From assembly GCA_029881035.1 (NCBI GenBank), contig JAOUNI010000006.1, forward strand, positions 1 to 64,000: a stretch of DNA of 64,000 bases, written 5' to 3'. The translations under genes were made by a program, and so were the position numbers. Below the pieces are notes generated by a model. It was not told the DNA's origin. It saw nothing but the letters and a program-made list of their open reading frames with translations, and searched no databases. The stretch is from Gammaproteobacteria bacterium (GTDB taxonomy: Bacteria > Pseudomonadota > Gammaproteobacteria > SZUA-229). Positions 1 to 64,000 of this stretch are shown here, in pieces; position 1 is the first letter of the stretch; each line of letters opens with the position of its first letter.

Positions 1-114
1 CTCACCTTCCACCCATATCCATGAAAAATTCTGTTCGAGCACGGCGGCGGCCGCACGATTGAGTTCGGAAACAGAGTAGAGGGTGCGGCTGGAAGGGGTG
101 TCTTTTAATATCAT
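1..114 (-). CDS. xseA: Exodeoxyribonuclease VII large subunit, N-terminal part (cut by window edge)
   Basis: The minus strand is open from an ATG at 114 to the window edge, 38 codons. The peptide contains LYSVSELNRA and ends WIWVEGE, which is the characteristic start of XseA, where the OB-fold domain that binds single-stranded DNA begins. XseA with XseB degrades single-stranded DNA in the cytoplasm. The gene is divergent from guaB, the usual arrangement in gammaproteobacteria, which supports the call. The rest lies outside the window, so intactness cannot be judged. Confidence 0.85.
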   Translation of the reverse strand, partial: MILKDTPSSRTLYSVSELNRAAAAVLEQNFSWIWVEGE

Positions 115-238
115 TCAATCAATGTGGTTTTGGAGTTTCTCAGTGTCAGTAGTTTAAACCAGCATTGGCGTTATACCCAGCCTGCTATTTTGTGCCATGT
201 TTTCATTAGCCGTGCTCATGATTTTTCGTAAGTAGGGC

Positions 239-267
239 TTACGATGAACGGTCAGAAGCCGTATAAT
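239..267 (+). promoter_or_regulatory. Probable guaBA promoter
   Basis: TTACGA at 239-244 and a perfect TATAAT at 262-267 are separated by 17 bases. This predicts transcription starting near 274, about 33 bases before the guaB ATG. The -35 box is weak. No PurR-like or DnaA-like operator was recognised here. Confidence 0.6.
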
Positions 268-306
268 AGCGGGCTTTCATAAGATCACCACATTTACAGG
301 AATACT

Positions 307-1764
307 ATGCGAATTATTGAGGAAGCTCTCACTTTTGACGACGTTTTACTGGTTCCTGCGCACTCAATAATAATGCCGAAAGATGTCAGTCTGCGTACTA
401 AAGTGACCCGCGATATCGAATTGAATATTCCATTGTTATCCGCCGCTATGGATACCGTTACCGAGGCCCGCCTGTCTATTGCACTGGCTCAGGAAGGTGG
501 TCTGGGTATTATCCATAAGAATATGACAGCAAAGGAACAGGCGGCTGAAGTCAATCGTGTTAAGAAATATGAAAGTGGTGTGATTACCGATCCGGTAAAA
601 GTCACCCCGGAAACCTCTGTGCGTGAAGTCATTGAATTGCGCCAGCACTATAAAATTTCGGGTGTGCCGGTTATGCAGGGCGACGATCTGGTCGGTCTGG
701 TGACCAGCCGTGACGTACGTTTTGAAACTAATCTGGATCAGCCGGTTTCGGCCATCATGACGCCGAAGGAAAAACTGGTGACAGTTAAAGAAGGCGCATC
801 TAAAGAAGAAATTTTAGCGCTGTTGCACAAGCACCGTATCGAGCGCGTACTGGTCGTCAATGACGACTTCAAATTGCGCGGCATGATCACCGTCAAGGAT
901 ATACAGAAATCGACCGACTTTCCTAATGCCTGTAAAGATGCGCAGGGTCGTTTGCGCGTTGGTGCTGCTGTCGGTACCGGTATCGGCACTGAAGAACGTG
1001 TTGAGTTACTGGTGAAAGCAGGTGTTGATGTTATCGTTGTTGATACTGCGCATGGCCATTCACAGGCAGTGCTTGACCGGGTGAGCTGGGTTAAAAAGAA
1101 TTTTGACGTGCAGGTCATTGGTGGCAACATCGCCACCGGTGCAGCTGCCAAAGCTTTAGTAGAGGCAGGTGCGGATGGTGTGAAGGTCGGTATCGGCCCC
1201 GGCTCGATCTGCACTACGCGAATCGTCGCTGGTGTTGGTGTGCCACAGATCACCGCGATTAAAAACGTCGCTGCCGCATTAGAAGGCACCGGCGTGCCAT
1301 TAATTGCAGATGGTGGTATTCGTTTTTCGGGTGACATGTCCAAAGCGATTGCGGCTGGTGGTTACTGCATCATGGTTGGCGGCATGCTGGCGGGTACGGA
1401 AGAAGCGCCGGGTGAAGTTATTCTGTATCAGGGGCGCTCGTATAAAGCTTATCGCGGCATGGGTTCGCTGGGTGCGATGAAGAAAGGCTCCAGTGATCGT
1501 TACTTCCAGGACAGTTCTGAAGGCAGCGATAAACTGGTGCCTGAGGGTATCGAAGGTCGTGTTGCTTATAAAGGCCCGCTGACAGCGATTGTCCATCAGA
1601 TGATCGGCGGTCTGCGTTCCAGTATGGGTTACGTGGGCTGTTCGTCGATTGATGAAATGCGCACCAAGCCGGAGTTTGTACGCATCTCCGGTGCCGGCAT
1701 GGCCGAGTCGCACGTTCATGATGTGACGATTACCAAAGAAGCGCCTAATTACCGCTCTTCCTGA
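307..1764 (+). CDS. guaB: Inosine-5'-monophosphate dehydrogenase
   Basis: This enzyme oxidises IMP to XMP with NAD+, the committed step of GMP synthesis in the cytoplasm. The 485-residue protein has the full family layout: a TIM barrel interrupted at roughly residues 93-205 by two CBS domains. The catalytic loop GSICTTR carries the nucleophile at Cys302, and the IMP/K+ site segment GVKVGIGPG lies just before it. Length is normal for the long bacterial form. It is followed by guaA, which uses its product, with a 112-base gap containing an inverted repeat. The start is the first ATG after a good promoter. Confidence 0.97.
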
Positions 1765-1770
1765 TAAATC

Positions 1771-1841
1771 ACAGAAGGTCATGCAGAGGGCGCAGAGAAA
1801 ACAGTTTAACTTGTCGATCTTTGCGCCCTTTGTGCTTCTGT
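1771..1841. repeat. Imperfect inverted repeat between guaB and guaA
   Basis: The arms 1771-1798 and 1818-1841 share ACAGAAG at the outside and a GC-rich core (AGGGCGCAGAG against CTTTGCGCCCTTT), with about 20 bases between them. As RNA it would form a long bulged hairpin. No T-run follows, so it is not an ordinary terminator. It could be a degenerate intergenic repeat element or a structure that adjusts the guaB:guaA ratio. Confidence 0.55.
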
Positions 1842-1876
1842 TGATAAATTTTATTTAATTAAAAAAGAAATTACTT

Positions 1877-3445
1877 ATGCAAGACATTCATTCCGACCGA
1901 ATACTGATTATCGACTTTGGTTCACAGTACACCCAGTTGATTGCCCGCCGCGTGCGCGAAGCAGGCGTTTACTGTGAAGTCCACCACACCGGCATTGAAG
2001 ATCAGGAGATAAGAGATTTCAAACCCAAGGGCATCATTCTTTCCGGTGGTCCTGAGTCGGTGACCGCGGTCGATACCCTGGTTGCCCCTGATCTGGTGTT
2101 TAATCTGGGCGTGCCGGTGCTGGGTATTTGTTACGGCATGCAAACCATGGCGGCGCAACTGGGTGGCAAAGTCGGTGCCTCGAAACATCGTGAGTTTGGT
2201 TTTGCACGAGTACGTGCTCGTGGCCACAGCCGTTTATTAAAAGATATTGAAGATCATGTGAACGAAGAAGGTCATGCCTTCCTTGACGTCTGGATGTCGC
2301 ACGGTGACAGGGTGGAAGAATTACCGGAAGGCTTTATTTGCATCGCCAGTACCGACAGTGCACCCCTGGCCGGCATGGCGGATGAGAAATGCGGTTTTTA
2401 CGGTGTGCAATTTCACCCCGAGGTGACACACACCAAACAGGGGCAGCGCATCATCGAACGCTTTGTGCACGAAATTTGTGGCTGTGCTGCCATGTGGACA
2501 GCGGACAATATTATCGAAGACAGTATTGCGCGTATCCGCAATCGGGTCGGTAGCGACGAAGTAGTGCTGGGCCTGTCGGGCGGCGTCGATTCATCCGTGG
2601 TTGCGGCGATGCTGCATCGTGCTATTGGCGAACAGCTGACCTGTGTGTTTGTTGATAATGGTCTGCTGCGCCATATGGAAGGCGATACGGTGATGGCGGT
2701 GTTTGCCGAGAACATGGGTGTCAAAGTCATTCGAGTTGATGCTGAAAAACGTTTCCTTGACGAGTTGAAAGGCGTTAGTGATCCCGAGTTGAAACGAAAA
2801 GTAATCGGCCGTGTTTTTGTCGAGATTTTCGAAGAAGAAGCCAACAAGTTGACCAGTGCAAACTGGCTGGCGCAGGGCACGATTTACCCTGATGTGATTG
2901 AATCGGCGGGTAGTAAAAATTCCCACCTGATTAAATCGCACCATAACGTTGGTGGTCTGCCGGAAGGCATGCGCCTGCAACTGGTTGAGCCATTGCGCGA
3001 ATTGTTCAAGGACGAAGTGCGCAAGATTGGTGTTGAGTTAGGTCTGCCTTCTGAAATGGTTTATCGTCATCCGTTCCCTGGCCCGGGTCTGGGTGTGCGT
3101 ATCCTGGGTGAAGTTAAAAAAGAATATGCTGATCTGCTACGTTTGGCTGACCATATTTTTATCGAAGAACTTTATAAAAATGATTTGTACGATAAAGTGA
3201 GTCAGGCTTTCACCGTGTTTATTCCGGTTAAATCGGTCGGTGTCATGGGCGACGGTCGTCGTTACGATTATGTGGTGGCTTTACGCGCGGTTGAAACTAT
3301 TGATTTCATGACCGCACGCTGGGCACATCTGCCTTATGATTTTCTTGGTCACGTTTCAACGCGTATTATTAATGAAGTGGATGGTATTTCACGCGTGACT
3401 TACGATATTTCTGGCAAGCCGCCAGCCACGATTGAATGGGAATAA
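1877..3445 (+). CDS. guaA: GMP synthase (glutamine-hydrolysing)
   Basis: This enzyme converts XMP to GMP using glutamine and ATP in the cytoplasm. The N-terminal class-I glutamine amidotransferase domain (about residues 1-205) has the nucleophile Cys85 in GICYGM and the HPE of the triad in [10 protein letters not shown]. The ATP pyrophosphatase domain has the PP-loop SGGVDSS at residues 234-240. The C-terminal dimerisation domain ends in the family-typical IEWE. At 522 residues it is full length. It lies downstream of guaB, probably in one guaBA operon. Confidence 0.97.
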
Positions 3446-3451
3446 TTAAAC

Positions 3452-3472
3452 AGTTCTATCTAACATAGGACT
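3452..3472. terminator. Possible bidirectional terminator between guaA and the receiver gene
   Basis: AGTTCTAT and ATAGGACT form an eight-pair stem (one G-U) around the loop CTAAC, between two convergent genes. The following sequence is T/A-rich (ATTTATTA) without a clean T-run. Weak. Confidence 0.4.
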
Positions 3473-3477
3473 ATTTA

Positions 3478-3858
3478 TTAATGACAAATTTCTTTCAGGT
3501 CGGATAAAAGCAGATTTCTATCGTAAGGTTTTTGAGCGACTTTTTTGACATTAGTGTAGTTGCGACTTTTTCTTGCTATCTCTAATTTGTCTCGTATGGA
3601 TGACAGAATGACTGGGATTTTCGCGGTCTCCTGTTTGGAAAACAGGATTTGACTCATTTCAAGGCCATCAAGACCTCCCATTTCAACATCGCTGATGATC
3701 AGGTCTACATCATGATGCTGAATGAACTTCAGGCAATCACGAGCGTTGTCGACGGTTTTGACAATGTAGTCATTTTCATTTTTGAGGAAGCTCTTAATTA
3801 GATGTCTTGAAATTGCGTCATCATCGACGATCAGGATTAGTTTCTTAGATATGATCAA
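3478..3858 (-). CDS. Stand-alone response-regulator receiver domain
   Basis: This is a 126-residue CheY-like protein with no output domain. The acidic pocket Asp12-14, phospho-acceptor Asp57 (IISDVEM), Ser86/87 and Lys110 (AQKP) are all in place, so phosphorylation should be possible. No histidine kinase lies nearby, so the partner and output are unknown. The start is uncertain. The first usable codon is TTG at 3858, but the ribosome-binding sequence AAAGGGA ends one base before it, which is too close. ATC at 3855 or ATA at 3852 would be better spaced, and no ATG is available. Confidence 0.85.
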   Translation of the reverse strand: MIISKKLILIVDDDAISRHLIKSFLKNENDYIVKTVDNARDCLKFIQHHDVDLIISDVEMGGLDGLEMSQILFSKQETAKIPVILSSIRDKLEIARKSRNYTNVKKVAQKPYDRNLLLSDLKEICH

Positions 3859-3927
3859 ATCCCTTTATATAGAAATTAATATTAATAATGCCACGCATAT
3901 CGAGCACAGATAAAATTGTAATCTTTT

Positions 3928-3954
3928 TTGAAAAGTAAAAGTAATACTTATAAT
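3928..3954 (+). promoter_or_regulatory. Probable tadA promoter
   Basis: TTGAAA at 3928-3933 and TATAAT at 3949-3954 are separated by 15 bases. The upstream in-frame ATG at 3953 sits inside this -10 box, which argues that tadA starts at the next ATG, 3974. The leader would be only about 13 bases. Confidence 0.5.
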
Positions 3955-3973
3955 GTGGTCAAAGAGTATTTGT

Positions 3974-4423
3974 ATGAACGATAAACACTGGATGCGGCAT
4001 GCACTGGAGCTGGCAAAAAAAGCTGAATCAATGGGTGAGGTACCAGTTGGAGCAGTCATTGTTAAAGATAATAAGATTCTAGCGGAAGGCTGGAACCAGC
4101 CCATTATTTCTAATGATGCGACCGCTCATGCCGAGATCATGGCTTTGCGAGCAGCCGGTGAGGCGCTCAATAATTATCGGATTACTGATGCTGAGTTGTT
4201 TGTTACTCTTGAGCCCTGTTCGATGTGTGTCGGTGCCTTAATTCATGCACGCATCAAGCGAGTTGTATATGCCGCCAGCGAACCAAGAACCGGGGCACTC
4301 GGTGGTGCGTTTAATTTGCTCGAGTCGAATGACCATAATCATCTGTTTGAAGTGGAAGCGGGTGTGCTGGCGGATGAAAGCCGTGAGTTAATCCAGGCGT
4401 TCTTTAAAACCCGTCGTAAATAG
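3974..4423 (+). CDS. tadA: tRNA-specific adenosine deaminase
   Basis: TadA deaminates adenosine 34 of tRNA-Arg(ACG) to inosine. The zinc deaminase motifs are complete: HAE (in TAHAEIMAL) and PCSMC (in EPCSMCVGA). From the ATG at 3974 the protein begins MNDKHWMRHAL, matching family N-termini, and has 149 residues. An upstream ATG at 3953 would add seven residues but overlaps the predicted -10 box. The stop codon abuts the stop of convergent rsgA, so there is no room for a terminator. Confidence 0.93.
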   Translation: MNDKHWMRHALELAKKAESMGEVPVGAVIVKDNKILAEGWNQPIISNDATAHAEIMALRAAGEALNNYRITDAELFVTLEPCSMCVGALIHARIKRVVYAASEPRTGALGGAFNLLESNDHNHLFEVEAGVLADESRELIQAFFKTRRK

Positions 4424-5419
4424 CTATCGGGATTGTTCTTCCAGATCTTCCAGCATTTTCTTAAAACTGTTAACACGTTGCTGGGAAAGTTCGCCTTTGT
4501 TCAGTGCTTCATTAATGGCGCAGCCGGGCTCAGTAGTGTGAGTGCAGTTGCTGAACTTGCAATAACCCTGGTACGGCTTGAGTTCGATAAAACCATTCAC
4601 GATATCTTCTTTGTCACGATTCCAGGGCGTGAAATCACGTACACCGGGTGAGTCAATTAATGCGCCACCGTCGGGCAGATGATAAAGTGATGATACCGTG
4701 GTGGTGTGTTTTCCTTCTTTGGAAGCAGTGGAGATTTCGCCGATGCGAATATCGATGTCCGGCAACAGCATTTTAACCAGTGATGATTTGCCGACACCGG
4801 ATAACCCCACCAGAATGCTGACGGTGCCCTGCAAGGCTTCTTTTAATTCATTCAGTCCGGTGTCTTTATTGATGCTAGTTTCAATGATGCGATAACCAAT
4901 ATGTTTATAGGTCTCTTTGATGTTATTAATCACTGACCGGTTATCGTCATTGAGCAAATCAATTTTATTGATAACGATTAAAGCTTCAGCTGGAAGGTTT
5001 TCAGCCGCAGTTAGATAGCGGTCTATTAAATAGTCATTCGGTTCAGGTTCGACCGAACAGACAATAACAACCTGACCGATGTTGGCCGCCACCGTTTTTG
5101 CCTGACCGGCAAAACCAGTTTTCTCTAGAACATTTTTTCTTTCATTGATGGCGACGACAACACCGTGATGGTGCTGATCGATTTGAATTACTACACTATC
5201 ACCACAGGCAATGTCACCGAGGTTTTGTCGGAGTTTACAGTCGTATTGCTGATTGTCATCCGTTTCGATAACGAGTTTTCTGCCATGATGGCTCACCACC
5301 AGTCCATTGAATATTTGGTTGTCAGAGGTGTTTTTTTCAGAGTCTGGAAGTTTGCTCAGATCATTTTTGTTGGAGGCGATACGTCGTTTTTGTTGATCGG
5401 TAAGTCTACGTTTTGCCAT
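4424..5419 (-). CDS. rsgA: Small ribosomal subunit GTPase RsgA
   Basis: RsgA is a late-stage 30S assembly GTPase. The protein has an N-terminal OB-fold region, a circularly permuted GTPase domain in which NKID (the G4 motif) comes before the P-loop GLSGVGKSS and DSPGVRDF (the G3 motif), and a C-terminal zinc site with CKFSNCTH and PGC. At 331 residues it is normal. It is the last of three minus-strand genes (protease, cytochrome, rsgA) that may be cotranscribed. Confidence 0.95.
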   Translation of the reverse strand: MAKRRLTDQQKRRIASNKNDLSKLPDSEKNTSDNQIFNGLVVSHHGRKLVIETDDNQQYDCKLRQNLGDIACGDSVVIQIDQHHHGVVVAINERKNVLEKTGFAGQAKTVAANIGQVVIVCSVEPEPNDYLIDRYLTAAENLPAEALIVINKIDLLNDDNRSVINNIKETYKHIGYRIIETSINKDTGLNELKEALQGTVSILVGLSGVGKSSLVKMLLPDIDIRIGEISTASKEGKHTTTVSSLYHLPDGGALIDSPGVRDFTPWNRDKEDIVNGFIELKPYQGYCKFSNCTHTTEPGCAINEALNKGELSQQRVNSFKKMLEDLEEQSR

Positions 5420-5446
5420 CGTATTTAAATAAAAATAGCTGGTAGC

Positions 5447-5740
5447 TTAAAATTTATAGTATTTTTCATTGAGAAAGTGTGCTACTGCTTCGGTATCTTC
5501 ATCAAACCAGGCAATGCCAAGATTGTCTTTACAACGCCTAACTTGCTTACTAAGCGCCTCCATGGATTTTACAAAACGAGTTTCTCGGGTGTAGACACTG
5601 CTGGTATGGCACTTGTTGCAATGTGCTTCATGCGTTTCTTCGCCGTGTTGATAAAGCTCGGCATTTTTCTCTGCTTGTGCGAAGGAAGAAAACAGTGACA
5701 AAGTAGCAGATGTACATATCAATAAAAAAAGTTTTTTCAT
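5447..5740 (-). CDS. Small periplasmic c-type cytochrome
   Basis: A 97-residue secreted protein with a signal peptide (MKKLFLLICT... ending near FAQA) and one haem motif, CNKCH, followed by a short helical region. It probably carries one haem in the periplasm as an electron carrier. The partner is unknown. The ATG at 5740 is chosen because GAGGA lies eight bases upstream. A longer reading would need TTG at 5755. The gene sits between an M48 protease and rsgA on the same strand, with short gaps. Confidence 0.75.
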   Translation of the reverse strand: MKKLFLLICTSATLSLFSSFAQAEKNAELYQHGEETHEAHCNKCHTSSVYTRETRFVKSMEALSKQVRRCKDNLGIAWFDEDTEAVAHFLNEKYYKF

Positions 5741-5765
5741 TATTATATTCCTCAAACTTGTGAGT

Positions 5766-7007
5766 TTATGTCCGTGTATTTAAATGGGCAATTCTAACAG
5801 GTGCAGGTGGATGTGAGTCATAGAAAGCTGAATACACCGGGTCGGGTGTTAGAGTGCTGGCATTTTCACGGTACAGGCCAACTAACGCTTTAATTAGATG
5901 TTGAGCATCGGTTTGTTCAGCAGCAAAGGCATCCGCCTCAAATTCGTTCTTACGTGAGAACAGACTCATTATAGGGCTGAGTATAAAAGTAAAAACCGGA
6001 GAAACTATAGTGAATAACAGCAGGGCCATATAGGTTGATTGAGTAGTGATGCCAAGACCGTTATAAAACCACTGATTTTTCATTAACCAGGCGAGAATTG
6101 CGAGGCCAGCCAGAGTGGTCGCAAAAGAAATCAGGATACTTTTGATGATGTGCTTTTTCTTGAAATGTCCTAGCTCGTGTGCCAGTACTGCTTCTAGCTC
6201 ATCGTCGCTGAGCATTTTTAAGAGCGTGTCGTAAAATACGATGCGCTTGTTACGGCCGAAGCCTGAAAAATAGGCATTGCCGTGGGAAGAACGTTTTGAG
6301 CCATCAATCACAAACACGCCATTGCTACTGAAGCCACAGCGTTCGAGTAGACCTTTAATGCGGTTTAGTGTATTGCCTTCTGCTAGTGGCTCAAATTTAT
6401 TGAAGATAGGTGCTATCCAGGTGGGATAAATCCACATCATCAATATGCTGAAGCCGGACAGCAATACCCAAGTATAGAGCCACCACATCTCGCCCATCTG
6501 TTCCATTAGCCATAAAATCGCATACAACAAAGGTACGCCAATGATGAGGCCGAGTACGGAGCCTTTGAATATATCGATGATAAAAGTTTTAATAGTGGTC
6601 TTATTGAAACCAAATTTTTCTTCAATAACAAAAGTCGTATAAATAGAAAATGGTAATTCCAGTGCTGCTGAAATCAGGCTGAACGCCAGTATGACCATGA
6701 TACCGGTTAAAATCGGACTGAAACTCAGGTTAATAATGTTTTGATCTAGCCATTCCAGGCCGCCGCCCAGTGTCCAGATGAGCAGTAAGGCGGCATCATA
6801 AAACATCGGCCAGCGACCAAAACGAGTTTTTGTGGAAGTGTAGTCGGCCGCTTTCTGGTGTTCTTCCAGGGTGATTTTATCGGCGAACGATTCAGGTACA
6901 TTGTTACGGTGCTGGCTAATGTGTGCAATCTGGCGAGCCGAAAGCCACAATCTCAGGCCAATCGACAAAACTAACATCGACAAAAAGAACTGGGTAAATG
7001 TAAACAT
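5766..7007 (-). CDS. Membrane-bound M48 zinc metallopeptidase (Ste24/CAAX protease 1-like)
   Basis: A 413-residue integral membrane protein. The N-terminal half has several hydrophobic helices typical of the Ste24 N-terminal domain, followed by the zinc motif HELGH near residues 274-280 and a downstream glutamate in NEFEADAFA near 354. These are the three zinc ligands and the catalytic Glu of M48. It probably takes part in membrane-protein quality control. Bacterial substrates are not known. The start is supported by AAAGGAA seven bases upstream. Confidence 0.88.
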   Translation of the reverse strand: MFTFTQFFLSMLVLSIGLRLWLSARQIAHISQHRNNVPESFADKITLEEHQKAADYTSTKTRFGRWPMFYDAALLLIWTLGGGLEWLDQNIINLSFSPILTGIMVILAFSLISAALELPFSIYTTFVIEEKFGFNKTTIKTFIIDIFKGSVLGLIIGVPLLYAILWLMEQMGEMWWLYTWVLLSGFSILMMWIYPTWIAPIFNKFEPLAEGNTLNRIKGLLERCGFSSNGVFVIDGSKRSSHGNAYFSGFGRNKRIVFYDTLLKMLSDDELEAVLAHELGHFKKKHIIKSILISFATTLAGLAILAWLMKNQWFYNGLGITTQSTYMALLLFTIVSPVFTFILSPIMSLFSRKNEFEADAFAAEQTDAQHLIKALVGLYRENASTLTPDPVYSAFYDSHPPAPVRIAHLNTRT

Positions 7008-7020
7008 GTATTTCCTTTAT

Positions 7021-7048
7021 TTGAGAATAACAAATGATGCTATATTAT
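7021..7048 (+). promoter_or_regulatory. Possible orn promoter
   Basis: TTGAGA at 7021-7026 and TATTAT at 7043-7048 are 16 bases apart, each matching consensus at five of six positions. Transcription would start near 7055, about 60 bases before orn. Confidence 0.5.
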
Positions 7049-7117
7049 CCATTCTATAGTGCTAGATGGCTAGACGACTTTTAACCTAAATATATATACA
7101 ACAAGGAAATACTGAAC

Positions 7118-7666
7118 ATGGCACAGCCCAACGATGAAAACTTGATCTGGATTGACCTGGAAATGACCGGTCTCGACCCGCTTTCTGATCGAATCATAGA
7201 AATAGCCACCATCGTCACCGATAAAAACCTGAACATCATCGACAAAGGTCCCTCTGTGGTAGTGCATCAGAGTGATGAAATGCTTGATGGTATGGATGAG
7301 TGGTGTACTAATCAGCACGGTAAAACAGGTCTCACCGAACGTGTGCGCAATAGCTCTATTTCTGAAGAGACTGCTGAAGCCATTACCATCTCGTTTCTGA
7401 AGAAATACGTCCCCGCCGGAAAGTCACCCATGTGTGGTAACAGCATCTGTCAGGATCGACGCTTTCTTGCCCGTTGGATGCCCGAACTGGAAGAGTATTT
7501 CCACTACCGCAATCTCGATGTTAGTGCACTGAAAGAGCTGGCCGTACGTTGGGCGCCACAAGCACTCGAAGGCTTCAGTAAAACGGGTAGCCATCTGGCT
7601 ATGGATGACATTCTCGATTCGATTGGAGAATTGAAGCATTATCGGAAAACGATGTTATCAATTTAA
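7118..7666 (+). CDS. orn: Oligoribonuclease
   Basis: Orn is a 3'-5' exoribonuclease that degrades dinucleotides and pGpG, finishing RNA turnover and c-di-GMP breakdown. The DEDDh motifs are present: [20 protein letters not shown] and the C-terminal H/D pair in [10 protein letters not shown]. At 182 residues it is normal. AAGGAA lies nine bases before the ATG. It is relevant that a GGDEF-EAL protein is encoded elsewhere in this window. Confidence 0.96.
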
Positions 7667-7870
7667 TTTGGGACTAACTTCATCGTTCCTGCGCGTTTTT
7701 ACTGGAAGCAGTGATGCTTAAATACACAGGTTACGGACCTGAGGATAGAATCCACCTTTGGGTTTTTGTACAATTTTGAATTTTTGTATTAATTTATAGT
7801 TTCGGCGTTAGTAGATGCGACTATTCATTATCACAAAATTTTCAAATTAATAAAGTTTCAGGAATATATC

Positions 7871-8947
7871 GTGTCATCTCAGTCTAATTTCGAGCAAATT
7901 AAGCCCTATCTAACACTGTTTGGTGAGAATGTTTATTTGCAAGCTGCAGGGATTCTGGTCAGTGCTTACATTATAGGTAAGCTGATTAATCTTTTTTTAG
8001 GTGTGATTTTACAGAAGCTGGCCAGTAAATCACACAGCAAATTGGATGATCAGATTCTCAGATTACTTCAGCCACCGGTTTTTTATACCATTATCATTAT
8101 CGCTGTTGCGATAGCTGCAAAATTAATTTTTCCTGCTAGCGTTGAGCTTATTGTTATCCCTTTATTTGAGACGGTTGCAGTAATTATCTGGACTGTTCTG
8201 ACTTTGCGAGTGTCTCGATTGCTGATACGAGCAGGTAGTCTTCAAGTTGACCGGTTTACCCTGATCCATAATCAAACCCGTCCTTTATTTGAAAATCTGG
8301 CAATGATGATTATCGTTGCGCTGTCGCTGTACTTTGTCTTTTTCGTTTGGAATATCGATATGACAGCGTGGCTAGCTTCAGCAGGTATTCTGGGTATTGC
8401 CATTGGTTTTGCTTCAAAGGATACACTGGCAAATTTATTTTCCGGCGTCTTTATTCTTGCGGATGCACCTTACAAGATTGGTGACTTTATTGTGCTGGAC
8501 AGCGGTGAGCGCGGTGAGGTGACTCATATTGGAATTCGTAGCACCCGTATTTTGACTCGTGACGATGTTGAAGTGACGATACCTAATTCGATTATGGGTA
8601 ACAGCAAAATAATTAATGAGTCGGGTGGGCCACATAAAAAATTCCGTATTCGTCTGAAAGTGGGCGTGGCCTACGGCACCGATGTTGATGAAGTTAAAAA
8701 CATCTTGCTGGATGTTGCTGCTCAGGAAAAAGAGGTTTGTAAAGATCCCGAGCCACGAGTTCGTTTTCGTCAGTTTGGTGCATCCAGTCTCGATTTTGAA
8801 CTGCTCTGCTGGATTGAAGATCCTGTTTTTCGTGGACGTGTTATAGATATACTTAACACTGCGGTCTATAAACAGTTTCAGCAGCGTAATATTGAAATTC
8901 CATATAGCAAGCAAGATATTTATATTAAATCTCTACCGAGTGAGTAG
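7871..8947 (+). CDS. MscS-family mechanosensitive ion channel
   Basis: A 358-residue inner-membrane protein with four hydrophobic segments followed by the MscS core: a pore-lining helix rich in Gly and Ala (ASAGILGIAIGFASKD), the beta domain (GDFIVL, RSTRILTRDD, IPNS) and a C-terminal alpha/beta domain. It should open under membrane tension and release solutes. The start is GTG at 7871 with AGGAA a suitable distance upstream. It is followed after ten bases by a methyltransferase gene. The 200 bases before it contain no recognised gene. Confidence 0.93.
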   Translation: MSSQSNFEQIKPYLTLFGENVYLQAAGILVSAYIIGKLINLFLGVILQKLASKSHSKLDDQILRLLQPPVFYTIIIIAVAIAAKLIFPASVELIVIPLFETVAVIIWTVLTLRVSRLLIRAGSLQVDRFTLIHNQTRPLFENLAMMIIVALSLYFVFFVWNIDMTAWLASAGILGIAIGFASKDTLANLFSGVFILADAPYKIGDFIVLDSGERGEVTHIGIRSTRILTRDDVEVTIPNSIMGNSKIINESGGPHKKFRIRLKVGVAYGTDVDEVKNILLDVAAQEKEVCKDPEPRVRFRQFGASSLDFELLCWIEDPVFRGRVIDILNTAVYKQFQQRNIEIPYSKQDIYIKSLPSE

Positions 8948-8957
8948 GGGCGTTAAT

Positions 8958-9572
8958 ATGTCTGATAGGAAAACACACTGGGAAAATATCTATAAAAATA
9001 AGTCTCCACTTGAAGTAGGCTGGTATCTGGCGAAGCCTGTTTTGTCGTTACAGCTTATTGCTAATTCTCAAGTTGCAATGGATGCACCTATTATCGATGT
9101 AGGCGGTGGTGCTTCTGTACTGGTCGATTACCTGCTTGATGAAGGTTATGCAAACATTAGTGTTTTAGATATTTCAGCAAATGCATTGGCGTGCGTAAAA
9201 ATTAGACTGGGTGACAGGGCTGATGTAGTTGAATGGTACGAGGATGATGTCATTAGTTTTAACCCTCCGCATCAGTTTTCTATTTGGCATGATCGTGCAG
9301 TATTTCATTTTCTGCTAGATGAAAATGATAGGCGTGGTTATGTGGATGCATTAAAGAGTGCACTAATACCAAAGGGGCATGTAATTATTGCTGCCTTTGC
9401 TGTTGGAGGGCCAACACAGTGTAGTGGCCTTGATATTGTTCAATACGATGCAAAAAAACTTCAGGCCGAGCTAGGCGAAGACTTTGAGCTGATTGAGGAG
9501 AGGGGTGAGCTACATATCACGCCGGCAAATAAAGAGCAGGAATTTACTTATTTTCATTTTGTTAGAAAATAA
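8958..9572 (+). CDS. Class I SAM-dependent methyltransferase
   Basis: A 204-residue protein with the Rossmann SAM-binding motif PIIDVGGGASVLVDYLL, an acidic residue ending the second strand (VLDISANAL) and a third motif DDVISFNPP. The family is the thiopurine-methyltransferase-like group, but the substrate cannot be inferred. ATG 8958 is preferred over an upstream reading because AGGGG precedes it and the protein then begins MSDRKTHWENIY, typical for this group. It is likely cotranscribed with the channel gene. The 240 bases after it hold nothing I recognise. Confidence 0.85.
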   Translation: MSDRKTHWENIYKNKSPLEVGWYLAKPVLSLQLIANSQVAMDAPIIDVGGGASVLVDYLLDEGYANISVLDISANALACVKIRLGDRADVVEWYEDDVISFNPPHQFSIWHDRAVFHFLLDENDRRGYVDALKSALIPKGHVIIAAFAVGGPTQCSGLDIVQYDAKKLQAELGEDFELIEERGELHITPANKEQEFTYFHFVRK

Positions 9573-9816
9573 GCAAGCAGCAGCTATTTGTTTCTTCATT
9601 TTGCTGATGTTAGCTAGCTCAGGAAATGTTATGGCGAATTATGCATGACATCCAGAATTTATTGGCAACGTCATCTACAATCAATGTCTGTGTGACTGAG
9701 TTGATGCTCGAAAAAGGTAAGTAGAGATAGACGGCAAAATATTCCGGGTTGCATGATAATCTAGGTTGGTTATCAGGCCACTTTGTTTGTAGTTTTATTA
9801 TTAAGGAAGAATGACA

Positions 9817-10272
9817 GTGAATAAGAATGAAGGTAGTGAAATCGCTAAAGGTGATGAAAAAAGTGAAGCGCGTGCAACCGCTGAGCTGGTTGAAAAAACC
9901 ATGGCTGACTTTCTGGAAGCAATGCGACTGCGTGATGAGTTAACTGTAAGAATCGGCAGAAGAACCTCGCAGATAATCCGAGTTGGCGCTATTACTGTTT
10001 CATTACTCAGTTTTGCGATTATGTTTCTCACTGCTTCGCTAAATAAGGATATGGCCATAATGGTTGATCGGATGGATGAGATTTCTGTCACCATGAAATC
10101 AATGAATACTTCAATGACTTCTGTGCCAGCAATGTCAGTATCGGTCGGTAATATGAGTCGTGATGTCACTGAGATGACGCGTCAAATGCATTTTCTTAAT
10201 GGCAACGTAGGTGTGATGGGGCACGATGTGAACAGAATGTCTGCGCCGATGAGAATGTTCCCGATGCCATAA
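9817..10272 (+). CDS. Uncharacterised single-pass membrane protein with methionine-rich tail
   Basis: About 151 residues: a charged N-terminal region likely to be helical, one membrane segment near residues 56-76 (IIRVGAITVSLLSFAIMFL), then about 70 residues in which roughly one in five is methionine, often spaced as in a helix or coiled coil (MSRDVTEMTRQM). I do not recognise a named family. Methionine clusters outside the membrane can bind Cu(I) or absorb oxidants, but that is inference. Start: AAGGA at 9803-9807 fits GTG 9817 (nine bases) better than ATG 9811 (three bases). It stands alone, convergent with the flavoprotein gene. Confidence 0.75.
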   Translation: MNKNEGSEIAKGDEKSEARATAELVEKTMADFLEAMRLRDELTVRIGRRTSQIIRVGAITVSLLSFAIMFLTASLNKDMAIMVDRMDEISVTMKSMNTSMTSVPAMSVSVGNMSRDVTEMTRQMHFLNGNVGVMGHDVNRMSAPMRMFPMP

Positions 10273-10286
10273 GTGTTTTACATAGT

Positions 10287-10320
10287 GACTGTCCCTCATC
10301 TCGCAGCGCAGAGGACGGTC
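10287..10320. terminator. Possible hairpin terminator between convergent genes
   Basis: GACTGTCCCTC (10287-10297) pairs with GAGGACGGTC (10311-10320) apart from one bulge and one G-U. No T-run follows on the plus strand. It separates the methionine-rich protein gene from the convergent flavoprotein gene. Confidence 0.35.
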
Positions 10321-10358
10321 ATGTTCAATTGTGATTAGCACTGTCCTGGAATAAAAAA

Positions 10359-11636
10359 TTAATCCTGTCTCAGTTTTACTATCCCAATTAGCCTAAGCGC
10401 CCATTTTTCAATGAACGGTTCTGATACGCCTTTGCGCATCTTGTATAGAAAATATTTTTCAAAGGCGATTTTTGCCCAGTGCACCCACACGCCTTTTTTA
10501 AACCAGGTGACATTACGTGGTGGTATTTGTGGTACGGCAATAAATGCCGCACCGGTATCGCCCATATCAGCCAGGCAGAATGCGTTCCAGGTTGCTTTCG
10601 ACGCAACCGGGTAACCGGTGACTTCCGCTTTGATGTTACGCACAATTGCGGTCACCATGGACTCGATCATATAACCGGTTTTAGGTGCGCCAGTCGGTAC
10701 GGGTGTGGCTTCGACGGGCGGGATGGCAATGCATACGCCCGCAGAATAAATGTTGGGGTATTTGGGGCTACGCTGATGTTCGTCAACGATAACAAAACCG
10801 CGCGGATTACATAAGCCTTCAACAGCCGCCACCGGATCAACACCCTTAAAGCCCGGCAGTAACATGGCGTGCTTGAATTCAAGTTCATACTGATTGGCTA
10901 CTTCGCCTGCCGAATTCAGCTCATCAACATACATTTTTCCCGCTTCAACTTTGGTTACTTTGGCATTGGTGATCCACTTTATGTGGCGGTTACGGAATTC
11001 GTGCTCTAGCATGCCTCTGGAATCGCCGACTCCACCCAGACCAAGGTGGCCAATATAGGGTTCACTGGTAACAAAAGTGATAGGTACTTTGTTGCGTACT
11101 TTGTGTTTTCGTAGAGCGGTATCAAGCGTGGCAGCGTATTCGTAAGCAGGGCCAAAGCAACTGGCAAACTGAACCGCTCCAATTACCACATGTCCCGGAT
11201 TATCAATCAGCTTCATGAAATCTTCGTGTGATTTTTCGGCATGATCGACCGTGCATATCGACTGCGTAAATCCATTGATCGGGCCGGTGCCTTCTATTTC
11301 TTCAAAAGCAAGTTTAGGGCCGGTGGTAATCAGCAGGTAATCATATGCAACTTCCTGTCCATTTTTTAAGATTAGCTTATTACCTTCAGCATCAATTTTC
11401 TCTACCCAGCCAATGATGAGATCAATTTTATGTTTTTTGAGATAAGGTTCTAATGGTAGTGTGATTTGTTTACGATTGCGCCAGCCAACCGCCAGCCACG
11501 GATTGGAAGGTACAAATTGAAAAAAATCATTGGCATTAACAACGGTGATTTTATGTTCTTTAGCAAGTACTTCGCGTAATTCATATGCGGCGGGCATTCC
11601 GCCAATACCAGCACCTAACACAACAATGTGAGCCAT
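10359..11636 (-). CDS. Sulfide:quinone oxidoreductase-like flavoprotein
   Basis: A 425-residue FAD protein of the disulfide-reductase fold. It has the FAD-binding start VVLGAGIGGMPAAYEL, a second conserved segment (YDYLLITTGP) and the C-terminal SQR signature APKTGYMIESM followed by an amphipathic tail for membrane association. Cysteines near residue 159 (ASCFGP) and 354 (FCLADMGDTG) match the redox pair of sulfide:quinone reductases. The likely role is oxidising sulfide to polysulfide and passing electrons to quinone. Flavocytochrome c sulfide dehydrogenase is less likely because there is no Tat signal. A near-perfect AAAGGAGGT precedes the ATG. Beyond its start, 213 bases hold no gene. A rhodanese lies upstream on the same strand. 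Confidence 0.8.
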   Translation of the reverse strand: MAHIVVLGAGIGGMPAAYELREVLAKEHKITVVNANDFFQFVPSNPWLAVGWRNRKQITLPLEPYLKKHKIDLIIGWVEKIDAEGNKLILKNGQEVAYDYLLITTGPKLAFEEIEGTGPINGFTQSICTVDHAEKSHEDFMKLIDNPGHVVIGAVQFASCFGPAYEYAATLDTALRKHKVRNKVPITFVTSEPYIGHLGLGGVGDSRGMLEHEFRNRHIKWITNAKVTKVEAGKMYVDELNSAGEVANQYELEFKHAMLLPGFKGVDPVAAVEGLCNPRGFVIVDEHQRSPKYPNIYSAGVCIAIPPVEATPVPTGAPKTGYMIESMVTAIVRNIKAEVTGYPVASKATWNAFCLADMGDTGAAFIAVPQIPPRNVTWFKKGVWVHWAKIAFEKYFLYKMRKGVSEPFIEKWALRLIGIVKLRQD

Positions 11637-11849
11637 GATATTTGACCTCCTTTATTTTTAGGATTTATCTTTGCTAACAATTTAACAACTCTTATCACGA
11701 AATTAGAAAAATGAATTGATGTGAATCATGTATCTCTGTGATTGGTTGCTGGCTTCTGCTACAGGCAAGAGTATGAAGTGCAGTGGGCTATGTGGTCTGG
11801 GCCTGGGGTAAGGATGATATGTCTCCTGTCGCTGTTATTTACATTACAG

Positions 11850-12653
11850 CTACTCGATCGGGGTGTCGGCCTGATTTCCCCAGTCTGACCATGAGCCCGG
11901 ATAACCTTTTACCTTTTTATAGCCCAGACGTTTTAATATTAAACATGAGAAAGCCGAGCGATGATGTGACTGGCAGTAACAGATCACTTCTTTATCTTTA
12001 GTAATGCCAAGCTGTTCTAAACGTTGTTTGATAATGCCGTCAGGCAGTAAACGTAGGTTGTTATTGCGGTCCATAGCATCGGTCCACTCAAAGTGAATGG
12101 CTCCGGGAATGTGTCCGCCTTTATCGGCAAATTTTTTCTCGCCAGTAAATTCAGCACTTGAGCGTGCATCCAGTAGGACGATATTTTTATCGTCTAGATG
12201 TTGCTTTATGTAATTACGATCTGCTGTGTAACGTCCGGTATTAATAAGTGAGTAACCGCTAGCTATGGCGTCAGCAGGTTTTTTATTGGTTAATGGGTGT
12301 CCTTCGTTAGCCCAACTGTGCAGGCCACCATTGAGTAGCGAAGTTTTTTCATGGCCAAAAACATTCAATGTCCAGATAAATCGTGAAGCACAACCACCGC
12401 CTTCATCATCATAGGCAATAACGTGTGTATTTGCATTGATGCCCAGTTTCGAAATCAGTGCGGAAAAATTATCAGCATCGGGTAACAGGCCCATAACTGG
12501 TTTTTCGATATGAACAATGTCGGCATAGTTAATGAAATGTGCACCAGGGATGTGTGCTTGTGCATATTGTTTAGCCTTGCATAAGTCGACAATGACGGTG
12601 TCGGGTTTATCTAATAACTGTTCAAGTTCGTTCGGTTCTATGAGTAAAGACAT
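11850..12653 (-). CDS. rhdA: Rhodanese (thiosulfate:cyanide sulfurtransferase), RhdA type
   Basis: A two-domain rhodanese of 267 residues. The N-terminal domain is inactive and the C-terminal one has the active-site loop CQSHHRS with the catalytic cysteine near residue 223. This loop resembles the CQTHHR loop of Azotobacter RhdA rather than the CGSGVTA loop of mercaptopyruvate sulfurtransferases. No signal peptide is visible, so it is cytoplasmic. It moves sulfane sulfur from thiosulfate or persulfides to acceptors. It lies nine bases downstream of nadB and upstream of the SQR-like gene, suggesting linked sulfur handling. Confidence 0.88.
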   Translation of the reverse strand: MSLLIEPNELEQLLDKPDTVIVDLCKAKQYAQAHIPGAHFINYADIVHIEKPVMGLLPDADNFSALISKLGINANTHVIAYDDEGGGCASRFIWTLNVFGHEKTSLLNGGLHSWANEGHPLTNKKPADAIASGYSLINTGRYTADRNYIKQHLDDKNIVLLDARSSAEFTGEKKFADKGGHIPGAIHFEWTDAMDRNNNLRLLPDGIIKQRLEQLGITKDKEVICYCQSHHRSAFSCLILKRLGYKKVKGYPGSWSDWGNQADTPIE

Positions 12654-12662
12654 GAGGCTACT

Positions 12663-14300
12663 TTATAAATTATTTTCGTTTGGTAAGTAAGTTTCTGGTG
12701 TGAGTATGGTGTTTTCTGCAATGCTGCTTTCATCCGCAGGCGGATAGTCCAGTGTGAAATGTAAACCGCGGCTTTCTTTTCGCGCCATGGCGCAATGAAC
12801 TATCAGTTCAGCGACTAGTGCCAGATTACGTAGTTCGATGAGGTCGCCGGTAATGCGAAAGTTACTGTAATATTCATCAATTTCATGTTGCAATAGTTTG
12901 ATGCGGCGCATGGCGCGTTCAAGTCGCTTGTTAGTACGTACGATGCCAACATAATCCCACATGAAGCGGCGCAGTTCGTCCCAGTTATGAGAAACCACAA
13001 CTTCTTCATCGGAATCAGTAACTCGGCTTTCATCCCAGGGTGCTATTTTAAATTTTTTGTCAGGCGTGATCAGTTTTTCGATAATATCCTTGCTGGCCGA
13101 TTCGGCGAAGACCAGACATTCAAGTAGTGAGTTACTGGCCAGACGATTAGCTCCATGTAGGCCTGTCTGTGAAGCCTCACCGATAGTATAGAGTCGATCA
13201 ATATTAGTTTGCCCCTGCAGGTTGGTGACAACACCGCCACAGGTATAGTGTGCGGCTGGTACAACAGGAATTGGTTCTTTGGTAATATCAAAGCCAAACT
13301 CAAGGCAGCGTGCGTAAATAGTTGGAAAATGGGAGGCAATAAAAGCCGCCGAGCGGTGACTGATATCAAGATAAACACAGGCCGCACCCAGTCGTTTCAT
13401 CTCATGGTCGATGGCACGGGCGACAATATCACGTGGTGCCAGTTCGCCACGTTCATCAAAACGTTGCATAAAGCGTGTGCCGTCCGGCAGTAGTAGATGA
13501 CCGCCCTCGCCGCGCAAGGCTTCAGAAATCAAAAATGATTTGGCCTCCGGATGATATAAACAGGTGGGGTGAAACTGGTTAAATTCCATATTGCCGACTC
13601 GGCAGCCGGCACGCCATGCCATGGCGATACCGTCGCCGGTAGAGCCATCTGGATTACTAGTGTAGAGATAAACTTTGCTGGCGCCACCCGTTGCCAGCAC
13701 AACATAACGGGCGTGGAATGTTTCTACATGACCACTTTTTTTATTCAATACATAAGCGCCAATACATTGGTTGTTGTCTTGAGTGCTTAAACCCTGTTTC
13801 GCTGAGGTGATCAGGTCGACGGCCATGTGATTATTAAAGAAATGAATGGAGCGATGATGTTCGGCATGGTTGAACAGAGTGTCCGATAATGCTTTGCCGG
13901 TGGCATCGGCAGCGTGAATCACACGACGCTGACTGTGGCCACCTTCGCGGGTTAAATGTAATTTACGCTGGCCGCTAGTCAGTGATTCTTTGCTAAATGG
14001 AACACCAAGCTCTTCTAACCAGCGTATATTTTCAGGCCCATGTTCAACAGTGAATTTAACTGCTTCGGGGTCGCACAGACCCGCACCTGCCTGCAAGGTG
14101 TCGGCTATGTGAGAAGCAAACGAATCTTGTGTGGTCACGACAGTTGAAATGCCGCCCTGGGCATAATAGGTGCTGCCATTTCTGTCTGGCGCTTTAGTGA
14201 TGATCGCAATCGAAGCATGATCAGCTAGACGTAGTGCCAGGCTCAGGCCCGCTGCGCCGCCGCCAATGATGAGTACGTCATGATAATGAGATTTGGCCAT
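12663..14300 (-). CDS. nadB: L-aspartate oxidase
   Basis: NadB oxidises L-aspartate to iminoaspartate, the first step of de novo NAD synthesis, in the cytoplasm. The 545-residue protein has the FAD motif [13 protein letters not shown] at the start, the family loops YAQGGIS and REGGHSQRR (succinate dehydrogenase/NadB superfamily), the catalytic segment HPTCLY...[11 protein letters not shown] and a C-terminal helical domain. Divergent from rpoE, as in many gammaproteobacteria. The usual partner nadA is not in the window. Confidence 0.96.
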
Positions 14301-14475
14301 GAAAATATGAAAAGATCTGTTTCGTCAGCTCGTGTTGCAAGAGTAGTGATTATAGTTTGATAATAGGCTAATCGATAAATATTTGGGAACTTTAGCAGAA
14401 TGGTATTGCCACATGGGTTCAGATTATGTGGGGTCATTGTCGCAGGCTATGATGTTGTTGGGAGGAAAGGCCTGA

Positions 14476-15081
14476 ATGGGCGATGAACGAAGTATTGATC
14501 AGGCGCTGGTCGAGCGCGTACAACAGGGTGACAAAAAGGCATTTGATTTGCTGGTATTAAAATATCAGCTAAGAGTTAGCAAACTGGTGGCGCGTTTTTT
14601 GCGCAATCCGTCTGATGTCCCAGATGTTGTGCAGGATACCTTTATCAAGGCTTATAAAGCGCTGCCCAGTTTCAGGGGTGATAGTGCTTTTTATACCTGG
14701 ATATACCGAATTGCGATTAATACCGCTAAAAATCATCTGGTTTCTATGAGTCGTAAATCACCGACCAATAGTATGGACGTTCAGGATGCAGAAGATTATG
14801 GCGCCAGTGACTGGTTGAAAGACTATGCCACGCCTGAACGTAAAGTGCTGGCTGATGAGATTCAGCTCAATATTAATCAGGCAGTGAGTCAATTGCCGGC
14901 TGACCTGCGCGAGGCGATCATGCTGCGCGAGATGGAAGGTTTGAGTTATGAAGATATTGCCATTGCCATGGATTGTCCGATTGGTACTGTGCGCTCAAGA
15001 ATATTTAGAGCACGTGAAGCAATTGATGAAAGATTGGAACCATTGCTTGATGATTACAGTCATAATTTAAGTAATACGTGA
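14476..15081 (+). CDS. rpoE: RNA polymerase sigma-E factor
   Basis: An ECF sigma factor of 201 residues for envelope stress. Region 2 contains DVVQDTFIKAYKALPSFRG and region 4 contains LREMEGLSYEDIA...GTVRSRIFRARE. It is first of rpoE-rseA-rseB-rseC, so it should be held at the inner membrane by RseA and released by proteolysis. Upstream, GGAACTT at 14386-14392 matches a sigma-E -35 box, which would allow autoregulation, but I found no convincing sigma-E -10 at the right spacing. GGAGG lies about ten bases before the ATG. Confidence 0.96.
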   Translation: MGDERSIDQALVERVQQGDKKAFDLLVLKYQLRVSKLVARFLRNPSDVPDVVQDTFIKAYKALPSFRGDSAFYTWIYRIAINTAKNHLVSMSRKSPTNSMDVQDAEDYGASDWLKDYATPERKVLADEIQLNINQAVSQLPADLREAIMLREMEGLSYEDIAIAMDCPIGTVRSRIFRAREAIDERLEPLLDDYSHNLSNT

Positions 15082-15132
15082 AGATGATCATTTGGTTAAT
15101 AGTAAACCCTGTAAAGAATCCGGTCAGTTAAT

Positions 15133-15768
15133 GTGAGTAAGCCTATGAATACAAATAATGAAAACCAGGCGGCTGAAAAAATTTCGGCTTACATCGATGA
15201 TGCTTTGAATGTAGATGATATTGAGTCTTTATTTGAAGTTAATGACTCAATTAAACTGGCGGATAGCCATTTTTCTTTGGCCACACGTTATCACATGATT
15301 GGTGATGCCATACGTGGTGAGTTGAGTGATGCTTCGATGGTGGATGTGAGTACGCAAATTCAGCGTGCATTGTGTCATGAGTCACTCGATGTGACTGTAT
15401 CAGCAAAACCAGTCAAAAAAGCTTCTTTAGAAAGCCGTTTCGATTTGTTTTCCTGGCTGGAAATCTTCGCCAGACCTTTGACTGGCCTGGCGGTAGCGGC
15501 ATCGGTAGCGGCGTTGATGGTGGTGTCAGTTATTCAGCTAGAATCATCAGAAAGTGGGCAGCAATTAGCAGTTTCATCTGAAGTATTGCCAGCAGCTGCA
15601 CTGGACACGTTGATGGCGAATAAACAATCCATAGATGATCCGGTGAATAAAGATCAACGAGTCGCTGATTTTGATGTTTACCTGACAGAACATGCCGAGT
15701 TTGCTGCGCAGGATACCTTGCAGGGGCGAATTCCATATGTCAGAGCTGTGAGTTACGAGGCGGAGTAA
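15133..15768 (+). CDS. rseA: Sigma-E anti-sigma factor RseA (MucA-like)
   Basis: A 211-residue single-pass inner-membrane protein. The N-terminal cytoplasmic part (EKISAYIDDALN, then SLATRYHMIGDAIRGE) is the anti-sigma domain. One membrane helix lies near residues 116-136 (LTGLAVAASVAALMVVSVI) and the rest is periplasmic. Stress triggers its stepwise cleavage, freeing sigma-E. Two starts are possible: GTG 15133 and ATG 15145. The second has GAG seven bases upstream and may be the true one. It lies between rpoE and rseB. Confidence 0.92.
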   Translation: MSKPMNTNNENQAAEKISAYIDDALNVDDIESLFEVNDSIKLADSHFSLATRYHMIGDAIRGELSDASMVDVSTQIQRALCHESLDVTVSAKPVKKASLESRFDLFSWLEIFARPLTGLAVAASVAALMVVSVIQLESSESGQQLAVSSEVLPAAALDTLMANKQSIDDPVNKDQRVADFDVYLTEHAEFAAQDTLQGRIPYVRAVSYEAE

Positions 15769-15776
15769 ATAGGTAC

Positions 15777-16751
15777 ATGCGTTTTGTATTAGCACGGGTT
15801 TTGTTCTTTTCTGTATGTTTGAGTACGCCAGTAATCGCCAGTGAAGTTTCAGATCTGCTGAAAAAAATGACTGATGCGGATAGTCTTCTTAATTATCAGG
15901 GCGTTTTAGTTTTGCGCAAATCAAATAATCTGGTGGCTATGCGCGTCGAGCATGGCACGGATGAGCGTGGTGTCTGGGAGAGTATGGTGTCCCTGAATGG
16001 TGAGGCGCGCCGCGTGGTGCGTATTAATGATGAGGTGATTTCAGTTTATCCAGAACGCAAACTGTTGACGGTTACTCATCATGTGAATAAACACACTTTG
16101 CATCCAGCGTTACCGGCTAATCTGAAAAATTTGGAAGCTTATTACACGATTAATCGTCTTAAAGATGACCGGATTGCAGATCATGCTGCGGCAGTATTAG
16201 ATGTAGTGCCAAATGATGGCTTTCGTTATGGTTACCGCTACTGGCTGGATGCAAAAACCGGTGTATTATTGCGCTGTGATTTGTTGAATGAAAAGCAGCG
16301 TGTGCTCGAGCAAATGATGTTTACCATGCTGGAATATTTACCTGATGTTCCTTCCGCTGCATTTACTATGATTGATCGTGAGGGTTTTAATGAAAGGCGA
16401 CTGGATCCAGTGCTGCCTATACAGAAAGATCCAGTTTGGCAGGTGAGCAATCTACCCCATGGTTTTATGCTGACCCAGAGTCGTGTACGTCAAACTAGAG
16501 TAGGTGAGGTATTGCATCTAGCTTATTCTGATGGGCTGGCATCAGTATCGGTGTTTGTGGAACCGGCGGGTGCGGCCCATAAGGAACAAGAAGGCGCTTC
16601 GATGATGGGAGCCATGAATGCTTACAGGTCTCACGTCGATAAGCATTTTGTCACCGTGATTGGTGAGGTGCCAGCGCGGGCGGTAATGCAAATTGCACAG
16701 TCAGTAGAACCTGTTGAAGCCTCATCTGTTCAAACAGTGCCGGCCGAATAA
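15777..16751 (+). CDS. rseB: Sigma-E regulatory protein RseB (MucB)
   Basis: A 324-residue periplasmic protein with a signal peptide ending near VIAS. It has the two-domain MucB/RseB layout: a lipoprotein-localisation-like domain (LLNYQGVLVLRKSNN...) and a C-terminal domain from about residue 215. RseB binds the periplasmic part of RseA and protects it from cleavage until lipid or lipopolysaccharide signals displace it. It follows rseA by eight bases and precedes rseC by six. Confidence 0.94.
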   Translation: MRFVLARVLFFSVCLSTPVIASEVSDLLKKMTDADSLLNYQGVLVLRKSNNLVAMRVEHGTDERGVWESMVSLNGEARRVVRINDEVISVYPERKLLTVTHHVNKHTLHPALPANLKNLEAYYTINRLKDDRIADHAAAVLDVVPNDGFRYGYRYWLDAKTGVLLRCDLLNEKQRVLEQMMFTMLEYLPDVPSAAFTMIDREGFNERRLDPVLPIQKDPVWQVSNLPHGFMLTQSRVRQTRVGEVLHLAYSDGLASVSVFVEPAGAAHKEQEGASMMGAMNAYRSHVDKHFVTVIGEVPARAVMQIAQSVEPVEASSVQTVPAE

Positions 16752-16757
16752 TTTTTT

Positions 16758-17246
16758 ATGATTGAACAACAGGTACAGGTTATCGCGGTTGAAGATAATC
16801 GCTTGCTGGTGGAAGCCGAAAGACGCTCATCTTGCCAGAGCTGTGCGGTTAAAAATGGTTGCGGCACGTCGGTGCTGGCAAAATGGTTCGATACAAAACA
16901 TCTGCGTTTTTATGTGGATAAGCCTGTTGATACAGCCCTATCTGATGTCGCTGTGGGTGATTGGGTGATGGTTGGCCTGCAGGAGTCAGCGCTCACTCAG
17001 GGGGCATTGACGGTTTATTTATTGCCCTTATTGATCATGATCGTGGTGGCTGCGTTAGTCGACGGCTGGTTGGATGCTGGTTTTTACTGGCGTGATCTGA
17101 TTATTGCAATTTCAGCCTTTTCTGGGCTGGCACTGGGATTGTTGGGGGGGCGTATATATATGCATCAAGGCCAAAGTCACCAGCGTTTCAATCCTGTTCT
17201 GCTAGCTTCTACGGCAGGTAAAAGTCCTTCTCAGAAAAGCAGTTAA
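16758..17246 (+). CDS. rseC: RseC/MucC-family protein
   Basis: A 162-residue inner-membrane protein. Four N-terminal cysteines (CQSCAVKNGCG, with the first in SSC) are typical of RseC and suggest a metal or redox site. Two membrane helices follow, near residues 83-100 and 115-135. Its role is a positive modulator of sigma-E in some species, and it is related to a factor that keeps SoxR reduced. It is last gene of the sigma-E operon, ahead of a clear terminator. Confidence 0.92.
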   Translation: MIEQQVQVIAVEDNRLLVEAERRSSCQSCAVKNGCGTSVLAKWFDTKHLRFYVDKPVDTALSDVAVGDWVMVGLQESALTQGALTVYLLPLLIMIVVAALVDGWLDAGFYWRDLIIAISAFSGLALGLLGGRIYMHQGQSHQRFNPVLLASTAGKSPSQKSS

Positions 17247-17259
17247 ACATGCTAAACTC

Positions 17260-17321
17260 CCGCGCTGAGCCCAGCTGGCCTGAGCGCGGTAATTAAGCCA
17301 CCGGCATTGGCCGGTTTTTTT
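17260..17321 (+). terminator. Terminator after the rpoE-rseABC operon
   Basis: ACCGGC and GCCGGT (17300-17305 / 17310-17315) form a perfect six-pair stem with loop ATTG, followed by seven Ts: a standard intrinsic terminator. Just before it, CCGCGCT and AGCGCGG (17260-17266 / 17283-17289) form a second, seven-pair hairpin. Confidence 0.85.
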
Positions 17322-17378
17322 CTGTTTGATTCATTAGACCACAGACATAAAACGTGTAATACGGGATTGATATAGTCT

Positions 17379-17627
17379 ATGCCAGCGCAATTAAGTCTTT
17401 ATACTCGACACGGCTGTCATTTATGCGAGGACATGGAGCAAACCGTGTCTGAATTAGCGGCTGAGCTAGATTTTGTAACCGAGATTATTCCTATCGACAA
17501 TAATACTGGACTGGAACAGGTCTATGGCCACAGGGTTCCGGTGTTAATGATTGGGGATAATGTCATTTGTGAATACTTTCTGGATAAAACGGCATTGATT
17601 CAAGCCGTGACCAAGGCGAAAAATTGA
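17379..17627 (+). CDS. Glutaredoxin-like protein (DUF836 family)
   Basis: An 82-residue thioredoxin-fold protein starting [13 protein letters not shown], with a CHLC redox motif after the first strand, a cis-proline region VPVLMIG and a GDN-like loop. Small proteins of this family are commonly found between rseC and lepA in gammaproteobacteria. The substrate is unknown. It is close enough to lepA to share its transcript. Confidence 0.85.
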
Positions 17628-17632
17628 TTTTG

Positions 17633-19426
17633 ATGAAGAACATTCGTAACTTTTCTATTATTGCGCACATCGATCATGGCAAATCGACGTTGGCGGACCG
17701 TTTGATTCAAACTTGCGAGGGTCTGACACAACGTGAGATGCAGGAACAGGTGCTTGATTCTATGGATCTTGAGCGTGAACGTGGCATTACCATCAAGGCG
17801 CAGAGTGTGACTCTGAATTACAAAGCCCGAGATGGGGAGATCTATCAGCTCAACTTTATTGATACCCCAGGTCATGTGGATTTTTCTTATGAAGTATCTC
17901 GCTCATTGGCTGCCTGCGAAGGGGCACTGCTAATTGTTGATGCTTCACAGGGTGTTGAGGCGCAGAGCGTGGCTAATTGTTACATTGCTCTTGAACAGGG
18001 TCTGGAAGTAATTCCTGTCTTAAATAAGATTGATCTGCCTGCCTCGGAACCCGAGCGCGTGATCAAAGAAATTGAGGATGTCATCGGTATTGAAGCCGAA
18101 AATGCCTGCCGGGTCAGTGCAAAAACCGGTGAAGGCGTGGATGATCTGCTGGAGGCTATTGTCGCTCAGGTGCCACCTCCTGTTGGTGATCCTAATGCAC
18201 CCTTGAAGGCGCTAATTATCGATTCCTGGTTTGATGCGTATGTCGGGGTTATTATTCTGGTTCGTATTAAACAGGGCTCAATCCGGCCTCGTCAGAAAAT
18301 GATGGTAATGTCGACGATGCGGAGTTATCTGGTCGATAGAGTCGGTGTATTTTCACCCAAGCGTATTGATACCGAGGTGCTGGCAACTGGGCAGGTCGGT
18401 TTTATCATCGGCAACATGAAAGAAATTGATTCTGCCAAAGTGGGTGATACCATCACACTGACAGACAATCCTGCTGCCGAGCCATTGAAAGGTTTTAAAG
18501 AGGTTCAGCCACGTGTATTTGCAGGTGTATTCCCGGTTGAGGCGGATGATTATAACGATTTTAGAGATTCGCTGGATAAGCTCACGCTGAACGATTCTTC
18601 CTTGAAATATGAACCAGAGAACTCATCAGCACTGGGTCTGGGTTTTCGTATCGGTTTCCTCGGTTTGCTGCATATGGAGATTGTTCAGGAGCGACTGGAG
18701 CGTGAGTATAATCTCAACCTGATTACCACCGCGCCAACAGTGGTGTATCAGATTCTGACAACCAAAGGCGAGGTTTTTGAAATTCACAATCCGGCTGATT
18801 TGCCGGAGCCGAATTATATCGAGGAAATTCGTGAACCTATTATCAAGACAAACATTCTGACGCCTCAGGAATATGTTGGCAATGTGATTACTCTGTGTAT
18901 TGAAAAACGTGGTGTGCAAACTAATATGCAGTACCTGGGTAATCAGGTTTCGTTGAAATACGATATGCCATTAAATGAAGTGGTTATGGACTTTTTTGAT
19001 CGCCTGAAGTCAATCAGCCGAGGTTATGCTTCTTTTGATTATGAATTTTCTCATTTTCAGGCAGCGGATATGGTGAAACTGGATATACTTATCAATAGTG
19101 AAAGAGTAGATGCTTTATCTTTGATGGTTCATCGGGATGCGAGCCAACGCCGTGGCCGTGAAGTGGCCGAAAAGATGAGAGAGCTAATTCCTCGCCAAAT
19201 GTTTGATGTGGCGATACAGGCAGCGATAGGTCGTAATATTATTGCTCGTACCACCGTTAAGGCTCTGCGTAAGAACGTAATAGCAAAATGTTATGGTGGT
19301 GATGTCAGCCGTAAACGTAAGTTACTGGAGAAGCAGAAAAAAGGTAAAAAACGTATGAAGCAGTTTGGTAAGGTAGAAATCCCGCAGGAAGCATTTTTGG
19401 CTGTTTTGAAGGTGGACGAAAACTAG
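17633..19426 (+). CDS. lepA: Elongation factor 4
   Basis: LepA is a ribosome-associated GTPase that affects initiation and translocation under stress. The 597-residue protein has the GTPase motifs [17 protein letters not shown] and NKIDLP, followed by EF-G-like domains and the LepA-specific C-terminal domain rich in lysine near the end. The start is ATG 17633 ([14 protein letters not shown]). An upstream TTG at 17624 would add three residues and is not needed. lepB follows. Confidence 0.97.
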
Positions 19427-19457
19427 TTTTTAATTAGCAAGTAATGATGATTTTAAT

Positions 19458-20261
19458 ATGATGATATTCGATTTTTCTTTTTATCTGTTTGTCGGTGTAC
19501 TGGTAACAGGTATTATCTGGGCTTTTGATAGTTGGTATCTGGCGCCGCGTAGAACAACGACAGTACAAACAGGTAGCTCAGTTAGTGCTGGTGTTGCTAT
19601 TAATGTTTTACCAAAGGAACCAGTTATTGTTGAATACGCTAAATCTTTTTTTCCGGTTTTATTGATTGTTTTCTTATTGCGCGGTTTTATTGTCGAGCCT
19701 TTTAAGATCCCATCGGGTTCAATGTTGCCATCGCTGTATATTGGTGATTTTATACTAGTTAATAAATTTTCCTATGGTATACGTATACCTGTGCTGAATA
19801 AAAAAGTGATTGAAACGGGTGAACCTGAACGTGGTGATGTGATGGTGTTCCGTTATCCGCGCGATCCATCGCTGGATTATATTAAGCGCGTGATTGGTTT
19901 GCCGGGTGATCATATTGCTTATTACAACAAAGTGCTCTATGTAAATGGTAAGCCTACTGGTCGTAAATTCGAAGGTCAGTACGAAGGGCCTGGACAACCG
20001 CATGCAAGTGAATATATGGAAAATCTTGAAGGTATCGAACACTCTATGTTGTTAATGCCGGGAAGGCCAAATAGCTTAGAGGGTGAATATATCGTTCCTG
20101 AGAAGATGTATTTTGTGATGGGTGATAATCGCGACAATAGTACCGATAGTCGTGTCTGGGGTCCTGTACCGGAAGAAAACATTGTCGGTAAGGCATTCAT
20201 GATCTGGATGCACTGGAGTGACGGGATTCATTGGCAACGTTTAGGCAATACAATTAACTGA
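19458..20261 (+). CDS. lepB: Signal peptidase I
   Basis: LepB removes signal peptides from exported proteins at the outer face of the inner membrane. Two N-terminal membrane segments are followed by the catalytic Ser88 (PSGSMLPS), the general base Lys143 (YIKRVIGLPGD) and the conserved GDNRDNSTDSR box. At 267 residues it is normal. It sits in the usual lepA-lepB-rnc-era-recO block. Confidence 0.97.
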   Translation: MMIFDFSFYLFVGVLVTGIIWAFDSWYLAPRRTTTVQTGSSVSAGVAINVLPKEPVIVEYAKSFFPVLLIVFLLRGFIVEPFKIPSGSMLPSLYIGDFILVNKFSYGIRIPVLNKKVIETGEPERGDVMVFRYPRDPSLDYIKRVIGLPGDHIAYYNKVLYVNGKPTGRKFEGQYEGPGQPHASEYMENLEGIEHSMLLMPGRPNSLEGEYIVPEKMYFVMGDNRDNSTDSRVWGPVPEENIVGKAFMIWMHWSDGIHWQRLGNTIN

Positions 20262-20285
20262 TAGCTTGTTGATATGGGGGATACT

Positions 20286-20669
20286 ATGAAAAAACAATCG
20301 ATAGAAAAACAGAAAGGAATGACACTTGTTAGCTGGGTGGTGGTGATCACCTTTATAGGCTTTCTTTTTATGTTAGCTGTTAGAATTATCCCTATCTTTG
20401 CTGAAGACCATACCATCGGATCAGTCTGGAAAGGTCTTGAAAGTGATCCGTCTTTGGTAGGCGAGCCACCGAAAAAAATTCAACAATCTATTATGAGAAA
20501 GTTGAAAATGAATAATGTTACTGCATTGCAAGCTAGTGACATTTCAATTAAAAAAAATAACGATCATTATCTAGTTGTTACTGAATACGAGCCTCGCGGT
20601 AAGATCATCGGTAAGCTGGATTTTATTGCCAGTTTTAAACATGAAGCCAAGATAAGAGCTAGAAATTAA
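20286..20669 (+). CDS. DUF4845 family membrane-anchored protein
   Basis: A 127-residue protein whose N-terminus (KGMTLVSWVVVITFIGFL) resembles a type IV pilin-like hydrophobic segment, followed by a small periplasmic domain. The family commonly lies between lepB and rnc in gammaproteobacteria and its function is unknown. The start is ATG 20286, which has GGGGG five bases upstream. The earlier ATG at 20274 overlaps that ribosome-binding site. Confidence 0.85.
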   Translation: MKKQSIEKQKGMTLVSWVVVITFIGFLFMLAVRIIPIFAEDHTIGSVWKGLESDPSLVGEPPKKIQQSIMRKLKMNNVTALQASDISIKKNNDHYLVVTEYEPRGKIIGKLDFIASFKHEAKIRARN

Positions 20670-20683
20670 TTGTTTTATTATTT

Positions 20684-21376
20684 ATGAATCAGAGTCGTCA
20701 TTTAACGACACTTATCGGCAGACTGGATTATTCATTCAAAGATGTCAATTTGCTTGATGAAGCATTAACTCATAGAAGTGTTGGTTCACATAATAATGAG
20801 CGTCTTGAGTTTCTTGGCGATGGTATCCTGAACTTTGTCATTGCTGATGCATTGTTTCAACAACGCCCCGATTTACGTGAAGGAGATTTAAGTCGTTTAA
20901 GAGCTAGTCTGGTGAATGGTGAAACGCTGGCAGAAATTGCTCGTGAGCTGGATTTGGGTGATTGCCTGAATCTCGGTACCGGTGAGCTAAAAAGTGGCGG
21001 CTTCAGACGATCATCTATCCTCGCTGATACCGTGGAAAGCATACTAGGTGCTGTTTATTGTGATGGTGGATTTGATATTTGCCAAGCTTTAATTCTACGA
21101 TTGTTCAATGATAAGTTAAAAAACCTTCCAGATATTGATAGCCTTAAAGATCCTAAAACGCGCTTACAGGAATTACTTCAATCACGTCGTTTACCTATTC
21201 CTATTTATGATGTTCTTAGTGTGAGTGGAAAAGCGCACGCACAGACATTTGTTGTTCGGTGCAGTGTTGATGGAGTAGATTGCATCACACAGGCAGAAGG
21301 TGGTAGTCGCAGAAAAGCAGAGCAGCTAGCGGCCGAGGCTGCATACCAACAGGTGAAACAGAAATTAAATGTCTAA
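20684..21376 (+). CDS. rnc: Ribonuclease III
   Basis: RNase III cuts double-stranded RNA in rRNA maturation and mRNA control. The 230-residue protein has the signature ERLEFLGDGILNF in the endonuclease domain, acidic residues near DTVESILGAVY, and a C-terminal dsRNA-binding domain ending in the conserved RRKAEQLAAEAA helix. The last eight bases overlap the start of era, indicating translational coupling. Confidence 0.97.
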   Translation: MNQSRHLTTLIGRLDYSFKDVNLLDEALTHRSVGSHNNERLEFLGDGILNFVIADALFQQRPDLREGDLSRLRASLVNGETLAEIARELDLGDCLNLGTGELKSGGFRRSSILADTVESILGAVYCDGGFDICQALILRLFNDKLKNLPDIDSLKDPKTRLQELLQSRRLPIPIYDVLSVSGKAHAQTFVVRCSVDGVDCITQAEGGSRRKAEQLAAEAAYQQVKQKLNV

Positions 21377-22286
21377 TTTAGAAGCAGATAAAATACCGCA
21401 TCGTTGCGGATACGTAGCTATTATTGGCCGCCCAAATGTCGGTAAATCTACATTACTCAATCATATTCTGGGAGTAAAACTTAGCATTACTTCAAGAAAA
21501 CCGCAGACTACGCGACACCAAATTCTGGGGATTAAATCAGATAAACATGTGCAGACCGTTTATGTGGATACACCTGGGTTGCATCAAAGACGTGGTTCAG
21601 CGATTAATAAATATATGAATAGAGCCGCCTCATCGGTGATGTCTGATGTCGATGTTTTGTTATTTGTTATTCAGGCAATGTCATGGACAGAAGAAGATGA
21701 AGCGGTCTTGCAGCGCCTGGAAACAATGGTTGCCCCGGTGATTCTGGTGGTCAATAAAATTGATCAGGTTACTAATAAGGAAGATTTATTACCTTTTATT
21801 AGTGATATTTCAGCCAAATATAAATTTCACGATGTGATACCGGCGGCTGCAGTTAAAGGTGTGAGTATTGATCAGGTAGAGATGGCTGTAGCAGCCTTGT
21901 TACCCGAAAACGAGGCTTTTTATCCGGAAGACCAGCTCACCAATCGTAGCATGCGTTTCCTCGCTGCAGAAATTATTCGGGAAAAGCTGGTGCGAGAACT
22001 GGGGCAGGAATTGCCCTATACCTCAACGGTGGGTATCGACAAATACGAAGATGGTACCGAACTGATTCGAATACACGCGACCATTTACGTTGAAAGCAAG
22101 GGTCAAAAAGCCATTATTATCGGCCGCAAAGGTGAACAGCTTAAATCGATTGGCACGCAGGCACGTAAAGACATCGAGGCTATGGCTGGTGGCACTAAGG
22201 TGTATTTGAATCTTTGGGTCAAAGTGAGGGAAGGCTGGTCGAATGATGAGCAGGCACTTCGTGGTCTGGGCTATGGCGATGAGTAG
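21369..22286 (+). CDS. era: GTPase Era
   Basis: Era binds 16S rRNA and GTP during small-subunit maturation. It has the GTPase motifs GRPNVGKSTLLN, DTPGLH and NKID, and a C-terminal KH domain with the GRKGEQLKSIG segment. At 305 residues it is normal. The start overlaps the rnc stop and recO follows after 19 bases, as in other proteobacteria. Confidence 0.97.
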   Translation: MSNLEADKIPHRCGYVAIIGRPNVGKSTLLNHILGVKLSITSRKPQTTRHQILGIKSDKHVQTVYVDTPGLHQRRGSAINKYMNRAASSVMSDVDVLLFVIQAMSWTEEDEAVLQRLETMVAPVILVVNKIDQVTNKEDLLPFISDISAKYKFHDVIPAAAVKGVSIDQVEMAVAALLPENEAFYPEDQLTNRSMRFLAAEIIREKLVRELGQELPYTSTVGIDKYEDGTELIRIHATIYVESKGQKAIIIGRKGEQLKSIGTQARKDIEAMAGGTKVYLNLWVKVREGWSNDEQALRGLGYGDE

Positions 22287-22305
22287 AGCAAGCAGGTAAC
22301 AGGTT

Positions 22306-23028
22306 ATGCGCGTTGAGACTCAGGTCGCGTATATTCTTCATAAACGTCCATTTCGTGATACCAGTCAAATTCTCGATGTGTTTACACGCGAGCACGGCCG
22401 TATCAGTTTAATGTCACGGGGCAGTCGTGGCGCAAAGTCCAGAACTGGTGGACTGCTGCAGATTTTTCGGCCGTTGTTAATTAGTTGGCAGGGACGTGGC
22501 GATATGCCATTTTTAAGCCGTGTTGAAATGGCAGATATCAAAGCTCCTGTATTGTCAGGAAAATCTCAAATGTCAGCCATGTATATCAACGAACTGCTGG
22601 TTTATTTGTTGCATAAAAATGATGTGCATGCGGAGATCTTTGATCGATATCATGCCTGTTTGTATGCTTTAAATGAAGCTGAAAATATTGAAACTATATT
22701 GAGATTGTTTGAAAAAGAATTATTGCAGTTGCTGGGTTTTGGTTTGAATCTCAATATTGACGCAGATAGCGGTGAGGCTGTTCGGGAAGAGTGTCATTAT
22801 GCTTATCATTTTGAGCATGGTCCTGTTATCTGCGAAAAAAATCGACAGCTTAAAAATCCAGTTTTATCTGGTTTGAGTTTGATAGCATTTGATCATAATG
22901 AAATTGTTTCAGAGCAGCACCGAAGTGAAATAAAAAAATTGATGCGTTATGTTCTGGCAGGGCATCTTGGCCACAAAAAATTAAAAAGTCGTGAATTATT
23001 TCGTAAACCCGTAATTCGTAATGCATAG
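22306..23028 (+). CDS. recO: DNA repair protein RecO
   Basis: RecO works with RecR to load RecA on gapped DNA. Its 240 residues begin with an OB-fold (VAYILHKRPFRDTSQILDVFTREHGRISLMSRG), followed by a helical domain (INELLVYLLHKNDVHAEIFDRY). The region corresponding to a zinc finger lacks the four-cysteine set, which is common in gammaproteobacterial RecO. It is the last gene of the lepA-to-recO block, convergent with mltF. Confidence 0.95.
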   Translation: MRVETQVAYILHKRPFRDTSQILDVFTREHGRISLMSRGSRGAKSRTGGLLQIFRPLLISWQGRGDMPFLSRVEMADIKAPVLSGKSQMSAMYINELLVYLLHKNDVHAEIFDRYHACLYALNEAENIETILRLFEKELLQLLGFGLNLNIDADSGEAVREECHYAYHFEHGPVICEKNRQLKNPVLSGLSLIAFDHNEIVSEQHRSEIKKLMRYVLAGHLGHKKLKSRELFRKPVIRNA

Positions 23029-23060
23029 ACAATTGGATTATGAATTAAGTTTTGGTTTTT

Positions 23061-24491
23061 TTAAGGAACTTGTGGCAGGATAGAGAGAGCTTGAGGTTCA
23101 GTGACATCGTTCTTGCCATTTACCCAGCGTAAAATGTCATAATAACTTCTTATGTTTTCTACATAACGCACCGGCTCCCAGCCGCGAGCATAACCGTGTT
23201 TTGTCTTTTTATACCACTTGCGTTTTGCCAGTAAAGGCAATGCCTGTTTTACATCTATCCATTTGTTGGGGTCATTTCCCATCTGTTCTGTGATAATACG
23301 AGCATCTTCTAAATGTCCTGCGCCAACATTATATGCAGCAAGTGCCATCCATGTTTTATCGGGTTCTTCAATATCGTCCTGTATACTTGCAAGGCGTGCA
23401 GCGAAATATCGTGCTCCGCCATCAATACTACTTTTAGGCTTGAGTCTGTTTTTTATACCCATTTGTGCTGCAGTAGCCTGAGTTAGCATCATAATACCTC
23501 TCACACCTGTGGGCGAGATAGCTTTAGGATCCCAGTGTGATTCCTGGTAACCAATAGCCGCCAGTAATTGCCAGTCAAGGTCATTTATTTCTGCCGCCTG
23601 TTCAAACATTTTCTGGTATTGAGGCAAGCGTGATTCAATGTGTCGTCTGAAATATAGTGTGCCAACATAGTCAAAATTTCCAGTATGACCGTATGCCCGT
23701 TCTATGAGTCGGGTCAGTTCACCATTTTGTTTAATGAACTCAAAAAATTTAACAGCTGCAGCATGCAAACTGTGGTCATCATTTTTAGGAAAAGCCCAGG
23801 CGAGTTGTTTAACCGAGCCTATATCAAAAGCGGCACGCAGATTTATCAAGAAGCGTTGATTCAAAGCGAGCTCATTGGAATCAGCGATGGTGTAGTCGAT
23901 AATTTCTTCGGATACGAGTTGTAATAACTCTTCACTTTCAAGATGGTTGTTACTTTTCCATGTCAAATCTGGATAGCGTGACTGCTCGTCGATTAATGTG
24001 TCATGATGGCTTGATTCAGCAACAACCTCAAGTAAACCGTTTTTCGTATCACCTAGATTTTTAGGGCGGTCATGATTGATATTGTATACCAGTTGTTCAG
24101 TCACTTCTTGATAGCTGGGGCCGAACTTAAGCACTTCTTTTCGGGAGTCTGTAATACTAAGGCCAGCAGCAGCAATGTGGGCATGACCATTTTTAATTTC
24201 ATTCAGTAAATCACTGAATGTGTCAGGTACGATCAATGTCAATTTAACACCAAGCTGATCAGCAAACATCTTTGCCAGATCATATTCCAGACCTGCTGGT
24301 CCATCAGCGCCCTCATAATAAGTAGTAGGGCTGTTGCGGGTGAGGACCTTTAATTCACCTGATGCGACGACCTGTTCTAGAATGGATTCGTTGAGAAGCC
24401 TGGGTATTCCATTGAACAAAAAAACGATGATACCGACGATTAACGTTAGTATTATAGAGATTAACAGGAAGTGAGATTTTCTATCTGGAAT
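23061..24491 (-). CDS. mltF: Membrane-bound lytic transglycosylase F, probable ATT start
   Basis: An N-terminal solute-binding-like domain (GELKVLTRNSPTTYY, LEYDLAKMFADQLGV) precedes a lytic transglycosylase domain with the catalytic Glu in AAIGYQESHWDP and the goose-lysozyme-like GVRGIMMLT and YNVGAGH motifs. It cleaves peptidoglycan at the outer membrane or periplasm. The first standard start codon, TTG 24419, would begin inside the hydrophobic anchor. The same frame continues upstream through a charged-then-hydrophobic segment (DRKSHFLLISIIL) with no ATG, GTG or TTG before the TAA at 24519. ATT 24491 has AAGG eight bases upstream and gives 476 residues. ATA 24497 is the alternative. Confidence 0.85.
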   Translation of the reverse strand: MPDRKSHFLLISIILTLIVGIIVFLFNGIPRLLNESILEQVVASGELKVLTRNSPTTYYEGADGPAGLEYDLAKMFADQLGVKLTLIVPDTFSDLLNEIKNGHAHIAAAGLSITDSRKEVLKFGPSYQEVTEQLVYNINHDRPKNLGDTKNGLLEVVAESSHHDTLIDEQSRYPDLTWKSNNHLESEELLQLVSEEIIDYTIADSNELALNQRFLINLRAAFDIGSVKQLAWAFPKNDDHSLHAAAVKFFEFIKQNGELTRLIERAYGHTGNFDYVGTLYFRRHIESRLPQYQKMFEQAAEINDLDWQLLAAIGYQESHWDPKAISPTGVRGIMMLTQATAAQMGIKNRLKPKSSIDGGARYFAARLASIQDDIEEPDKTWMALAAYNVGAGHLEDARIITEQMGNDPNKWIDVKQALPLLAKRKWYKKTKHGYARGWEPVRYVENIRSYYDILRWVNGKNDVTEPQALSILPQVP

Positions 24492-24529
24492 GGTTATGAC
24501 CTTATTTAAATGTACTGATTAGAGGATAG

Positions 24530-24556
24530 ATTATAGGTTGTAGAATTGCACTACAA
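24530..24556 (-). promoter_or_regulatory. Probable mltF promoter
   Basis: On the minus strand TTGTAG (24556-24551) and TATAAT (24535-24530) are 15 bases apart. Transcription would begin near 24523, about 30 bases before the proposed ATT start, leaving no room for a longer protein. Confidence 0.5.
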
Positions 24557-24586
24557 GCGGGTGTTTAGGTGATTTATATCTCATCG

Positions 24587-24614
24587 AAAAAACCGGCAGG
24601 TAATGATTTCTGCC
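24587..24614 (-). terminator. Possible terminator of the outer-membrane-protein gene
   Basis: On the minus strand GGCAG (24614-24610) pairs with CTGCC (24599-24595) around a ten-base loop, followed by GG and six Ts. It lies about 110 bases after the stop of the gene at 24727-25563. The bases between also contain an imperfect inverted repeat near 24638-24661. Confidence 0.45.
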
Positions 24615-24726
24615 CTATTAATGGATGGTTTCCAGGTATGAAGCTGCTCCTGAATATACTGAATATTTCAGGTGATGAGCTCCAGAATTACACAGATTAT
24701 GTTAGTTTTTGTTTGATTGTATTTAA

Positions 24727-25563
24727 TTAGTAATCTCCCCCGATACCAAATATCAGGTAAAGCTGGTCTTTTCTGTTTGGGTCATGTAAATATACACCTG
24801 ACTGAATATACCAGCGTGTTTTTTGTAGAGCGCCATATGAAGTATCATATTCCTGGTACCAGGTAACCCCCAAACGCTCGCTAGTCATGTCGCTATTTCG
24901 GGCATACACATAATTATGATAAGGCCCAAAAAAACTATGATGGCCTTCCTCATTGTTATTTTCAAATAACAAAAACAATTGGTTCGAGACAATATGATCA
25001 TTTGTTGCTACCAGTATTTCATGTTCACGTTCCAGATAAAATGGCCCAACGCCTGGAAATTGGTAATATGAAAAATTGGTCACATTACGAATAATAGTTT
25101 TGTTGAATTTCGCCCGAAGCGTTAGATGTAGTGAGGCTCGGCTCCCATTATCAGATATTTCATCACCTTTCCTGGCTTCAAGTTCATCGTCGCCAAAAGG
25201 CTGATCGCTGGAAGAAAATGATAATAAACTGCCGCTGCTACCATTAAAATGCAGCCAGTCATATTGGCCCCGTATCTGTAAAATGGCTACTGGCATCCAT
25301 TCAAAGTGAATACCAGTGCGAATAAATGCAGGATTTATATTGGCTTGTGCGCCCCATTGATAATATAAATTATCCCAAAGCACTGACTCATCATGATGGT
25401 AGATCTGACGATGATATCCCATTGCCGAAAAAGAAATACCAAGCGGGTTGTATAGGGAAATCAAATCAACTTCGAGTTGATTAAAAGAGTCATTCGCTAA
25501 TGCAGGTAAGCTTTTTATAACGAGAAAAATATATAATGAACTTGAGCAGAAATATTTATGCAT
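24727..25563 (-). CDS. Uncharacterised exported protein, probable outer-membrane barrel
   Basis: A 278-residue protein with a signal peptide ending near LPALA, followed by alternating aromatic/polar stretches typical of beta-strands (WYIQSGVYL, LYLIFGIGGDY) and a C-terminal tyrosine as in outer-membrane proteins. It contains many Tyr, Trp and His residues. I do not recognise the family. It stands alone between mltF and a tRNA-Ser gene. The start is an ATG just before the signal peptide. Confidence 0.7.
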   Translation of the reverse strand: MHKYFCSSSLYIFLVIKSLPALANDSFNQLEVDLISLYNPLGISFSAMGYHRQIYHHDESVLWDNLYYQWGAQANINPAFIRTGIHFEWMPVAILQIRGQYDWLHFNGSSGSLLSFSSSDQPFGDDELEARKGDEISDNGSRASLHLTLRAKFNKTIIRNVTNFSYYQFPGVGPFYLEREHEILVATNDHIVSNQLFLLFENNNEEGHHSFFGPYHNYVYARNSDMTSERLGVTWYQEYDTSYGALQKTRWYIQSGVYLHDPNRKDQLYLIFGIGGDY

Positions 25564-25706
25564 GAGGTCAGATTGTTTAATATCATCTTGTTTTTAAATA
25601 AAAAAATCTGGATTTTACCTGGAACAATGAGTTCATGAAAAAAATAAGAGATCGAGTTTTCTTATTTCAACACATTTGAAAAAATGTAAAATATTTCAAA
25701 GTGAAG

Positions 25707-25796
25707 TGGCGGAGAGAGAGGGATTTGAACCCTCGGAACCCGCAAGGGTTCACTTGATTTCGAATCAAGCACATTCGGCCGCTCTGTCATCTCTCC
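25707..25796 (-). tRNA. tRNA-Ser(CGA)
   Basis: A complete class II tRNA on the minus strand: acceptor GGAGAG pairs with CTCTCC, the anticodon stem CTTGA/TCAAG holds loop TTCGAAA (anticodon CGA, reading UCG), there is a long variable arm (GAACCCTTGCGGGTTC) and a T arm with GGTTCAAATCC. CCA is encoded. It lies upstream of the exported-protein gene and downstream of bioA. Confidence 0.95.
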
Positions 25797-25827
25797 AAGG
25801 GTGGTGATTCTACTATGCAATTTATTA

Positions 25828-27123
25828 TCAGTGTTTAATTTTACTGATTACGTTATAAATCGCCTTGGTCAGCAAGCTGAGTTCGTCCGGCTGAATGATA
25901 TACGGTGGCATCAAATAAACCAGCTTGCCAAACGGACGTACCCATACGCCTTCATCGACAAACTGCTGTGGCAGGGTTTTCATGTCGACAGGCTGTTTCA
26001 GTTCGACTACGCCAATGGCACCGAGTACGCGCACATTTTCAACGCAGCTCAGAGGTTCGCAGGCTTTTAATTCCTGCTTGAGCTGCTGCTCGATACGGAT
26101 GACATTCTGTTGCCATGGTGAATTGAGCAGTAATTCGATGCTGGCGAGTGCCACGCTGCAGGCGAGCGGATTAGCCATAAACGTCGGGCCATGCATGAAT
26201 AAACCGGGTTTGCCCTGGCTGATGGTCTGACTGACATGCGTCGTCGTGAGTGTGGCCGCCAGCGTCATATAGCCGCCGGTGAGTGATTTACCCAGACAAA
26301 GAATGTCGGGCACAACTTCGGTATGTTCAAGAGCAAATAGTCTTCCGGTGCGACCAAAGCCGGTAGCGATTTCATCAAAGATGAGCAACACGCCATACTC
26401 ATCACAGAGCACACGGAGGCGATTGAGGTAATCTGCTGAATAAAAATGCATGCCGCCGGCACCCTGTACCACGGGTTCAAGAATGACAGCGGCTACTTCC
26501 GGGTGATGCTCGGTGAGCGCCTGCATCATGGCGTGCATATCGTTTTCCGTGCAGGCTTCACCAAATGGACGGCTGGGGGCGTCGACAAAAAACTGTTGAT
26601 TCAGGCTTTCTGAAAACAGCTGATGCATGCCGGTGACCGGGTCGCACACCGACATCGCACCAAAGGTATCGCCATGGTAGCCACCGCGAATGGTCAGGAA
26701 TTTTTGTTTCTTCGGCTGATTTTTTGTATGCCAGTATTGAATTGCCATTTTCATGGCGACTTCCACCGAGACCGACCCTGAGTCCGAGAAGAAAATACTT
26801 TGCAATGCCTCGGGTGTGATTTCAATCAGCTTATTGGCCAGGTCGACGGCTGGCTGATGACTCAGGCCACCGAACATAACGTGGGCCACGGACTTAAGCT
26901 GGTCAGTAATCGCCTTGTTCAAAATAGGATGGTTGTAGCCATGAATGGCGCACCACCATGATGACATGCCATCGATCAGCTCCCGTCCATCGGACAGCTT
27001 TAAGCGTACGCCATGCGCAGACTCAACCGCGAATACCGGTAGCCCGGAGTTGATAGCGCTGTAGGGATGCCAGATGTGTTTCGCGTCGTCGGCTAGCCAG
27101 TCGGGTGTTGTATTTGAGCTCAT
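25828..27123 (-). CDS. bioA: Adenosylmethionine-8-amino-7-oxononanoate aminotransferase
   Basis: BioA makes 7,8-diaminopelargonic acid in biotin synthesis, using S-adenosylmethionine as amino donor. The 431-residue class III PLP aminotransferase has HIWHPYSA at the start, SSWWCAIHGY, the PLP aspartate in LLIFDEIATGFGRTG and the PLP lysine in CLGKSLTGGYM. Start ATG 27123 (MSSNTTPDWL). The frame remains open far upstream but that part is not conserved. A TATAAT box ends six bases before the ATG, so the mRNA may lack a leader. Other bio genes are not in the window. Confidence 0.95.
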   Translation of the reverse strand: MSSNTTPDWLADDAKHIWHPYSAINSGLPVFAVESAHGVRLKLSDGRELIDGMSSWWCAIHGYNHPILNKAITDQLKSVAHVMFGGLSHQPAVDLANKLIEITPEALQSIFFSDSGSVSVEVAMKMAIQYWHTKNQPKKQKFLTIRGGYHGDTFGAMSVCDPVTGMHQLFSESLNQQFFVDAPSRPFGEACTENDMHAMMQALTEHHPEVAAVILEPVVQGAGGMHFYSADYLNRLRVLCDEYGVLLIFDEIATGFGRTGRLFALEHTEVVPDILCLGKSLTGGYMTLAATLTTTHVSQTISQGKPGLFMHGPTFMANPLACSVALASIELLLNSPWQQNVIRIEQQLKQELKACEPLSCVENVRVLGAIGVVELKQPVDMKTLPQQFVDEGVWVRPFGKLVYLMPPYIIQPDELSLLTKAIYNVISKIKH

Positions 27124-27129
27124 GGGGGG

Positions 27130-27135
27130 ATTATA
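27130..27135 (-). promoter_or_regulatory. -10 box of bioA, implying a leaderless transcript
   Basis: On the minus strand TATAAT is followed by six Cs and then the ATG of bioA, so transcription would begin at or within two bases of the start codon. No Shine-Dalgarno sequence exists. The -35 region is poor (an A-rich run ending ACA). Confidence 0.4.
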
Positions 27136-27214
27136 TAGGTAGCGACTTATTATGTTTTTAAAAATATAAAACTCTAGGATGGAGCATATTATTGAGCTGA
27201 AAGAGGGATTATTC

Positions 27215-27281
27215 GGCTCATCCATGAGCCTCTCCCTTACTGGCTCGCTACGCTCATGAAAATTCGCTCCCGGCGAATTTT
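27215..27281. repeat. Palindromic repeat block next to tRNA-Ser, right-hand side of bioA
   Basis: Two separate palindromes: GGCTCAT-CC-ATGAGCC at 27215-27230 (seven pairs, two-base loop) and AAAATTCGC-TCCCG-GCGAATTTT at 27259-27281 (nine pairs, five-base loop). The second has the same TCCCG loop as the hairpin at 27574-27596 on the other side of the tRNA, so they look like members of one repeat family. Between them lies GGCTCGCTACGCTCATG. The second palindrome directly abuts TTCGAACC, which resembles a tRNA T-loop. Confidence 0.7.
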
Positions 27282-27305
27282 TCGAACCGAGGATTCTTAT
27301 CAAAG

Positions 27306-27373
27306 CCTTTCTCTCCGCCATACATAAAAAAAGCCCCGTTAGGGGCTTGTTTTATGTATGGCGGAGAGAAAGG
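27306..27373. repeat. 24-bp perfect inverted repeat that copies the tRNA-Ser 3' end
   Basis: The 24 bases at 27306-27329 are the exact reverse complement of 27350-27373, with 20 bases between that hold the terminator hairpin. The right arm includes the last 15 bases of tRNA-Ser(GGA) with CCA; the left arm is an inverted copy of them. In the primary transcript the trailer could pair with the T arm and acceptor 3' strand of the tRNA. Confidence 0.9.
27326..27348 (-). terminator. Terminator of tRNA-Ser(GGA)
   Basis: On the minus strand AAGCCCC-TAAC-GGGGCTT is followed by a run of Ts, an intrinsic terminator ten bases after the tRNA end. It is nested inside a 24-bp inverted repeat. Confidence 0.85.
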
Positions 27374-27448
27374 GATTCGAACCCTTGATACGTTTGACCG
27401 TATACACGCTTTCCAGGCGTGCTCCTTCAACCACTCGGACACCTCTCC
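27359..27448 (-). tRNA. tRNA-Ser(GGA)
   Basis: A complete class II tRNA on the minus strand: acceptor GGAGAGG against CTCTCC, anticodon loop CTGGAAA (anticodon GGA, reading UCC/UCU) on the stem ACGC/GCGT, a long variable arm (TATACGGTCAAACGTATC), T arm GGGTTCGAATCCC and encoded CCA. A 23-base copy of its 5' end lies 170 bases upstream. Confidence 0.95.
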
Positions 27449-27499
27449 AGTAAATCTAATTCCATCTCATATGAAGCTATCAGTGTACTAATAGCATCG

Positions 27500-27596
27500 G
27501 AGCACGCAGCGTGCTCATTGATACAGGGCGTCTTTGCCCTGTACTCCTCCGGAGCAGCTCCTGCGTCGCCGTCCTGATTTGCTCCCGGCAAATCAG
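27500..27596. repeat. Cluster of four palindromes upstream of tRNA-Ser(GGA)
   Basis: In 97 bases there are four palindromes: GAGCACGC-A-GCGTGCTC (27500-27516), TACAGGGC-GTCTTT-GCCCTGTA (27522-27543), GGAGC-A-GCTCC (27551-27561) and CTGATTTGC-TCCCG-GCAAATCAG (27574-27596). All stems are perfect. The block ends exactly where a truncated tRNA-Ser copy begins. It has no convincing coding capacity and looks like a structured intergenic repeat or small non-autonomous element. Confidence 0.8.
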
Positions 27597-27619
27597 TCAA
27601 CCACTCGGACACCTCTCCA
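27597..27619 (-). pseudogene. Truncated tRNA-Ser, 5' end only
   Basis: These 23 bases are identical to 27427-27449, the first 22 bases of tRNA-Ser(GGA) plus one flanking base. Identity stops abruptly in the D arm, where the palindrome cluster begins. It is best explained as a duplicated tRNA-Ser whose remainder was replaced by, or lost with, the repeat element. Confidence 0.75.
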
Positions 27620-27704
27620 AGTTTTCAATTTACATGGAATCCGGTCCAGCAAATCAGGGGCGCAAGATTACGTGAGTTAGCTTGCAGATGCAATCAATCA
27701 GTAC

Positions 27705-28628
27705 TTATTTGTAGAGCTGATCAAGGATGGCTTTTGCGCCCTGTGCCAGTAAATCATCGGCCAGTTTGATGCCGATTTTTTCAGCGTCACTGCGTGGCCC
27801 GCTGGCAGCGCTTTCAATAATACGGCTACCGTCGGTTTCACCAACCAGGCCGCGCATTTTCAGGGTATCGCCTTCCAGGATTGCGTGACAGGCGATAGGT
27901 ACCTGGCAGCCGCCATGCAGTCGGTGATTGAACGCGCGTTCGGCCAGCACGCGGACACGAGTGTCTTTGTCATCCAGCACTGAGAGCAGGGCGAGGGTTT
28001 GTTCATCGCCTTCGCGACTTTCGATACCGACGGCACCCTGACCGACGGCGGGCAGGATGAGTTCGGCTGGAATTCTCTGGCGGATACGATCTGCCATTTT
28101 CAGACGGATCAGGCCGGCGCAGGCGAGGATGATGGCGTCGAACTCACCGGCATCGAGTTTGGCCAGACGGGTGTTTACATTACCGCGCAGATCCTTGATT
28201 TTCAGGTCGGGACGTTTGTTTAATAGCTGACAGGCGCGGCGCAGGCTGCAGGTGCCGACGATGGCGCCTTCGGGCAGGGCATCTATGTTTTCGTAAGTGT
28301 TGGAAACAAAAGCATCACAGGGTTCTTCGCCTTCCAGAATGGTGGATAAAAACAGGCCCTCGGGAAATTCCATGGGGACATCTTTGATCGAGTGGACGGC
28401 GATATCGGCGCGGCCTTCGAGCATGCCCTGTTCCAGCTCTTTCACAAACAGGCCCTTGCCGCCGATTTTCGCCAGCGGAGTGTCCAGAATTTTGTCGCCC
28501 TGAGTGGACATGGTCACCAGTTCAATCTCAAGACCGGGGTGTGCATCCTGCAGGCGTTGTTTAACGTGCTCGGCCTGCCAGAGGGCGAGGGGGCTTTTAC
28601 GTGTGGCAATGCGTAGTATTTGTGTCAT
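27705..28628 (-). CDS. hemC: Porphobilinogen deaminase (hydroxymethylbilane synthase)
   Basis: HemC joins four porphobilinogens into hydroxymethylbilane for haem synthesis, in the cytoplasm. The 307-residue protein has the N-terminal [14 protein letters not shown], catalytic Asp in HSIKDVP, arginine-rich [11 protein letters not shown] and the dipyrromethane cofactor cysteine in [13 protein letters not shown]. The start is ATG 28628. The usual partner hemD is absent: the next features are repeats and a tRNA. Haem supply matters here given the many cytochromes in the window. Confidence 0.97.
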
Positions 28629-28699
28629 CAGAAGTGTTGTTTTAGTGTGTTATTCGGTTATTGAGTTGGCGCATTATAACCATTTAAACGGCCATTAAC

Positions 28700-28728
28700 T
28701 CTACAGCCGGTCAAAATCCATATATAAT
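28700..28728 (+). promoter_or_regulatory. Promoter of the SRP RNA gene
   Basis: TATAAT at 28723-28728 with TCTACA 17 bases upstream (28700-28705) places transcription near 28735, about five bases before the RNA. Confidence 0.55.
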
Positions 28729-28739
28729 CGCCCCCTTAT

Positions 28740-28854
28740 GGTGACCTGTTTCGGTCCCCTCGCGACGATTAATTGCGAACTCCGCCAGGTCCGGAAGGAA
28801 GCAACGGTAGCAACGACATCGGGCGCCGGGGTGTGGCTGGGGCAGGTTGCCACC
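28740..28854 (+). ncRNA. ffs: Signal recognition particle RNA (4.5S type)
   Basis: The ends pair (GGTGACCTG against CAGGTTGCCACC) and the conserved tip with CCAGGTCCGGAAGGAAGCA and the asymmetric loop partner AGCAACGACA is present. This is the small bacterial SRP RNA of about 115 bases, which with Ffh delivers membrane proteins to FtsY. It lies just before dnaX, a common position in proteobacteria. Confidence 0.95.
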
Positions 28855-28962
28855 TAATTTTCTGACGTGTTTTCAAAGGAAGTGTTTTAATTTGCATTGA
28901 GTGATGGTTATTGTGATTCAGATATCAGGCAGGCAAAAAATACATAACTTGGAGCGAATACA

Positions 28963-30663
28963 ATGAGTTATCAGGTTCTCGCTCGAAAATGGCGGCCCGC
29001 TAATTTTGAAACACTGGTCGGCCAGGAGCATGTTCAGCGAGCCCTCGTTAACGCTCTCGATGAAGACCGCCTGCATCACGCTTATTTGTTCACCGGCACT
29101 CGCGGCGTTGGCAAGACCACCATCGCCCGAATCTTTGCCAAAGCGCTGAACTGCGAAACCGGTGTTACTTCCAAACCTTGTGGCGAGTGCAGTTCCTGCC
29201 GTGAAATTGCCGAAGGGCGTTTTGTTGATTTGATCGAAGTCGATGCCGCTTCCCGTACCGGTGTCGATGACACCCGCGAACTACTGGAGAACGTGCAGTA
29301 CGCACCCACGCGCGGTCGCTATAAGGTGTACCTCATCGACGAGGTGCACATGTTCTCCAAGAGCAGTTTTAATGCGCTGCTGAAAACGCTGGAAGAACCG
29401 CCACCGCATGTAAAATTTTTACTGGCGACCACCGATCCGCAAAAATTACCGGTGACGATCCTTTCGCGTTGCCTGCAGTTCAACCTTAAACGCCTGCCGG
29501 TGAGCCTGATTATTTCGCATTTGCAGAACATCCTGCAAACCGACGGCGTTGAACATGACCTGATTGCGCTGCAGTTACTGGCCGAAGCGGCCGATGGCAG
29601 TATGCGAGATGCGCTCAGTTTGATGGATCAGGCGCTGGCTTTTGGTGGCGGTAGTATTCGCGACAGGGAAATTCGTGAAATGCTAGGCACCATCTCGCGT
29701 GACAAAGTGCTGAATATTCTCAGGGCACTGATTAATCGCGATGCTTCAGCAACCCTGGCGGCGGTGGAAACGCTGGCCGAGTTGACGCCTGATTATGAAA
29801 ACGTGCTGGCTGAGTTGCTCAGCCTGTTCCACCATATGGCACTGGCGAAAAAAGTACCGGAAGCACTGGACGATTACGTCAGTGAGCGTGAGGCGGTGCT
29901 GGCATTATCCGAGCAACTGAGCTCGGAAGATTTACAGCTGTTTTACCAGATTGCCCTGATCGGCCGACGTGATTTACCGCTGGCACCAGATTTGCGCAGC
30001 GGGCTGGAAATGGTGCTGTTGCGTATGCTGTCATTTCGACCGGCATCAACCGGACAGGTCGTGGCCACGACAACTAATGCAGCGACGAATGCACCGGCTG
30101 CTCAGTCAACATCAGTGGCAGCGACACCTGCAGTATCGGCCTCATCAGCGAATGCACCTGTTCAGGCAACACCCCCCAGAGTCGCTGAACCTGCCTCACC
30201 GCATCTAACTGCGAGCCCTGCGCCGCAGGCAAGTTCAACGCCCGTTGCTGTGAACCGTGATAGTCGGGACTGGCGGGAAATTCTGGAAGGTCTGGCGATC
30301 AATGGCATGGTCAAGCAACTGGCAGCTAACTGTGTGTTGCAGGCCATTGAGGATAACACCGTTATGCTGGCCGTGGATGCAGGCCATCAACAGCTTCGCA
30401 ATGCCAAGAGCGAGGCCCGGTTGCGACAGGCCTTGTGTGAATATTTTGATAAGGATCTACGACTGGAAATCGTGGTCAATACAGGTGCTGACTCAGCGGT
30501 TGTTAGCCCGTTGGTTGAAACGCCCGCGCAATCACAGGCGCGTGAAATTGGAGAGCGCCAGCAGCAGGCAGAAGCATCCATTGAAGAAGACAGTTTTGTC
30601 CGCGCCATGAGAGAAAACTTCAACGCTGAGATTGTGCCGGGTTCGGTCAAGCCCGTGAGTTAA
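28963..30663 (+). CDS. dnaX: DNA polymerase III subunits gamma/tau
   Basis: DnaX is the clamp-loader ATPase of the replicase. In its 566 residues are YQVLARKWRP, the Walker A motif GTRGVGKTT, a zinc site (C-X8-C-X2-C-X2-C, CETGVTSKPCGECSSC), DEVHM and the SRC sensor. A linker rich in Ala, Pro, Thr and Ser spans about residues 365-425, followed by a C-terminal tau domain (DWREILEGLAI). No A-rich slippery heptamer in the right frame was found, so a separate gamma product is not predicted here. It is followed by ybaB and recR. Confidence 0.96.
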   Translation: MSYQVLARKWRPANFETLVGQEHVQRALVNALDEDRLHHAYLFTGTRGVGKTTIARIFAKALNCETGVTSKPCGECSSCREIAEGRFVDLIEVDAASRTGVDDTRELLENVQYAPTRGRYKVYLIDEVHMFSKSSFNALLKTLEEPPPHVKFLLATTDPQKLPVTILSRCLQFNLKRLPVSLIISHLQNILQTDGVEHDLIALQLLAEAADGSMRDALSLMDQALAFGGGSIRDREIREMLGTISRDKVLNILRALINRDASATLAAVETLAELTPDYENVLAELLSLFHHMALAKKVPEALDDYVSEREAVLALSEQLSSEDLQLFYQIALIGRRDLPLAPDLRSGLEMVLLRMLSFRPASTGQVVATTTNAATNAPAAQSTSVAATPAVSASSANAPVQATPPRVAEPASPHLTASPAPQASSTPVAVNRDSRDWREILEGLAINGMVKQLAANCVLQAIEDNTVMLAVDAGHQQLRNAKSEARLRQALCEYFDKDLRLEIVVNTGADSAVVSPLVETPAQSQAREIGERQQQAEASIEEDSFVRAMRENFNAEIVPGSVKPVS

Positions 30664-30728
30664 AAAGTGTTGGTTGAAAAAAAGCGTTAACAGGTTTATT
30701 TAAAGTTAAATTGAATGAGGTACAGGTA

Positions 30729-31052
30729 ATGAAAGGTGCAATGGGCAACATGATGCGTCAGGCTCAAAAGATGCAGGAAGACATGAAAAAGGCGCAGGAA
30801 GAAGTTGCCAATCTGGAAGTTGAAGGTCAGGCCGGTGGTGGCATGGTTAAAGTGCTCATGAATGGTCGTCATGAATTACGCAAGGTTGAACTGGATGACA
30901 GCCTGATGTCGGATGATAAAGAAATGATTGAAGACCTGCTGGCTGCGGCGGTGAATGATGCGGTTAGAAAAATAGAGCAGCAATCAGCGGAAAAAATGTC
31001 GAGTGTAACAGCGGGTCTGAATTTACCCGGTGGCTTCAAACTTCCTTTTTAA
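30729..31052 (+). CDS. ybaB: YbaB/EbfC nucleoid-associated protein
   Basis: A 107-residue homodimeric DNA-binding protein, typically encoded between dnaX and recR. It has [21 protein letters not shown], the central [12 protein letters not shown] and the end [11 protein letters not shown]. The start is ATG 30729, with GAGG eight bases upstream. An upstream TTG at 30711 is unlikely. Confidence 0.95.
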
Positions 31053-31066
31053 AATAGTTTTTATTT

Positions 31067-31663
31067 ATGTCGCCTTTATTGCAGCAACTCATTGATGCGC
31101 TCAAATGTTTGCCGGGCGTAGGTCCAAAATCGGCGCAGCGCATGGCTTTTTATTTGCTGGAGCGTGACCGTGATGGCGCCACACACCTTGCTCGTACACT
31201 CGACGAGGCTGTCGCTAAAATCGGTCGCTGTCAGTCCTGTCGCACTCTCAGTGAAACCGATTTATGCAATATATGCAGTCACACAGGCAGAGATAGAAGT
31301 AAATTATGTGTGGTTGAGTCGCCGGTGGATGTCATGGCGATCGAACATATCGCCGAGTTCCAGGGCAAGTACTTTGTCCTGATGGGGCATCTGTCGCCGC
31401 TCGATGGCATCGGGCCTTCGGAGTTAGGTCTGGAGTTGCTGGAGCAGCGACTGGCCTCGGGCGAAGTGCAGGAATTAATTCTGGCGACCAATCCCACCGT
31501 TGAAGGTGAGACTACAGCGCATTACATTTCTGAAATGGCCGCCGATCATGGTGTCGAGGCCACGCGCATCGCCCACGGCGTACCATTAGGTGGTGAGCTG
31601 GAATATATTGATGCGGGCACATTGGCGCACGCGTTTTCCGGTCGTCAAAAAATAGGCGTATAG
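31067..31663 (+). CDS. recR: Recombination protein RecR
   Basis: RecR forms a ring that works with RecO and RecF to load RecA. The 198-residue protein has the helix-hairpin-helix [13 protein letters not shown], a four-cysteine zinc finger ([16 protein letters not shown]), a Toprim domain with [12 protein letters not shown], and the C-terminal Walker B-like end. It completes the dnaX-ybaB-recR set. recO lies in the same window. Confidence 0.97.
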
Positions 31664-31703
31664 TTTTTCTATAATTGCTTAAACAATTATCTGGAGGTGG
31701 AGC

Positions 31704-32048
31704 GTGAGTGATTGTTTGTTCTGCAAAATTCTTGAGGGACAGATTCCCTGTGACAAGGTCTATGAAAATGACCAGGTCATTGCATTCAGGGATGTGAATC
31801 CTCAGGCGCCTACGCATGTGCTGGTGATTCCCCGTAAACATATTTCAACTACCAATGATTTGACCGCCGATGATAAAAATATTGTCGGTGAAATGTTATT
31901 GGCGGCTCAGGCTGTGGCGGCACAGGATGGCATCGACGAAAGTGGTTACCGTCTGGTGATGAACTGTAATGCGGGTGCTGGCCAGACCGTATTCCATATT
32001 CACCTGCACGTTCTGGGTGGGCGCGCCATGCACTGGCCGCCGGGTTAA
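31704..32048 (+). CDS. HIT-family nucleotide-binding protein
   Basis: A 114-residue histidine-triad protein of the HinT/PKCI type, hydrolysing nucleoside phosphoramidates. It starts CLFCKILEGQIP and has the triad in HIHLHVLGG. The start is GTG 31704, preceded by GGAGG. Cellular role in bacteria is unclear. It lies between recR and a cytochrome gene. Confidence 0.92.
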   Translation: MSDCLFCKILEGQIPCDKVYENDQVIAFRDVNPQAPTHVLVIPRKHISTTNDLTADDKNIVGEMLLAAQAVAAQDGIDESGYRLVMNCNAGAGQTVFHIHLHVLGGRAMHWPPG

Positions 32049-32124
32049 GCACGGGCTATTGATCAAAATCAATGCACGTATTCGGCAAATGTAGCAGTAT
32101 GGTCGGGTTGCTGTAGAGGTATTA

Positions 32125-33159
32125 ATGATTAAATTTATCGGTCTTTTTTTTCTTCTGATTGCTTCTGGTGTGGCCAACGCCGCGCCGGATGGTAAGGCAT
32201 TATTTAATAAATACTGTTCGGTCTGTCATGGCACCGAAGGCAAGGGTGGTGTTGGTGTGCCGCTCTCCCTGCCTTCGTTTATTAACAGCGTCTCCGATGA
32301 ATATCTGAAGAGAACTATTCGATTGGGTCGCCCTGGGCGTATCATGCCTGCTTTTCCAAAACTGAGTGAAGCACAGGTTAATGCCATTGCCAGCCACGTG
32401 CGCAGCTGGACCAATGTGCCTGCGGTTAAATTTGACCCTACGCCAGTTACGGGTAACAAAGAACACGGTAAGGAAATATTTTTGACGCGCTGTGCGCTAT
32501 GTCATGGCGCTGATGGCAAAGGCGGTAAAGGTACGGGCGTGACTTTCTCGAGAAAACGTGATTTGCCTATTATTGCTCCGGCGTTAAACAACTCCGGCTT
32601 CCTTGCTTCAGCCAGCGACACCATGATCAAAAACACATTGATTCATGGGCGTGAAGGTACGCCCATGGTGTCTTTATTAGAGTCCGGCTTAACAGAAAAT
32701 GATATTGATGATGTGGTTGCCTATGTTCGGTCTTTTCAGCAGATAGAAAAGGCGGAGGCCCAGGAAGAGCATTACGATGCAGCGATTGTTGTTGATTCCC
32801 CCTATAGCCTGGAAGAAACGGTTGAGAACCTCAAGCAGGCAATCGAAAATCAGAATTTCAAATTAATTCGAACCGATTATCTGGAACATGGTTTTGTCGA
32901 AGAAGGTAAGGAAAATAAGCAACAGGTAGTTGTTCACTTCTGTAATTTTAATTTTCTGTTCGAAGCCTTGAGTATTGATCCGCGAGTCGGCATGTTTTTG
33001 CCGTGCCGCGTTACGGTTATTGAGCGTGAAGGCAAAGTACAGATGATGACAATCAACCCCATGCGTCTGAGCAAACTGTTTAACAATGACGCACTGAATG
33101 AAGCCTGCAAAACAATGACAGAAACATATCAAAGTATTCTTGAGGATGCCTCGCTATGA
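32125..33159 (+). CDS. Diheme c-type cytochrome fused to a DUF302 domain
   Basis: A 344-residue exported protein: signal peptide ending near VANA, two class I cytochrome c domains with haem motifs CSVCH (about residues 30-34) and CALCH (about 123-127), each followed by GKGG, and from about residue 215 a DUF302 domain (LEETVENLKQAIENQNF ... FLPCRVTVIERE). Methionines after each haem could serve as second ligands. DUF302 proteins are small alpha/beta proteins of unknown function, often near sulfur or redox genes. The stop overlaps the next gene by four bases. Confidence 0.85.
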   Translation: MIKFIGLFFLLIASGVANAAPDGKALFNKYCSVCHGTEGKGGVGVPLSLPSFINSVSDEYLKRTIRLGRPGRIMPAFPKLSEAQVNAIASHVRSWTNVPAVKFDPTPVTGNKEHGKEIFLTRCALCHGADGKGGKGTGVTFSRKRDLPIIAPALNNSGFLASASDTMIKNTLIHGREGTPMVSLLESGLTENDIDDVVAYVRSFQQIEKAEAQEEHYDAAIVVDSPYSLEETVENLKQAIENQNFKLIRTDYLEHGFVEEGKENKQQVVVHFCNFNFLFEALSIDPRVGMFLPCRVTVIEREGKVQMMTINPMRLSKLFNNDALNEACKTMTETYQSILEDASL

Positions 33160-33608
33160 AATTTTTTCTGAGAATCTTCTTCCTGATTTGTTTTTCCATC
33201 AGCGCCAATGTGATCGCTTCTGATTTGATCATGGCCCGTTCCCACCTGTCATTCTCGGAAGCGATGACGAACCTGCAGGTGTCGCTGAGAGAGCACGGTT
33301 ACACAGTGGCTCGCGTGCAACGAATTGATGTTGGATTAACCGGCATGGGTTACAAGACAGATATGTATCGCGTTGTCTTCGTCGGAAAAACGGATGAAAT
33401 AAAATACCTTGCTGACAAATACCCTCAAATGATCCCCTATTTGCCACCCAAAGTTTCAATTTTCGCAGAAGAAGGCGATACCTTGCTGGTCACGGCCAAT
33501 CCCATCGCTTTCGCACAGATGGTGGATGATGAAAAAGACCGGCTTATTTTCGAGCGCTGGGAAAGCGATGTTTATTCGGTGTTCGATGATTTCAGGAATG
33601 CTGAATAA
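33156..33608 (+). CDS. Exported DUF302 protein
   Basis: A 150-residue protein with a signal peptide ending near NVIA and one DUF302-like domain (FSEAMTNLQVSLREHGYTVARVQRIDVGL). It overlaps the cytochrome-DUF302 gene by ATGA and is therefore translationally coupled. The two DUF302 domains may pair in the periplasm. Function unknown. It is convergent with the next gene, with no terminator visible in the 16-base gap. Confidence 0.75.
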   Translation: MKFFLRIFFLICFSISANVIASDLIMARSHLSFSEAMTNLQVSLREHGYTVARVQRIDVGLTGMGYKTDMYRVVFVGKTDEIKYLADKYPQMIPYLPPKVSIFAEEGDTLLVTANPIAFAQMVDDEKDRLIFERWESDVYSVFDDFRNAE

Positions 33609-33624
33609 TGCTTTTGAATGTGGG

Positions 33625-34419
33625 CTAGTAGTGAAAGCCAACTATAAATTGAATGCCTGAGTGCCTGGTTTCGCTTCTGGGTTCGTAAACAGAAACGCTT
33701 GTTGTTCCTCCGCTGGTGGTATTGCTATCACTAATGCCGAAGTCCCAGGTTTCAAAAAAAATACTAAATCCATAGTTTTGGTTACTGGTATTTTTTGCCA
33801 CCCATGAAAGCTGAAAGCGGGCGCCGGTATCGGTTCCAAGATTAAGGTTGGTTGAACCCAAATCAGCTTCAGATAAATCAATATACATCTCTGGGTTGAC
33901 TGTTTTCAAAAGGGCGGCTTCTGCAAGCCATGAGCCTTGCTCGTTTGTCCAGAAGATAGTGTTTATGCCTATAGATACTTCGCGCCATTGGTATTTCTCA
34001 AATATTCCCAATACGGTTCCTTTGCCCTGTATATCTCTTTTCCACTGATGGAATGTTGTTGACAGGAATATATTGGCGTTGTTTAACAGGGGTGTGCTTA
34101 TGTGCATGCTATAACGAAAAATATTTTCATCGGTTGTCGTGGCGATGGCTGAACCGAATTGTGTATAACCATCGTAATTAACATTACCATCGTATCCGGC
34201 AATTGAAAGTTTAATATCCAGATGACTGTTAATTGTGGTGTTTAGATTTAGCTGAATGCCTGGTATTGTACCTGTTTCATTATTTAGCTCGCTGCCATTG
34301 AAATTGAATTCGGTGTAGTCAAAAAACAGCAGGGAGGGAGCAATAGAAAATTGTACTTCTGCTTTGATGTGAGCAGAATATGAAAAAGTTATAAAAATAA
34401 TGTAAATAAAGATTTTCAT
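33625..34419 (-). CDS. Uncharacterised exported protein, probable outer-membrane barrel
   Basis: About 264 residues from ATG 34419: a signal peptide (MKIFIYIIFITFSYSA) then amphipathic beta stretches ending in FIVGFHY, a C-terminal aromatic typical of outer-membrane barrels. Family not recognised. The start is odd: no ribosome-binding site is present, and the ATG lies five bases after the T-run of the upstream gene's terminator. A longer reading from 34527 would run through that hairpin and lacks a signal peptide at its start, so it is rejected. Confidence 0.7.
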   Translation of the reverse strand: MKIFIYIIFITFSYSAHIKAEVQFSIAPSLLFFDYTEFNFNGSELNNETGTIPGIQLNLNTTINSHLDIKLSIAGYDGNVNYDGYTQFGSAIATTTDENIFRYSMHISTPLLNNANIFLSTTFHQWKRDIQGKGTVLGIFEKYQWREVSIGINTIFWTNEQGSWLAEAALLKTVNPEMYIDLSEADLGSTNLNLGTDTGARFQLSWVAKNTSNQNYGFSIFFETWDFGISDSNTTSGGTTSVSVYEPRSETRHSGIQFIVGFHY

Positions 34420-34424
34420 GGTTG

Positions 34425-34454
34425 AAAAAAAGAGTGGGGCGTGTGCCCCACTCT
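34425..34454 (-). terminator. Strong terminator of the lipoprotein gene
   Basis: On the minus strand AGAGTGGGGC (34454-34445) pairs perfectly with GCCCCACTCT (34440-34431) around ACAC, followed by six further Ts. It lies 23 bases after the lipoprotein stop and directly before the next start codon. Confidence 0.9.
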
Positions 34455-34477
34455 TTACATTGTTGCATATCTTAGTT

Positions 34478-35341
34478 TTAGAAGCAGGCAATAGGGCTGT
34501 TTGTTGTTGCTGTATAAGTACCATCACCTGTATCGTATTCTATGGTAACCGACATATCACTATTGAAGGTGATGCGTGCCTTAGAGTTGCTGCCGCCAGT
34601 AATTAAAACAATTCCGGCGTGAGGTCCACAATAATACTCATTGCCCTGAATTGCTGTGGTAGTTTGCACTGCAAAACCATCAGTGCCTGGATCATAGACG
34701 TACTGCAATGTTGATATGCTGTAATCTCCAGTTCCTCCATCCCAGTAGTCACTTCCGGTTTCTCTAAAGGATAAACTTTTGATGGCTACGGTAAGGCCGT
34801 TGTATTGCATGGTTAGATTGCCACTGGCATTGTCAGTGTAACTCGGTCCGTTCCAGGAGCTGTTCCAGTTGAGTGTTCCATTAAGAACGGCACCCATGCC
34901 AAAATCACAAGAGACAAATGTCGTAGAGCCTGAAGCACTTCCGTTAACATCACCAGTGAAGTTGCCTTTGTCTGTATAAGTATTAGGCGCACCTTCAGTA
35001 TCTGGAAAGTCGGTTGTACAGTTATAGGTTTCATTAAAAGAAACACCGCTGACCAGATCAAGACCGGAATTTTTTCTGTTGGTATTTATTCTGTCTAGTG
35101 CTTCATTGATGACGCCGCCTGTAGAGACGGTAGCTGGTGATCCTTTCGCAAGTAGAACGCTGGTAGTATCAAGTGCAGCGGTTGCTATGGTTTCAGCGTT
35201 TGCGCTATCAATCACGATTGCGTTTGCCGGTGGGGCAACGCCAACACTGCCGCTACTGCTGTCGTCACTGCTACAGCCAGTGATAGTTGCTAGGCCCGAA
35301 AGAAGGATGGCGGTACTTGTTAGTTTTAGTGATATTTTCAT
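34478..35341 (-). CDS. Uncharacterised lipoprotein
   Basis: A 287-residue protein with a lipoprotein signal (LATITGC) followed by a Ser/Asp/Gly linker (SSDDSSSGSVG). The mature part is beta-rich with several cysteines (for example TYNCTTDF, SCDFGMG, EYYCGPH and the terminal ACF), which may form disulfides. No family recognised. Start ATG 35341 is chosen because GGAG precedes it and the lipobox then lies at the normal distance. It is isolated by a strong terminator. Confidence 0.75.
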   Translation of the reverse strand: MKISLKLTSTAILLSGLATITGCSSDDSSSGSVGVAPPANAIVIDSANAETIATAALDTTSVLLAKGSPATVSTGGVINEALDRINTNRKNSGLDLVSGVSFNETYNCTTDFPDTEGAPNTYTDKGNFTGDVNGSASGSTTFVSCDFGMGAVLNGTLNWNSSWNGPSYTDNASGNLTMQYNGLTVAIKSLSFRETGSDYWDGGTGDYSISTLQYVYDPGTDGFAVQTTTAIQGNEYYCGPHAGIVLITGGSNSKARITFNSDMSVTIEYDTGDGTYTATTNSPIACF

Positions 35342-35520
35342 CTGCTGATATCTCCTTTTTGGTTTGGCGTGAAATATGTGCACATTTAAATATGCCAAGT
35401 TCGATTTAGGCATAGTGTTTGTGTAAACTCAACCTGATTTATCAAGAAGTGTTTAGCTTTTGATCGAGTTATGCAATCTCTTGCTATATAATTCTCATTT
35501 TGCTACTGTTCGCACCCTGC

Positions 35521-35597
35521 AGGCGCGTAGCTCAGTTGGTTAGAGCGCTTCCTTGACATGGAAGAGGTCGGTGGTTCGAATCCACTCGTGCCTACCA
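35521..35597 (+). tRNA. tRNA-Val(GAC)
   Basis: 77 bases: acceptor AGGCGCG pairs with CGTGCCT (one G-U), anticodon stem CTTCC/GGAAG with loop TTGACAT (anticodon GAC), T arm GGTTCGAATCC and encoded CCA. A TATAAT at 35487-35492 lies at the right distance for its promoter, with no clear -35 box. A terminator follows. Confidence 0.95.
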
Positions 35598-35603
35598 ATT
35601 TTG

Positions 35604-35628
35604 AAGCATCGCCAAGCGGTGCTTTTTT
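35604..35628 (+). terminator. Terminator of tRNA-Val
   Basis: AAGCATCGC (35604-35612) pairs with GCGGTGCTT (35616-35624; one G-U) around CAA, followed by Ts to 35628. Confidence 0.85.
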
Positions 35629-35686
35629 ATAGTAATTAAAATTATATACAAGCGACCCCTCGTAACGGTCGCCACTGGAGAATAAG

Positions 35687-37618
35687 ATGCCTGTCATTAC
35701 CCTTCCTGATGGTTCTCAACGTTCATTTGATACAGCTTTGACTGTGATGGCAGTTGCTGAAGATATTGGGCCAGGACTAGCCAAAGCTACCTTAGCCGGT
35801 CGTGTTAATGGTGAACTGGTTGATGCCTCTTTTTTGATCGAGGCTGATGCAGAGCTGGCTATTATTACTGGCAAAAGCGATGAGGCTCTGGAATTGATGC
35901 GTCACGATGGGGCGCATGTCATGGCTCAGGCCGTTCAGGAATTGTATCCCGACACTCAGGTTACGATTGGTCCTGCAATAGAAAATGGCTTTTATTACGA
36001 TTTTGCCCGAGATGAAGCTTTTCATGAAGATGATCTGATAAAAATCGAACAGCGCATGCACGAGATCGTGAAGCGCGATCTGCCGATTGTGCGTGAAGTC
36101 ATGGATCGTGCGGAAGCGATCAGGGTTTTTGCAGAGCTGGGTGAGAAATACAAAATCGAAATCATTGAAGACATAATCCCCGAAGGCGAAGAAGTTTCGA
36201 TTTATCGTCAGGGTGACTGGTTTGACGTCTGTCGTGGACCGCATTTGCCCAGTACCGGCAAGTTAGGCAAAGGCTTCAAGCTGATGAAGCTGGCAGGCGC
36301 TTACTGGCGCGGCGATTCTAACAACAAAATGCTGCAGCGTATTTACGGCACCGCCTGGCCTGATAAAAAACAGCTCGATCAGTATTTGCACCAGCTGGAA
36401 GAAGCTGAAAAACGCGATCATCGTAAACTGGGTAAGAGGCTGGGTCTGTTTCATTCTCAGGAAGAAGCGCCGGGCATGGTGTTCTGGCACGACAAAGGCT
36501 GGTCTATCTATTTGACGGTGCAGGACTATATCCGCAAGAAATTGCGCCAGAATGACTATCAGGAAATCCACACGCCACAGATTGTGGACCGTAGCCTGTG
36601 GGAAAAATCCGGCCACTGGGACAAATTTGGTGACATGATGTTCACCACGCATTCGGAGCATCGTGATTTTGCGATCAAGCCGATGAACTGCCCCTGTCAT
36701 ATTCAGGTGTTTAATCAGGGTTTAAAGAGCTACCGTGACTTGCCCTTGCGTCTGGCTGAGTTTGGCTCCTGTCACCGTAACGAGCCATCGGGAACGCTGC
36801 ACGGCTTGATGCGCGTACGTAATTTTGTACAGGACGATGCGCACATCTTCTGTACGGAAGATCAGTTGCAGGATGAAGTTTCGGCGTTTATCGATCTGGT
36901 TTATGAGGTTTATGCTGACTTTGGTTTCACCGATATTCTGGTCGCACTGTCGACGCGTCCTGAACAGCGTGTTGGTGATGACGTTGCCTGGGATCGAGCT
37001 GAAAAAGCGCTGGAGGTGGCACTGGACAATAAGGGGCTGGAGTGGAAACTGCAGCCGGGTGAAGGCGCTTTCTATGGGCCAAAAATTGAATTTGTGCTGA
37101 AAGATTGTCTGGGCAGGCAGTGGCAGTGCGGTACCATGCAGGTTGATTTTTCCATGCCCGGACGCCTGGATGCACAGTATGTCGCCGAAGACGATATCCG
37201 AAAAGTACCGGTGATGCTGCACCGGGCTATTTTGGGCTCGATGGAGCGGTTTATCGGTATTTTGATCGAAGAGCACGAAGGTAAATTCCCGCTCTGGCTG
37301 GCTCCGGTTCAGGCCGTAATTATGAATATTACCGACAAGCAGGCCGGTTTTGCCCAAAAAGTACAACAAATGCTTGTCGAACAAGGATTTAAAGTCGAAT
37401 TGGACTTGAGAAATGAGAAGATCGGCTTTAAAATCCGCGAGCACACAATACAGCGAGTTCCTTATATGCTGGTGATCGGTGATAAGGAGCTTGAAAATAA
37501 TACGGTGGCCGTGCGCACGCGAAGTGGTGAGGATCTGGGGTCGATGTCTGTTGCAGACTTGATTAGCCGGTTCTCAGATGAGATCGCGCGCCGCGGTTCT
37601 GCTGTTTTGGAGGAATAA
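35687..37618 (+). CDS. thrS: Threonine--tRNA ligase
   Basis: Charges tRNA-Thr in the cytoplasm. The 643-residue protein has the N-terminal TGS domain ([11 protein letters not shown]), the editing domain ([12 protein letters not shown] and the later [20 protein letters not shown]), the class II catalytic core with zinc ligands in MNCPCHIQ, and a C-terminal anticodon domain. First of the thrS-infC-rpmI-rplT-pheST-ihfA block. The stop codon is followed immediately by infC. Confidence 0.97.
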
Positions 37619-37621
37619 AAG

Positions 37622-38149
37622 ATCGCTTCGCCTAAAAAGACATTATTGAATGAGAATATCACTTATCCGCAAATCAGGGTAATTGATCAGGATGGTGAAC
37701 AGCTGGGTATTCTGACCAGCGCAGAAGCATTGGCCAAGGCGCAAGCTGCAGGTCTGGATCTGGTAGAAGTTTCTCCGAATGCGGAGCCTCCAGTATGCCG
37801 AATTATGGATTTTGGCAAATTCCGCTTTGAAAACAGCAAGCAGAAGCAGGGAGCCAAGAAAAAGCAGAAAAAGATGCAGGTTAAGGAGATCAAATTCAGA
37901 CCAAGGACTGAAATTGGTGACTACAACGTTAAGCTGAAAATGATACGTAAGTTTCTTGAGAATGGTGATAAAACAAAAGTAACTATGCGTTTCCGTGGTC
38001 GCGAGTTTGCGCATCAGGAATTAGGGATGGATTTACTGAAACGCGTTGTAGCAGATCTTGAAGAAATTTCTATTGTCGAGTCAATGCCCGGCATGGAAGG
38101 TCGCCAAATGGTAATGTTATTGGGACCAAAAAAGGGTATTAAACCCTAA
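37622..38149 (+). CDS. infC: Translation initiation factor IF-3, ATC start
   Basis: IF-3 binds the 30S subunit and rejects non-standard start codons. The 175-residue protein begins [21 protein letters not shown] after the initiator and contains the IF-3 signature ([19 protein letters not shown] and [14 protein letters not shown]). Start: GGAGGA at 37609-37614 is followed seven bases later by ATC 37622. No ATG or GTG lies in frame, and the TTG at 37646 would remove the conserved N-terminus. Use of AUU/AUC by infC is the known basis of IF-3 autoregulation. Confidence 0.93.
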
Positions 38150-38230
38150 AGTAGTAACGAGTGGGCCGGTCACAAGTTTCAGGATGAACACCGAGCTTAT
38201 TTTGAAGATTAATTAACAGGAGATGGCATC

Positions 38231-38428
38231 ATGCCTAAAATGAAAACACACCGCGGCGCTGCAAAACGCTTCAGCCGCACCGGTTCTGGCGCTTTGAAAC
38301 GTGGCAACTCACATCGTCGCCACATTCTGACGAAGAAGAGCACTAAACGTAAACGTCATTTACGCGAAGCATCATCAGTTCATGATAATGACATCATGAT
38401 GATTAACCGCTTATTGCCTTACGTTTAA
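38231..38428 (+). CDS. rpmI: Ribosomal protein bL35
   Basis: 65 residues, highly basic, beginning [20 protein letters not shown], typical of bL35 of the large subunit. AGGAGAT lies before the ATG. The 81 bases after infC should be part of the leader where bL20 represses the operon in related bacteria, but I did not identify the operator fold. Confidence 0.97.
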
Positions 38429-38456
38429 TTAGCTTAGCTAACCGGAGAATATAGAA

Positions 38457-38816
38457 ATGCCAAGAGTAAAAAGAGGCGTACAGGCCAGAGCCAAACATAA
38501 AAAGGTTTTAGACAAGGCCAAGGGTTATTATGGTGCGCGTAGTCGAGTTTATCGCGTTGCCCATCAGGCCGTCATTAAAGCGGGTCAATATGCTTACCGT
38601 GATCGTCGTGTTAAAAAACGTATGTTCCGTTCATTGTGGATTGCACGTATTAATGCAGCAGCTCGTGAATGCGGAATGTCATACAGCCGTTTGATCAATG
38701 GTTTGAGCAAAGCACAGGTTGAAGTCGATCGTAAAGTGCTGGCTGATCTAGCCATCCACGATATGGTTGCATTTGGTCAGTTTGCGGAAATTGCAAAAAA
38801 AGCCCTGGCTGCATAA
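38457..38816 (+). CDS. rplT: Ribosomal protein bL20
   Basis: 119 residues, beginning [22 protein letters not shown], with the conserved helical core and [12 protein letters not shown] at the end. Binds 23S rRNA and is an autogenous repressor of rpmI-rplT in known cases. Followed by a structured region and terminator. Confidence 0.97.
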
Positions 38817-38826
38817 CACTGAATGC

Positions 38827-38901
38827 TATCGATGGTCGGGCTGGAAAGCCTGACTTATTGCATCGATATACGAAGGGGGAAGCTGGCTTCCCCCTTTTTT
38901 T
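38827..38901 (+). terminator. Two-hairpin terminator region between rplT and pheS
   Basis: First, TATCGATG and CATCGATA close a long stem near 38827-38868 with an inner GTCGGGC/GCCTGAC stem. Second, AAGGGGGAAGC and GCTTCCCCCTT (38873-38883 / 38886-38896) form an eleven-pair stem followed by Ts to 38901. The second is a strong intrinsic terminator. pheS begins 146 bases later, so partial read-through or attenuation of pheST is possible. Confidence 0.85.
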
Positions 38902-39046
38902 GTTTTTTATTTCCTGAAGTGCCACAGTATTTTTTGTTAAGTAGATGAAAAATAGACGTTTTTCCTCTATCATTTAGCATGTTAAAACAATGACACAAAG
39001 ACAACACAACCATGCGTTGCAGAATTAAGTAAGACGGGAGAGTTAA

Positions 39047-40063
<1,017 letters not shown>

Positions 40064-40073
40064 GGGTTGATAC

Positions 40074-42461
40074 ATGAAAATTAGCGAACAGTGGTTAAGA
40101 GCCTGGGTTAATCCTGCTATTTCAACAGCAGAGATGTGCGATCAATTGACCATGGCTGGTCTGGAAATCGATAGCGTCGAGCCTGTCGCCGGTGCGTTTA
40201 ACAACGTCGTGGTGGCGCGAGTCGTTTCGCTGGAAAAACATCCTGATGCCGACAAGTTAAATGTCTGTCAGGTCACCGATGGTAAAGAGACGCTACAAAT
40301 TGTTTGTGGTGCCTCGAATGTGCGCGCAGGGCTGGTGATTCCGCTGGCAAAAATTGGTGCTGAGTTGCCGGGTGCCGGAGAAAATGAAATATTTAAAATC
40401 AAACCCGCCAAACTGCGCGGTGTTGAATCCTCCGGCATGTTGTGCTCGGAAAAAGAACTGGGACTGGCCGAACAGGCAGACGGATTGATGGAGCTGTCCG
40501 AAGACGCACCTATTGGTGCCGATATACGCGAATATCTGGGGCTCGATGATAACTGTATCGAGATCGACCTGACGCCGAATCGCGGCGACTGCCTGAGTAT
40601 CGCCGGCGTTGCGCGTGAGCTGGGCGCGCTCAACCAATGCCAGGTGACTGCTGAAGCCTGTGCGCCGGTGGCGGCCAGCAGCGATGCCAGTTTCCCGGTT
40701 GAAATACTTGCCACTGAAGCCTGCAGTCATTATGTCGGTCGAGTAGTTACCGGTATTAATTGTGCCGCCAAAACCCCTGTCTGGATGCTGGAGCGATTGA
40801 GACGATCCGGTATTCGTGGCCTGGGTCCGGTGGTGGATATTACCAATTACGTGATGCTCGAGCTGGGTCAGCCCATGCATGCCTTTGACCTGGCGACACT
40901 GACAGGCGGCATACAGGTACGCTTTGCTAAAAAGAACGAGAAAATTACGCTGCTTGACGGTAAATGTATTGAGCTTGATGAAGAGACGCTGTTAATTGCT
41001 GATCATGCTAAAGCGCTGGCTCTGGCTGGCGTAATGGGTGGCGAGGGCTCGGGTGTGAGTGATGCAACCACTTCTATTTTCCTTGAAAGTGCCTTTTTCA
41101 AACCCGAGAACATCGCCGGTAAGGCGCGGGGTTACGGTTTGCACACCGATTCATCGCACCGTTTTGAACGCGGTGTTGATCCTCAGCTGCAGGTCAGGGC
41201 GATAGAGCGTGCGACCGAGTTAGTGCTGGCTATCTGCGGCGGCGAGGCGGGTGCGGTCATCGAAAAAACCACAGAAGCTTATTCGACAGCGGGCCAGGCG
41301 ATTCACCTCAGGCAGGCGCGTATCGAGCGCCTGCTGGGCATTAAGATGCAGGCCGACGAGGTTGAAGCTATTCTTAATCGTCTGGAAATGAAAGTGAAAG
41401 CAGTCGACGATGGCTGGCAGGTCACACCACCCAGCTTCAGGTTCGATATAGCCATCGAGGCCGATCTGCTTGAAGAACTGGTCAGAATATACGGCTACAA
41501 CAACATTCCCAGAACGCAGCCTGATTATCAGGGGCAGATGAAGGCGCAAACTGAATATGAGGTTTCAACTTCGGTGTTGCGCAGTACACTGGTGGATCGA
41601 GGTTACTTTGAAGCGATTACTTATAGCTTCATTGATCCAAAATCACAGAAAATTCTCGATCCTGAAAGCGAGGCGGTGAAACTGGCCAACCCCATTTCAT
41701 CTGAAATGTCGGTAATGCGAACTTCATTGTGGCCGGGGCTAATTCAGGCGGTTCGCCATAACCTGAATCGCCAGCATAATCGGGTTCGTCTGTTCGAAAC
41801 CGGCCTGTGTTTCAGGCCGGGTAAAGATAAGGCACTGGATCAGGTGAATATGATTGCCGGTGCGATCTGTGGTGATTTGTTGCCGGAACAGTGGTCTGTA
41901 TCACCCCAGAAAGTGGATTTCTTTGACCTCAAGGCAGATGTTGAGGCATTGCTGGCGCACACTGGTGAGGTCTGTATCTTTGCTGCTGCAACGCATCCTG
42001 CATTGCATCCGGGTCAGTCGGCCAGTATATCTATCGATGGTGAGTTTGCCGGCTGGATCGGTGCGTTGCACCCGGAAGTGATGAAACAGCTGGATCTGGA
42101 CAAGACCATATATGTCTTTGAATTAAGGCTGGATATCGTCAAGTCGGCAGTTTTACCTGCTTTCTCATCTTTGTCGCGTTTTCCGGAAGTCAGGCGAGAT
42201 TTAGCTGTCGTGATCGATAAATCTGTCACCGTACAGTCTATACTCGTTTGTATCGGTGAAGCCGCCTCAGACTTGTTGCGGAATATTCAGGTATTTGATA
42301 TTTATACGGGTAAGGGTATCGATTCAGGACGAAAAAGTGTCGCTTTAGGCTTGATTTTACAGGACTTTTCACGCACTCTTACCGACCAGGACGTAGAAAC
42401 CGAGGTAGAAAAAGTGGTTTCTTCACTAAAACAAAAATTTGCTGCTACACTTCGGGAGTAG
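40074..42461 (+). CDS. pheT: Phenylalanine--tRNA ligase beta subunit
   Basis: 795 residues, full length. It has the N-terminal tRNA-binding (EMAP-like) domain ([20 protein letters not shown]), the B3/B4 editing domain, B5 and the catalytic-like core, and a C-terminal ferredoxin-fold anticodon-binding domain ([19 protein letters not shown]). It forms the alpha2-beta2 enzyme with PheS. ihfA begins two bases after the stop, a conserved arrangement in gammaproteobacteria. Confidence 0.97.
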
Positions 42462-42463
42462 GT

Positions 42464-42766
42464 ATGGCATTAACGAAAGCTGATTTGGCAGAAAGCCTGT
42501 ATGAAGAACTCGGTCTCAACAAACGTGAGGCCAAAGAATTGGTAGAACTATTCTTTGAAGAGGTTCGTGCAGCACTGGGTGACGCTAACCACGTCAAACT
42601 TTCAGGCTTTGGTAATTTTATCCTGAGGGACAAGACCGAAAGACCGGGTCGAAACCCTAAAACAGGCGAAGAAATACCAATTTCTGCTCGAAGAGTCGTT
42701 ACGTTCCGACCAGGTCAAAAATTGAAGCAACGAGTAGAAGCGTATGCTGGAAGCGAGCAACAATAA
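42464..42766 (+). CDS. ihfA: Integration host factor alpha subunit
   Basis: 100-residue HU-family DNA-bending protein starting [20 protein letters not shown], with the beta-arm [20 protein letters not shown] containing the RNP intercalating region. It pairs with IhfB (not in the window) to bend DNA at specific sites. It sits directly after pheT and overlaps the following MerR-type gene by 23 bases. Confidence 0.97.
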
Positions 42767-43100
42767 CGAATTACCAACGATACCCGCGAAACGCTATTTC
42801 ACTATTGGTGAAGTCAGCGAATTATGTGGGGTTAAATCCCATGTCCTGAGATATTGGGAGCAGGAATTCACCGAACTGAAGCCGGTAAAACGACGTGGTA
42901 ACCGCCGTTATTATCAGCGTCATGATGTCATTCTTATTCGCCAGATCCGCAGTCTGCTTTATGATCAGGGTTATACCATTGGTGGTGCACGTCAGAAACT
43001 GACGGGTGAAGAAGTGGCTGATGATAATAATCAGAGTCAGCAGATCCTGCGTCAGATGAGAACCGAGCTCGAAGAACTGCTGGTACTCTTTAAGAACTAG
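42744..43100 (+). CDS. MerR-family transcriptional regulator
   Basis: 118 residues. Winged-helix DNA-binding domain with [22 protein letters not shown] and [13 protein letters not shown], then a short helix for dimerisation and no clear effector domain. This small type is typically encoded downstream of ihfA; its targets are unknown. It overlaps ihfA by 23 bases in another frame, which implies coupling. Confidence 0.93.
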
Positions 43101-43181
43101 TTGGTTATACTGGTTTTTCTAAAATCTTTCACTTCTGATCTTATAAGTTAGTCCCATTTCGGGTATCCTATGCGACCCTTA

Positions 43182-43258
<77 letters not shown>

Positions 43259-43263
43259 AATAA

Positions 43264-43297
43264 AAAAAGGCCACCTTATCTTAGGTGGCCTTTTTTT
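43264..43297 (+). terminator. Terminator of tRNA-Pro
   Basis: GGCCACCT (43269-43276) pairs perfectly with AGGTGGCC (43283-43290) around TATCTT, with flanking A and T runs that extend the stem and supply the U-tract. About 200 bases then follow before pepN with no gene; they are A/T-rich. Confidence 0.92.
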
Positions 43298-43498
43298 ATT
43301 TTGCCTGGTTGTAAGATTTGTTCTTCAGTAGCATGCTTCTTATGCCACATAAACGGCTCACAAATTTGACTACACATGTACTGCGGTGAATATATTTTTT
43401 AGATTTTGGTACTCCTAAATAAACTTCCAAAAACAGGCTTTATTTGTATAAGCTTATCCGCTACTTTTTCTGTTACAGCTATCCACAACTGATTTCCT

Positions 43499-46120
43499 AT
43501 GAAAGACCTCAACCCAAACACAATTTATCTGAAAGACTATACCCAGCCCGCTTACTGGATCAGCAATGTTGATCTGATATTTAATCTTGAAGAAGAGCAA
43601 ACACAGGTTTGTTCTACATTAAGCCTGAGTAAGAACGAAAACATCTCGGGTAAGCATCCTTTAGTTTTGCAGGGTGAAGAGCTGGTGCTTGAGCATATCT
43701 CAATTGATGGCAAAGCACTTGCAGCTTCTGAGTATGAAGTTACCGACACTGATCTTACTATTCATTCAGTGCCCGATGCGTTTACGCTAGAGATCAAAAC
43801 TATCATCAAACCTCAGGAAAACACCTCGCTGGAAGGATTGTACAAATCCAGCGGTAATTTCTGTACACAGTGTGAGGCTGAAGGTTTCAGGAAAATCACT
43901 TATTACCTCGATCGCCCGGATATAATGGCGAAATTTACCACGACTATTTTTGCGGATAAGAAAAAATATCCGGTTTTGCTGTCGAATGGTAACCCGGCTG
44001 GTTCGGGCGTGGAAGAAGGTGGTCGTCACTGGAGCAGGTGGCAGGATCCTTTCAAAAAGCCCTGTTATTTATTCGCTTTGGTTGCAGGTGATCTGGCGTT
44101 TATCGAAGATAAATTCACCACGATGTCGGGCAAGACCGTTGATCTGCGTATTTACGTGCAGCACCACAATATTGATCAGTGCGACCATGCGATGCATTCC
44201 CTGATCAAATCAATGCAGTGGGATGAGCAGGTCTATGGTCGTGAATATGATCTGGATGTGTATAACATCGTCGCGGTGGATGATTTCAACATGGGTGCGA
44301 TGGAAAACAAGGGGCTGAATGTTTTCAATTCAAAATACGTGCTGGCGAAAAAGGAGACCGCCACCGATGTGGATTTTATTAATATTGAAGGCGTGATCGG
44401 GCATGAGTATTTCCATAACTGGAGCGGTAATCGTGTCACCTGTCGTGACTGGTTTCAGTTGACGCTGAAGGAGGGTTTAACCGTCTTCCGCGACCAGCGT
44501 TTTACCGCAGACATGAATGCGGAAACGCCCAAGCGTATCGACGATGTGAATGTGTTGCGTACGGCGCAGTTTGCGGAAGATGCCGGGCCGATGGCACATC
44601 CTATCCAGCCGGACTCCTATCTGGAAATTAACAATTTTTATACGGTGACGGTTTACAACAAGGGCGCTGAAGTGATCCGCATGATTCACACCATTTTGGG
44701 CGAAGAAGGCTTCAGGAAAGGTATGGATCTGTACTTTGATCGTCACGATGGTCAGGCGGTGACTACCGAGGACTTTATTTTGGCAATGGAGACGGCGAAT
44801 GAGACTGAGTTAACACAATTTAGACGCTGGTATAAACAATCAGGTACGCCGGAAGTTTCGGTGCAGGAATCTTATGATGAAATTGCGCAGCGTTATGAAC
44901 TGACATTAAAACAAACTACACCGGCGACTGCTGAACAGGAAACAAAACTGGCTTTTGATATCCCGGTGCGTACGGGTTTGTTGGCAAGTTCTGGTGAGGA
45001 TATGGCGGTTGTTTACGAAGGTGTTAAAGATACATCACACATACTTCGTTTAATACAGGACGAGCAAGTTTTTGTTTTTGAGGAGGTCAAAGAAAAACCG
45101 GTGCTCTCATTGTTTAGAGGTTTTTCTGCACCGGTGAAAATACACTTCGGCCGTTCCAATGAAGAATTAGCTTTCTGTGTGGCAAATGACTGTGATGGCT
45201 TTAATCGCTGGGATGCGGGTCAGGAACTGGTGATTCGTATTATTTTGAACAGGGTGAATGGTCATCAGGAACAATCAGTGCCGGATTACCTGGTCTCGGC
45301 TTATCAAAAGACATTGCAAAATAAAGTGCTGGATCGGGCGCTGTTAGCAAGAGCACTGGCACTGCCATCACAGGCGTATATTTCTGAGATGATGGAAGTC
45401 ATTGATGTTGATGCCATTCACGAGGCACAAAAATTCATGGAAAAATCACTGGGCACGATTTTGTTCGATCAGTGGCTAGCGGTTTATCAGCAGTGTGAAA
45501 CAGTTGAATATGGTCTGTCGACAGCTTCGATGGGAGCGAGGGCGCTAAAAAATACGGCTTTGTCTTATATGGTGTCCAGTCAGAATGAGCAGGCAGAACA
45601 GCTGGCTCTCAGTCAGTTTAAACAGGCCAGTAATATGACTGATCAGCTGGCAGCTTTTCGAGTACTAGTGCATCATGCTTGCGATTCACGAGATCAGGTT
45701 ATCGAAGACTTTTATCAGCAGTGGCAGTGTGATCAGCTGGTCATGGATAAGTGGTTCATGATTCAGGCCACCGCACCGCAGCCTGACACCCTGCAGAGAG
45801 TTGAGAAGTTATTTGAACACGATGATTTCGATTTGAAGAATCCGAACCGCGTGCGTTCATTACTGGGTGCTTTCTGCTCCGCTAACCCGATATGCTTTCA
45901 CGTCCCCAGTGGTGAGGGTTACCGGCTGTTAGGGCGCTATATTGAGAAACTTAATGATCTGAATCCGCAAATCGCTTCACGTCTGACAACCCCGCTGACG
46001 CGCTGGAAACGTTTTGATCAGCAAAGGCAGGGGCATATGACTGCAGAACTGGATAGATTGAAACAAATACCACAGTTGTCTCGGGATGTTTATGAGCTGG
46101 TCGAGAAAAGTTTGAGTTAA
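43499..46120 (+). CDS. pepN: Aminopeptidase N
   Basis: A broad-specificity cytoplasmic M1 zinc aminopeptidase. The 873-residue protein has the substrate-binding GAMENKGLN, the zinc motif HEYFHNWSGNR with the second Glu in LKEGLTVFRDQ, and the long C-terminal helical domain. Length agrees with the Escherichia-type enzyme. It stands alone and ends in its own terminator. Confidence 0.97.
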   Translation: MKDLNPNTIYLKDYTQPAYWISNVDLIFNLEEEQTQVCSTLSLSKNENISGKHPLVLQGEELVLEHISIDGKALAASEYEVTDTDLTIHSVPDAFTLEIKTIIKPQENTSLEGLYKSSGNFCTQCEAEGFRKITYYLDRPDIMAKFTTTIFADKKKYPVLLSNGNPAGSGVEEGGRHWSRWQDPFKKPCYLFALVAGDLAFIEDKFTTMSGKTVDLRIYVQHHNIDQCDHAMHSLIKSMQWDEQVYGREYDLDVYNIVAVDDFNMGAMENKGLNVFNSKYVLAKKETATDVDFINIEGVIGHEYFHNWSGNRVTCRDWFQLTLKEGLTVFRDQRFTADMNAETPKRIDDVNVLRTAQFAEDAGPMAHPIQPDSYLEINNFYTVTVYNKGAEVIRMIHTILGEEGFRKGMDLYFDRHDGQAVTTEDFILAMETANETELTQFRRWYKQSGTPEVSVQESYDEIAQRYELTLKQTTPATAEQETKLAFDIPVRTGLLASSGEDMAVVYEGVKDTSHILRLIQDEQVFVFEEVKEKPVLSLFRGFSAPVKIHFGRSNEELAFCVANDCDGFNRWDAGQELVIRIILNRVNGHQEQSVPDYLVSAYQKTLQNKVLDRALLARALALPSQAYISEMMEVIDVDAIHEAQKFMEKSLGTILFDQWLAVYQQCETVEYGLSTASMGARALKNTALSYMVSSQNEQAEQLALSQFKQASNMTDQLAAFRVLVHHACDSRDQVIEDFYQQWQCDQLVMDKWFMIQATAPQPDTLQRVEKLFEHDDFDLKNPNRVRSLLGAFCSANPICFHVPSGEGYRLLGRYIEKLNDLNPQIASRLTTPLTRWKRFDQQRQGHMTAELDRLKQIPQLSRDVYELVEKSLS

Positions 46121-46153
46121 TATTGTTTTAACTGACTGAAATTGCTAAATTTA

Positions 46154-46187
46154 ACCTACGTCTGATTTGAAAGCGTAGGTATTTTTT
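46154..46187 (+). terminator. Terminator after pepN
   Basis: ACCTACG (46154-46160) pairs with CGTAGGT (46174-46180) around a 13-base loop, followed by A and six Ts. Confidence 0.75.
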
Positions 46188-46294
46188 GTGTTTTTTTATG
46201 CAGAGATGAATGGAAGCAGCTACAATTCTAGGATATATCAGATTATTTCTGTGTGCTGATCCGCTCAATGCACAGATCACTGGAGTCGTACTTT

Positions 46295-48028
46295 ATGAAC
46301 AATGTTGTTTCCCTCTTCGAAAACCCACTTAAAGATGAAGAACGGCCCGTAGTGCTTTTGGCTGATGATGATCCGTCTATTCGTTTGATGATACGTCATG
46401 TGCTGGAATCTGAGGATTACGATATTATTGAAGCAGAAGATGGTCTGGACGCCATCAAGGCTGTTGAAAAACAACACCCGGCTTTAATTCTGCTGGATGC
46501 GGTGATGCCTGGGCTGGATGGGTTTGCCACTTGCCAGCAAATTAAAGATCGAGGTCATACTGATATACCTGTCATCATGATTACCGGGCTGGATGATGAT
46601 GCCTCGGTAGAGCGTGCCTATGATGTAGGTGCTATCGACTACATAACCAAACCGATCAAATGGGCCGTGCTCAAACACCGGGTGCGCTCTGTTGTAAAAC
46701 GAGTTATGGCTGAGCGTAAAATTTTACGCCTTGAATATCGGGACACTTTAACTCAGTTACCTAACCGCCTGTTATTTATTGACCGTCTGGAGCAGGCTAT
46801 TGTTCGCGCCGAGCGGCATAGAGAGACTATCGCTTTGATGGTGGTAGATATTGATGACTTCAAACTGGTGAATGATTCTTTTGGCCATGAAGCCGGTGAT
46901 AAGTTGATTAAAGCGGTGGCTGAGTTGTTATCTAAATCTATGCGCCGTGCGGACACGGTGGCGCGACTGGGTGGTGATGAGTTCGCGATTATTATTGAAA
47001 ATGTTGATGGCGTCGATGATGCTATTTCTATCGCTGGCAATTTAACGACTGTTCTTGAGCACAACGTACGTCTGGATAATCAGGAAACTCATACCAGCGC
47101 CAGTGTTGGTATTGCTATGTATCCTGACGATGGCTCGAATGCCAGCACACTGTTGAAAAATGCGGATACCGCCATGTTTCGCGCTAAAGAGCAGGGGCGT
47201 CGTTGTTTCCAGTTTTATAAAGCAGAAATGAGTGTCAATGCGATGGAACGGCTGGAGCTGGAAAATAGCATTCGTCAGGCCATTGAAAATGGCGAATTGG
47301 TGATTCATTATCAGCCGACGATTGATGTCCACAATAATGAAATTGCGGGTGTGGAAGCACTGTTACGCTGGCAGCATCCTGAGAAGGGTATTATTGCTCC
47401 TGATGATTTTCTCCAAGTAGCTATAGAAAGTGGTCTGATAGTGCCGATTGGTGAATGGATGATTAATACTATTTGTCATCAACTGCGCGTGTGGAAAGAT
47501 GCGGGTATGGAAAATCAGAATATATCCATTAATTTAACGGCGAAGCAATTTAAAGATCAGGATCTGATTTCACTCTTTAAAATAGCGATGAATGAACACC
47601 AGATTGAAGGTTCTGAACTGAATATAGAAGTGACAGAAAAGAGTCTGATTTCCAGTGAAGGCGAAATTGAAGCTACTCTGAATAAGTTTCATGACATGGG
47701 CATGACTATCACTATCGATGATTTTGGTATTGGCTTTGCCTCATTGACCAATTTGAAAGATCTACCGATTGATGTCGTTAAAATTGACGGTGCATTTATT
47801 GCTGGTGTTCCCGATAATGAACACGATGTGGCCGTGGTCAATGCTATTGCCGGTTTAACACGTGGCCTTAAGATGAAACTACTGGCTGAAGGCATAGAGA
47901 ATGAACGTCAGCTTGAAATGCTGAAAGGGCTGGGTTGTCAGTATGCTCAGGGTTTTTACTGGAGTAAGGCTTTACCTCCTCATCAATACGAACAATTTTA
48001 TCTGAATCGTTTTTATAATCTGGGTTGA
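46295..48028 (+). CDS. Response regulator with GGDEF and EAL domains
   Basis: 577 residues in three parts: an N-terminal receiver (LADDDPSIRLM, phospho-acceptor Asp in ILLDAVMPG, Lys in YITKP), a GGDEF domain with the intact active site RLGGDEFAI, and an EAL domain with VEALLRW and the metal-binding DDFGIGFAS and VVKIDG. Both c-di-GMP synthesis and breakdown appear possible, with phosphorylation choosing or tuning the output. Start ATG 46295 has GGAG nine bases upstream; the earlier GTG at 46253 is less likely. No kinase is adjacent. Confidence 0.93.
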   Translation: MNNVVSLFENPLKDEERPVVLLADDDPSIRLMIRHVLESEDYDIIEAEDGLDAIKAVEKQHPALILLDAVMPGLDGFATCQQIKDRGHTDIPVIMITGLDDDASVERAYDVGAIDYITKPIKWAVLKHRVRSVVKRVMAERKILRLEYRDTLTQLPNRLLFIDRLEQAIVRAERHRETIALMVVDIDDFKLVNDSFGHEAGDKLIKAVAELLSKSMRRADTVARLGGDEFAIIIENVDGVDDAISIAGNLTTVLEHNVRLDNQETHTSASVGIAMYPDDGSNASTLLKNADTAMFRAKEQGRRCFQFYKAEMSVNAMERLELENSIRQAIENGELVIHYQPTIDVHNNEIAGVEALLRWQHPEKGIIAPDDFLQVAIESGLIVPIGEWMINTICHQLRVWKDAGMENQNISINLTAKQFKDQDLISLFKIAMNEHQIEGSELNIEVTEKSLISSEGEIEATLNKFHDMGMTITIDDFGIGFASLTNLKDLPIDVVKIDGAFIAGVPDNEHDVAVVNAIAGLTRGLKMKLLAEGIENERQLEMLKGLGCQYAQGFYWSKALPPHQYEQFYLNRFYNLG

Positions 48029-48052
48029 TAATCTGCGATGGTTTGCTGTTGA

Positions 48053-49105
48053 TTAGTCCGGATCAGTTTTTTCGGCACTAATTGACAACGGTTTGACCGG
48101 CTTGAACATTTTCATACTTCTAAACTGATCGTGATGCATTTCGGTAATCTGCCGATGCACCGCTTCTTTCCAGTGAATTTCTGGAATATAACCCAGCATT
48201 TCTTTTGCAAGTTCATTATCAGTGCAGGTTTCTTCCAGCAGATGAACGATGCTGCGGGTAATTAAAGGCTCCCACGGAAAGATAATATCTAGTTTTTCCA
48301 TCAGCCAGGCAAAACTGTAGGCAGCGAAAAAGGGCACGCTATAGTGCGGTGCTGGGTAGTCAAAATGTTCGCTAATATAATTAACCACCTCACGCATATT
48401 AGGCACCTCGGGGCCGACAATATTAAAAGCGGCATAAGGCGGAAGTTGTGGTGCTAGCGCGGCACGCACTACGGCCTGGCCCATATCGCGGCCATCGATG
48501 ATAGGTAATCCGGTTTTACCGCCAGCCACCCAGGGTACTAGATGGGTTTTTAGCCGGGGTAGCAGCATAGGTAGAACGCCCAAAGAGTAGCGTTTTCCGG
48601 CAAAAATTCCCAGGCGTAGATTAACCATCGACATCATCCGATGAGCATTTTCCTGCATGTAATTTTCTATGGTGATGACATTATTTAAATGCGGCCAGAA
48701 ACGTCTGGGTATACCCGGTGCATGGGCATTAGCTGAGGCTTTCGGTGAAGCGGCACTGGTCGTGCTGATATTGATGAAGCGTTTAACCCGCCACTCTAGT
48801 GCCTTATCGATGAGCTTGAGCGAAGGATCGAGATAAAGTTGTTTCGACTCTTTCTTTTTGCCCCAGAGCGAAGTCCAGGCTGCACAGTGGCAAACAATAT
48901 CAGCCCCGGCAAGCACTCGGTCCATATAAGCAGGGTCACGCAAATCACCTTCGCGCACTTCACCCTTAAATTCAGTAATAAGCTTTCGACGATCACGGCA
49001 GGCTGCGATAATATGCAGTTCTTTATGGCCTATCTGGTTGAGCTCTTCTAACACATGGCTGCCAGCAAAACCGGTAGCGCCGGTGATAACAATAGAATGA
49101 GACAT
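48053..49105 (-). CDS. NAD-dependent epimerase/dehydratase family protein
   Basis: A 350-residue extended short-chain dehydrogenase-like protein with the NAD(P) motif VITGATGFAGSHVLEEL and the later GADIVCHCAAWTSLWG. The usual catalytic YxxxK is not obvious: the segment after the ISTTSAA serines reads HAPGIPRRFW. The substrate may be a sterol-like or sugar compound; 3-beta-hydroxysteroid dehydrogenase-like proteins are similar. Start ATG 49105 (MSHSIVITG) is preceded by AGGAA. Divergent from the next gene. Confidence 0.8.
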   Translation of the reverse strand: MSHSIVITGATGFAGSHVLEELNQIGHKELHIIAACRDRRKLITEFKGEVREGDLRDPAYMDRVLAGADIVCHCAAWTSLWGKKKESKQLYLDPSLKLIDKALEWRVKRFINISTTSAASPKASANAHAPGIPRRFWPHLNNVITIENYMQENAHRMMSMVNLRLGIFAGKRYSLGVLPMLLPRLKTHLVPWVAGGKTGLPIIDGRDMGQAVVRAALAPQLPPYAAFNIVGPEVPNMREVVNYISEHFDYPAPHYSVPFFAAYSFAWLMEKLDIIFPWEPLITRSIVHLLEETCTDNELAKEMLGYIPEIHWKEAVHRQITEMHHDQFRSMKMFKPVKPLSISAEKTDPD

Positions 49106-49205
49106 GAAGGTGGTTCCTGAATTAGACGGCTGTCTTAATATTGCATAGATTTTTGAGTGGTACAAGCATTTGTCTATCAAACTATAAATTTAGGTATTAG
49201 AAGCA

Positions 49206-49898
49206 ATGAAGATTTTAATCACTGGCGCGAGCCGCGGAATCGGCCTTGAAATGGTGCGTTACGGCATGGATCACGGCTGGCACGTATTGGCCTGTTGTCG
49301 TCATCCGTTTCAGGCGGAGAAACTGCTTTCCATGGCGCAGCTAGCCAATGGCCGGGTCAGTGTTCATCTGGCCGATATGTCCGAACTGGCCACCTTGCAG
49401 GCACTGGCTTACGAACTGCGTCACGAAGCCATTGATATGTTGATTAATAACGCCGGTGTCTACGGCTCTGATAAAAATAGCTTTGGCCAGGTGGATGCGC
49501 ATGACTGGCTGGAGACTTTTAAAGTGAACAGCATCGCACCGCTGAAAATGTCCGAGCTGTTTGTCGAGCAGTTGTCCATGGGCAGATCAAAAATCATTGC
49601 ATGCCTGAGCAGTAAAATGGCCAGCATGGAAGATAACACCTCAGGCGGCAGTTATATTTATCGCTCCAGCAAGGCGGCCCTGAATGCCGTGGTCAAAAGC
49701 ATGTCCATTGATCTGGCGGATAAAAACATCAAGTGCGTCGCGCTGCATCCAGGCTGGGTGAAAACCGATATGGGGGGAGTCAATGCTGAAATTAGTACCA
49801 AAGAAAGCGTGGCAAAAATGTTTGCCTCATTACTGGCATTGAAGGCAGAAGACAGCGGCCGTTTTATTGATATTGATGGCAGTGACATTCCATGGTGA
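49206..49898 (+). CDS. Short-chain dehydrogenase/reductase
   Basis: 230 residues, classical SDR. It has the cofactor motif GASRGIG, NNAGVYG, the active-site Ser region (LSSKMAS) and YIYRSSKAALN providing the catalytic Tyr and Lys. C-terminal part GWVKTDMGG is typical of the family. Substrate unknown. It lies 42 bases before the inositol monophosphatase-like gene on the same strand. Confidence 0.9.
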   Translation: MKILITGASRGIGLEMVRYGMDHGWHVLACCRHPFQAEKLLSMAQLANGRVSVHLADMSELATLQALAYELRHEAIDMLINNAGVYGSDKNSFGQVDAHDWLETFKVNSIAPLKMSELFVEQLSMGRSKIIACLSSKMASMEDNTSGGSYIYRSSKAALNAVVKSMSIDLADKNIKCVALHPGWVKTDMGGVNAEISTKESVAKMFASLLALKAEDSGRFIDIDGSDIPW

Positions 49899-49940
49899 AT
49901 TGCACTCAACTTGATTTGGATGATAAAAAAGAGAAAATAA

Positions 49941-50750
49941 ATGTCATTTGATTTCACAAAAAACGATCTTGAACATTTGCAGAATATTGTTAAGCAGGCA
50001 GCGATAGAAGAATTGTTACCGGGTTTTGGTAAGCGCGAATTTACCTATAAAGATGATGACAGTATTATCACCAGTGCTGATCTGGCCATGCAAAAGAGAA
50101 TGGATGCAGAGCTCAAGCAGGCCTGGCCACAATTTTTATTATTGGGTGAAGAGATGGCGGACGAAGAACAGCAGGCTATCATCGACAGTGGTGATACTTA
50201 CTGGTGTCTTGATCCGTTGGATGGTACTAATAATTACGCAGCGGGATTGCCAATGTTTGCCGTTTCCATTGCGCTGATACAGAATGGAGAATCAGTGCTG
50301 GGTTTAATTTACGATCCGACACGTGATGAGATGTTCAGTGCTATAAAAGGCGCTGGAGCCTTTCTCAATGGCGAAAAATTAAAGGTAATGACTAGCACAA
50401 ATCATGCGCAGCGCATTGTTGCCGAAATAGAAATGAAACGGTTGCCTAAAGAATTAGCGGTACGATTGATAATGGAACAACCTCATGGTTCACAACGTAA
50501 CTCAGGCTCCTCAGCCATAGATTGGTGCTGGCTATCAGCCGGTCGTTATGACCTGTATTTACATGGTGGTCAGAAGCTCTGGGATTACGCTGCTGGTCAT
50601 CTTATTTTTTCCGAAGTTGGAGGGAAATCCGTTTCGCTGGACGGTCAGCCTGTATTCAGAGGCCGACTTGAAACACGTTCGGTATTCGCCGCTCAAGACG
50701 CAGCTTTATTCGATGACTGGTATAAGTGGATTGGTGTGCCTTATAGTTAA
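49941..50750 (+). CDS. Inositol monophosphatase family protein
   Basis: 269 residues with the metal-binding motifs LGEEMAD (Glu), LDPLDGTNNYAAG and the later LWDYAAGHLIFSEVGGK, all typical of Mg2+-dependent inositol monophosphatase/CysQ-type enzymes. The substrate could be inositol phosphate, a sugar phosphate or PAP. The stop overlaps the stop of the convergent DUF3570 gene, so the two transcripts overlap and no terminator is visible. Confidence 0.9.
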   Translation: MSFDFTKNDLEHLQNIVKQAAIEELLPGFGKREFTYKDDDSIITSADLAMQKRMDAELKQAWPQFLLLGEEMADEEQQAIIDSGDTYWCLDPLDGTNNYAAGLPMFAVSIALIQNGESVLGLIYDPTRDEMFSAIKGAGAFLNGEKLKVMTSTNHAQRIVAEIEMKRLPKELAVRLIMEQPHGSQRNSGSSAIDWCWLSAGRYDLYLHGGQKLWDYAAGHLIFSEVGGKSVSLDGQPVFRGRLETRSVFAAQDAALFDDWYKWIGVPYS

Positions 50751-51892
50751 AACCAAAGTGATAAATAGAAACGAATAACGTTGGCGGAAAACTTGTATGC
50801 TGGTTCTGTGCCTGGTGTTATGCCAGTTACAGTTGTGTCTAGAAAGTCATCATAGTTGTATGAAAATCGATCTAGATAAAAATTGAGAGTGCCTTTTTCA
50901 AAAAAAGATAATTTTTCTTTTTTGATAGAGTAGGTGGCACCAGCGCTAATAGCGTTACTGGAGAATGTGCTGAGTTCCTTATCACTGGCAAGGTAGTTTT
51001 GTGCATCAACAAACGGAAATAGACTGGAGAAGAATGAAGCCCTTGTTTGCGAATAGAACCTAAGGCTTACATCGAAAATCCAGTTATTCTGATATGGGTG
51101 AACATAACCAATATCAAAAGTGTCAGCTTCAATATCCCATGTGTCTGTGAAATACCGGTAGCCACCATAAACTGCAGCACGATATGGGAGATAGTATCGA
51201 AAATTAATTGATGTTGCATTGCTGGTGCGTGTTTTGGGGTATTTTTCATCCTGGAAGATGGTTGCATTTGGGTCGGACGGACTTATATATCTGACCTGTC
51301 GATAAGGGTTGTTTAAAAAACCCTCATCAGTAATTACTTCATAAGTTAATCCCATCAGAAAATTTTTAGTAAAAACTTGTGAAAGTGATAGTCGATAGTC
51401 TTTGGTGTCCGCGTTTTGGCTGAAAATGTTATCAGTGCTTTTACTGATGTGATTATTACCCGCTGAGTAACCAAGTGATATTGTCGATAGACCTCCAAAT
51501 GTTTCCTGGCTAATATTGAAGCTATGAGTGACTGCCTCAAAATCATTTTCAGTGCTGTTAGTATATGAATAACTCATGATTGATTTGTCGTAAAGATAAT
51601 CAATGCTTATGGATTTTTGTGTGCGCTTCTCATTATAGGAACTCGCCTGAGTGATAGCATCTATGGATGCACTGGAGATGCTATCAATGTAATAATTGGC
51701 GGAGATAGATGTGGTGTTGCCAATGCTTTTTCTGACTAATACAGATGGACCATCAATGGTTATACCACCGCCATCGTAGTTATGGTAGAGGACATCTATG
51801 CGGTCTTCAGCCAGTACAGCAGCATGGCTCTGATTGTTAATAATCACGTATAGTGCAACTAATGCTATAGTTGATTTTTTAATTACAGCCAC
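50747..51892 (-). CDS. DUF3570 outer-membrane beta-barrel protein
   Basis: About 381 residues: signal peptide (VIKKSTIALVALYVI... ending near SHA), then EDRIDVLYHNYDGGG and IDGPSVLVRKS, the strongly conserved DUF3570 start, and further family blocks such as FLNNPYRQVRY and YRYFTDTW. The C-terminus FYLSLWF is a barrel-insertion signature. Probable outer-membrane protein. The start is GTG 51892 (or GTG 51898), inside the last codons of the DUF4266 gene, with AGG eight bases upstream: strong translational coupling. The family is repeatedly found next to DUF4266, TlpA-like and ApbE genes, to my knowledge without assigned function. Confidence 0.88.
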   Translation of the reverse strand: MAVIKKSTIALVALYVIINNQSHAAVLAEDRIDVLYHNYDGGGITIDGPSVLVRKSIGNTTSISANYYIDSISSASIDAITQASSYNEKRTQKSISIDYLYDKSIMSYSYTNSTENDFEAVTHSFNISQETFGGLSTISLGYSAGNNHISKSTDNIFSQNADTKDYRLSLSQVFTKNFLMGLTYEVITDEGFLNNPYRQVRYISPSDPNATIFQDEKYPKTRTSNATSINFRYYLPYRAAVYGGYRYFTDTWDIEADTFDIGYVHPYQNNWIFDVSLRFYSQTRASFFSSLFPFVDAQNYLASDKELSTFSSNAISAGATYSIKKEKLSFFEKGTLNFYLDRFSYNYDDFLDTTVTGITPGTEPAYKFSANVIRFYLSLWF

Positions 51893-52097
51893 AGCCACCG
51901 CCTGAAGAAATACCAGCACCACGAGCACCCTCACGCGTATCATGAACATGTTCAATATAAGCGGATGATACTGGATCACGGTCGAATGACATGATTGGGT
52001 CGGCAAGATGGGCGCGTTCATAGGGTTTAACCCATGGCTCGGCCGAACATCCAGAATTTACGATTATAAAAAAAAATAGAAATAAACTCCGTTTCAT
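51879..52097 (-). CDS. DUF4266 lipoprotein with C-terminal Gly-Cys tail
   Basis: A 72-residue lipoprotein from ATG 52097. The signal ends NSGC, so the mature protein is a lipid-anchored peptide of about 55 residues: EPWVKPYERAHLADPIM, then a polar stretch ending GGGCGCN at the very C-terminus. The Gly-rich tail with Cys-X-Cys is the hallmark of DUF4266 and suggests a metal site, redox pair or modification site. It starts two bases after the tlpA-like stop and overlaps the DUF3570 start by 14 bases, so the three are one translational unit. Confidence 0.85.
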   Translation of the reverse strand: MKRSLFLFFFIIVNSGCSAEPWVKPYERAHLADPIMSFDRDPVSSAYIEHVHDTREGARGAGISSGGGCGCN

Positions 52098-52099
52098 GA

Positions 52100-52612
52100 T
52101 TATTCTCGAATTAACTCCTTCACCCATTTTTTATATTTTTCGATATCATCTGGTTTGTAGGCTCGATGTATATATCGTATATGACCGCTGCGAGAAACTA
52201 ATACGCTAGTTGGCATTGCAGTGACTTCGTATAACTGACTGACTTTGTTTTCTGAATCGAACAAAATAGGGAAATTTATTTTATCGTCTTTTATGATTTT
52301 TAAAGCCTCAGTAGGATTTTCTTCTACGTTGACACCCATGATGGTAAAACCAAGATCTTTATATTTGGCATAGAGCTTATTAAGTTCGGGCATTTCCTGG
52401 CGGCATGGGCCGCACCATGATGCCCAAAAATTGATTAACACCACCTGGCCTCGTAACTCACTAAGTTTAATGTTTTTTGTATTATTACTTTTCAAGGTGA
52501 AATTAGGTGCTTCGACAGAAGTTTCATTGGCCGATGAATTGGCACTGACTAAAGTAAATAAAATGAAAAGTATGGCGCTCAGGGAGTGGAAAGTTATTTT
52601 ATTAATATACAT
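52100..52612 (-). CDS. TlpA-family thioredoxin-like protein
   Basis: 170 residues: an N-terminal signal or anchor (hydrophobic ILFILFTLV), then a TlpA/ResA-type thioredoxin fold with WCGPC in NFWASWCGPCRQEMP and cis-Pro in TAMPTSVLV. It should act in the periplasm as a thiol reductase. In this operon its likely clients are haem-binding cysteines of the cytochromes or the Cys-X-Cys tail of the adjacent DUF4266 lipoprotein (inference). Confidence 0.9.
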   Translation of the reverse strand: MYINKITFHSLSAILFILFTLVSANSSANETSVEAPNFTLKSNNTKNIKLSELRGQVVLINFWASWCGPCRQEMPELNKLYAKYKDLGFTIMGVNVEENPTEALKIIKDDKINFPILFDSENKVSQLYEVTAMPTSVLVSRSGHIRYIHRAYKPDDIEKYKKWVKELIRE

Positions 52613-52628
52613 TGTTCATAGCCTCTCA

Positions 52629-53285
52629 TTAAAAATAGTATCCGACGCCTACAGTAAACTTAAGATTGTGGGTTGATTTTTCCTTGAATATATCAACATT
52701 AAAGATATTATCTCGGAAGTCGGTATAAACTGCAAAATAGTTGCTTACTAAAACTCTATAACCAGCACCTACGCTGAGTGTGAAATGATCACTGCCCGCA
52801 AATGAAGTATTACCTAAGCCTGCGGTGATATATAAAGAAGTGTTGTAGGTCAGATTATCAGTAACGAATGCCTCACCAGGTAAAGCGTTATAGCCTAGCG
52901 ATATAAGATACGTGGTCATCTCTCGCTCATTATTTGAAAGTAGCGGTGCGCCACCAAGAACTACTTCAAAGCTGGTTTCATCTCCAGTTGCCTGAAACCA
53001 TCCTACACCAACAAAAAAATCATCAGAGATGTGATAATTTATATTTAGTTCAAGCGCTGGATTGCTGCCAAAATCCTCAATACTAATAATGCCTATATTG
53101 GAAATTATTTCGAAATCTGCCGTTTTTATATTTGACTCATCAAATTTGGTGCGTTTTATTTCTGGTTGTATTATGGGGTATAGCTCTTTTACCTCCTCAA
53201 TTTCAATGCCACAGGAAAAGGTGGGTAAAAAAAATAATGTGCTGATAATTATATTCAGAAGAAGATGGCGAAACCTGCTTTCCAT
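52629..53285 (-). CDS. Small outer-membrane beta-barrel protein
   Basis: 218 residues. Signal peptide near the N-terminus (LLLNIIISTLFFLPTFS), a short linker, then alternating beta strands (ISDDFFVGVGWFQATG, FTLSVGAGYRVLVSNYFAVYTDFRD) ending FTVGVGYYF. It resembles the outer-membrane beta-barrel family described first from myxobacteria and similar groups. Overlaps the upstream SH3-barrel gene by 31 bases, so it is in the same operon. Confidence 0.75.
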   Translation of the reverse strand: MESRFRHLLLNIIISTLFFLPTFSCGIEIEEVKELYPIIQPEIKRTKFDESNIKTADFEIISNIGIISIEDFGSNPALELNINYHISDDFFVGVGWFQATGDETSFEVVLGGAPLLSNNEREMTTYLISLGYNALPGEAFVTDNLTYNTSLYITAGLGNTSFAGSDHFTLSVGAGYRVLVSNYFAVYTDFRDNIFNVDIFKEKSTHNLKFTVGVGYYF

Positions 53286-54010
53286 TCTTTTAAGTCCTCG
53301 TTGCTATCATAGTCTTTATTGGCAGAAAAAATAACGAAATCGCTATATTCAATTTTAAGTATTATCCGTTTTGATAAGTAAGTCTGTACCCCAAGCCCAA
53401 AATTACCGAACTGATTGCGATTATCTTTTGGTAGCACTAGTGTTGTTTTAGGCGTTGTCTCAATAAAGCCTGTGCCGAGCATAACATAAGGGGAAAATGC
53501 CAGTGTTGGAAATGGCTGCATAATGATTGCTAGTTTATACAAGCTACTACTTGATGTGTTGCCTATTATTTCAGTGTCGCTTAATTCAACAGCAAGGCTT
53601 TTATTGAACAGGTAGGCCGCATATATTGTTAGTGCGTCAGCGCTGCCAAACCTACCTCCTAATAAACCTGCTTCCCAGCGTCTGTCTACGTAATCTTCGT
53701 GACTAAACGTCTGTAATTCAATTTGTTTATGATTGTCGGGTGATAAAGTTTTTGTCATTTGTTCGAGCTTTACCCAGCCTTCGATGCCTTCTTTATTTTT
53801 TATTTTGAACCATGAAGTATGTCGAAAAATAATTTCAATGGTCTCTCCCCGTTCGATAATGTGAAATACTGGATAGCTGTTGCCGTGACCTGTATAAACA
53901 TCAACGTAGGGGTCAGCAACGATGACTTCCTGAAATTGCTCGTTGCTATATACGTTGTTGGAACCGCCTGATAGTAATAACAAGATTATAATTATTTTTT
54001 TTATTAACAT
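53255..54010 (-). CDS. SH3-domain protein with outer-membrane barrel
   Basis: 251 residues: signal peptide, a bacterial SH3-like domain at about residues 28-88 (VDVYTGHGNSYPVFHIIERGETIEII and GWVKLEQM) and a small beta-barrel ending WKAGFAIFF. The SH3 part may bind peptidoglycan or a partner protein, tying the barrel to the cell wall. It is followed by a barrel of similar type, so the two may form a pair in the outer membrane. Confidence 0.78.
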   Translation of the reverse strand: MLIKKIIIILLLLSGGSNNVYSNEQFQEVIVADPYVDVYTGHGNSYPVFHIIERGETIEIIFRHTSWFKIKNKEGIEGWVKLEQMTKTLSPDNHKQIELQTFSHEDYVDRRWEAGLLGGRFGSADALTIYAAYLFNKSLAVELSDTEIIGNTSSSSLYKLAIIMQPFPTLAFSPYVMLGTGFIETTPKTTLVLPKDNRNQFGNFGLGVQTYLSKRIILKIEYSDFVIFSANKDYDSNEDLKEWKAGFAIFF

Positions 54011-54068
54011 TAGGCTTAAATGTGGTTACTAACGTGAGTTTATATGGTCTCTATGTAGCATAGAGTTT

Positions 54069-56798
54069 TTAGTTCATTGGCGCAGTTGGATCAAATGGAT
54101 TGTTAAAATATTGTGCACCTAGATCAAGCCATTCTGATATCAGGCGTAATTCTGCTGGCGTCATGAAACTGGAATGATCAACACCAGGTATAGCAGGTAA
54201 CACGCGGCTAGCATTGAGTTCAGTTTCGGTTAGTTTTTCCATGAAGTAACTGACACGTGCGCCATTGGATGACATCGACGCTGGTACTGCCGCGTTGGGA
54301 TCAGGGATATCTTCTGTGACCGGATTACCGTTAATGTCCAGTACCGGGTCGCCATTGCTATCGAGCACGGGGACTGTAATTAATATATCAACCAGATTAC
54401 CCATGGCGTCAAGCATCTGGCCGGCATCGTCAAATAATAACTCCCGATAGGATTCAATATGATCGACTTCTTCGTCAGAGACGTCGCTCGATAAATTAAG
54501 TTGGCCATCAATAACGCTGTTACTGTGACAGTTTGTACAGGTATTTACTCCACGATCAACACTCCAGAGCGGGTTGATGTGTTCAACATAATTGATGACT
54601 GATCGGCACGTACTGCTCCAGTCAGTGTTACAGGTTAAAGAAGCTGGACTGGCAGTGCTGAGGCCATCAATACCTGTATAGGGATAGCTAAATGAAGCAT
54701 CTGTTTTGATTGCAGGATCACTCCATACATCTTCAAAAATAACATCAACACTAGGAGTTAAAGCAGATGGAACCAGACGGGTTCTGGCTTCTGCCATGGT
54801 TTCACCGATATCAGCAAAGTAGGAGCCAGCGGTGCCTGGAATCTGAGTGTTGGGAAATAAATATCCATCGTTTGGTGCGCCACTATTAATGGATGGATTG
54901 ATGGCGTCATTGCGACCGTGTGGCAGTGGTAGCGTCGTTGTCTGGTGTGTATGACAGCCGTTACAATATAAGGTGTTACCGGGTTTAACCTGTAGCCAAT
55001 TTTCATGGCGTGGTCCTATTCGGCGTGCAAATTTATCTAGAACTTCGATGCTAAATGCGATATCGGCAGGTATTTTTATTCGTACCGAGCCATCAGGTTC
55101 GATGGGGGCGTAGCCTATGATTTCGCGCATGCCCTGATTCGTATTACGACCAAATGCAGTGTTAGCCAGATCGGGAGGATTTAGCAGCCGATCATCATCA
55201 CGTAGTGGTTGTCCTGCGGCCTTGATAATACGTAGAAAGCGTGCAGGACGGTCATCACTGCCAGTTAATCCCGGGTCGCCCAGTTGTTGCACTGAGGTAA
55301 TACCATTAATCGTGGTGCAATCACTAAAAAAACATCCGTTAAAACTATTATCACCAAAATCATATACAGATCGAATATCTAATAATCCGACGTTCTCTGT
55401 TACTAGTGTTGCATCAAGTTCGCCAGAAGTTTTATCGAAAATAACTGTTGGTAATGCACGTGACTGCATAATAACAGCATCTGTAGTAATCATGCCAGCT
55501 TCGGCTAACACGACAGGTTTTTCAGTATTGTTTGAACGGTCATAAATCCAGATGCCATAACTGGGAGGTAGTTCAACGGCAGTGGCATCAGTTAGCCATG
55601 GGTCGATGCAAGGGTGCATCACGGTGGTATCAACTGTCGGTGATACCACCGTGACTTCAAGCTGACAAATGCCTTTGCTAACTAATAATCGGTTAGTACC
55701 ATCATATAGCGGGTAGGCGGAGTGGTAGCGGCCTTCTGGTGAAATGGTATTGTTATTGATGATATTGGTAATGGTGGCATTGGTTTGTGCGGAACCGTTT
55801 AAGAAGCCCTGGTTAGCAATAGTCGGCTGATTAATATCAATAAAATTTTCGGCATCAATGATAACGATGTTACCGCCACCAAATGTATTTGTAAAAGGTT
55901 GACTCATGGCCAGAATGCTACCATCAGCTAACTGATACGGTTGTATAAGTTGAACAGTATTGTTATCGGCATCAAGATGGCTTTCAGTATGCGCCCCGTA
56001 ATAAACCTGCAGGTTAGATCCATCAGGTGAAACTGTGTATAAATGTATAGCGTTATTATTGCCACTGTTGTCCCAGCGACTAAACAGTATTCGACCATCA
56101 CTCAATACGCCAGGGTCAAGATCATGACTTTGATTGAAGGTGATCTGGTGAATGTTATTGCCATCATTGTTCATGACATGCAGCACCAGTGCCTTAGTTT
56201 GTCTATTTTCATCAGTGGTTGAGAACTGAGGTTTGCTGAGGCCAGTCACACCCTCATCAAGAAGAATTGCTTTTGATTGTGTTTGCCTGTCCGATGAAAA
56301 AACAATACGGCCATCGGGCAAGTAGCTGGCAGAGATGTCATTGCCTTCTTCAGCAACAATATTGGATGCTATGATACGTCTTAATTGATGCGTAACAATG
56401 TTGTATTCATAAATGTTCCAGGTAAAGAAAATGTTGTCATTCAGGTCAGGGTCGTCGAGGCGAAGCGAGAACAGAATTTTTTCACCATCATAAGAAACAG
56501 AAATGTCTTTGACATCACCCAGGCCCTTAGTGATAGTCGCGGTGATGTTTCTCTGTGCCGCACTCACCGAAGCACGATCTTTAATATAAACGTCACCGCC
56601 AGGGGTAAATAATAACGGCTCACGGATATCGGGTTGTATTGGCTCACCATTATTGTCTGTAGGAATAACACGTTTAACATAGGCAATGGGGGAATCGGTG
56701 ATCCCTGGATCCGCACCTTCACCTGATGCGGAGCACCCCTGCAATATAAGCATCAGGGTAATCAAAAATGTGGCAGAGGCCTTTTTCATAAGGTTCAT
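54069..56798 (-). CDS. Large beta-propeller lipoprotein with two haem motifs (hydrazine synthase alpha-like)
   Basis: 909 residues. Lipoprotein signal (LILQGC), then propeller-type repeats with PDGRIVFSSDRQ, LSDGRILFSRWD and VSPDGSNLQ (TolB/PD40-like) to about residue 450. A middle region follows (GYAPIEPDGSVRIKIPADIAF), then haem motifs CNGCH near 611-615 and CTNCH near 754-758. The C-terminus MTPAELRLISEWLDLGAQYF is typical of cytochrome-like ends. The order of propeller, middle domain and cytochrome-type domain resembles the hydrazine-synthase alpha-subunit family (HzsA-related), but no other anammox gene is present, so the reaction is surely different. Start is ATG 56798 or 56789. Confidence 0.78.
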   Translation of the reverse strand: MNLMKKASATFLITLMLILQGCSASGEGADPGITDSPIAYVKRVIPTDNNGEPIQPDIREPLLFTPGGDVYIKDRASVSAAQRNITATITKGLGDVKDISVSYDGEKILFSLRLDDPDLNDNIFFTWNIYEYNIVTHQLRRIIASNIVAEEGNDISASYLPDGRIVFSSDRQTQSKAILLDEGVTGLSKPQFSTTDENRQTKALVLHVMNNDGNNIHQITFNQSHDLDPGVLSDGRILFSRWDNSGNNNAIHLYTVSPDGSNLQVYYGAHTESHLDADNNTVQLIQPYQLADGSILAMSQPFTNTFGGGNIVIIDAENFIDINQPTIANQGFLNGSAQTNATITNIINNNTISPEGRYHSAYPLYDGTNRLLVSKGICQLEVTVVSPTVDTTVMHPCIDPWLTDATAVELPPSYGIWIYDRSNNTEKPVVLAEAGMITTDAVIMQSRALPTVIFDKTSGELDATLVTENVGLLDIRSVYDFGDNSFNGCFFSDCTTINGITSVQQLGDPGLTGSDDRPARFLRIIKAAGQPLRDDDRLLNPPDLANTAFGRNTNQGMREIIGYAPIEPDGSVRIKIPADIAFSIEVLDKFARRIGPRHENWLQVKPGNTLYCNGCHTHQTTTLPLPHGRNDAINPSINSGAPNDGYLFPNTQIPGTAGSYFADIGETMAEARTRLVPSALTPSVDVIFEDVWSDPAIKTDASFSYPYTGIDGLSTASPASLTCNTDWSSTCRSVINYVEHINPLWSVDRGVNTCTNCHSNSVIDGQLNLSSDVSDEEVDHIESYRELLFDDAGQMLDAMGNLVDILITVPVLDSNGDPVLDINGNPVTEDIPDPNAAVPASMSSNGARVSYFMEKLTETELNASRVLPAIPGVDHSSFMTPAELRLISEWLDLGAQYFNNPFDPTAPMN

Positions 56799-56852
56799 AG
56801 TTGTTTAAAAAATTGTAAGGGCGCTCTGTTTTTTATGCATGGCTAAATATGT

Positions 56853-57872
56853 TTAATGTTGCTGAGCAGATTGTGGTTCTGCAGGGGGCGTCAAGCCTGA
56901 TGAATAATGCATTTTCCCTTTATCATCAATAATGATGGCATCAACACCCTGGTAAGACTCAATGAACTCAATGGCTTTTTGAGCACCTAGAATAAATAAA
57001 GTTGTCGATAACGCGTCGGTAGTAATGGCATCATCGCCGATAACGGTCGCACTCCACGTATTTGTGATCGATGTTCCAGTTTTTGGATTGATGATGTGGT
57101 GATAACGTTGGCTGCCTTCAATGAAAAAACGCTCATAATCACCAGAAGTTGATATGGCTGAATTGTCTAATGGTAAGCGGACAACAACCTTGTCTTTGTC
57201 TCGGGGATGACGTACGCCTATCACCCATGGTTTGCCATTGCGATCTCCCATGACTCGCGAGTCACCGCCTGCACCGACCAGGCCATTTTTAATGCCGCAT
57301 GTTTGTAACAACTTAATGGCATTGTCAACTGCGTAACCTTTGGCAATACCACCAAAATCCAGCCGCACATTTTTTTGTTTGAATTTTATGGTTTTATTTT
57401 GCGGGTCTAATTGAATATGCCGGTAATTAATACCGCTCAACTTATCTTCAATATTTTTTTTGGTTGGGCGAGTTTTATTGTGATAATCATAAAGATAACC
57501 AACCGAGGCGAAGGTGATGTCAAAAGCACCTTCAGAGGCTTCTGACATTTCCAGTGATTTCTCGATTAAATAAAAAATCTCATTGCTGATTTTTACTTCG
57601 TGGTCTGCCGCGTTGTTATTAATATTAGATAAATCACTGTCGTCGTTTAATGGATTCATTGACCGGTCGATACGCTGCATTTCATCAAACACCTGTTGGC
57701 CGCATAGTGCGGCCACTTTCGGGTCATCATGCCAGATGTCGACAGTGATCAGCGTACCCATCATGATACGCTCACTTTTATACCATTCCGACCATGCATT
57801 GGTGCTGGCACCTAATGTTACAAACATAAGTGCCAATACTAAATAGTGATACAAAATAATTCTCTCATTCAT
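56853..57872 (-). CDS. apbE: FAD:protein FMN transferase (ApbE)
   Basis: ApbE attaches FMN covalently to Thr/Ser of exported proteins. 339 residues: an N-terminal export segment, MMGTLITVDIWH, LDFGGIAKGYAVD, VGAGGDSRVMG and the metal-binding end DAITTDALSTTLF. All recognised motifs are intact. It sits in the middle of the redox operon. The target protein is not evident: no neighbour has a perfect [ST]GA[ST]x[ST] flavinylation motif. Confidence 0.94.
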   Translation of the reverse strand: MNERIILYHYLVLALMFVTLGASTNAWSEWYKSERIMMGTLITVDIWHDDPKVAALCGQQVFDEMQRIDRSMNPLNDDSDLSNINNNAADHEVKISNEIFYLIEKSLEMSEASEGAFDITFASVGYLYDYHNKTRPTKKNIEDKLSGINYRHIQLDPQNKTIKFKQKNVRLDFGGIAKGYAVDNAIKLLQTCGIKNGLVGAGGDSRVMGDRNGKPWVIGVRHPRDKDKVVVRLPLDNSAISTSGDYERFFIEGSQRYHHIINPKTGTSITNTWSATVIGDDAITTDALSTTLFILGAQKAIEFIESYQGVDAIIIDDKGKMHYSSGLTPPAEPQSAQQH

Positions 57873-57910
57873 TTAATTTGTAATAATATTTTCTGGATAT
57901 AACAGAGTAG

Positions 57911-59536
57911 TTAAAATGCCCCAAATGAAATCATGTTGTCGATGTTGCCAAGGCCATGATTTGGGAACAGTGTGGTGAATTGACCCAGGTCACCGTTGAT
58001 GGACATGAAGTTGGCGATGACGGTATTAACCAGCAAATTCACATTATTTGCCGCCGGGCTGGATGAGGTTATCACTGAGCCATCAGCAGAAAAGCGGCCT
58101 ATTTGATGGTAATCAATAAGCCCGGTATTGGCGTAAGTGCTAATGCTGCTGTTAGGTTTGATGACCAGATAAAATGAACAGGCGGTGGATGAATTATCAC
58201 TAGTCCACTGGCCTTTGCCGCGACCGCCCAGTTCGTTCGATCCTACTGCGGAACTATTGTCGAGTGCGCCATTACTGGAAAGTGAGCCATCGCTGAAGAC
58301 ATAAATCATGAGTGGTTTATTTCTTATTAATGCGTACTGCAGGCAGGCACCGATACATCGACCGGCACGTAAATCCCGGTTTTCTCCGGTCTGGCGGTCA
58401 CCGGTATGGTAATCGTAGCCACCCATAGTAATCGAACCAGCTCCAGCATGGCCGTCAATCACCATTTTCATAACTGAAGCAGTTTTTCGGAATTCACTAT
58501 CATTATCAAATTCGGTAGTACTAAAGATTCCGGTAGCACCACGTATAGCTGCATCCTTTTCAGGGTTGACATCAACACCGGCAAAACGATCAGCAATGTC
58601 AGCCGCTTTCAGGTAACCGCAACGCATCAGGTCTTTGATGATGTCATCTTGAGTAATATTTATTCCTGGTGTGACACTACCAAGGCTGAGTTTTTTGTGG
58701 CTGATGCGGGCTATCGATTCCATGACTGCTGTGACATCAGCGGGATCACTCAATACTGCCGTCAGGTCACCAGTATCCACCATACCAGTGACGTCACTGG
58801 GGCGATCTACTTTTGTGGGTCTTATCTCTGGGTTGATCAGACTGGCAGGTGACATTGAATTACCGCCCGAGTCAGAACTTTGAGAACCGATAAGCGTCAC
58901 CACACCGCCCTGGGCACCGGCTTTAGCGATACCATACATAGGATTGTGTGGATTATTGCCGGTATCGTTATCAGAACGTGCGGCAATGACGGCACCATCC
59001 ACCAGTCCTGGAGCGACTGAAGTAAATTTATCCAGAATGCCTTTTAACATGGCACTGTCTGAATGAAAGCGCAGACCCAACTGGCTATTAGTAAAGTTAC
59101 CATCACTACCATTCAGCATAGTGGCAGCTACAGTAGTATCGGCAAGCCCTGGGATCATATCACCCGGCAGCCCCATCTTGCTGTAACCACTGGTGTCGAG
59201 AAAATCCATCTGTCCGCCACTCTGGCCAACGAGTACGTTGGAACTGGCGAGATTGGCGCCACCAGCAAGGTCAAAACAGATAAATGGAATCTTACCCGGG
59301 CCCGACAATCCACCTAGTGAGCAGCCAATATCAGTGGCCAGTGCATCAAGGTCAGCAGATACAGCAGCATAGGCGGTGTGGGGGTTGGAGAACAAACTAA
59401 AAACACCGCCACCAATAATGGCTCCAGTGCCTGTTATAAAACCCTGCCGCAAAAAATCTCGTCGTGATAGCGGGGCCGAATGATCACGATGACGTAACGG
59501 TTCATTGATAGTGAGGGGGCTGGGTTTTTTAGTCAT
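57911..59536 (-). CDS. Tat-exported DUF1501 family protein
   Basis: 541 residues. The N-terminus carries a Tat signal with LSRRDFLRQGF, so it is exported folded, probably with a cofactor or metal. DUF1501 proteins resemble alkaline-phosphatase/sulfatase-like folds and usually pair with a cytochrome-like partner such as DUF1800. Here they are replaced by LamG and haem-motif proteins. Motifs such as DGHAGAGSITMGGYDYHTG and ENRDLRAGRCIG suggest metal ligands (His, Asp). Substrate unknown. Confidence 0.8.
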   Translation of the reverse strand: MTKKPSPLTINEPLRHRDHSAPLSRRDFLRQGFITGTGAIIGGGVFSLFSNPHTAYAAVSADLDALATDIGCSLGGLSGPGKIPFICFDLAGGANLASSNVLVGQSGGQMDFLDTSGYSKMGLPGDMIPGLADTTVAATMLNGSDGNFTNSQLGLRFHSDSAMLKGILDKFTSVAPGLVDGAVIAARSDNDTGNNPHNPMYGIAKAGAQGGVVTLIGSQSSDSGGNSMSPASLINPEIRPTKVDRPSDVTGMVDTGDLTAVLSDPADVTAVMESIARISHKKLSLGSVTPGINITQDDIIKDLMRCGYLKAADIADRFAGVDVNPEKDAAIRGATGIFSTTEFDNDSEFRKTASVMKMVIDGHAGAGSITMGGYDYHTGDRQTGENRDLRAGRCIGACLQYALIRNKPLMIYVFSDGSLSSNGALDNSSAVGSNELGGRGKGQWTSDNSSTACSFYLVIKPNSSISTYANTGLIDYHQIGRFSADGSVITSSSPAANNVNLLVNTVIANFMSINGDLGQFTTLFPNHGLGNIDNMISFGAF

Positions 59537-59568
59537 AGTGATTATTACCTTTTATAGAGCGGTGATGC

Positions 59569-62163
59569 TCACTGGATAAGCATGCTGGCACTACCCAGAA
59601 TGGCTGCGCAACTTGCTTTAACTATTTCTTCTGTACGTGTTGTTGTGTCACAAGTGGGTGATGGTGAGATTGTGCATTGCGTCATGCTGGTGATCAGGCT
59701 TTCAAAATCATCACCTGTCAATACGACATCAAGATTCTGAGTGGTACTGGCGCCGAGCATATCTCGAATGACTGTTTCGTCAGGCTGAGTTTGTAAATTG
59801 TTGGTCGCATTGTTGATATCAACATTCATAATCGCTGTTAATAACGGATTCATAATGGCGGCTTTTTTTGCCGGGCTATCAAAAGCTGTACTAGCTGTAC
59901 TAAAAGTAAAACCAGAAAAATAACCTGGATTGGTATTAACCAGAACGTTGCAGTAGCTCATTGCCAGTTGTGCGATAGCCATCTGGTGTGAGGCCAGAAA
60001 GGTACTGATATTTTCAACAACGGGTAATTGCTGACGATAAGTATTGTAAGTCGTACTGACTGTAGTTTCGGTCGTCGGTACGCCCGTCACCGCTGACATA
60101 GTAGCATTAATTTCTTCAAACGTTCGTAGTCCAATATCAGAAACAGGTTCAGCATCATCGGCTGCAGAAGGTGCTATCGGCAGAGCTTCGATAAATGGAT
60201 TGTTATTGCTTCCCAGCACCTCAAATGTCAGAAAGAACTCATCTGAACCGGAACCTTTTTCCAGTGGAATGATGGTGCCCTGAGTCGATAAAAATTGACC
60301 GTTGTTGGTGAAGTCATATCCGGACGAGCTATTGACAGAAGTATCTATGTTAGCAAAAGCCTGTCCTGCAGCAGCTTCTCTGCCATTGATGGCAATGCGC
60401 ATACCTTTAATGATAATAGGTGAGTTTGGTAGCCAGTCTGGATTGAGGTTAATGAATCGCGGTTCATTAAACAGGTAGGCATAGTTATCATATTGTTCGA
60501 CGTGAAATAATATATAGCTATCGGGTATGCCAATACGATCTGCTATGGAGAACAGCATAAAATATTTTTTACCAACACCCACTGAAAAATTTTGATTGAT
60601 TTGCGTTTGGGTTAAAGCTCGATTGTGGATAGCCACCAGTCTGATTTTTCCTTTCCACAGAGCACCGCCACTGGGTTCGTCACCTAAAACAAATGCAAAG
60701 GAACTGTCCCAGTCAGTCAAATTGCTGCCGCTGCTGCTGGTATCAACGTCATCGGTGAATATGCCATTAACAAAAATTTGCCGACCATTAACAGGGTCAT
60801 AATTCATCACCACATGTTGTTGTGAAGCCTGTAAATCTTCATCGGCATCTGCAGTGGATAGTGCGGGTAGACCATTGGCATTCGATGCGTTAGTACGGTT
60901 TAAAAATGCGTAGTTATATAAGTTTTGTGCCACGGTGAAATTACGTGCGCTACCACCAGCAGAATAAGTAATGATGGATGTATCTTTTTGCGATACATTG
61001 CCGGGGACTAGCCAGCTTTCTATAGAATATTCACCTGTGGCTTTAATCAGATCGTGCAGTTTTTTACTGTTTGCGGTTGAGCCCTGAGCTTTGCCATTGA
61101 TAATTTCAATGCCATCACCCAGTACCCAGTCGACGGCTCCTGAAAATGTCAGGTTAAGCGCAGGTTCTACACCACTGGTATCAAAGGTCTGTGTGCCACT
61201 ACCGGTTTTGAATTCCCATAGAGCAATGGTATTGGTTTCGTATCGGCTGCCACCGCTGGCGATAGTAGCGTCATTCAAGGTGACAGCTTTGCTGGTGATG
61301 AGTGAAGCGTCAACCTGTGTGAGAGTGATGGCACTGGACAGGAGATTGATTTGATCTTCAATTTCCTGAGCATCACTCAGGCAGTTGGCGCTCCAGCAAT
61401 TATGGAATTCTTCACGTAAACGAATCACTAATCGTGAGTCAGCAGGGGAATCAAGGTTTATTTTTGCTTTGGCCGCCTCATAGGCGCTGTTGACGTCATT
61501 GCTGGAAAAAAATGGAGAGATTGGAGTTGCCGATATTTCAGTATGACATTCTGCACAATGTTGTGTGAGTAGAGGGTAAAGTATTTTTTCAAAACTATTT
61601 GGATCATTGTCCTGTGCGGTCGTTGGGAAGTTTCTACTAGCACCAGGATTCTTGATGGCAGGCGCGGTTAAAACAATTTGTCGACCGGTAGCGTTTGGTT
61701 CGCCTCCTTTCCATGTGGCTATATAACCTTCGATAATATCAGCGCAGGCACCATTGTCCGGCAACCAGCAATTATGGCCACCAGCCACTTTTGTGACCAT
61801 CAGTGAGTTGGCGTAATTATCCAGATTAATATGTTTAATTGCTTCCAGGTAAGCGGTATTAACGTTACTTTTATGTACAAAAGATGATGGAGCACTACCG
61901 CCTTCAATGTGACACCCACCACAGCGATCGTCTCGACTTAGATTGTCCCAAAAATTTAATTTGAATGCTTGAATGTCCGATGTGGCCGGCGCCGGCCCAG
62001 TGTAATTGATGACGGTATTATCTACTGGAGGAATGCTGGTTTGTGTTGATGCACTATCACCACAGGCAGATAGTGTTAACGTGGTAATAATCGTAAAAAC
62101 ACCAATGATGCCAGTATTTTTATAAGCGGCTAGTTTCACTACTTTTCCAGAAAGTAAATACAT
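59569..62163 (-). CDS. Lipoprotein with two haem motifs and a LamG-like domain
   Basis: 864 residues. Lipoprotein signal (LTLSAC) and haem motifs CGGCH near residue 80 and CAECH near 204 within planctomycete-type cytochrome segments. A LamG/concanavalin-like domain lies at about 305-525 (IALWEFKTGSGTQTFDTSG, YSIESWLVPGN, LWKGKIRLVAIHNRAL), followed by a long C-terminal region of unknown fold. The lectin-like domain suggests binding to a polymer or surface. The ATG follows the previous stop directly (TAGATG), so translation is coupled. LGASTT near residue 805 is the closest match in the operon to an ApbE target motif. Confidence 0.8.
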   Translation of the reverse strand: MYLLSGKVVKLAAYKNTGIIGVFTIITTLTLSACGDSASTQTSIPPVDNTVINYTGPAPATSDIQAFKLNFWDNLSRDDRCGGCHIEGGSAPSSFVHKSNVNTAYLEAIKHINLDNYANSLMVTKVAGGHNCWLPDNGACADIIEGYIATWKGGEPNATGRQIVLTAPAIKNPGASRNFPTTAQDNDPNSFEKILYPLLTQHCAECHTEISATPISPFFSSNDVNSAYEAAKAKINLDSPADSRLVIRLREEFHNCWSANCLSDAQEIEDQINLLSSAITLTQVDASLITSKAVTLNDATIASGGSRYETNTIALWEFKTGSGTQTFDTSGVEPALNLTFSGAVDWVLGDGIEIINGKAQGSTANSKKLHDLIKATGEYSIESWLVPGNVSQKDTSIITYSAGGSARNFTVAQNLYNYAFLNRTNASNANGLPALSTADADEDLQASQQHVVMNYDPVNGRQIFVNGIFTDDVDTSSSGSNLTDWDSSFAFVLGDEPSGGALWKGKIRLVAIHNRALTQTQINQNFSVGVGKKYFMLFSIADRIGIPDSYILFHVEQYDNYAYLFNEPRFINLNPDWLPNSPIIIKGMRIAINGREAAAGQAFANIDTSVNSSSGYDFTNNGQFLSTQGTIIPLEKGSGSDEFFLTFEVLGSNNNPFIEALPIAPSAADDAEPVSDIGLRTFEEINATMSAVTGVPTTETTVSTTYNTYRQQLPVVENISTFLASHQMAIAQLAMSYCNVLVNTNPGYFSGFTFSTASTAFDSPAKKAAIMNPLLTAIMNVDINNATNNLQTQPDETVIRDMLGASTTQNLDVVLTGDDFESLITSMTQCTISPSPTCDTTTRTEEIVKASCAAILGSASMLIQ

Positions 62164-63375
62164 CTAGTTCCCCTTACAATAAGCCGCAGTTTTGGCAAAT
62201 ACGCGTTTCATGTCATAACCATTATTTTCAAAATCATTGGTGATAGCGGTGACCTGGTTGCGATCAGCCGTATAGTTATCGGATTCACGGAAACAGACGG
62301 CCTTGAATACCTTTTTTACCTGACAGCGGCTAAATGCCCGGCTATTGGCCAGTTCTATACCCATTGATTTAGCACCATTGCCAAAGCTGTGTCCGTTTTC
62401 ATCCAGCACGGTTGTGCTGTCCCATCCCAGTAACTGGTTTTGACCGTTACGCCAGTAGTTTAGCCAACTGTCATCAGTGGTGACGTGGCCGTATTTGAAA
62501 TTATTACCATTGATGTTGAATTTATCAGTCACCACACCGGGGGTATAATCAAGCTGTTGAGTGTCATTGTTAAAATTGTAATATGCATAGGCACCGTAGA
62601 GCGCATCCATACCTGCGTGGCAGCCAATACAGTTATTCATGAAGATACGACTATCACCACCCGGGCTGCGCGAAACATCTCTATGTATATGATCTGGGAC
62701 ACGGCTAATGTCCTTGATTTGTTCCAGATCGGTACACAGGTGGTTGATCAGGGTAAAGCGGAACATCGCGCGGTTGGTTCCATCGACAAAAAATGCAGCT
62801 GCAGCGGCTCGGCTGGTGATAACACCAGCTGTAGCGGCTGTTGCTAGCCCTGTCACATTGCTTTGTATCTTTTTTTGCAGCACGGTGGGATCAGAAAAAT
62901 CACTGCCAGCCGCTTCGAGTGCTTCATAGTGATCGTTATTATTATTTGAGTAGGCTGGACTGACGCTGCCCGTGTAAATAATGTCGCCTGATAAAACCTG
63001 TCGGAAATCAACACTGTCTCTAATCATACCAATGACTGTTGCAGTGTAGTCATTTAGCGGCACAAATACGGATTGCTCTTCATTGGTCCAGGGGGCGGCG
63101 AAATTTTTCAGTGTGACATTGTAAAAAGCCGCGTTATTCATCGCTTCGTAAGCAGCCGTTTCGCCACTAGGGTCATTGATGATCATAGCTTCCATAGTAT
63201 CCAGAATGGTATTACTCGGGGAGATGCCCGTCAGTCGATCATGAATACGTTTAGCTTGTTGACGTTCGAGTGTGCCAGCATGCACTGTCGCACTGCTAAC
63301 AATCACAAATAAGGTGAATGATGAAATAGCATTTAGCCAGGACAAGACATATTTGGAGTTTTGGATGGATATCAT
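62164..63375 (-). CDS. Exported protein with one haem motif, first gene of the redox operon
   Basis: 403 residues. Signal peptide ending near VHAG, then a mostly helical region, one haem motif CIGCH near residue 250 followed by AGMD, and further cysteines near the end (SRCQVKKVFKAVC, AAYCKG). The segment around NNCIGCHAGMDALYGAYAYYNF resembles the DUF1588-like cytochrome proteins that accompany DUF1501 genes elsewhere. It probably supplies or receives electrons. No close ribosome-binding site is visible at the ATG. Confidence 0.75.
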   Translation of the reverse strand: MISIQNSKYVLSWLNAISSFTLFVIVSSATVHAGTLERQQAKRIHDRLTGISPSNTILDTMEAMIINDPSGETAAYEAMNNAAFYNVTLKNFAAPWTNEEQSVFVPLNDYTATVIGMIRDSVDFRQVLSGDIIYTGSVSPAYSNNNNDHYEALEAAGSDFSDPTVLQKKIQSNVTGLATAATAGVITSRAAAAAFFVDGTNRAMFRFTLINHLCTDLEQIKDISRVPDHIHRDVSRSPGGDSRIFMNNCIGCHAGMDALYGAYAYYNFNNDTQQLDYTPGVVTDKFNINGNNFKYGHVTTDDSWLNYWRNGQNQLLGWDSTTVLDENGHSFGNGAKSMGIELANSRAFSRCQVKKVFKAVCFRESDNYTADRNQVTAITNDFENNGYDMKRVFAKTAAYCKGN

Positions 63376-63438
63376 TGGGAGTTAATTCTCTATTCCTTGA
63401 TTAATATGGGGATAGTAATCCAGATTGCACGCTTCAAA

Positions 63439-63467
63439 ATGTTAGCACAGGTTTTATTATGTGTTAA
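63439..63467 (-). promoter_or_regulatory. Likely promoter of the redox operon
   Basis: On the minus strand TTAACA (63467-63462) and TAACAT (63444-63439) are 17 bases apart, with TGC directly before the -10, an extended -10 element. Transcription would start near 63432, about 57 bases before the first gene. Confidence 0.55.
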
Positions 63468-63504
63468 TTTTTCCGACAGATTGTTGGTTTTTCGACAAAG
63501 TTGT
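63468..63504. repeat. Tandem direct repeat directly upstream of the operon promoter
   Basis: Two copies of TTTTTC(C)GACA followed by an A-rich position and TTGT, at 63468-63484 and 63488-63504, are spaced by 20 bases, about two helical turns. They lie just beyond the -35 box, where an activator would bind. The 444-base gap 63376-63819 otherwise shows only a TATAAT at 63730-63735 for the plus-strand gene. Confidence 0.5.
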
Positions 63505-63819
63505 ATATTCTGCCGATTAGTGGTCAGAGTAAAGACATGTATATTTTATACAACTAAATCAGTTGGTTATGATTTTATTCGATAAGTTTCAGATACTATA
63601 GATATTTAGGTGAATAGTGAAAGGCTATATCTGGTCAGAAATTTTATTTACATTATCAGTTGAAAAGGTCTTTTGAAAAAAGATTCACTCGATGAGAGTT
63701 TGTTTGGTATACGAGCCTGTGAATGCTTCTATAATGCATGTTTTTAATGGGGTTGTACTTACCTTAGAATTAGCCGCCATTACCTGAGTGATGGACAAAT
63801 GATAAATGGAGTGACGAGA

Positions 63820-64000
63820 ATGAAGTGTCTTGTTAGAACTATCCTGATAATGATTTTTATTGTGATTAATTCGGGATTGCACGCCGAAACACCTCAAAAT
63901 GAGGTGGTGATTGAAAATCAAAGTTTTACTGACAAGGTTAATAATCTCAAAAAACAAGTGCTGGAATTAAACAGGGATCTATTCATTCTGGAAGAAGAGC
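63820..64000 (+). CDS. Uncharacterised exported protein, N-terminal part (cut by window edge)
   Basis: The reading frame is open from ATG 63820 to the window edge, 60 codons. GGAG lies eight bases upstream. It encodes a signal peptide (MKCLVRTILIMIFIVINSG ending near HA) followed by a predicted coiled-coil (VNNLKKQVLELNRDLFILEEE). No family can be named from this fragment. It is divergent from the redox operon. Confidence 0.75.
   Translation, partial: MKCLVRTILIMIFIVINSGLHAETPQNEVVIENQSFTDKVNNLKKQVLELNRDLFILEEE

Follow-up and report, generated by a model that had tools for sequence, protein, structure and literature searches.

The ten genes described here appear to supply the outer-membrane and cell-surface components (beta-barrels, haem lipoproteins and proteins that handle thiols) of a machine that resembles a gliding motor, is driven by protons and occurs in many marine gammaproteobacteria. 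Bioinformatics analysis of the window (the whole 64,000-nucleotide stretch of contig JAOUNI010000006.1 that was analysed) and of related loci makes it fairly probable that their products belong to one trans-envelope, force-transducing machine, built on an Agl/Glt-type core and carrying a haem/thiol module in the outer membrane. What was observed is the gene content, the synteny and co-occurrence, the folds (at the confidence given for each) and the invariant motifs; from these we infer assembly into a single complex, the direction of force and a redox role. More speculatively, the locus might represent an unrecognised class of force-driven envelope machines, in which an Agl/Glt motor is joined to a haem/thiol redox outer-membrane module (possibly gating), and which would be widespread in Gammaproteobacteria and near ancestral to gliding and spore-coat machines.

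That bacteria not known as gliders share a conserved Agl/Glt core was recognised in 2011 (PMC3169522). A literature search found no report tying g1–g10 to the Glt core and, on the core, only the study of Luciano et al. (2011). The clusters name the outer-membrane and surface partners of the core in culturable Microbulbifer, Marinobacter, Aliiglaciecola, Gilvimarinus and Pseudoalteromonas, so its role is testable via gene deletion, and they offer a concrete handle on what the machine does in bacteria not known to glide.

Layout and conservation of the gene cluster

Ten minus-strand ORFs (g1–g10) lie at exactly 50,747–63,375, as originally predicted, with intergenic gaps of 0, 32, 38, 54, 58 and 16 bp and with overlaps in the pairs g6/g7 (31 bp) and g8/g9 (28 bp). 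The predicted five CxxCH motifs in three proteins (one in g1, two each in g2 and g5) were also found, and, as all five are invariant in alignments of 15–18 relatives, they are not due to chance. Linked genes extend upstream of g1, outside this interval. The divergent intergenic region (63,376–63,798) between g1 and these genes, a core operon designated c1–c9, probably holds promoters for both sides; its sequence has only weak promoter-like matches, not above chance. A consensus promoter scan returned 30 promoter-like sites (39 expected) and a terminator scan 12 terminator-like sites (11.6 expected), neither better than shuffles, and the two scans are therefore neutral on a single transcript.

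Comparison of gene neighbourhoods revealed that the genes are conserved together, in line with the original prediction, as two modules (g5–g10 and g1–g3) plus the core operon. In many genomes, sampled from across the class, g5–g10 run in the same direction straight into c1–c9, mostly with short gaps or overlaps. Since g1–g3 are divergent from g5–g10 in 62 out of 62 named loci, the single collinear ten-gene arrangement is a local, lineage-specific rearrangement; g1–g3 are also found without g5–g10. Of the predicted ten-gene operon, a conserved and functionally linked set of envelope genes for haem, thiol and barrel proteins is supported, and the collinearity is particular to the lineage.

For 32 of the 80 named loci, the stretch of sequence retrieved included core genes. 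Co-occurrence was scored in a sample of 204 gammaproteobacterial genomes, in which all 34 genomes bearing g7 had the core (represented by c3), compared with 17 of the 170 genomes without g7 (p = 2.4e-26, shared ancestry ignored). The presence of c3 was also associated with g3 (29/31 genomes; p = 4.2e-19) and with DUF4266 (40/51 genomes; p = 2.1e-22), shared ancestry being ignored in both cases, and 26 out of 35 g7 loci were within 23 kb of c3. The core was present without g7 in 17 of the 51 core-bearing genomes, and therefore also works without the g5–g10 module.

The Agl/Glt-like core operon and the outer-membrane barrels

The core operon comprises nine genes divergent from g1. Its first gene, c1, starts on the plus strand within the window (63,799–64,000; assigned from ORFs, order, domains and synteny), and the operon runs past the window edge to contig base 72,579 (locus L006). 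It encodes TPR proteins, a MotA/TolQ protein, two ExbD proteins and a TonB-like protein with an AgmX/PglI (GltG) C-terminus. The motor genes are contiguous: c6 matches MotA_ExbB (PF01618; 4.5e-27), and c7 and c8 match ExbD (3.1e-14 and 1.6e-16, respectively). The proton-pathway Asp position is occupied by D in all 28 readable c8 sequences and by N or S in all 28 readable c7 sequences. The c9 protein, which is cut by the contig end, matches the AgmX/PglI C-terminal domain (NF033768; 63.4 bits; cut-off, 40), and scores far under the cut-off of the GltG equivalog (48 of 650 bits); the GltE equivalog model likewise remains far under its cut-off (35 of 225 bits). TPR proteins are encoded by c3 and c4, whereas c2 has only weak TPR-like matches. 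Against a solved-structure library, c3 gave generic TPR matches only and c9 none.

In these sequence comparisons, c1–c9 fits the Agl/Glt “core complex” (Group B), which Luciano et al. (2011) described in Gammaproteobacteria as having no known function (PMC3169522). As in Group B, a single region holds a motor, a gene for a GltG-like protein, putative GltC-, GltD- and GltE-like genes and one more gene that has no myxobacterial homologue. The Group B core has been termed standalone (PMC3858216); here it is not, as 34 of the 51 core-bearing genomes sampled also have g7, usually within g5–g10. Family models, order and size indicate that c2, c3 and c5 are putative GltC/D/F homologues (c5 has 95 aa, M. 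xanthus GltF 89 aa; PMC3169522).

The g7 protein (52,629–53,285) is an outer-membrane barrel of the TIGR04565 (OMP_myx_plus) family (135.2 bits; cut-off, 60), which also matches 15 out of 15 of its relatives. Its neighbour g6 (53,255–54,010) combines an SH3 domain (PF08239; 2.2e-7) with an outer-membrane barrel and scores under the TIGR04565 cut-off (26.8 bits). The overlap of exactly 31 bp between the two genes is kept in 55 of 66 loci. In M. xanthus, GltB and GltA are paralogous barrels that stabilise each other (PMC4488436), and g6 and g7, respectively, are proposed as their counterparts on the basis of family models, gene order and size. In M. xanthus, gltB-gltA-gltC and gltD-gltE-gltF-gltG (PMC3169522) follow an order comparable to g6-g7 ... 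c2-c3-c4-c5-(motor)-c9.

Features shared with the M. xanthus Agl/Glt gliding and Nfs sporulation machineries are a motor of one TolQ and two TolR proteins, a TonB-like protein of the AgmX/PglI type, putative TPR transducers, a predicted pair of small outer-membrane barrels and a similar gene order. The locus differs in adding HzsA-like and LamG haem lipoproteins, TlpA, DUF4266 and DUF3570; moreover, its hosts are not known gliders, and giant proteins GltI and GltJ were not seen. In our model, proton-motive force would be used at the inner membrane by TolQ-like c6 with ExbD-like c7 and c8 and passed on as force by c9, with the TPR proteins c2, c3 and c4, plus c1 and c5, serving as periplasmic transducers. 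The outer-membrane platform would consist of the translationally coupled g6–g7 barrels and the DUF3570 barrel (g10).

Haem lipoproteins and their partners

The g1 gene (62,164–63,375) encodes an exported mono-haem protein of 403 aa of the DUF1588/DUF1585 (PSCyt3/PSD2) kind, with the CxxCH motif at residue 249 invariant in 18 relatives. PF07624 (PSD2) matches 13 of these 18 relatives (best, 2.4e-6) and not g1 of the window itself. The g2 protein (59,569–62,163; 864 aa) is a lipoprotein with an LSAC lipobox, two haem motifs, both invariant, and a LamG lectin-like domain (PF13385; 3.7e-16) that was matched in 18 out of 18 relatives.

The most conserved member of the set (58–73% identity, 17 relatives) is g3 (57,911–59,536), a Tat protein of 541 aa with the motif RRDFLRQGF and no Pfam or NCBIfam match. 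Its original assignment to DUF1501 was rejected at the sequence level: PF07394 matches none of the 17 relatives and nothing elsewhere in the same genome, and hhalign against nine true DUF1501 proteins gave a probability of 6.5%. When the g3 model, which is middling (pLDDT 56), was compared with the PDB by VIA, the top 50 matches all belonged to the alkaline phosphatase/sulfatase superfamily (Z 10.2–11.7; rmsd 4.4 over 243 residues); Foldseek alone gave nothing significant (best E, 0.068). Hence g3 is predicted to fit the DUF1501 superfamily by its alkaline phosphatase/sulfatase fold only. The g1–g3 module recalls Planctomycete-type PSCyt/PSD and DUF1501 gene pairs in the PSD2/DUF1585 matches of g1 relatives, the haem and LamG parts of g2 and the phosphatase superfold of g3, but g1 and g3 of the window have no curated match.

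The g5 gene (54,069–56,798) encodes an HzsA-like lipoprotein with an LQGC lipobox, beta-propeller-type PD40 repeats (PF07676; 6.8e-8), an HZS_alpha domain (PF18582; 6e-13) and two invariant haem motifs. It matches HzsA (PDB 5c2v) at 5e-15, the propeller-type repeat, the HZS_alpha middle domain and the haem-binding segment all being aligned. Hydrazine synthase identity was nevertheless rejected, as g5 reaches no more than 54.5 of the 800 bits of the equivalog and has no HzsB/HzsC partners among the ten genes or c1–c9; g5 also differs from HzsA in being a lipoprotein. The clusters link the HzsA-like and LamG haem lipoproteins to a motor and not to nitrogen chemistry.

In the proposed machine, g5 and g2 would be the surface working parts, with g1 and g3 as partners. 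We favour an output in which force moves or presents this haem-lectin complex of the cell surface on a polymer or a surface, by analogy with the paralogous Glt and Nfs machines, which move slime or spore coat. An improbable alternative is a biogenesis or export machine, in which the PMF-driven core and the barrels would deliver g2 and g5 to the surface and fold them there, with TlpA and DUF4266 handling cysteines. Both lipoproteins do have invariant cysteines additional to CxxCH, the thiol-protein genes sit between barrel genes, and TPR proteins occur with barrels as in assembly systems; however, no assembly chaperone or secretion signature was recognised, and the related Glt and Nfs machines act by moving polymers, not by exporting lipoproteins (PMC3858216).

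Thiol proteins, ApbE and the DUF3570 barrel

The remaining family assignments of the original prediction (ApbE, HZS_alpha, LamG, TlpA-type thioredoxin fold, DUF4266 and DUF3570) were all recovered with Pfam. The g4 gene (56,853–57,872), which encodes an exported ApbE FAD:protein FMN transferase (PF02424; 1.8e-83; 280.6 bits), varies in position among relatives or is absent. The g8 protein (52,100–52,612) is a TlpA/ResA-like thiol-disulfide oxidoreductase with a WCGPC motif (PF00578; 2.9e-31) that remains under the cut-off of the ResA subfamily model (134 of 170 bits). As predicted, g9 (51,879–52,127) is a small DUF4266 lipoprotein (PF14086; 6.9e-21); its C-terminal GGGCGCN is invariant in all 40 aligned sequences, and the CXC of DUF4266 has been noted before (PMC8238504). 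Together, g8 and g9 could bring reducing equivalents, probably from the DsbD of the genome, to the outer-membrane side for functional cysteines or haem-attachment motifs. The sole DsbD match in the genome is on another contig (C37), outside the cluster.

For g10 (50,747–51,898; DUF3570, PF12094; 3.6e-34), the start was moved from 52,021, which entails a 143-bp overlap with DUF4266, to the likelier GTG at 51,898 (or 51,892), giving 383 aa. The expected barrel was obtained as a predicted 16-strand outer-membrane model with pLDDT 87.7. Nothing in a solved-structure library matched DUF3570, and the barrel fold search singled out no specific relative, since numerous porins and TonB-receptor barrels scored equally (Z 16–18).

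DUF3570 had been described as lacking an assigned function; it is in fact an ApbE flavinylation substrate (PMC8238504). In g10 of the window, the position of the ApbE motif [S/T]G[A/S][S/T] reads SSAS (residues 75–78), and [S/T]GA[S/T] occurs nowhere in the protein; Microbulbifer g10 has SGAS. The motif glycine is absent from 38 of 60 DUF3570 relatives of the window type, unlike in canonical DUF3570, and the window type forms a separate clade with 100% branch support. Two DUF3570 clades can be told apart, one with the flavin motif and one that is associated with the motor and mostly lacks it. A search of all ten proteins and c1–c9 of the window genome for [S/T]GA[S/T] found none, and hence no obvious local ApbE substrate; other candidate substrates are encoded elsewhere in the genome, where the targets of ApbE may be RnfG- or NosR-like proteins.

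The genes for DUF3570, DUF4266, thioredoxin-like and ApbE proteins occur together in the window, and the same four families make up DsbD-type flavinylation clusters, in which DsbD is present in 285 and absent from 316 others (PMC8238504). That the locus is such an ordinary cluster with incidental neighbours is nonetheless very improbable, given the separate clade, the mostly missing glycine and the tie to motor genes, window-type DUF3570 being accompanied by g7 and usually by the core. A further difference from the DsbD-type clusters is that this one includes no DsbD. The genome also has a separate canonical cluster on contig C22, with a TGAT motif and its own ApbE. The paper naming DUF3570 and DUF4266 makes no mention of gliding, TolQ or ExbB.

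Electron transfer by the locus is possible. The original prediction of a cell-surface electron-transfer or oxidation system holds for the linkage of haem, thiol and barrel proteins, but missed the adjacent motor/transducer operon; because the genes are conserved with that operon, electron transfer is at best one part. It is unlikely to be the main role, with haem lipoproteins feeding barrels through a flavin/thiol relay and Glt-like genes only anchoring or positioning them. Such a role would accord with the invariant CxxCH motifs, with ApbE flavinylation of canonical DUF3570, with the outer-side location of the motif suggested by the loop-length pattern of the g10 barrel model, and with MtrB (6r2q_B) among the barrel matches, though unspecific. 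Against it, each protein has merely 1–2 haems, the flavin motif is mostly lost, the cluster has neither an inner-membrane quinol oxidase nor DsbD, and the most constant partner is a PMF-driven motor.

A lone SGAT was observed in g5 of one relative (L068) and is not conserved.

Gene content of the cluster and the adjoining core operon

All ten ORFs (g1–g10; 50,747–63,375, minus strand) of the original prediction were located at their positions: g1 at 62,164–63,375, followed in cluster order on the same strand by g2 (haem-LamG), g3, g4 (ApbE), g5 (HzsA-like), g6 (SH3-barrel), g7 (barrel), g8 (TlpA), g9 (DUF4266) and g10 (DUF3570). The five CxxCH motifs predicted in three of the proteins were also found. 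Most of the family labels agree with Pfam and NCBIfam; g3, labelled "DUF1501", does not belong to PF07394. The start of g10 is most likely the GTG codon at 51,898 and not 52,021, since the frame from the latter position would overlap the DUF4266 gene by 143 bp.

The contig (72,579 bases, of which the window covers 1–64,000) belongs to a 2.69 Mb draft gammaproteobacterial genome. On the opposite strand, the ORF beginning at 63,799 opens a run of nine genes: c1 (187 aa), c2 (626 aa), c3 (TPR, 956 aa), c4 (TPR, 208 aa, with a lipoprotein-like signal), c5 (95 aa), c6 (MotA/TolQ), c7 and c8 (both ExbD), and the TonB-like c9, which is incomplete, the contig ending within the gene. The AgmX/PglI C-terminal domain of c9 scores above the curated cut-off, while the matches of c9 to GltG and of c4 to GltE are weak. 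These genes appear to constitute the Agl/Glt core complex of Luciano et al. (PMC3169522), described in Gammaproteobacteria as conserved, clustered and apparently functional, of unknown function, and found mostly in hosts that are not known gliders. The complex was later named a standalone machinery and proposed as a basal transport machine by Wartel et al. (PMC3858216); contrary to that report, it is not standalone.

In M. xanthus, the corresponding clusters are gltB-gltA-gltC and gltD-gltE-gltF-gltG, plus aglRQS (PMC3169522). Based on family models, order and size, the arrangement g6-g7 ... c2-c3-c4-c5-[c6-c7-c8]-c9 is similar, with c5 occupying the position of GltF (89 aa). GltB and GltA are paralogous outer-membrane barrels that stabilise each other and bind the TPR protein GltC (PMC4488436); g6 and g7, their proposed counterparts, are small barrels. 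Their genes overlap by exactly 31 bp at 55 of 66 loci, and g7 matched TIGR04565 ("OMP_myx_plus") in 15 out of 15 relatives. The proton-pathway position is Asp in all 28 readable c8 sequences and Asn or Ser in all 28 readable c7 sequences; therefore, one motor subunit retains the proton-pathway residue.

At two loci, L172 (1,415 aa) and L174 (1,353 aa), c2 and c3 form a single long frame, which suggests natural fusions of two TPR transducers. Several Glt-like cores are found within one organism (genome G050), with five c3 matches on contigs C11, C13, C8 and C7, two of them possibly halves of one broken gene.

Co-occurrence and gene neighbourhoods

The same 204 gammaproteobacterial genomes, sampled evenly over the class and at least 90% complete, were used for every gene. 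Among them, g3 was present in 31, g7 in 34, and c3 and DUF4266 in 51 each. All 34 genomes with g7 harbored c3, versus 17 of the 170 without it (Fisher p 2.4e-26); c3 likewise accompanied g3 in 29/31 (p 4.2e-19) and DUF4266 in 40/51 (p 2.1e-22) genomes, these p-values being inflated by shared ancestry. Among 35 g7 loci, 26 lie less than 23 kb from c3, and nine are on a separate contig in draft assemblies. Given that the matches span many genera (27 for g3, 42 for c3) and that three layouts exist, inheritance as one block does not suffice as an explanation.

Named genomes were scanned for relatives of g3, and the best 80 of 426 candidate loci were taken. They come from Gammaproteobacteria, for example Microbulbifer, Marinobacter, Aliiglaciecola, Gilvimarinus, Pseudoalteromonas, Ketobacter and many MAGs; a single MAG (L130) carries the label Candidatus Polarisedimenticolaceae (Acidobacteriota). 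Among these best 80, g1-g2-g3 is divergent from g5–g10 at all 62 loci containing both. The 57 loci with g5 and g7 contain g10 in 56 cases, g6 in 54, g9 in 53 and g8 in 51. Core genes are inside the retrieved stretch at 32 of the 80 loci, many stretches stopping short of the core position. In a second common layout, seen in whole genomes, g1–g3 occupy one strand and g5-g6-g7-g8-g9-g10-(g4)-c1-...-c9 the other, with mostly short gaps or overlaps. The third layout, found in the window and in one other member of its family (L068), has a g1–g4 block collinear with g5–g10 and a divergent core. Thus, the single operon originally proposed is collinear here, but elsewhere corresponds to two separately arranged modules, and represents a local rearrangement of these. 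The ApbE gene (g4) is an optional, mobile part.

In two genomes (L175, L176), g5–g10 and c1–c9 are present and g1–g3 absent. In genomes that lack g1–g3 but have g5–g7, g10 and core genes, g5 and g6 are separated by the gene of a lipoprotein of 167–171 aa (L173:16729-17238, minus strand; L175:3674-4177, plus; L176:3295-3810, plus). This protein bears the C-x4-CH motif CSASxCH and is possibly an alternative haem partner. An exported 1,157-aa protein with many CxxCH motifs (L173:1863-5336, minus strand) is encoded a few kb downstream of a g5–g10/core cluster.

DUF3570 and the ApbE motif

Canonical DUF3570 proteins are flavinylated by ApbE at [S/T]GA[S/T] motifs, and their clusters combine ApbE, DUF3570, DUF4266 and a thioredoxin-like protein, some of them encoding DsbD as well (PMC8238504). 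Besides the present set, the window's genome carries a canonical cluster of DUF3570, DUF4266, TlpA and ApbE genes in which the TGAT motif is intact (G000:C22:32966-33115; L001, L007). Elsewhere it encodes DsbD (contig C37), an RnfG-like and a NosR-like FMN protein. In a tree of 84 DUF3570 sequences, the canonical (38) and motor-associated (46) kinds are split by a branch with 100% support. The canonical sequences retain the motif glycine; the motor-associated ones (n = 60) read SSAS (26, including g10 of the window), SGAS (22), SAAS (7) or TSAS (5). The tree, which omits partial sequences such as that of Aliiglaciecola (SGAS), requires three changes at this glycine; the residue is thus mostly missing in the motor-associated set, and the Microbulbifer group and one MAG have either retained or regained it. 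No ApbE motif was found in the other proteins of the set (the ten proteins and c1–c9) in the window's genome.

In line with the original prediction, g10 is modelled as a barrel: its AlphaFold model is confident (pLDDT 87.7, pTM 0.79), with 16 strands and the motif at the end of strand 3. The odd-even loops are longer, so that the usual loop-length rule would place the motif on the outer side. Canonical DUF3570 proteins have a long insert at the same point. In three genomes of the window's family (L040, L057, L058), core genes stand beside a canonical TlpA-DUF4266-DUF3570 cluster carrying the TGAT motif, from which they are separated by genes for a response regulator and a probable sensor kinase.

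Putative surface proteins and a possible trans-envelope machine

Gene content, synteny, co-occurrence and the invariance of the haem motifs, the CXC and the Asp are shown, as are the folds at the confidence given, and it is rather probable that the g and c genes encode one linked, PMF-driven trans-envelope machine. Its proteins would assemble into one complex transmitting force to the surface haem-lectin proteins, the cysteines of which may be served by TlpA and DUF4266. The Agl/Glt core and the DUF3570 chemistry are already known separately; no report joining them was found in the open-access literature searched.

In g2, a LamG domain is found in 18/18 relatives and two haem motifs are invariant. 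The HzsA-like g5 aligns with HzsA over three stretches, but reached only 54.5 bits against the hydrazine synthase model, the cut-off of which is 800. Surface electron transfer, for which the cluster was originally proposed to be built, is a live rival explanation, as is lipoprotein export. Our first choice, still tentative, is the moving or presenting of a haem-lectin complex, because the paralogous machines act by moving polymers, either slime or spore coat (PMC3858216), and LamG fits polymer contact.

PSD2/DUF1585 was matched by 13 of 18 g1 relatives. The best conserved protein is g3 (58–73% identity). Its model is middling (pLDDT 56), and gave no significant match with Foldseek alone; each of the top 50 VIA matches (Z 10.2–11.7) was an alkaline phosphatase, a sulfatase or an NPP enzyme. 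The g1-g2-g3 set is presumably akin in kind to planctomycete cytochrome and DUF1501 gene pairs. At six loci (L087, L091, L092, L094, L140, L143), g1-g2-g3 occurs alone, with neither g5–g10 nor the core nearby, and the trio is therefore a module in its own right.
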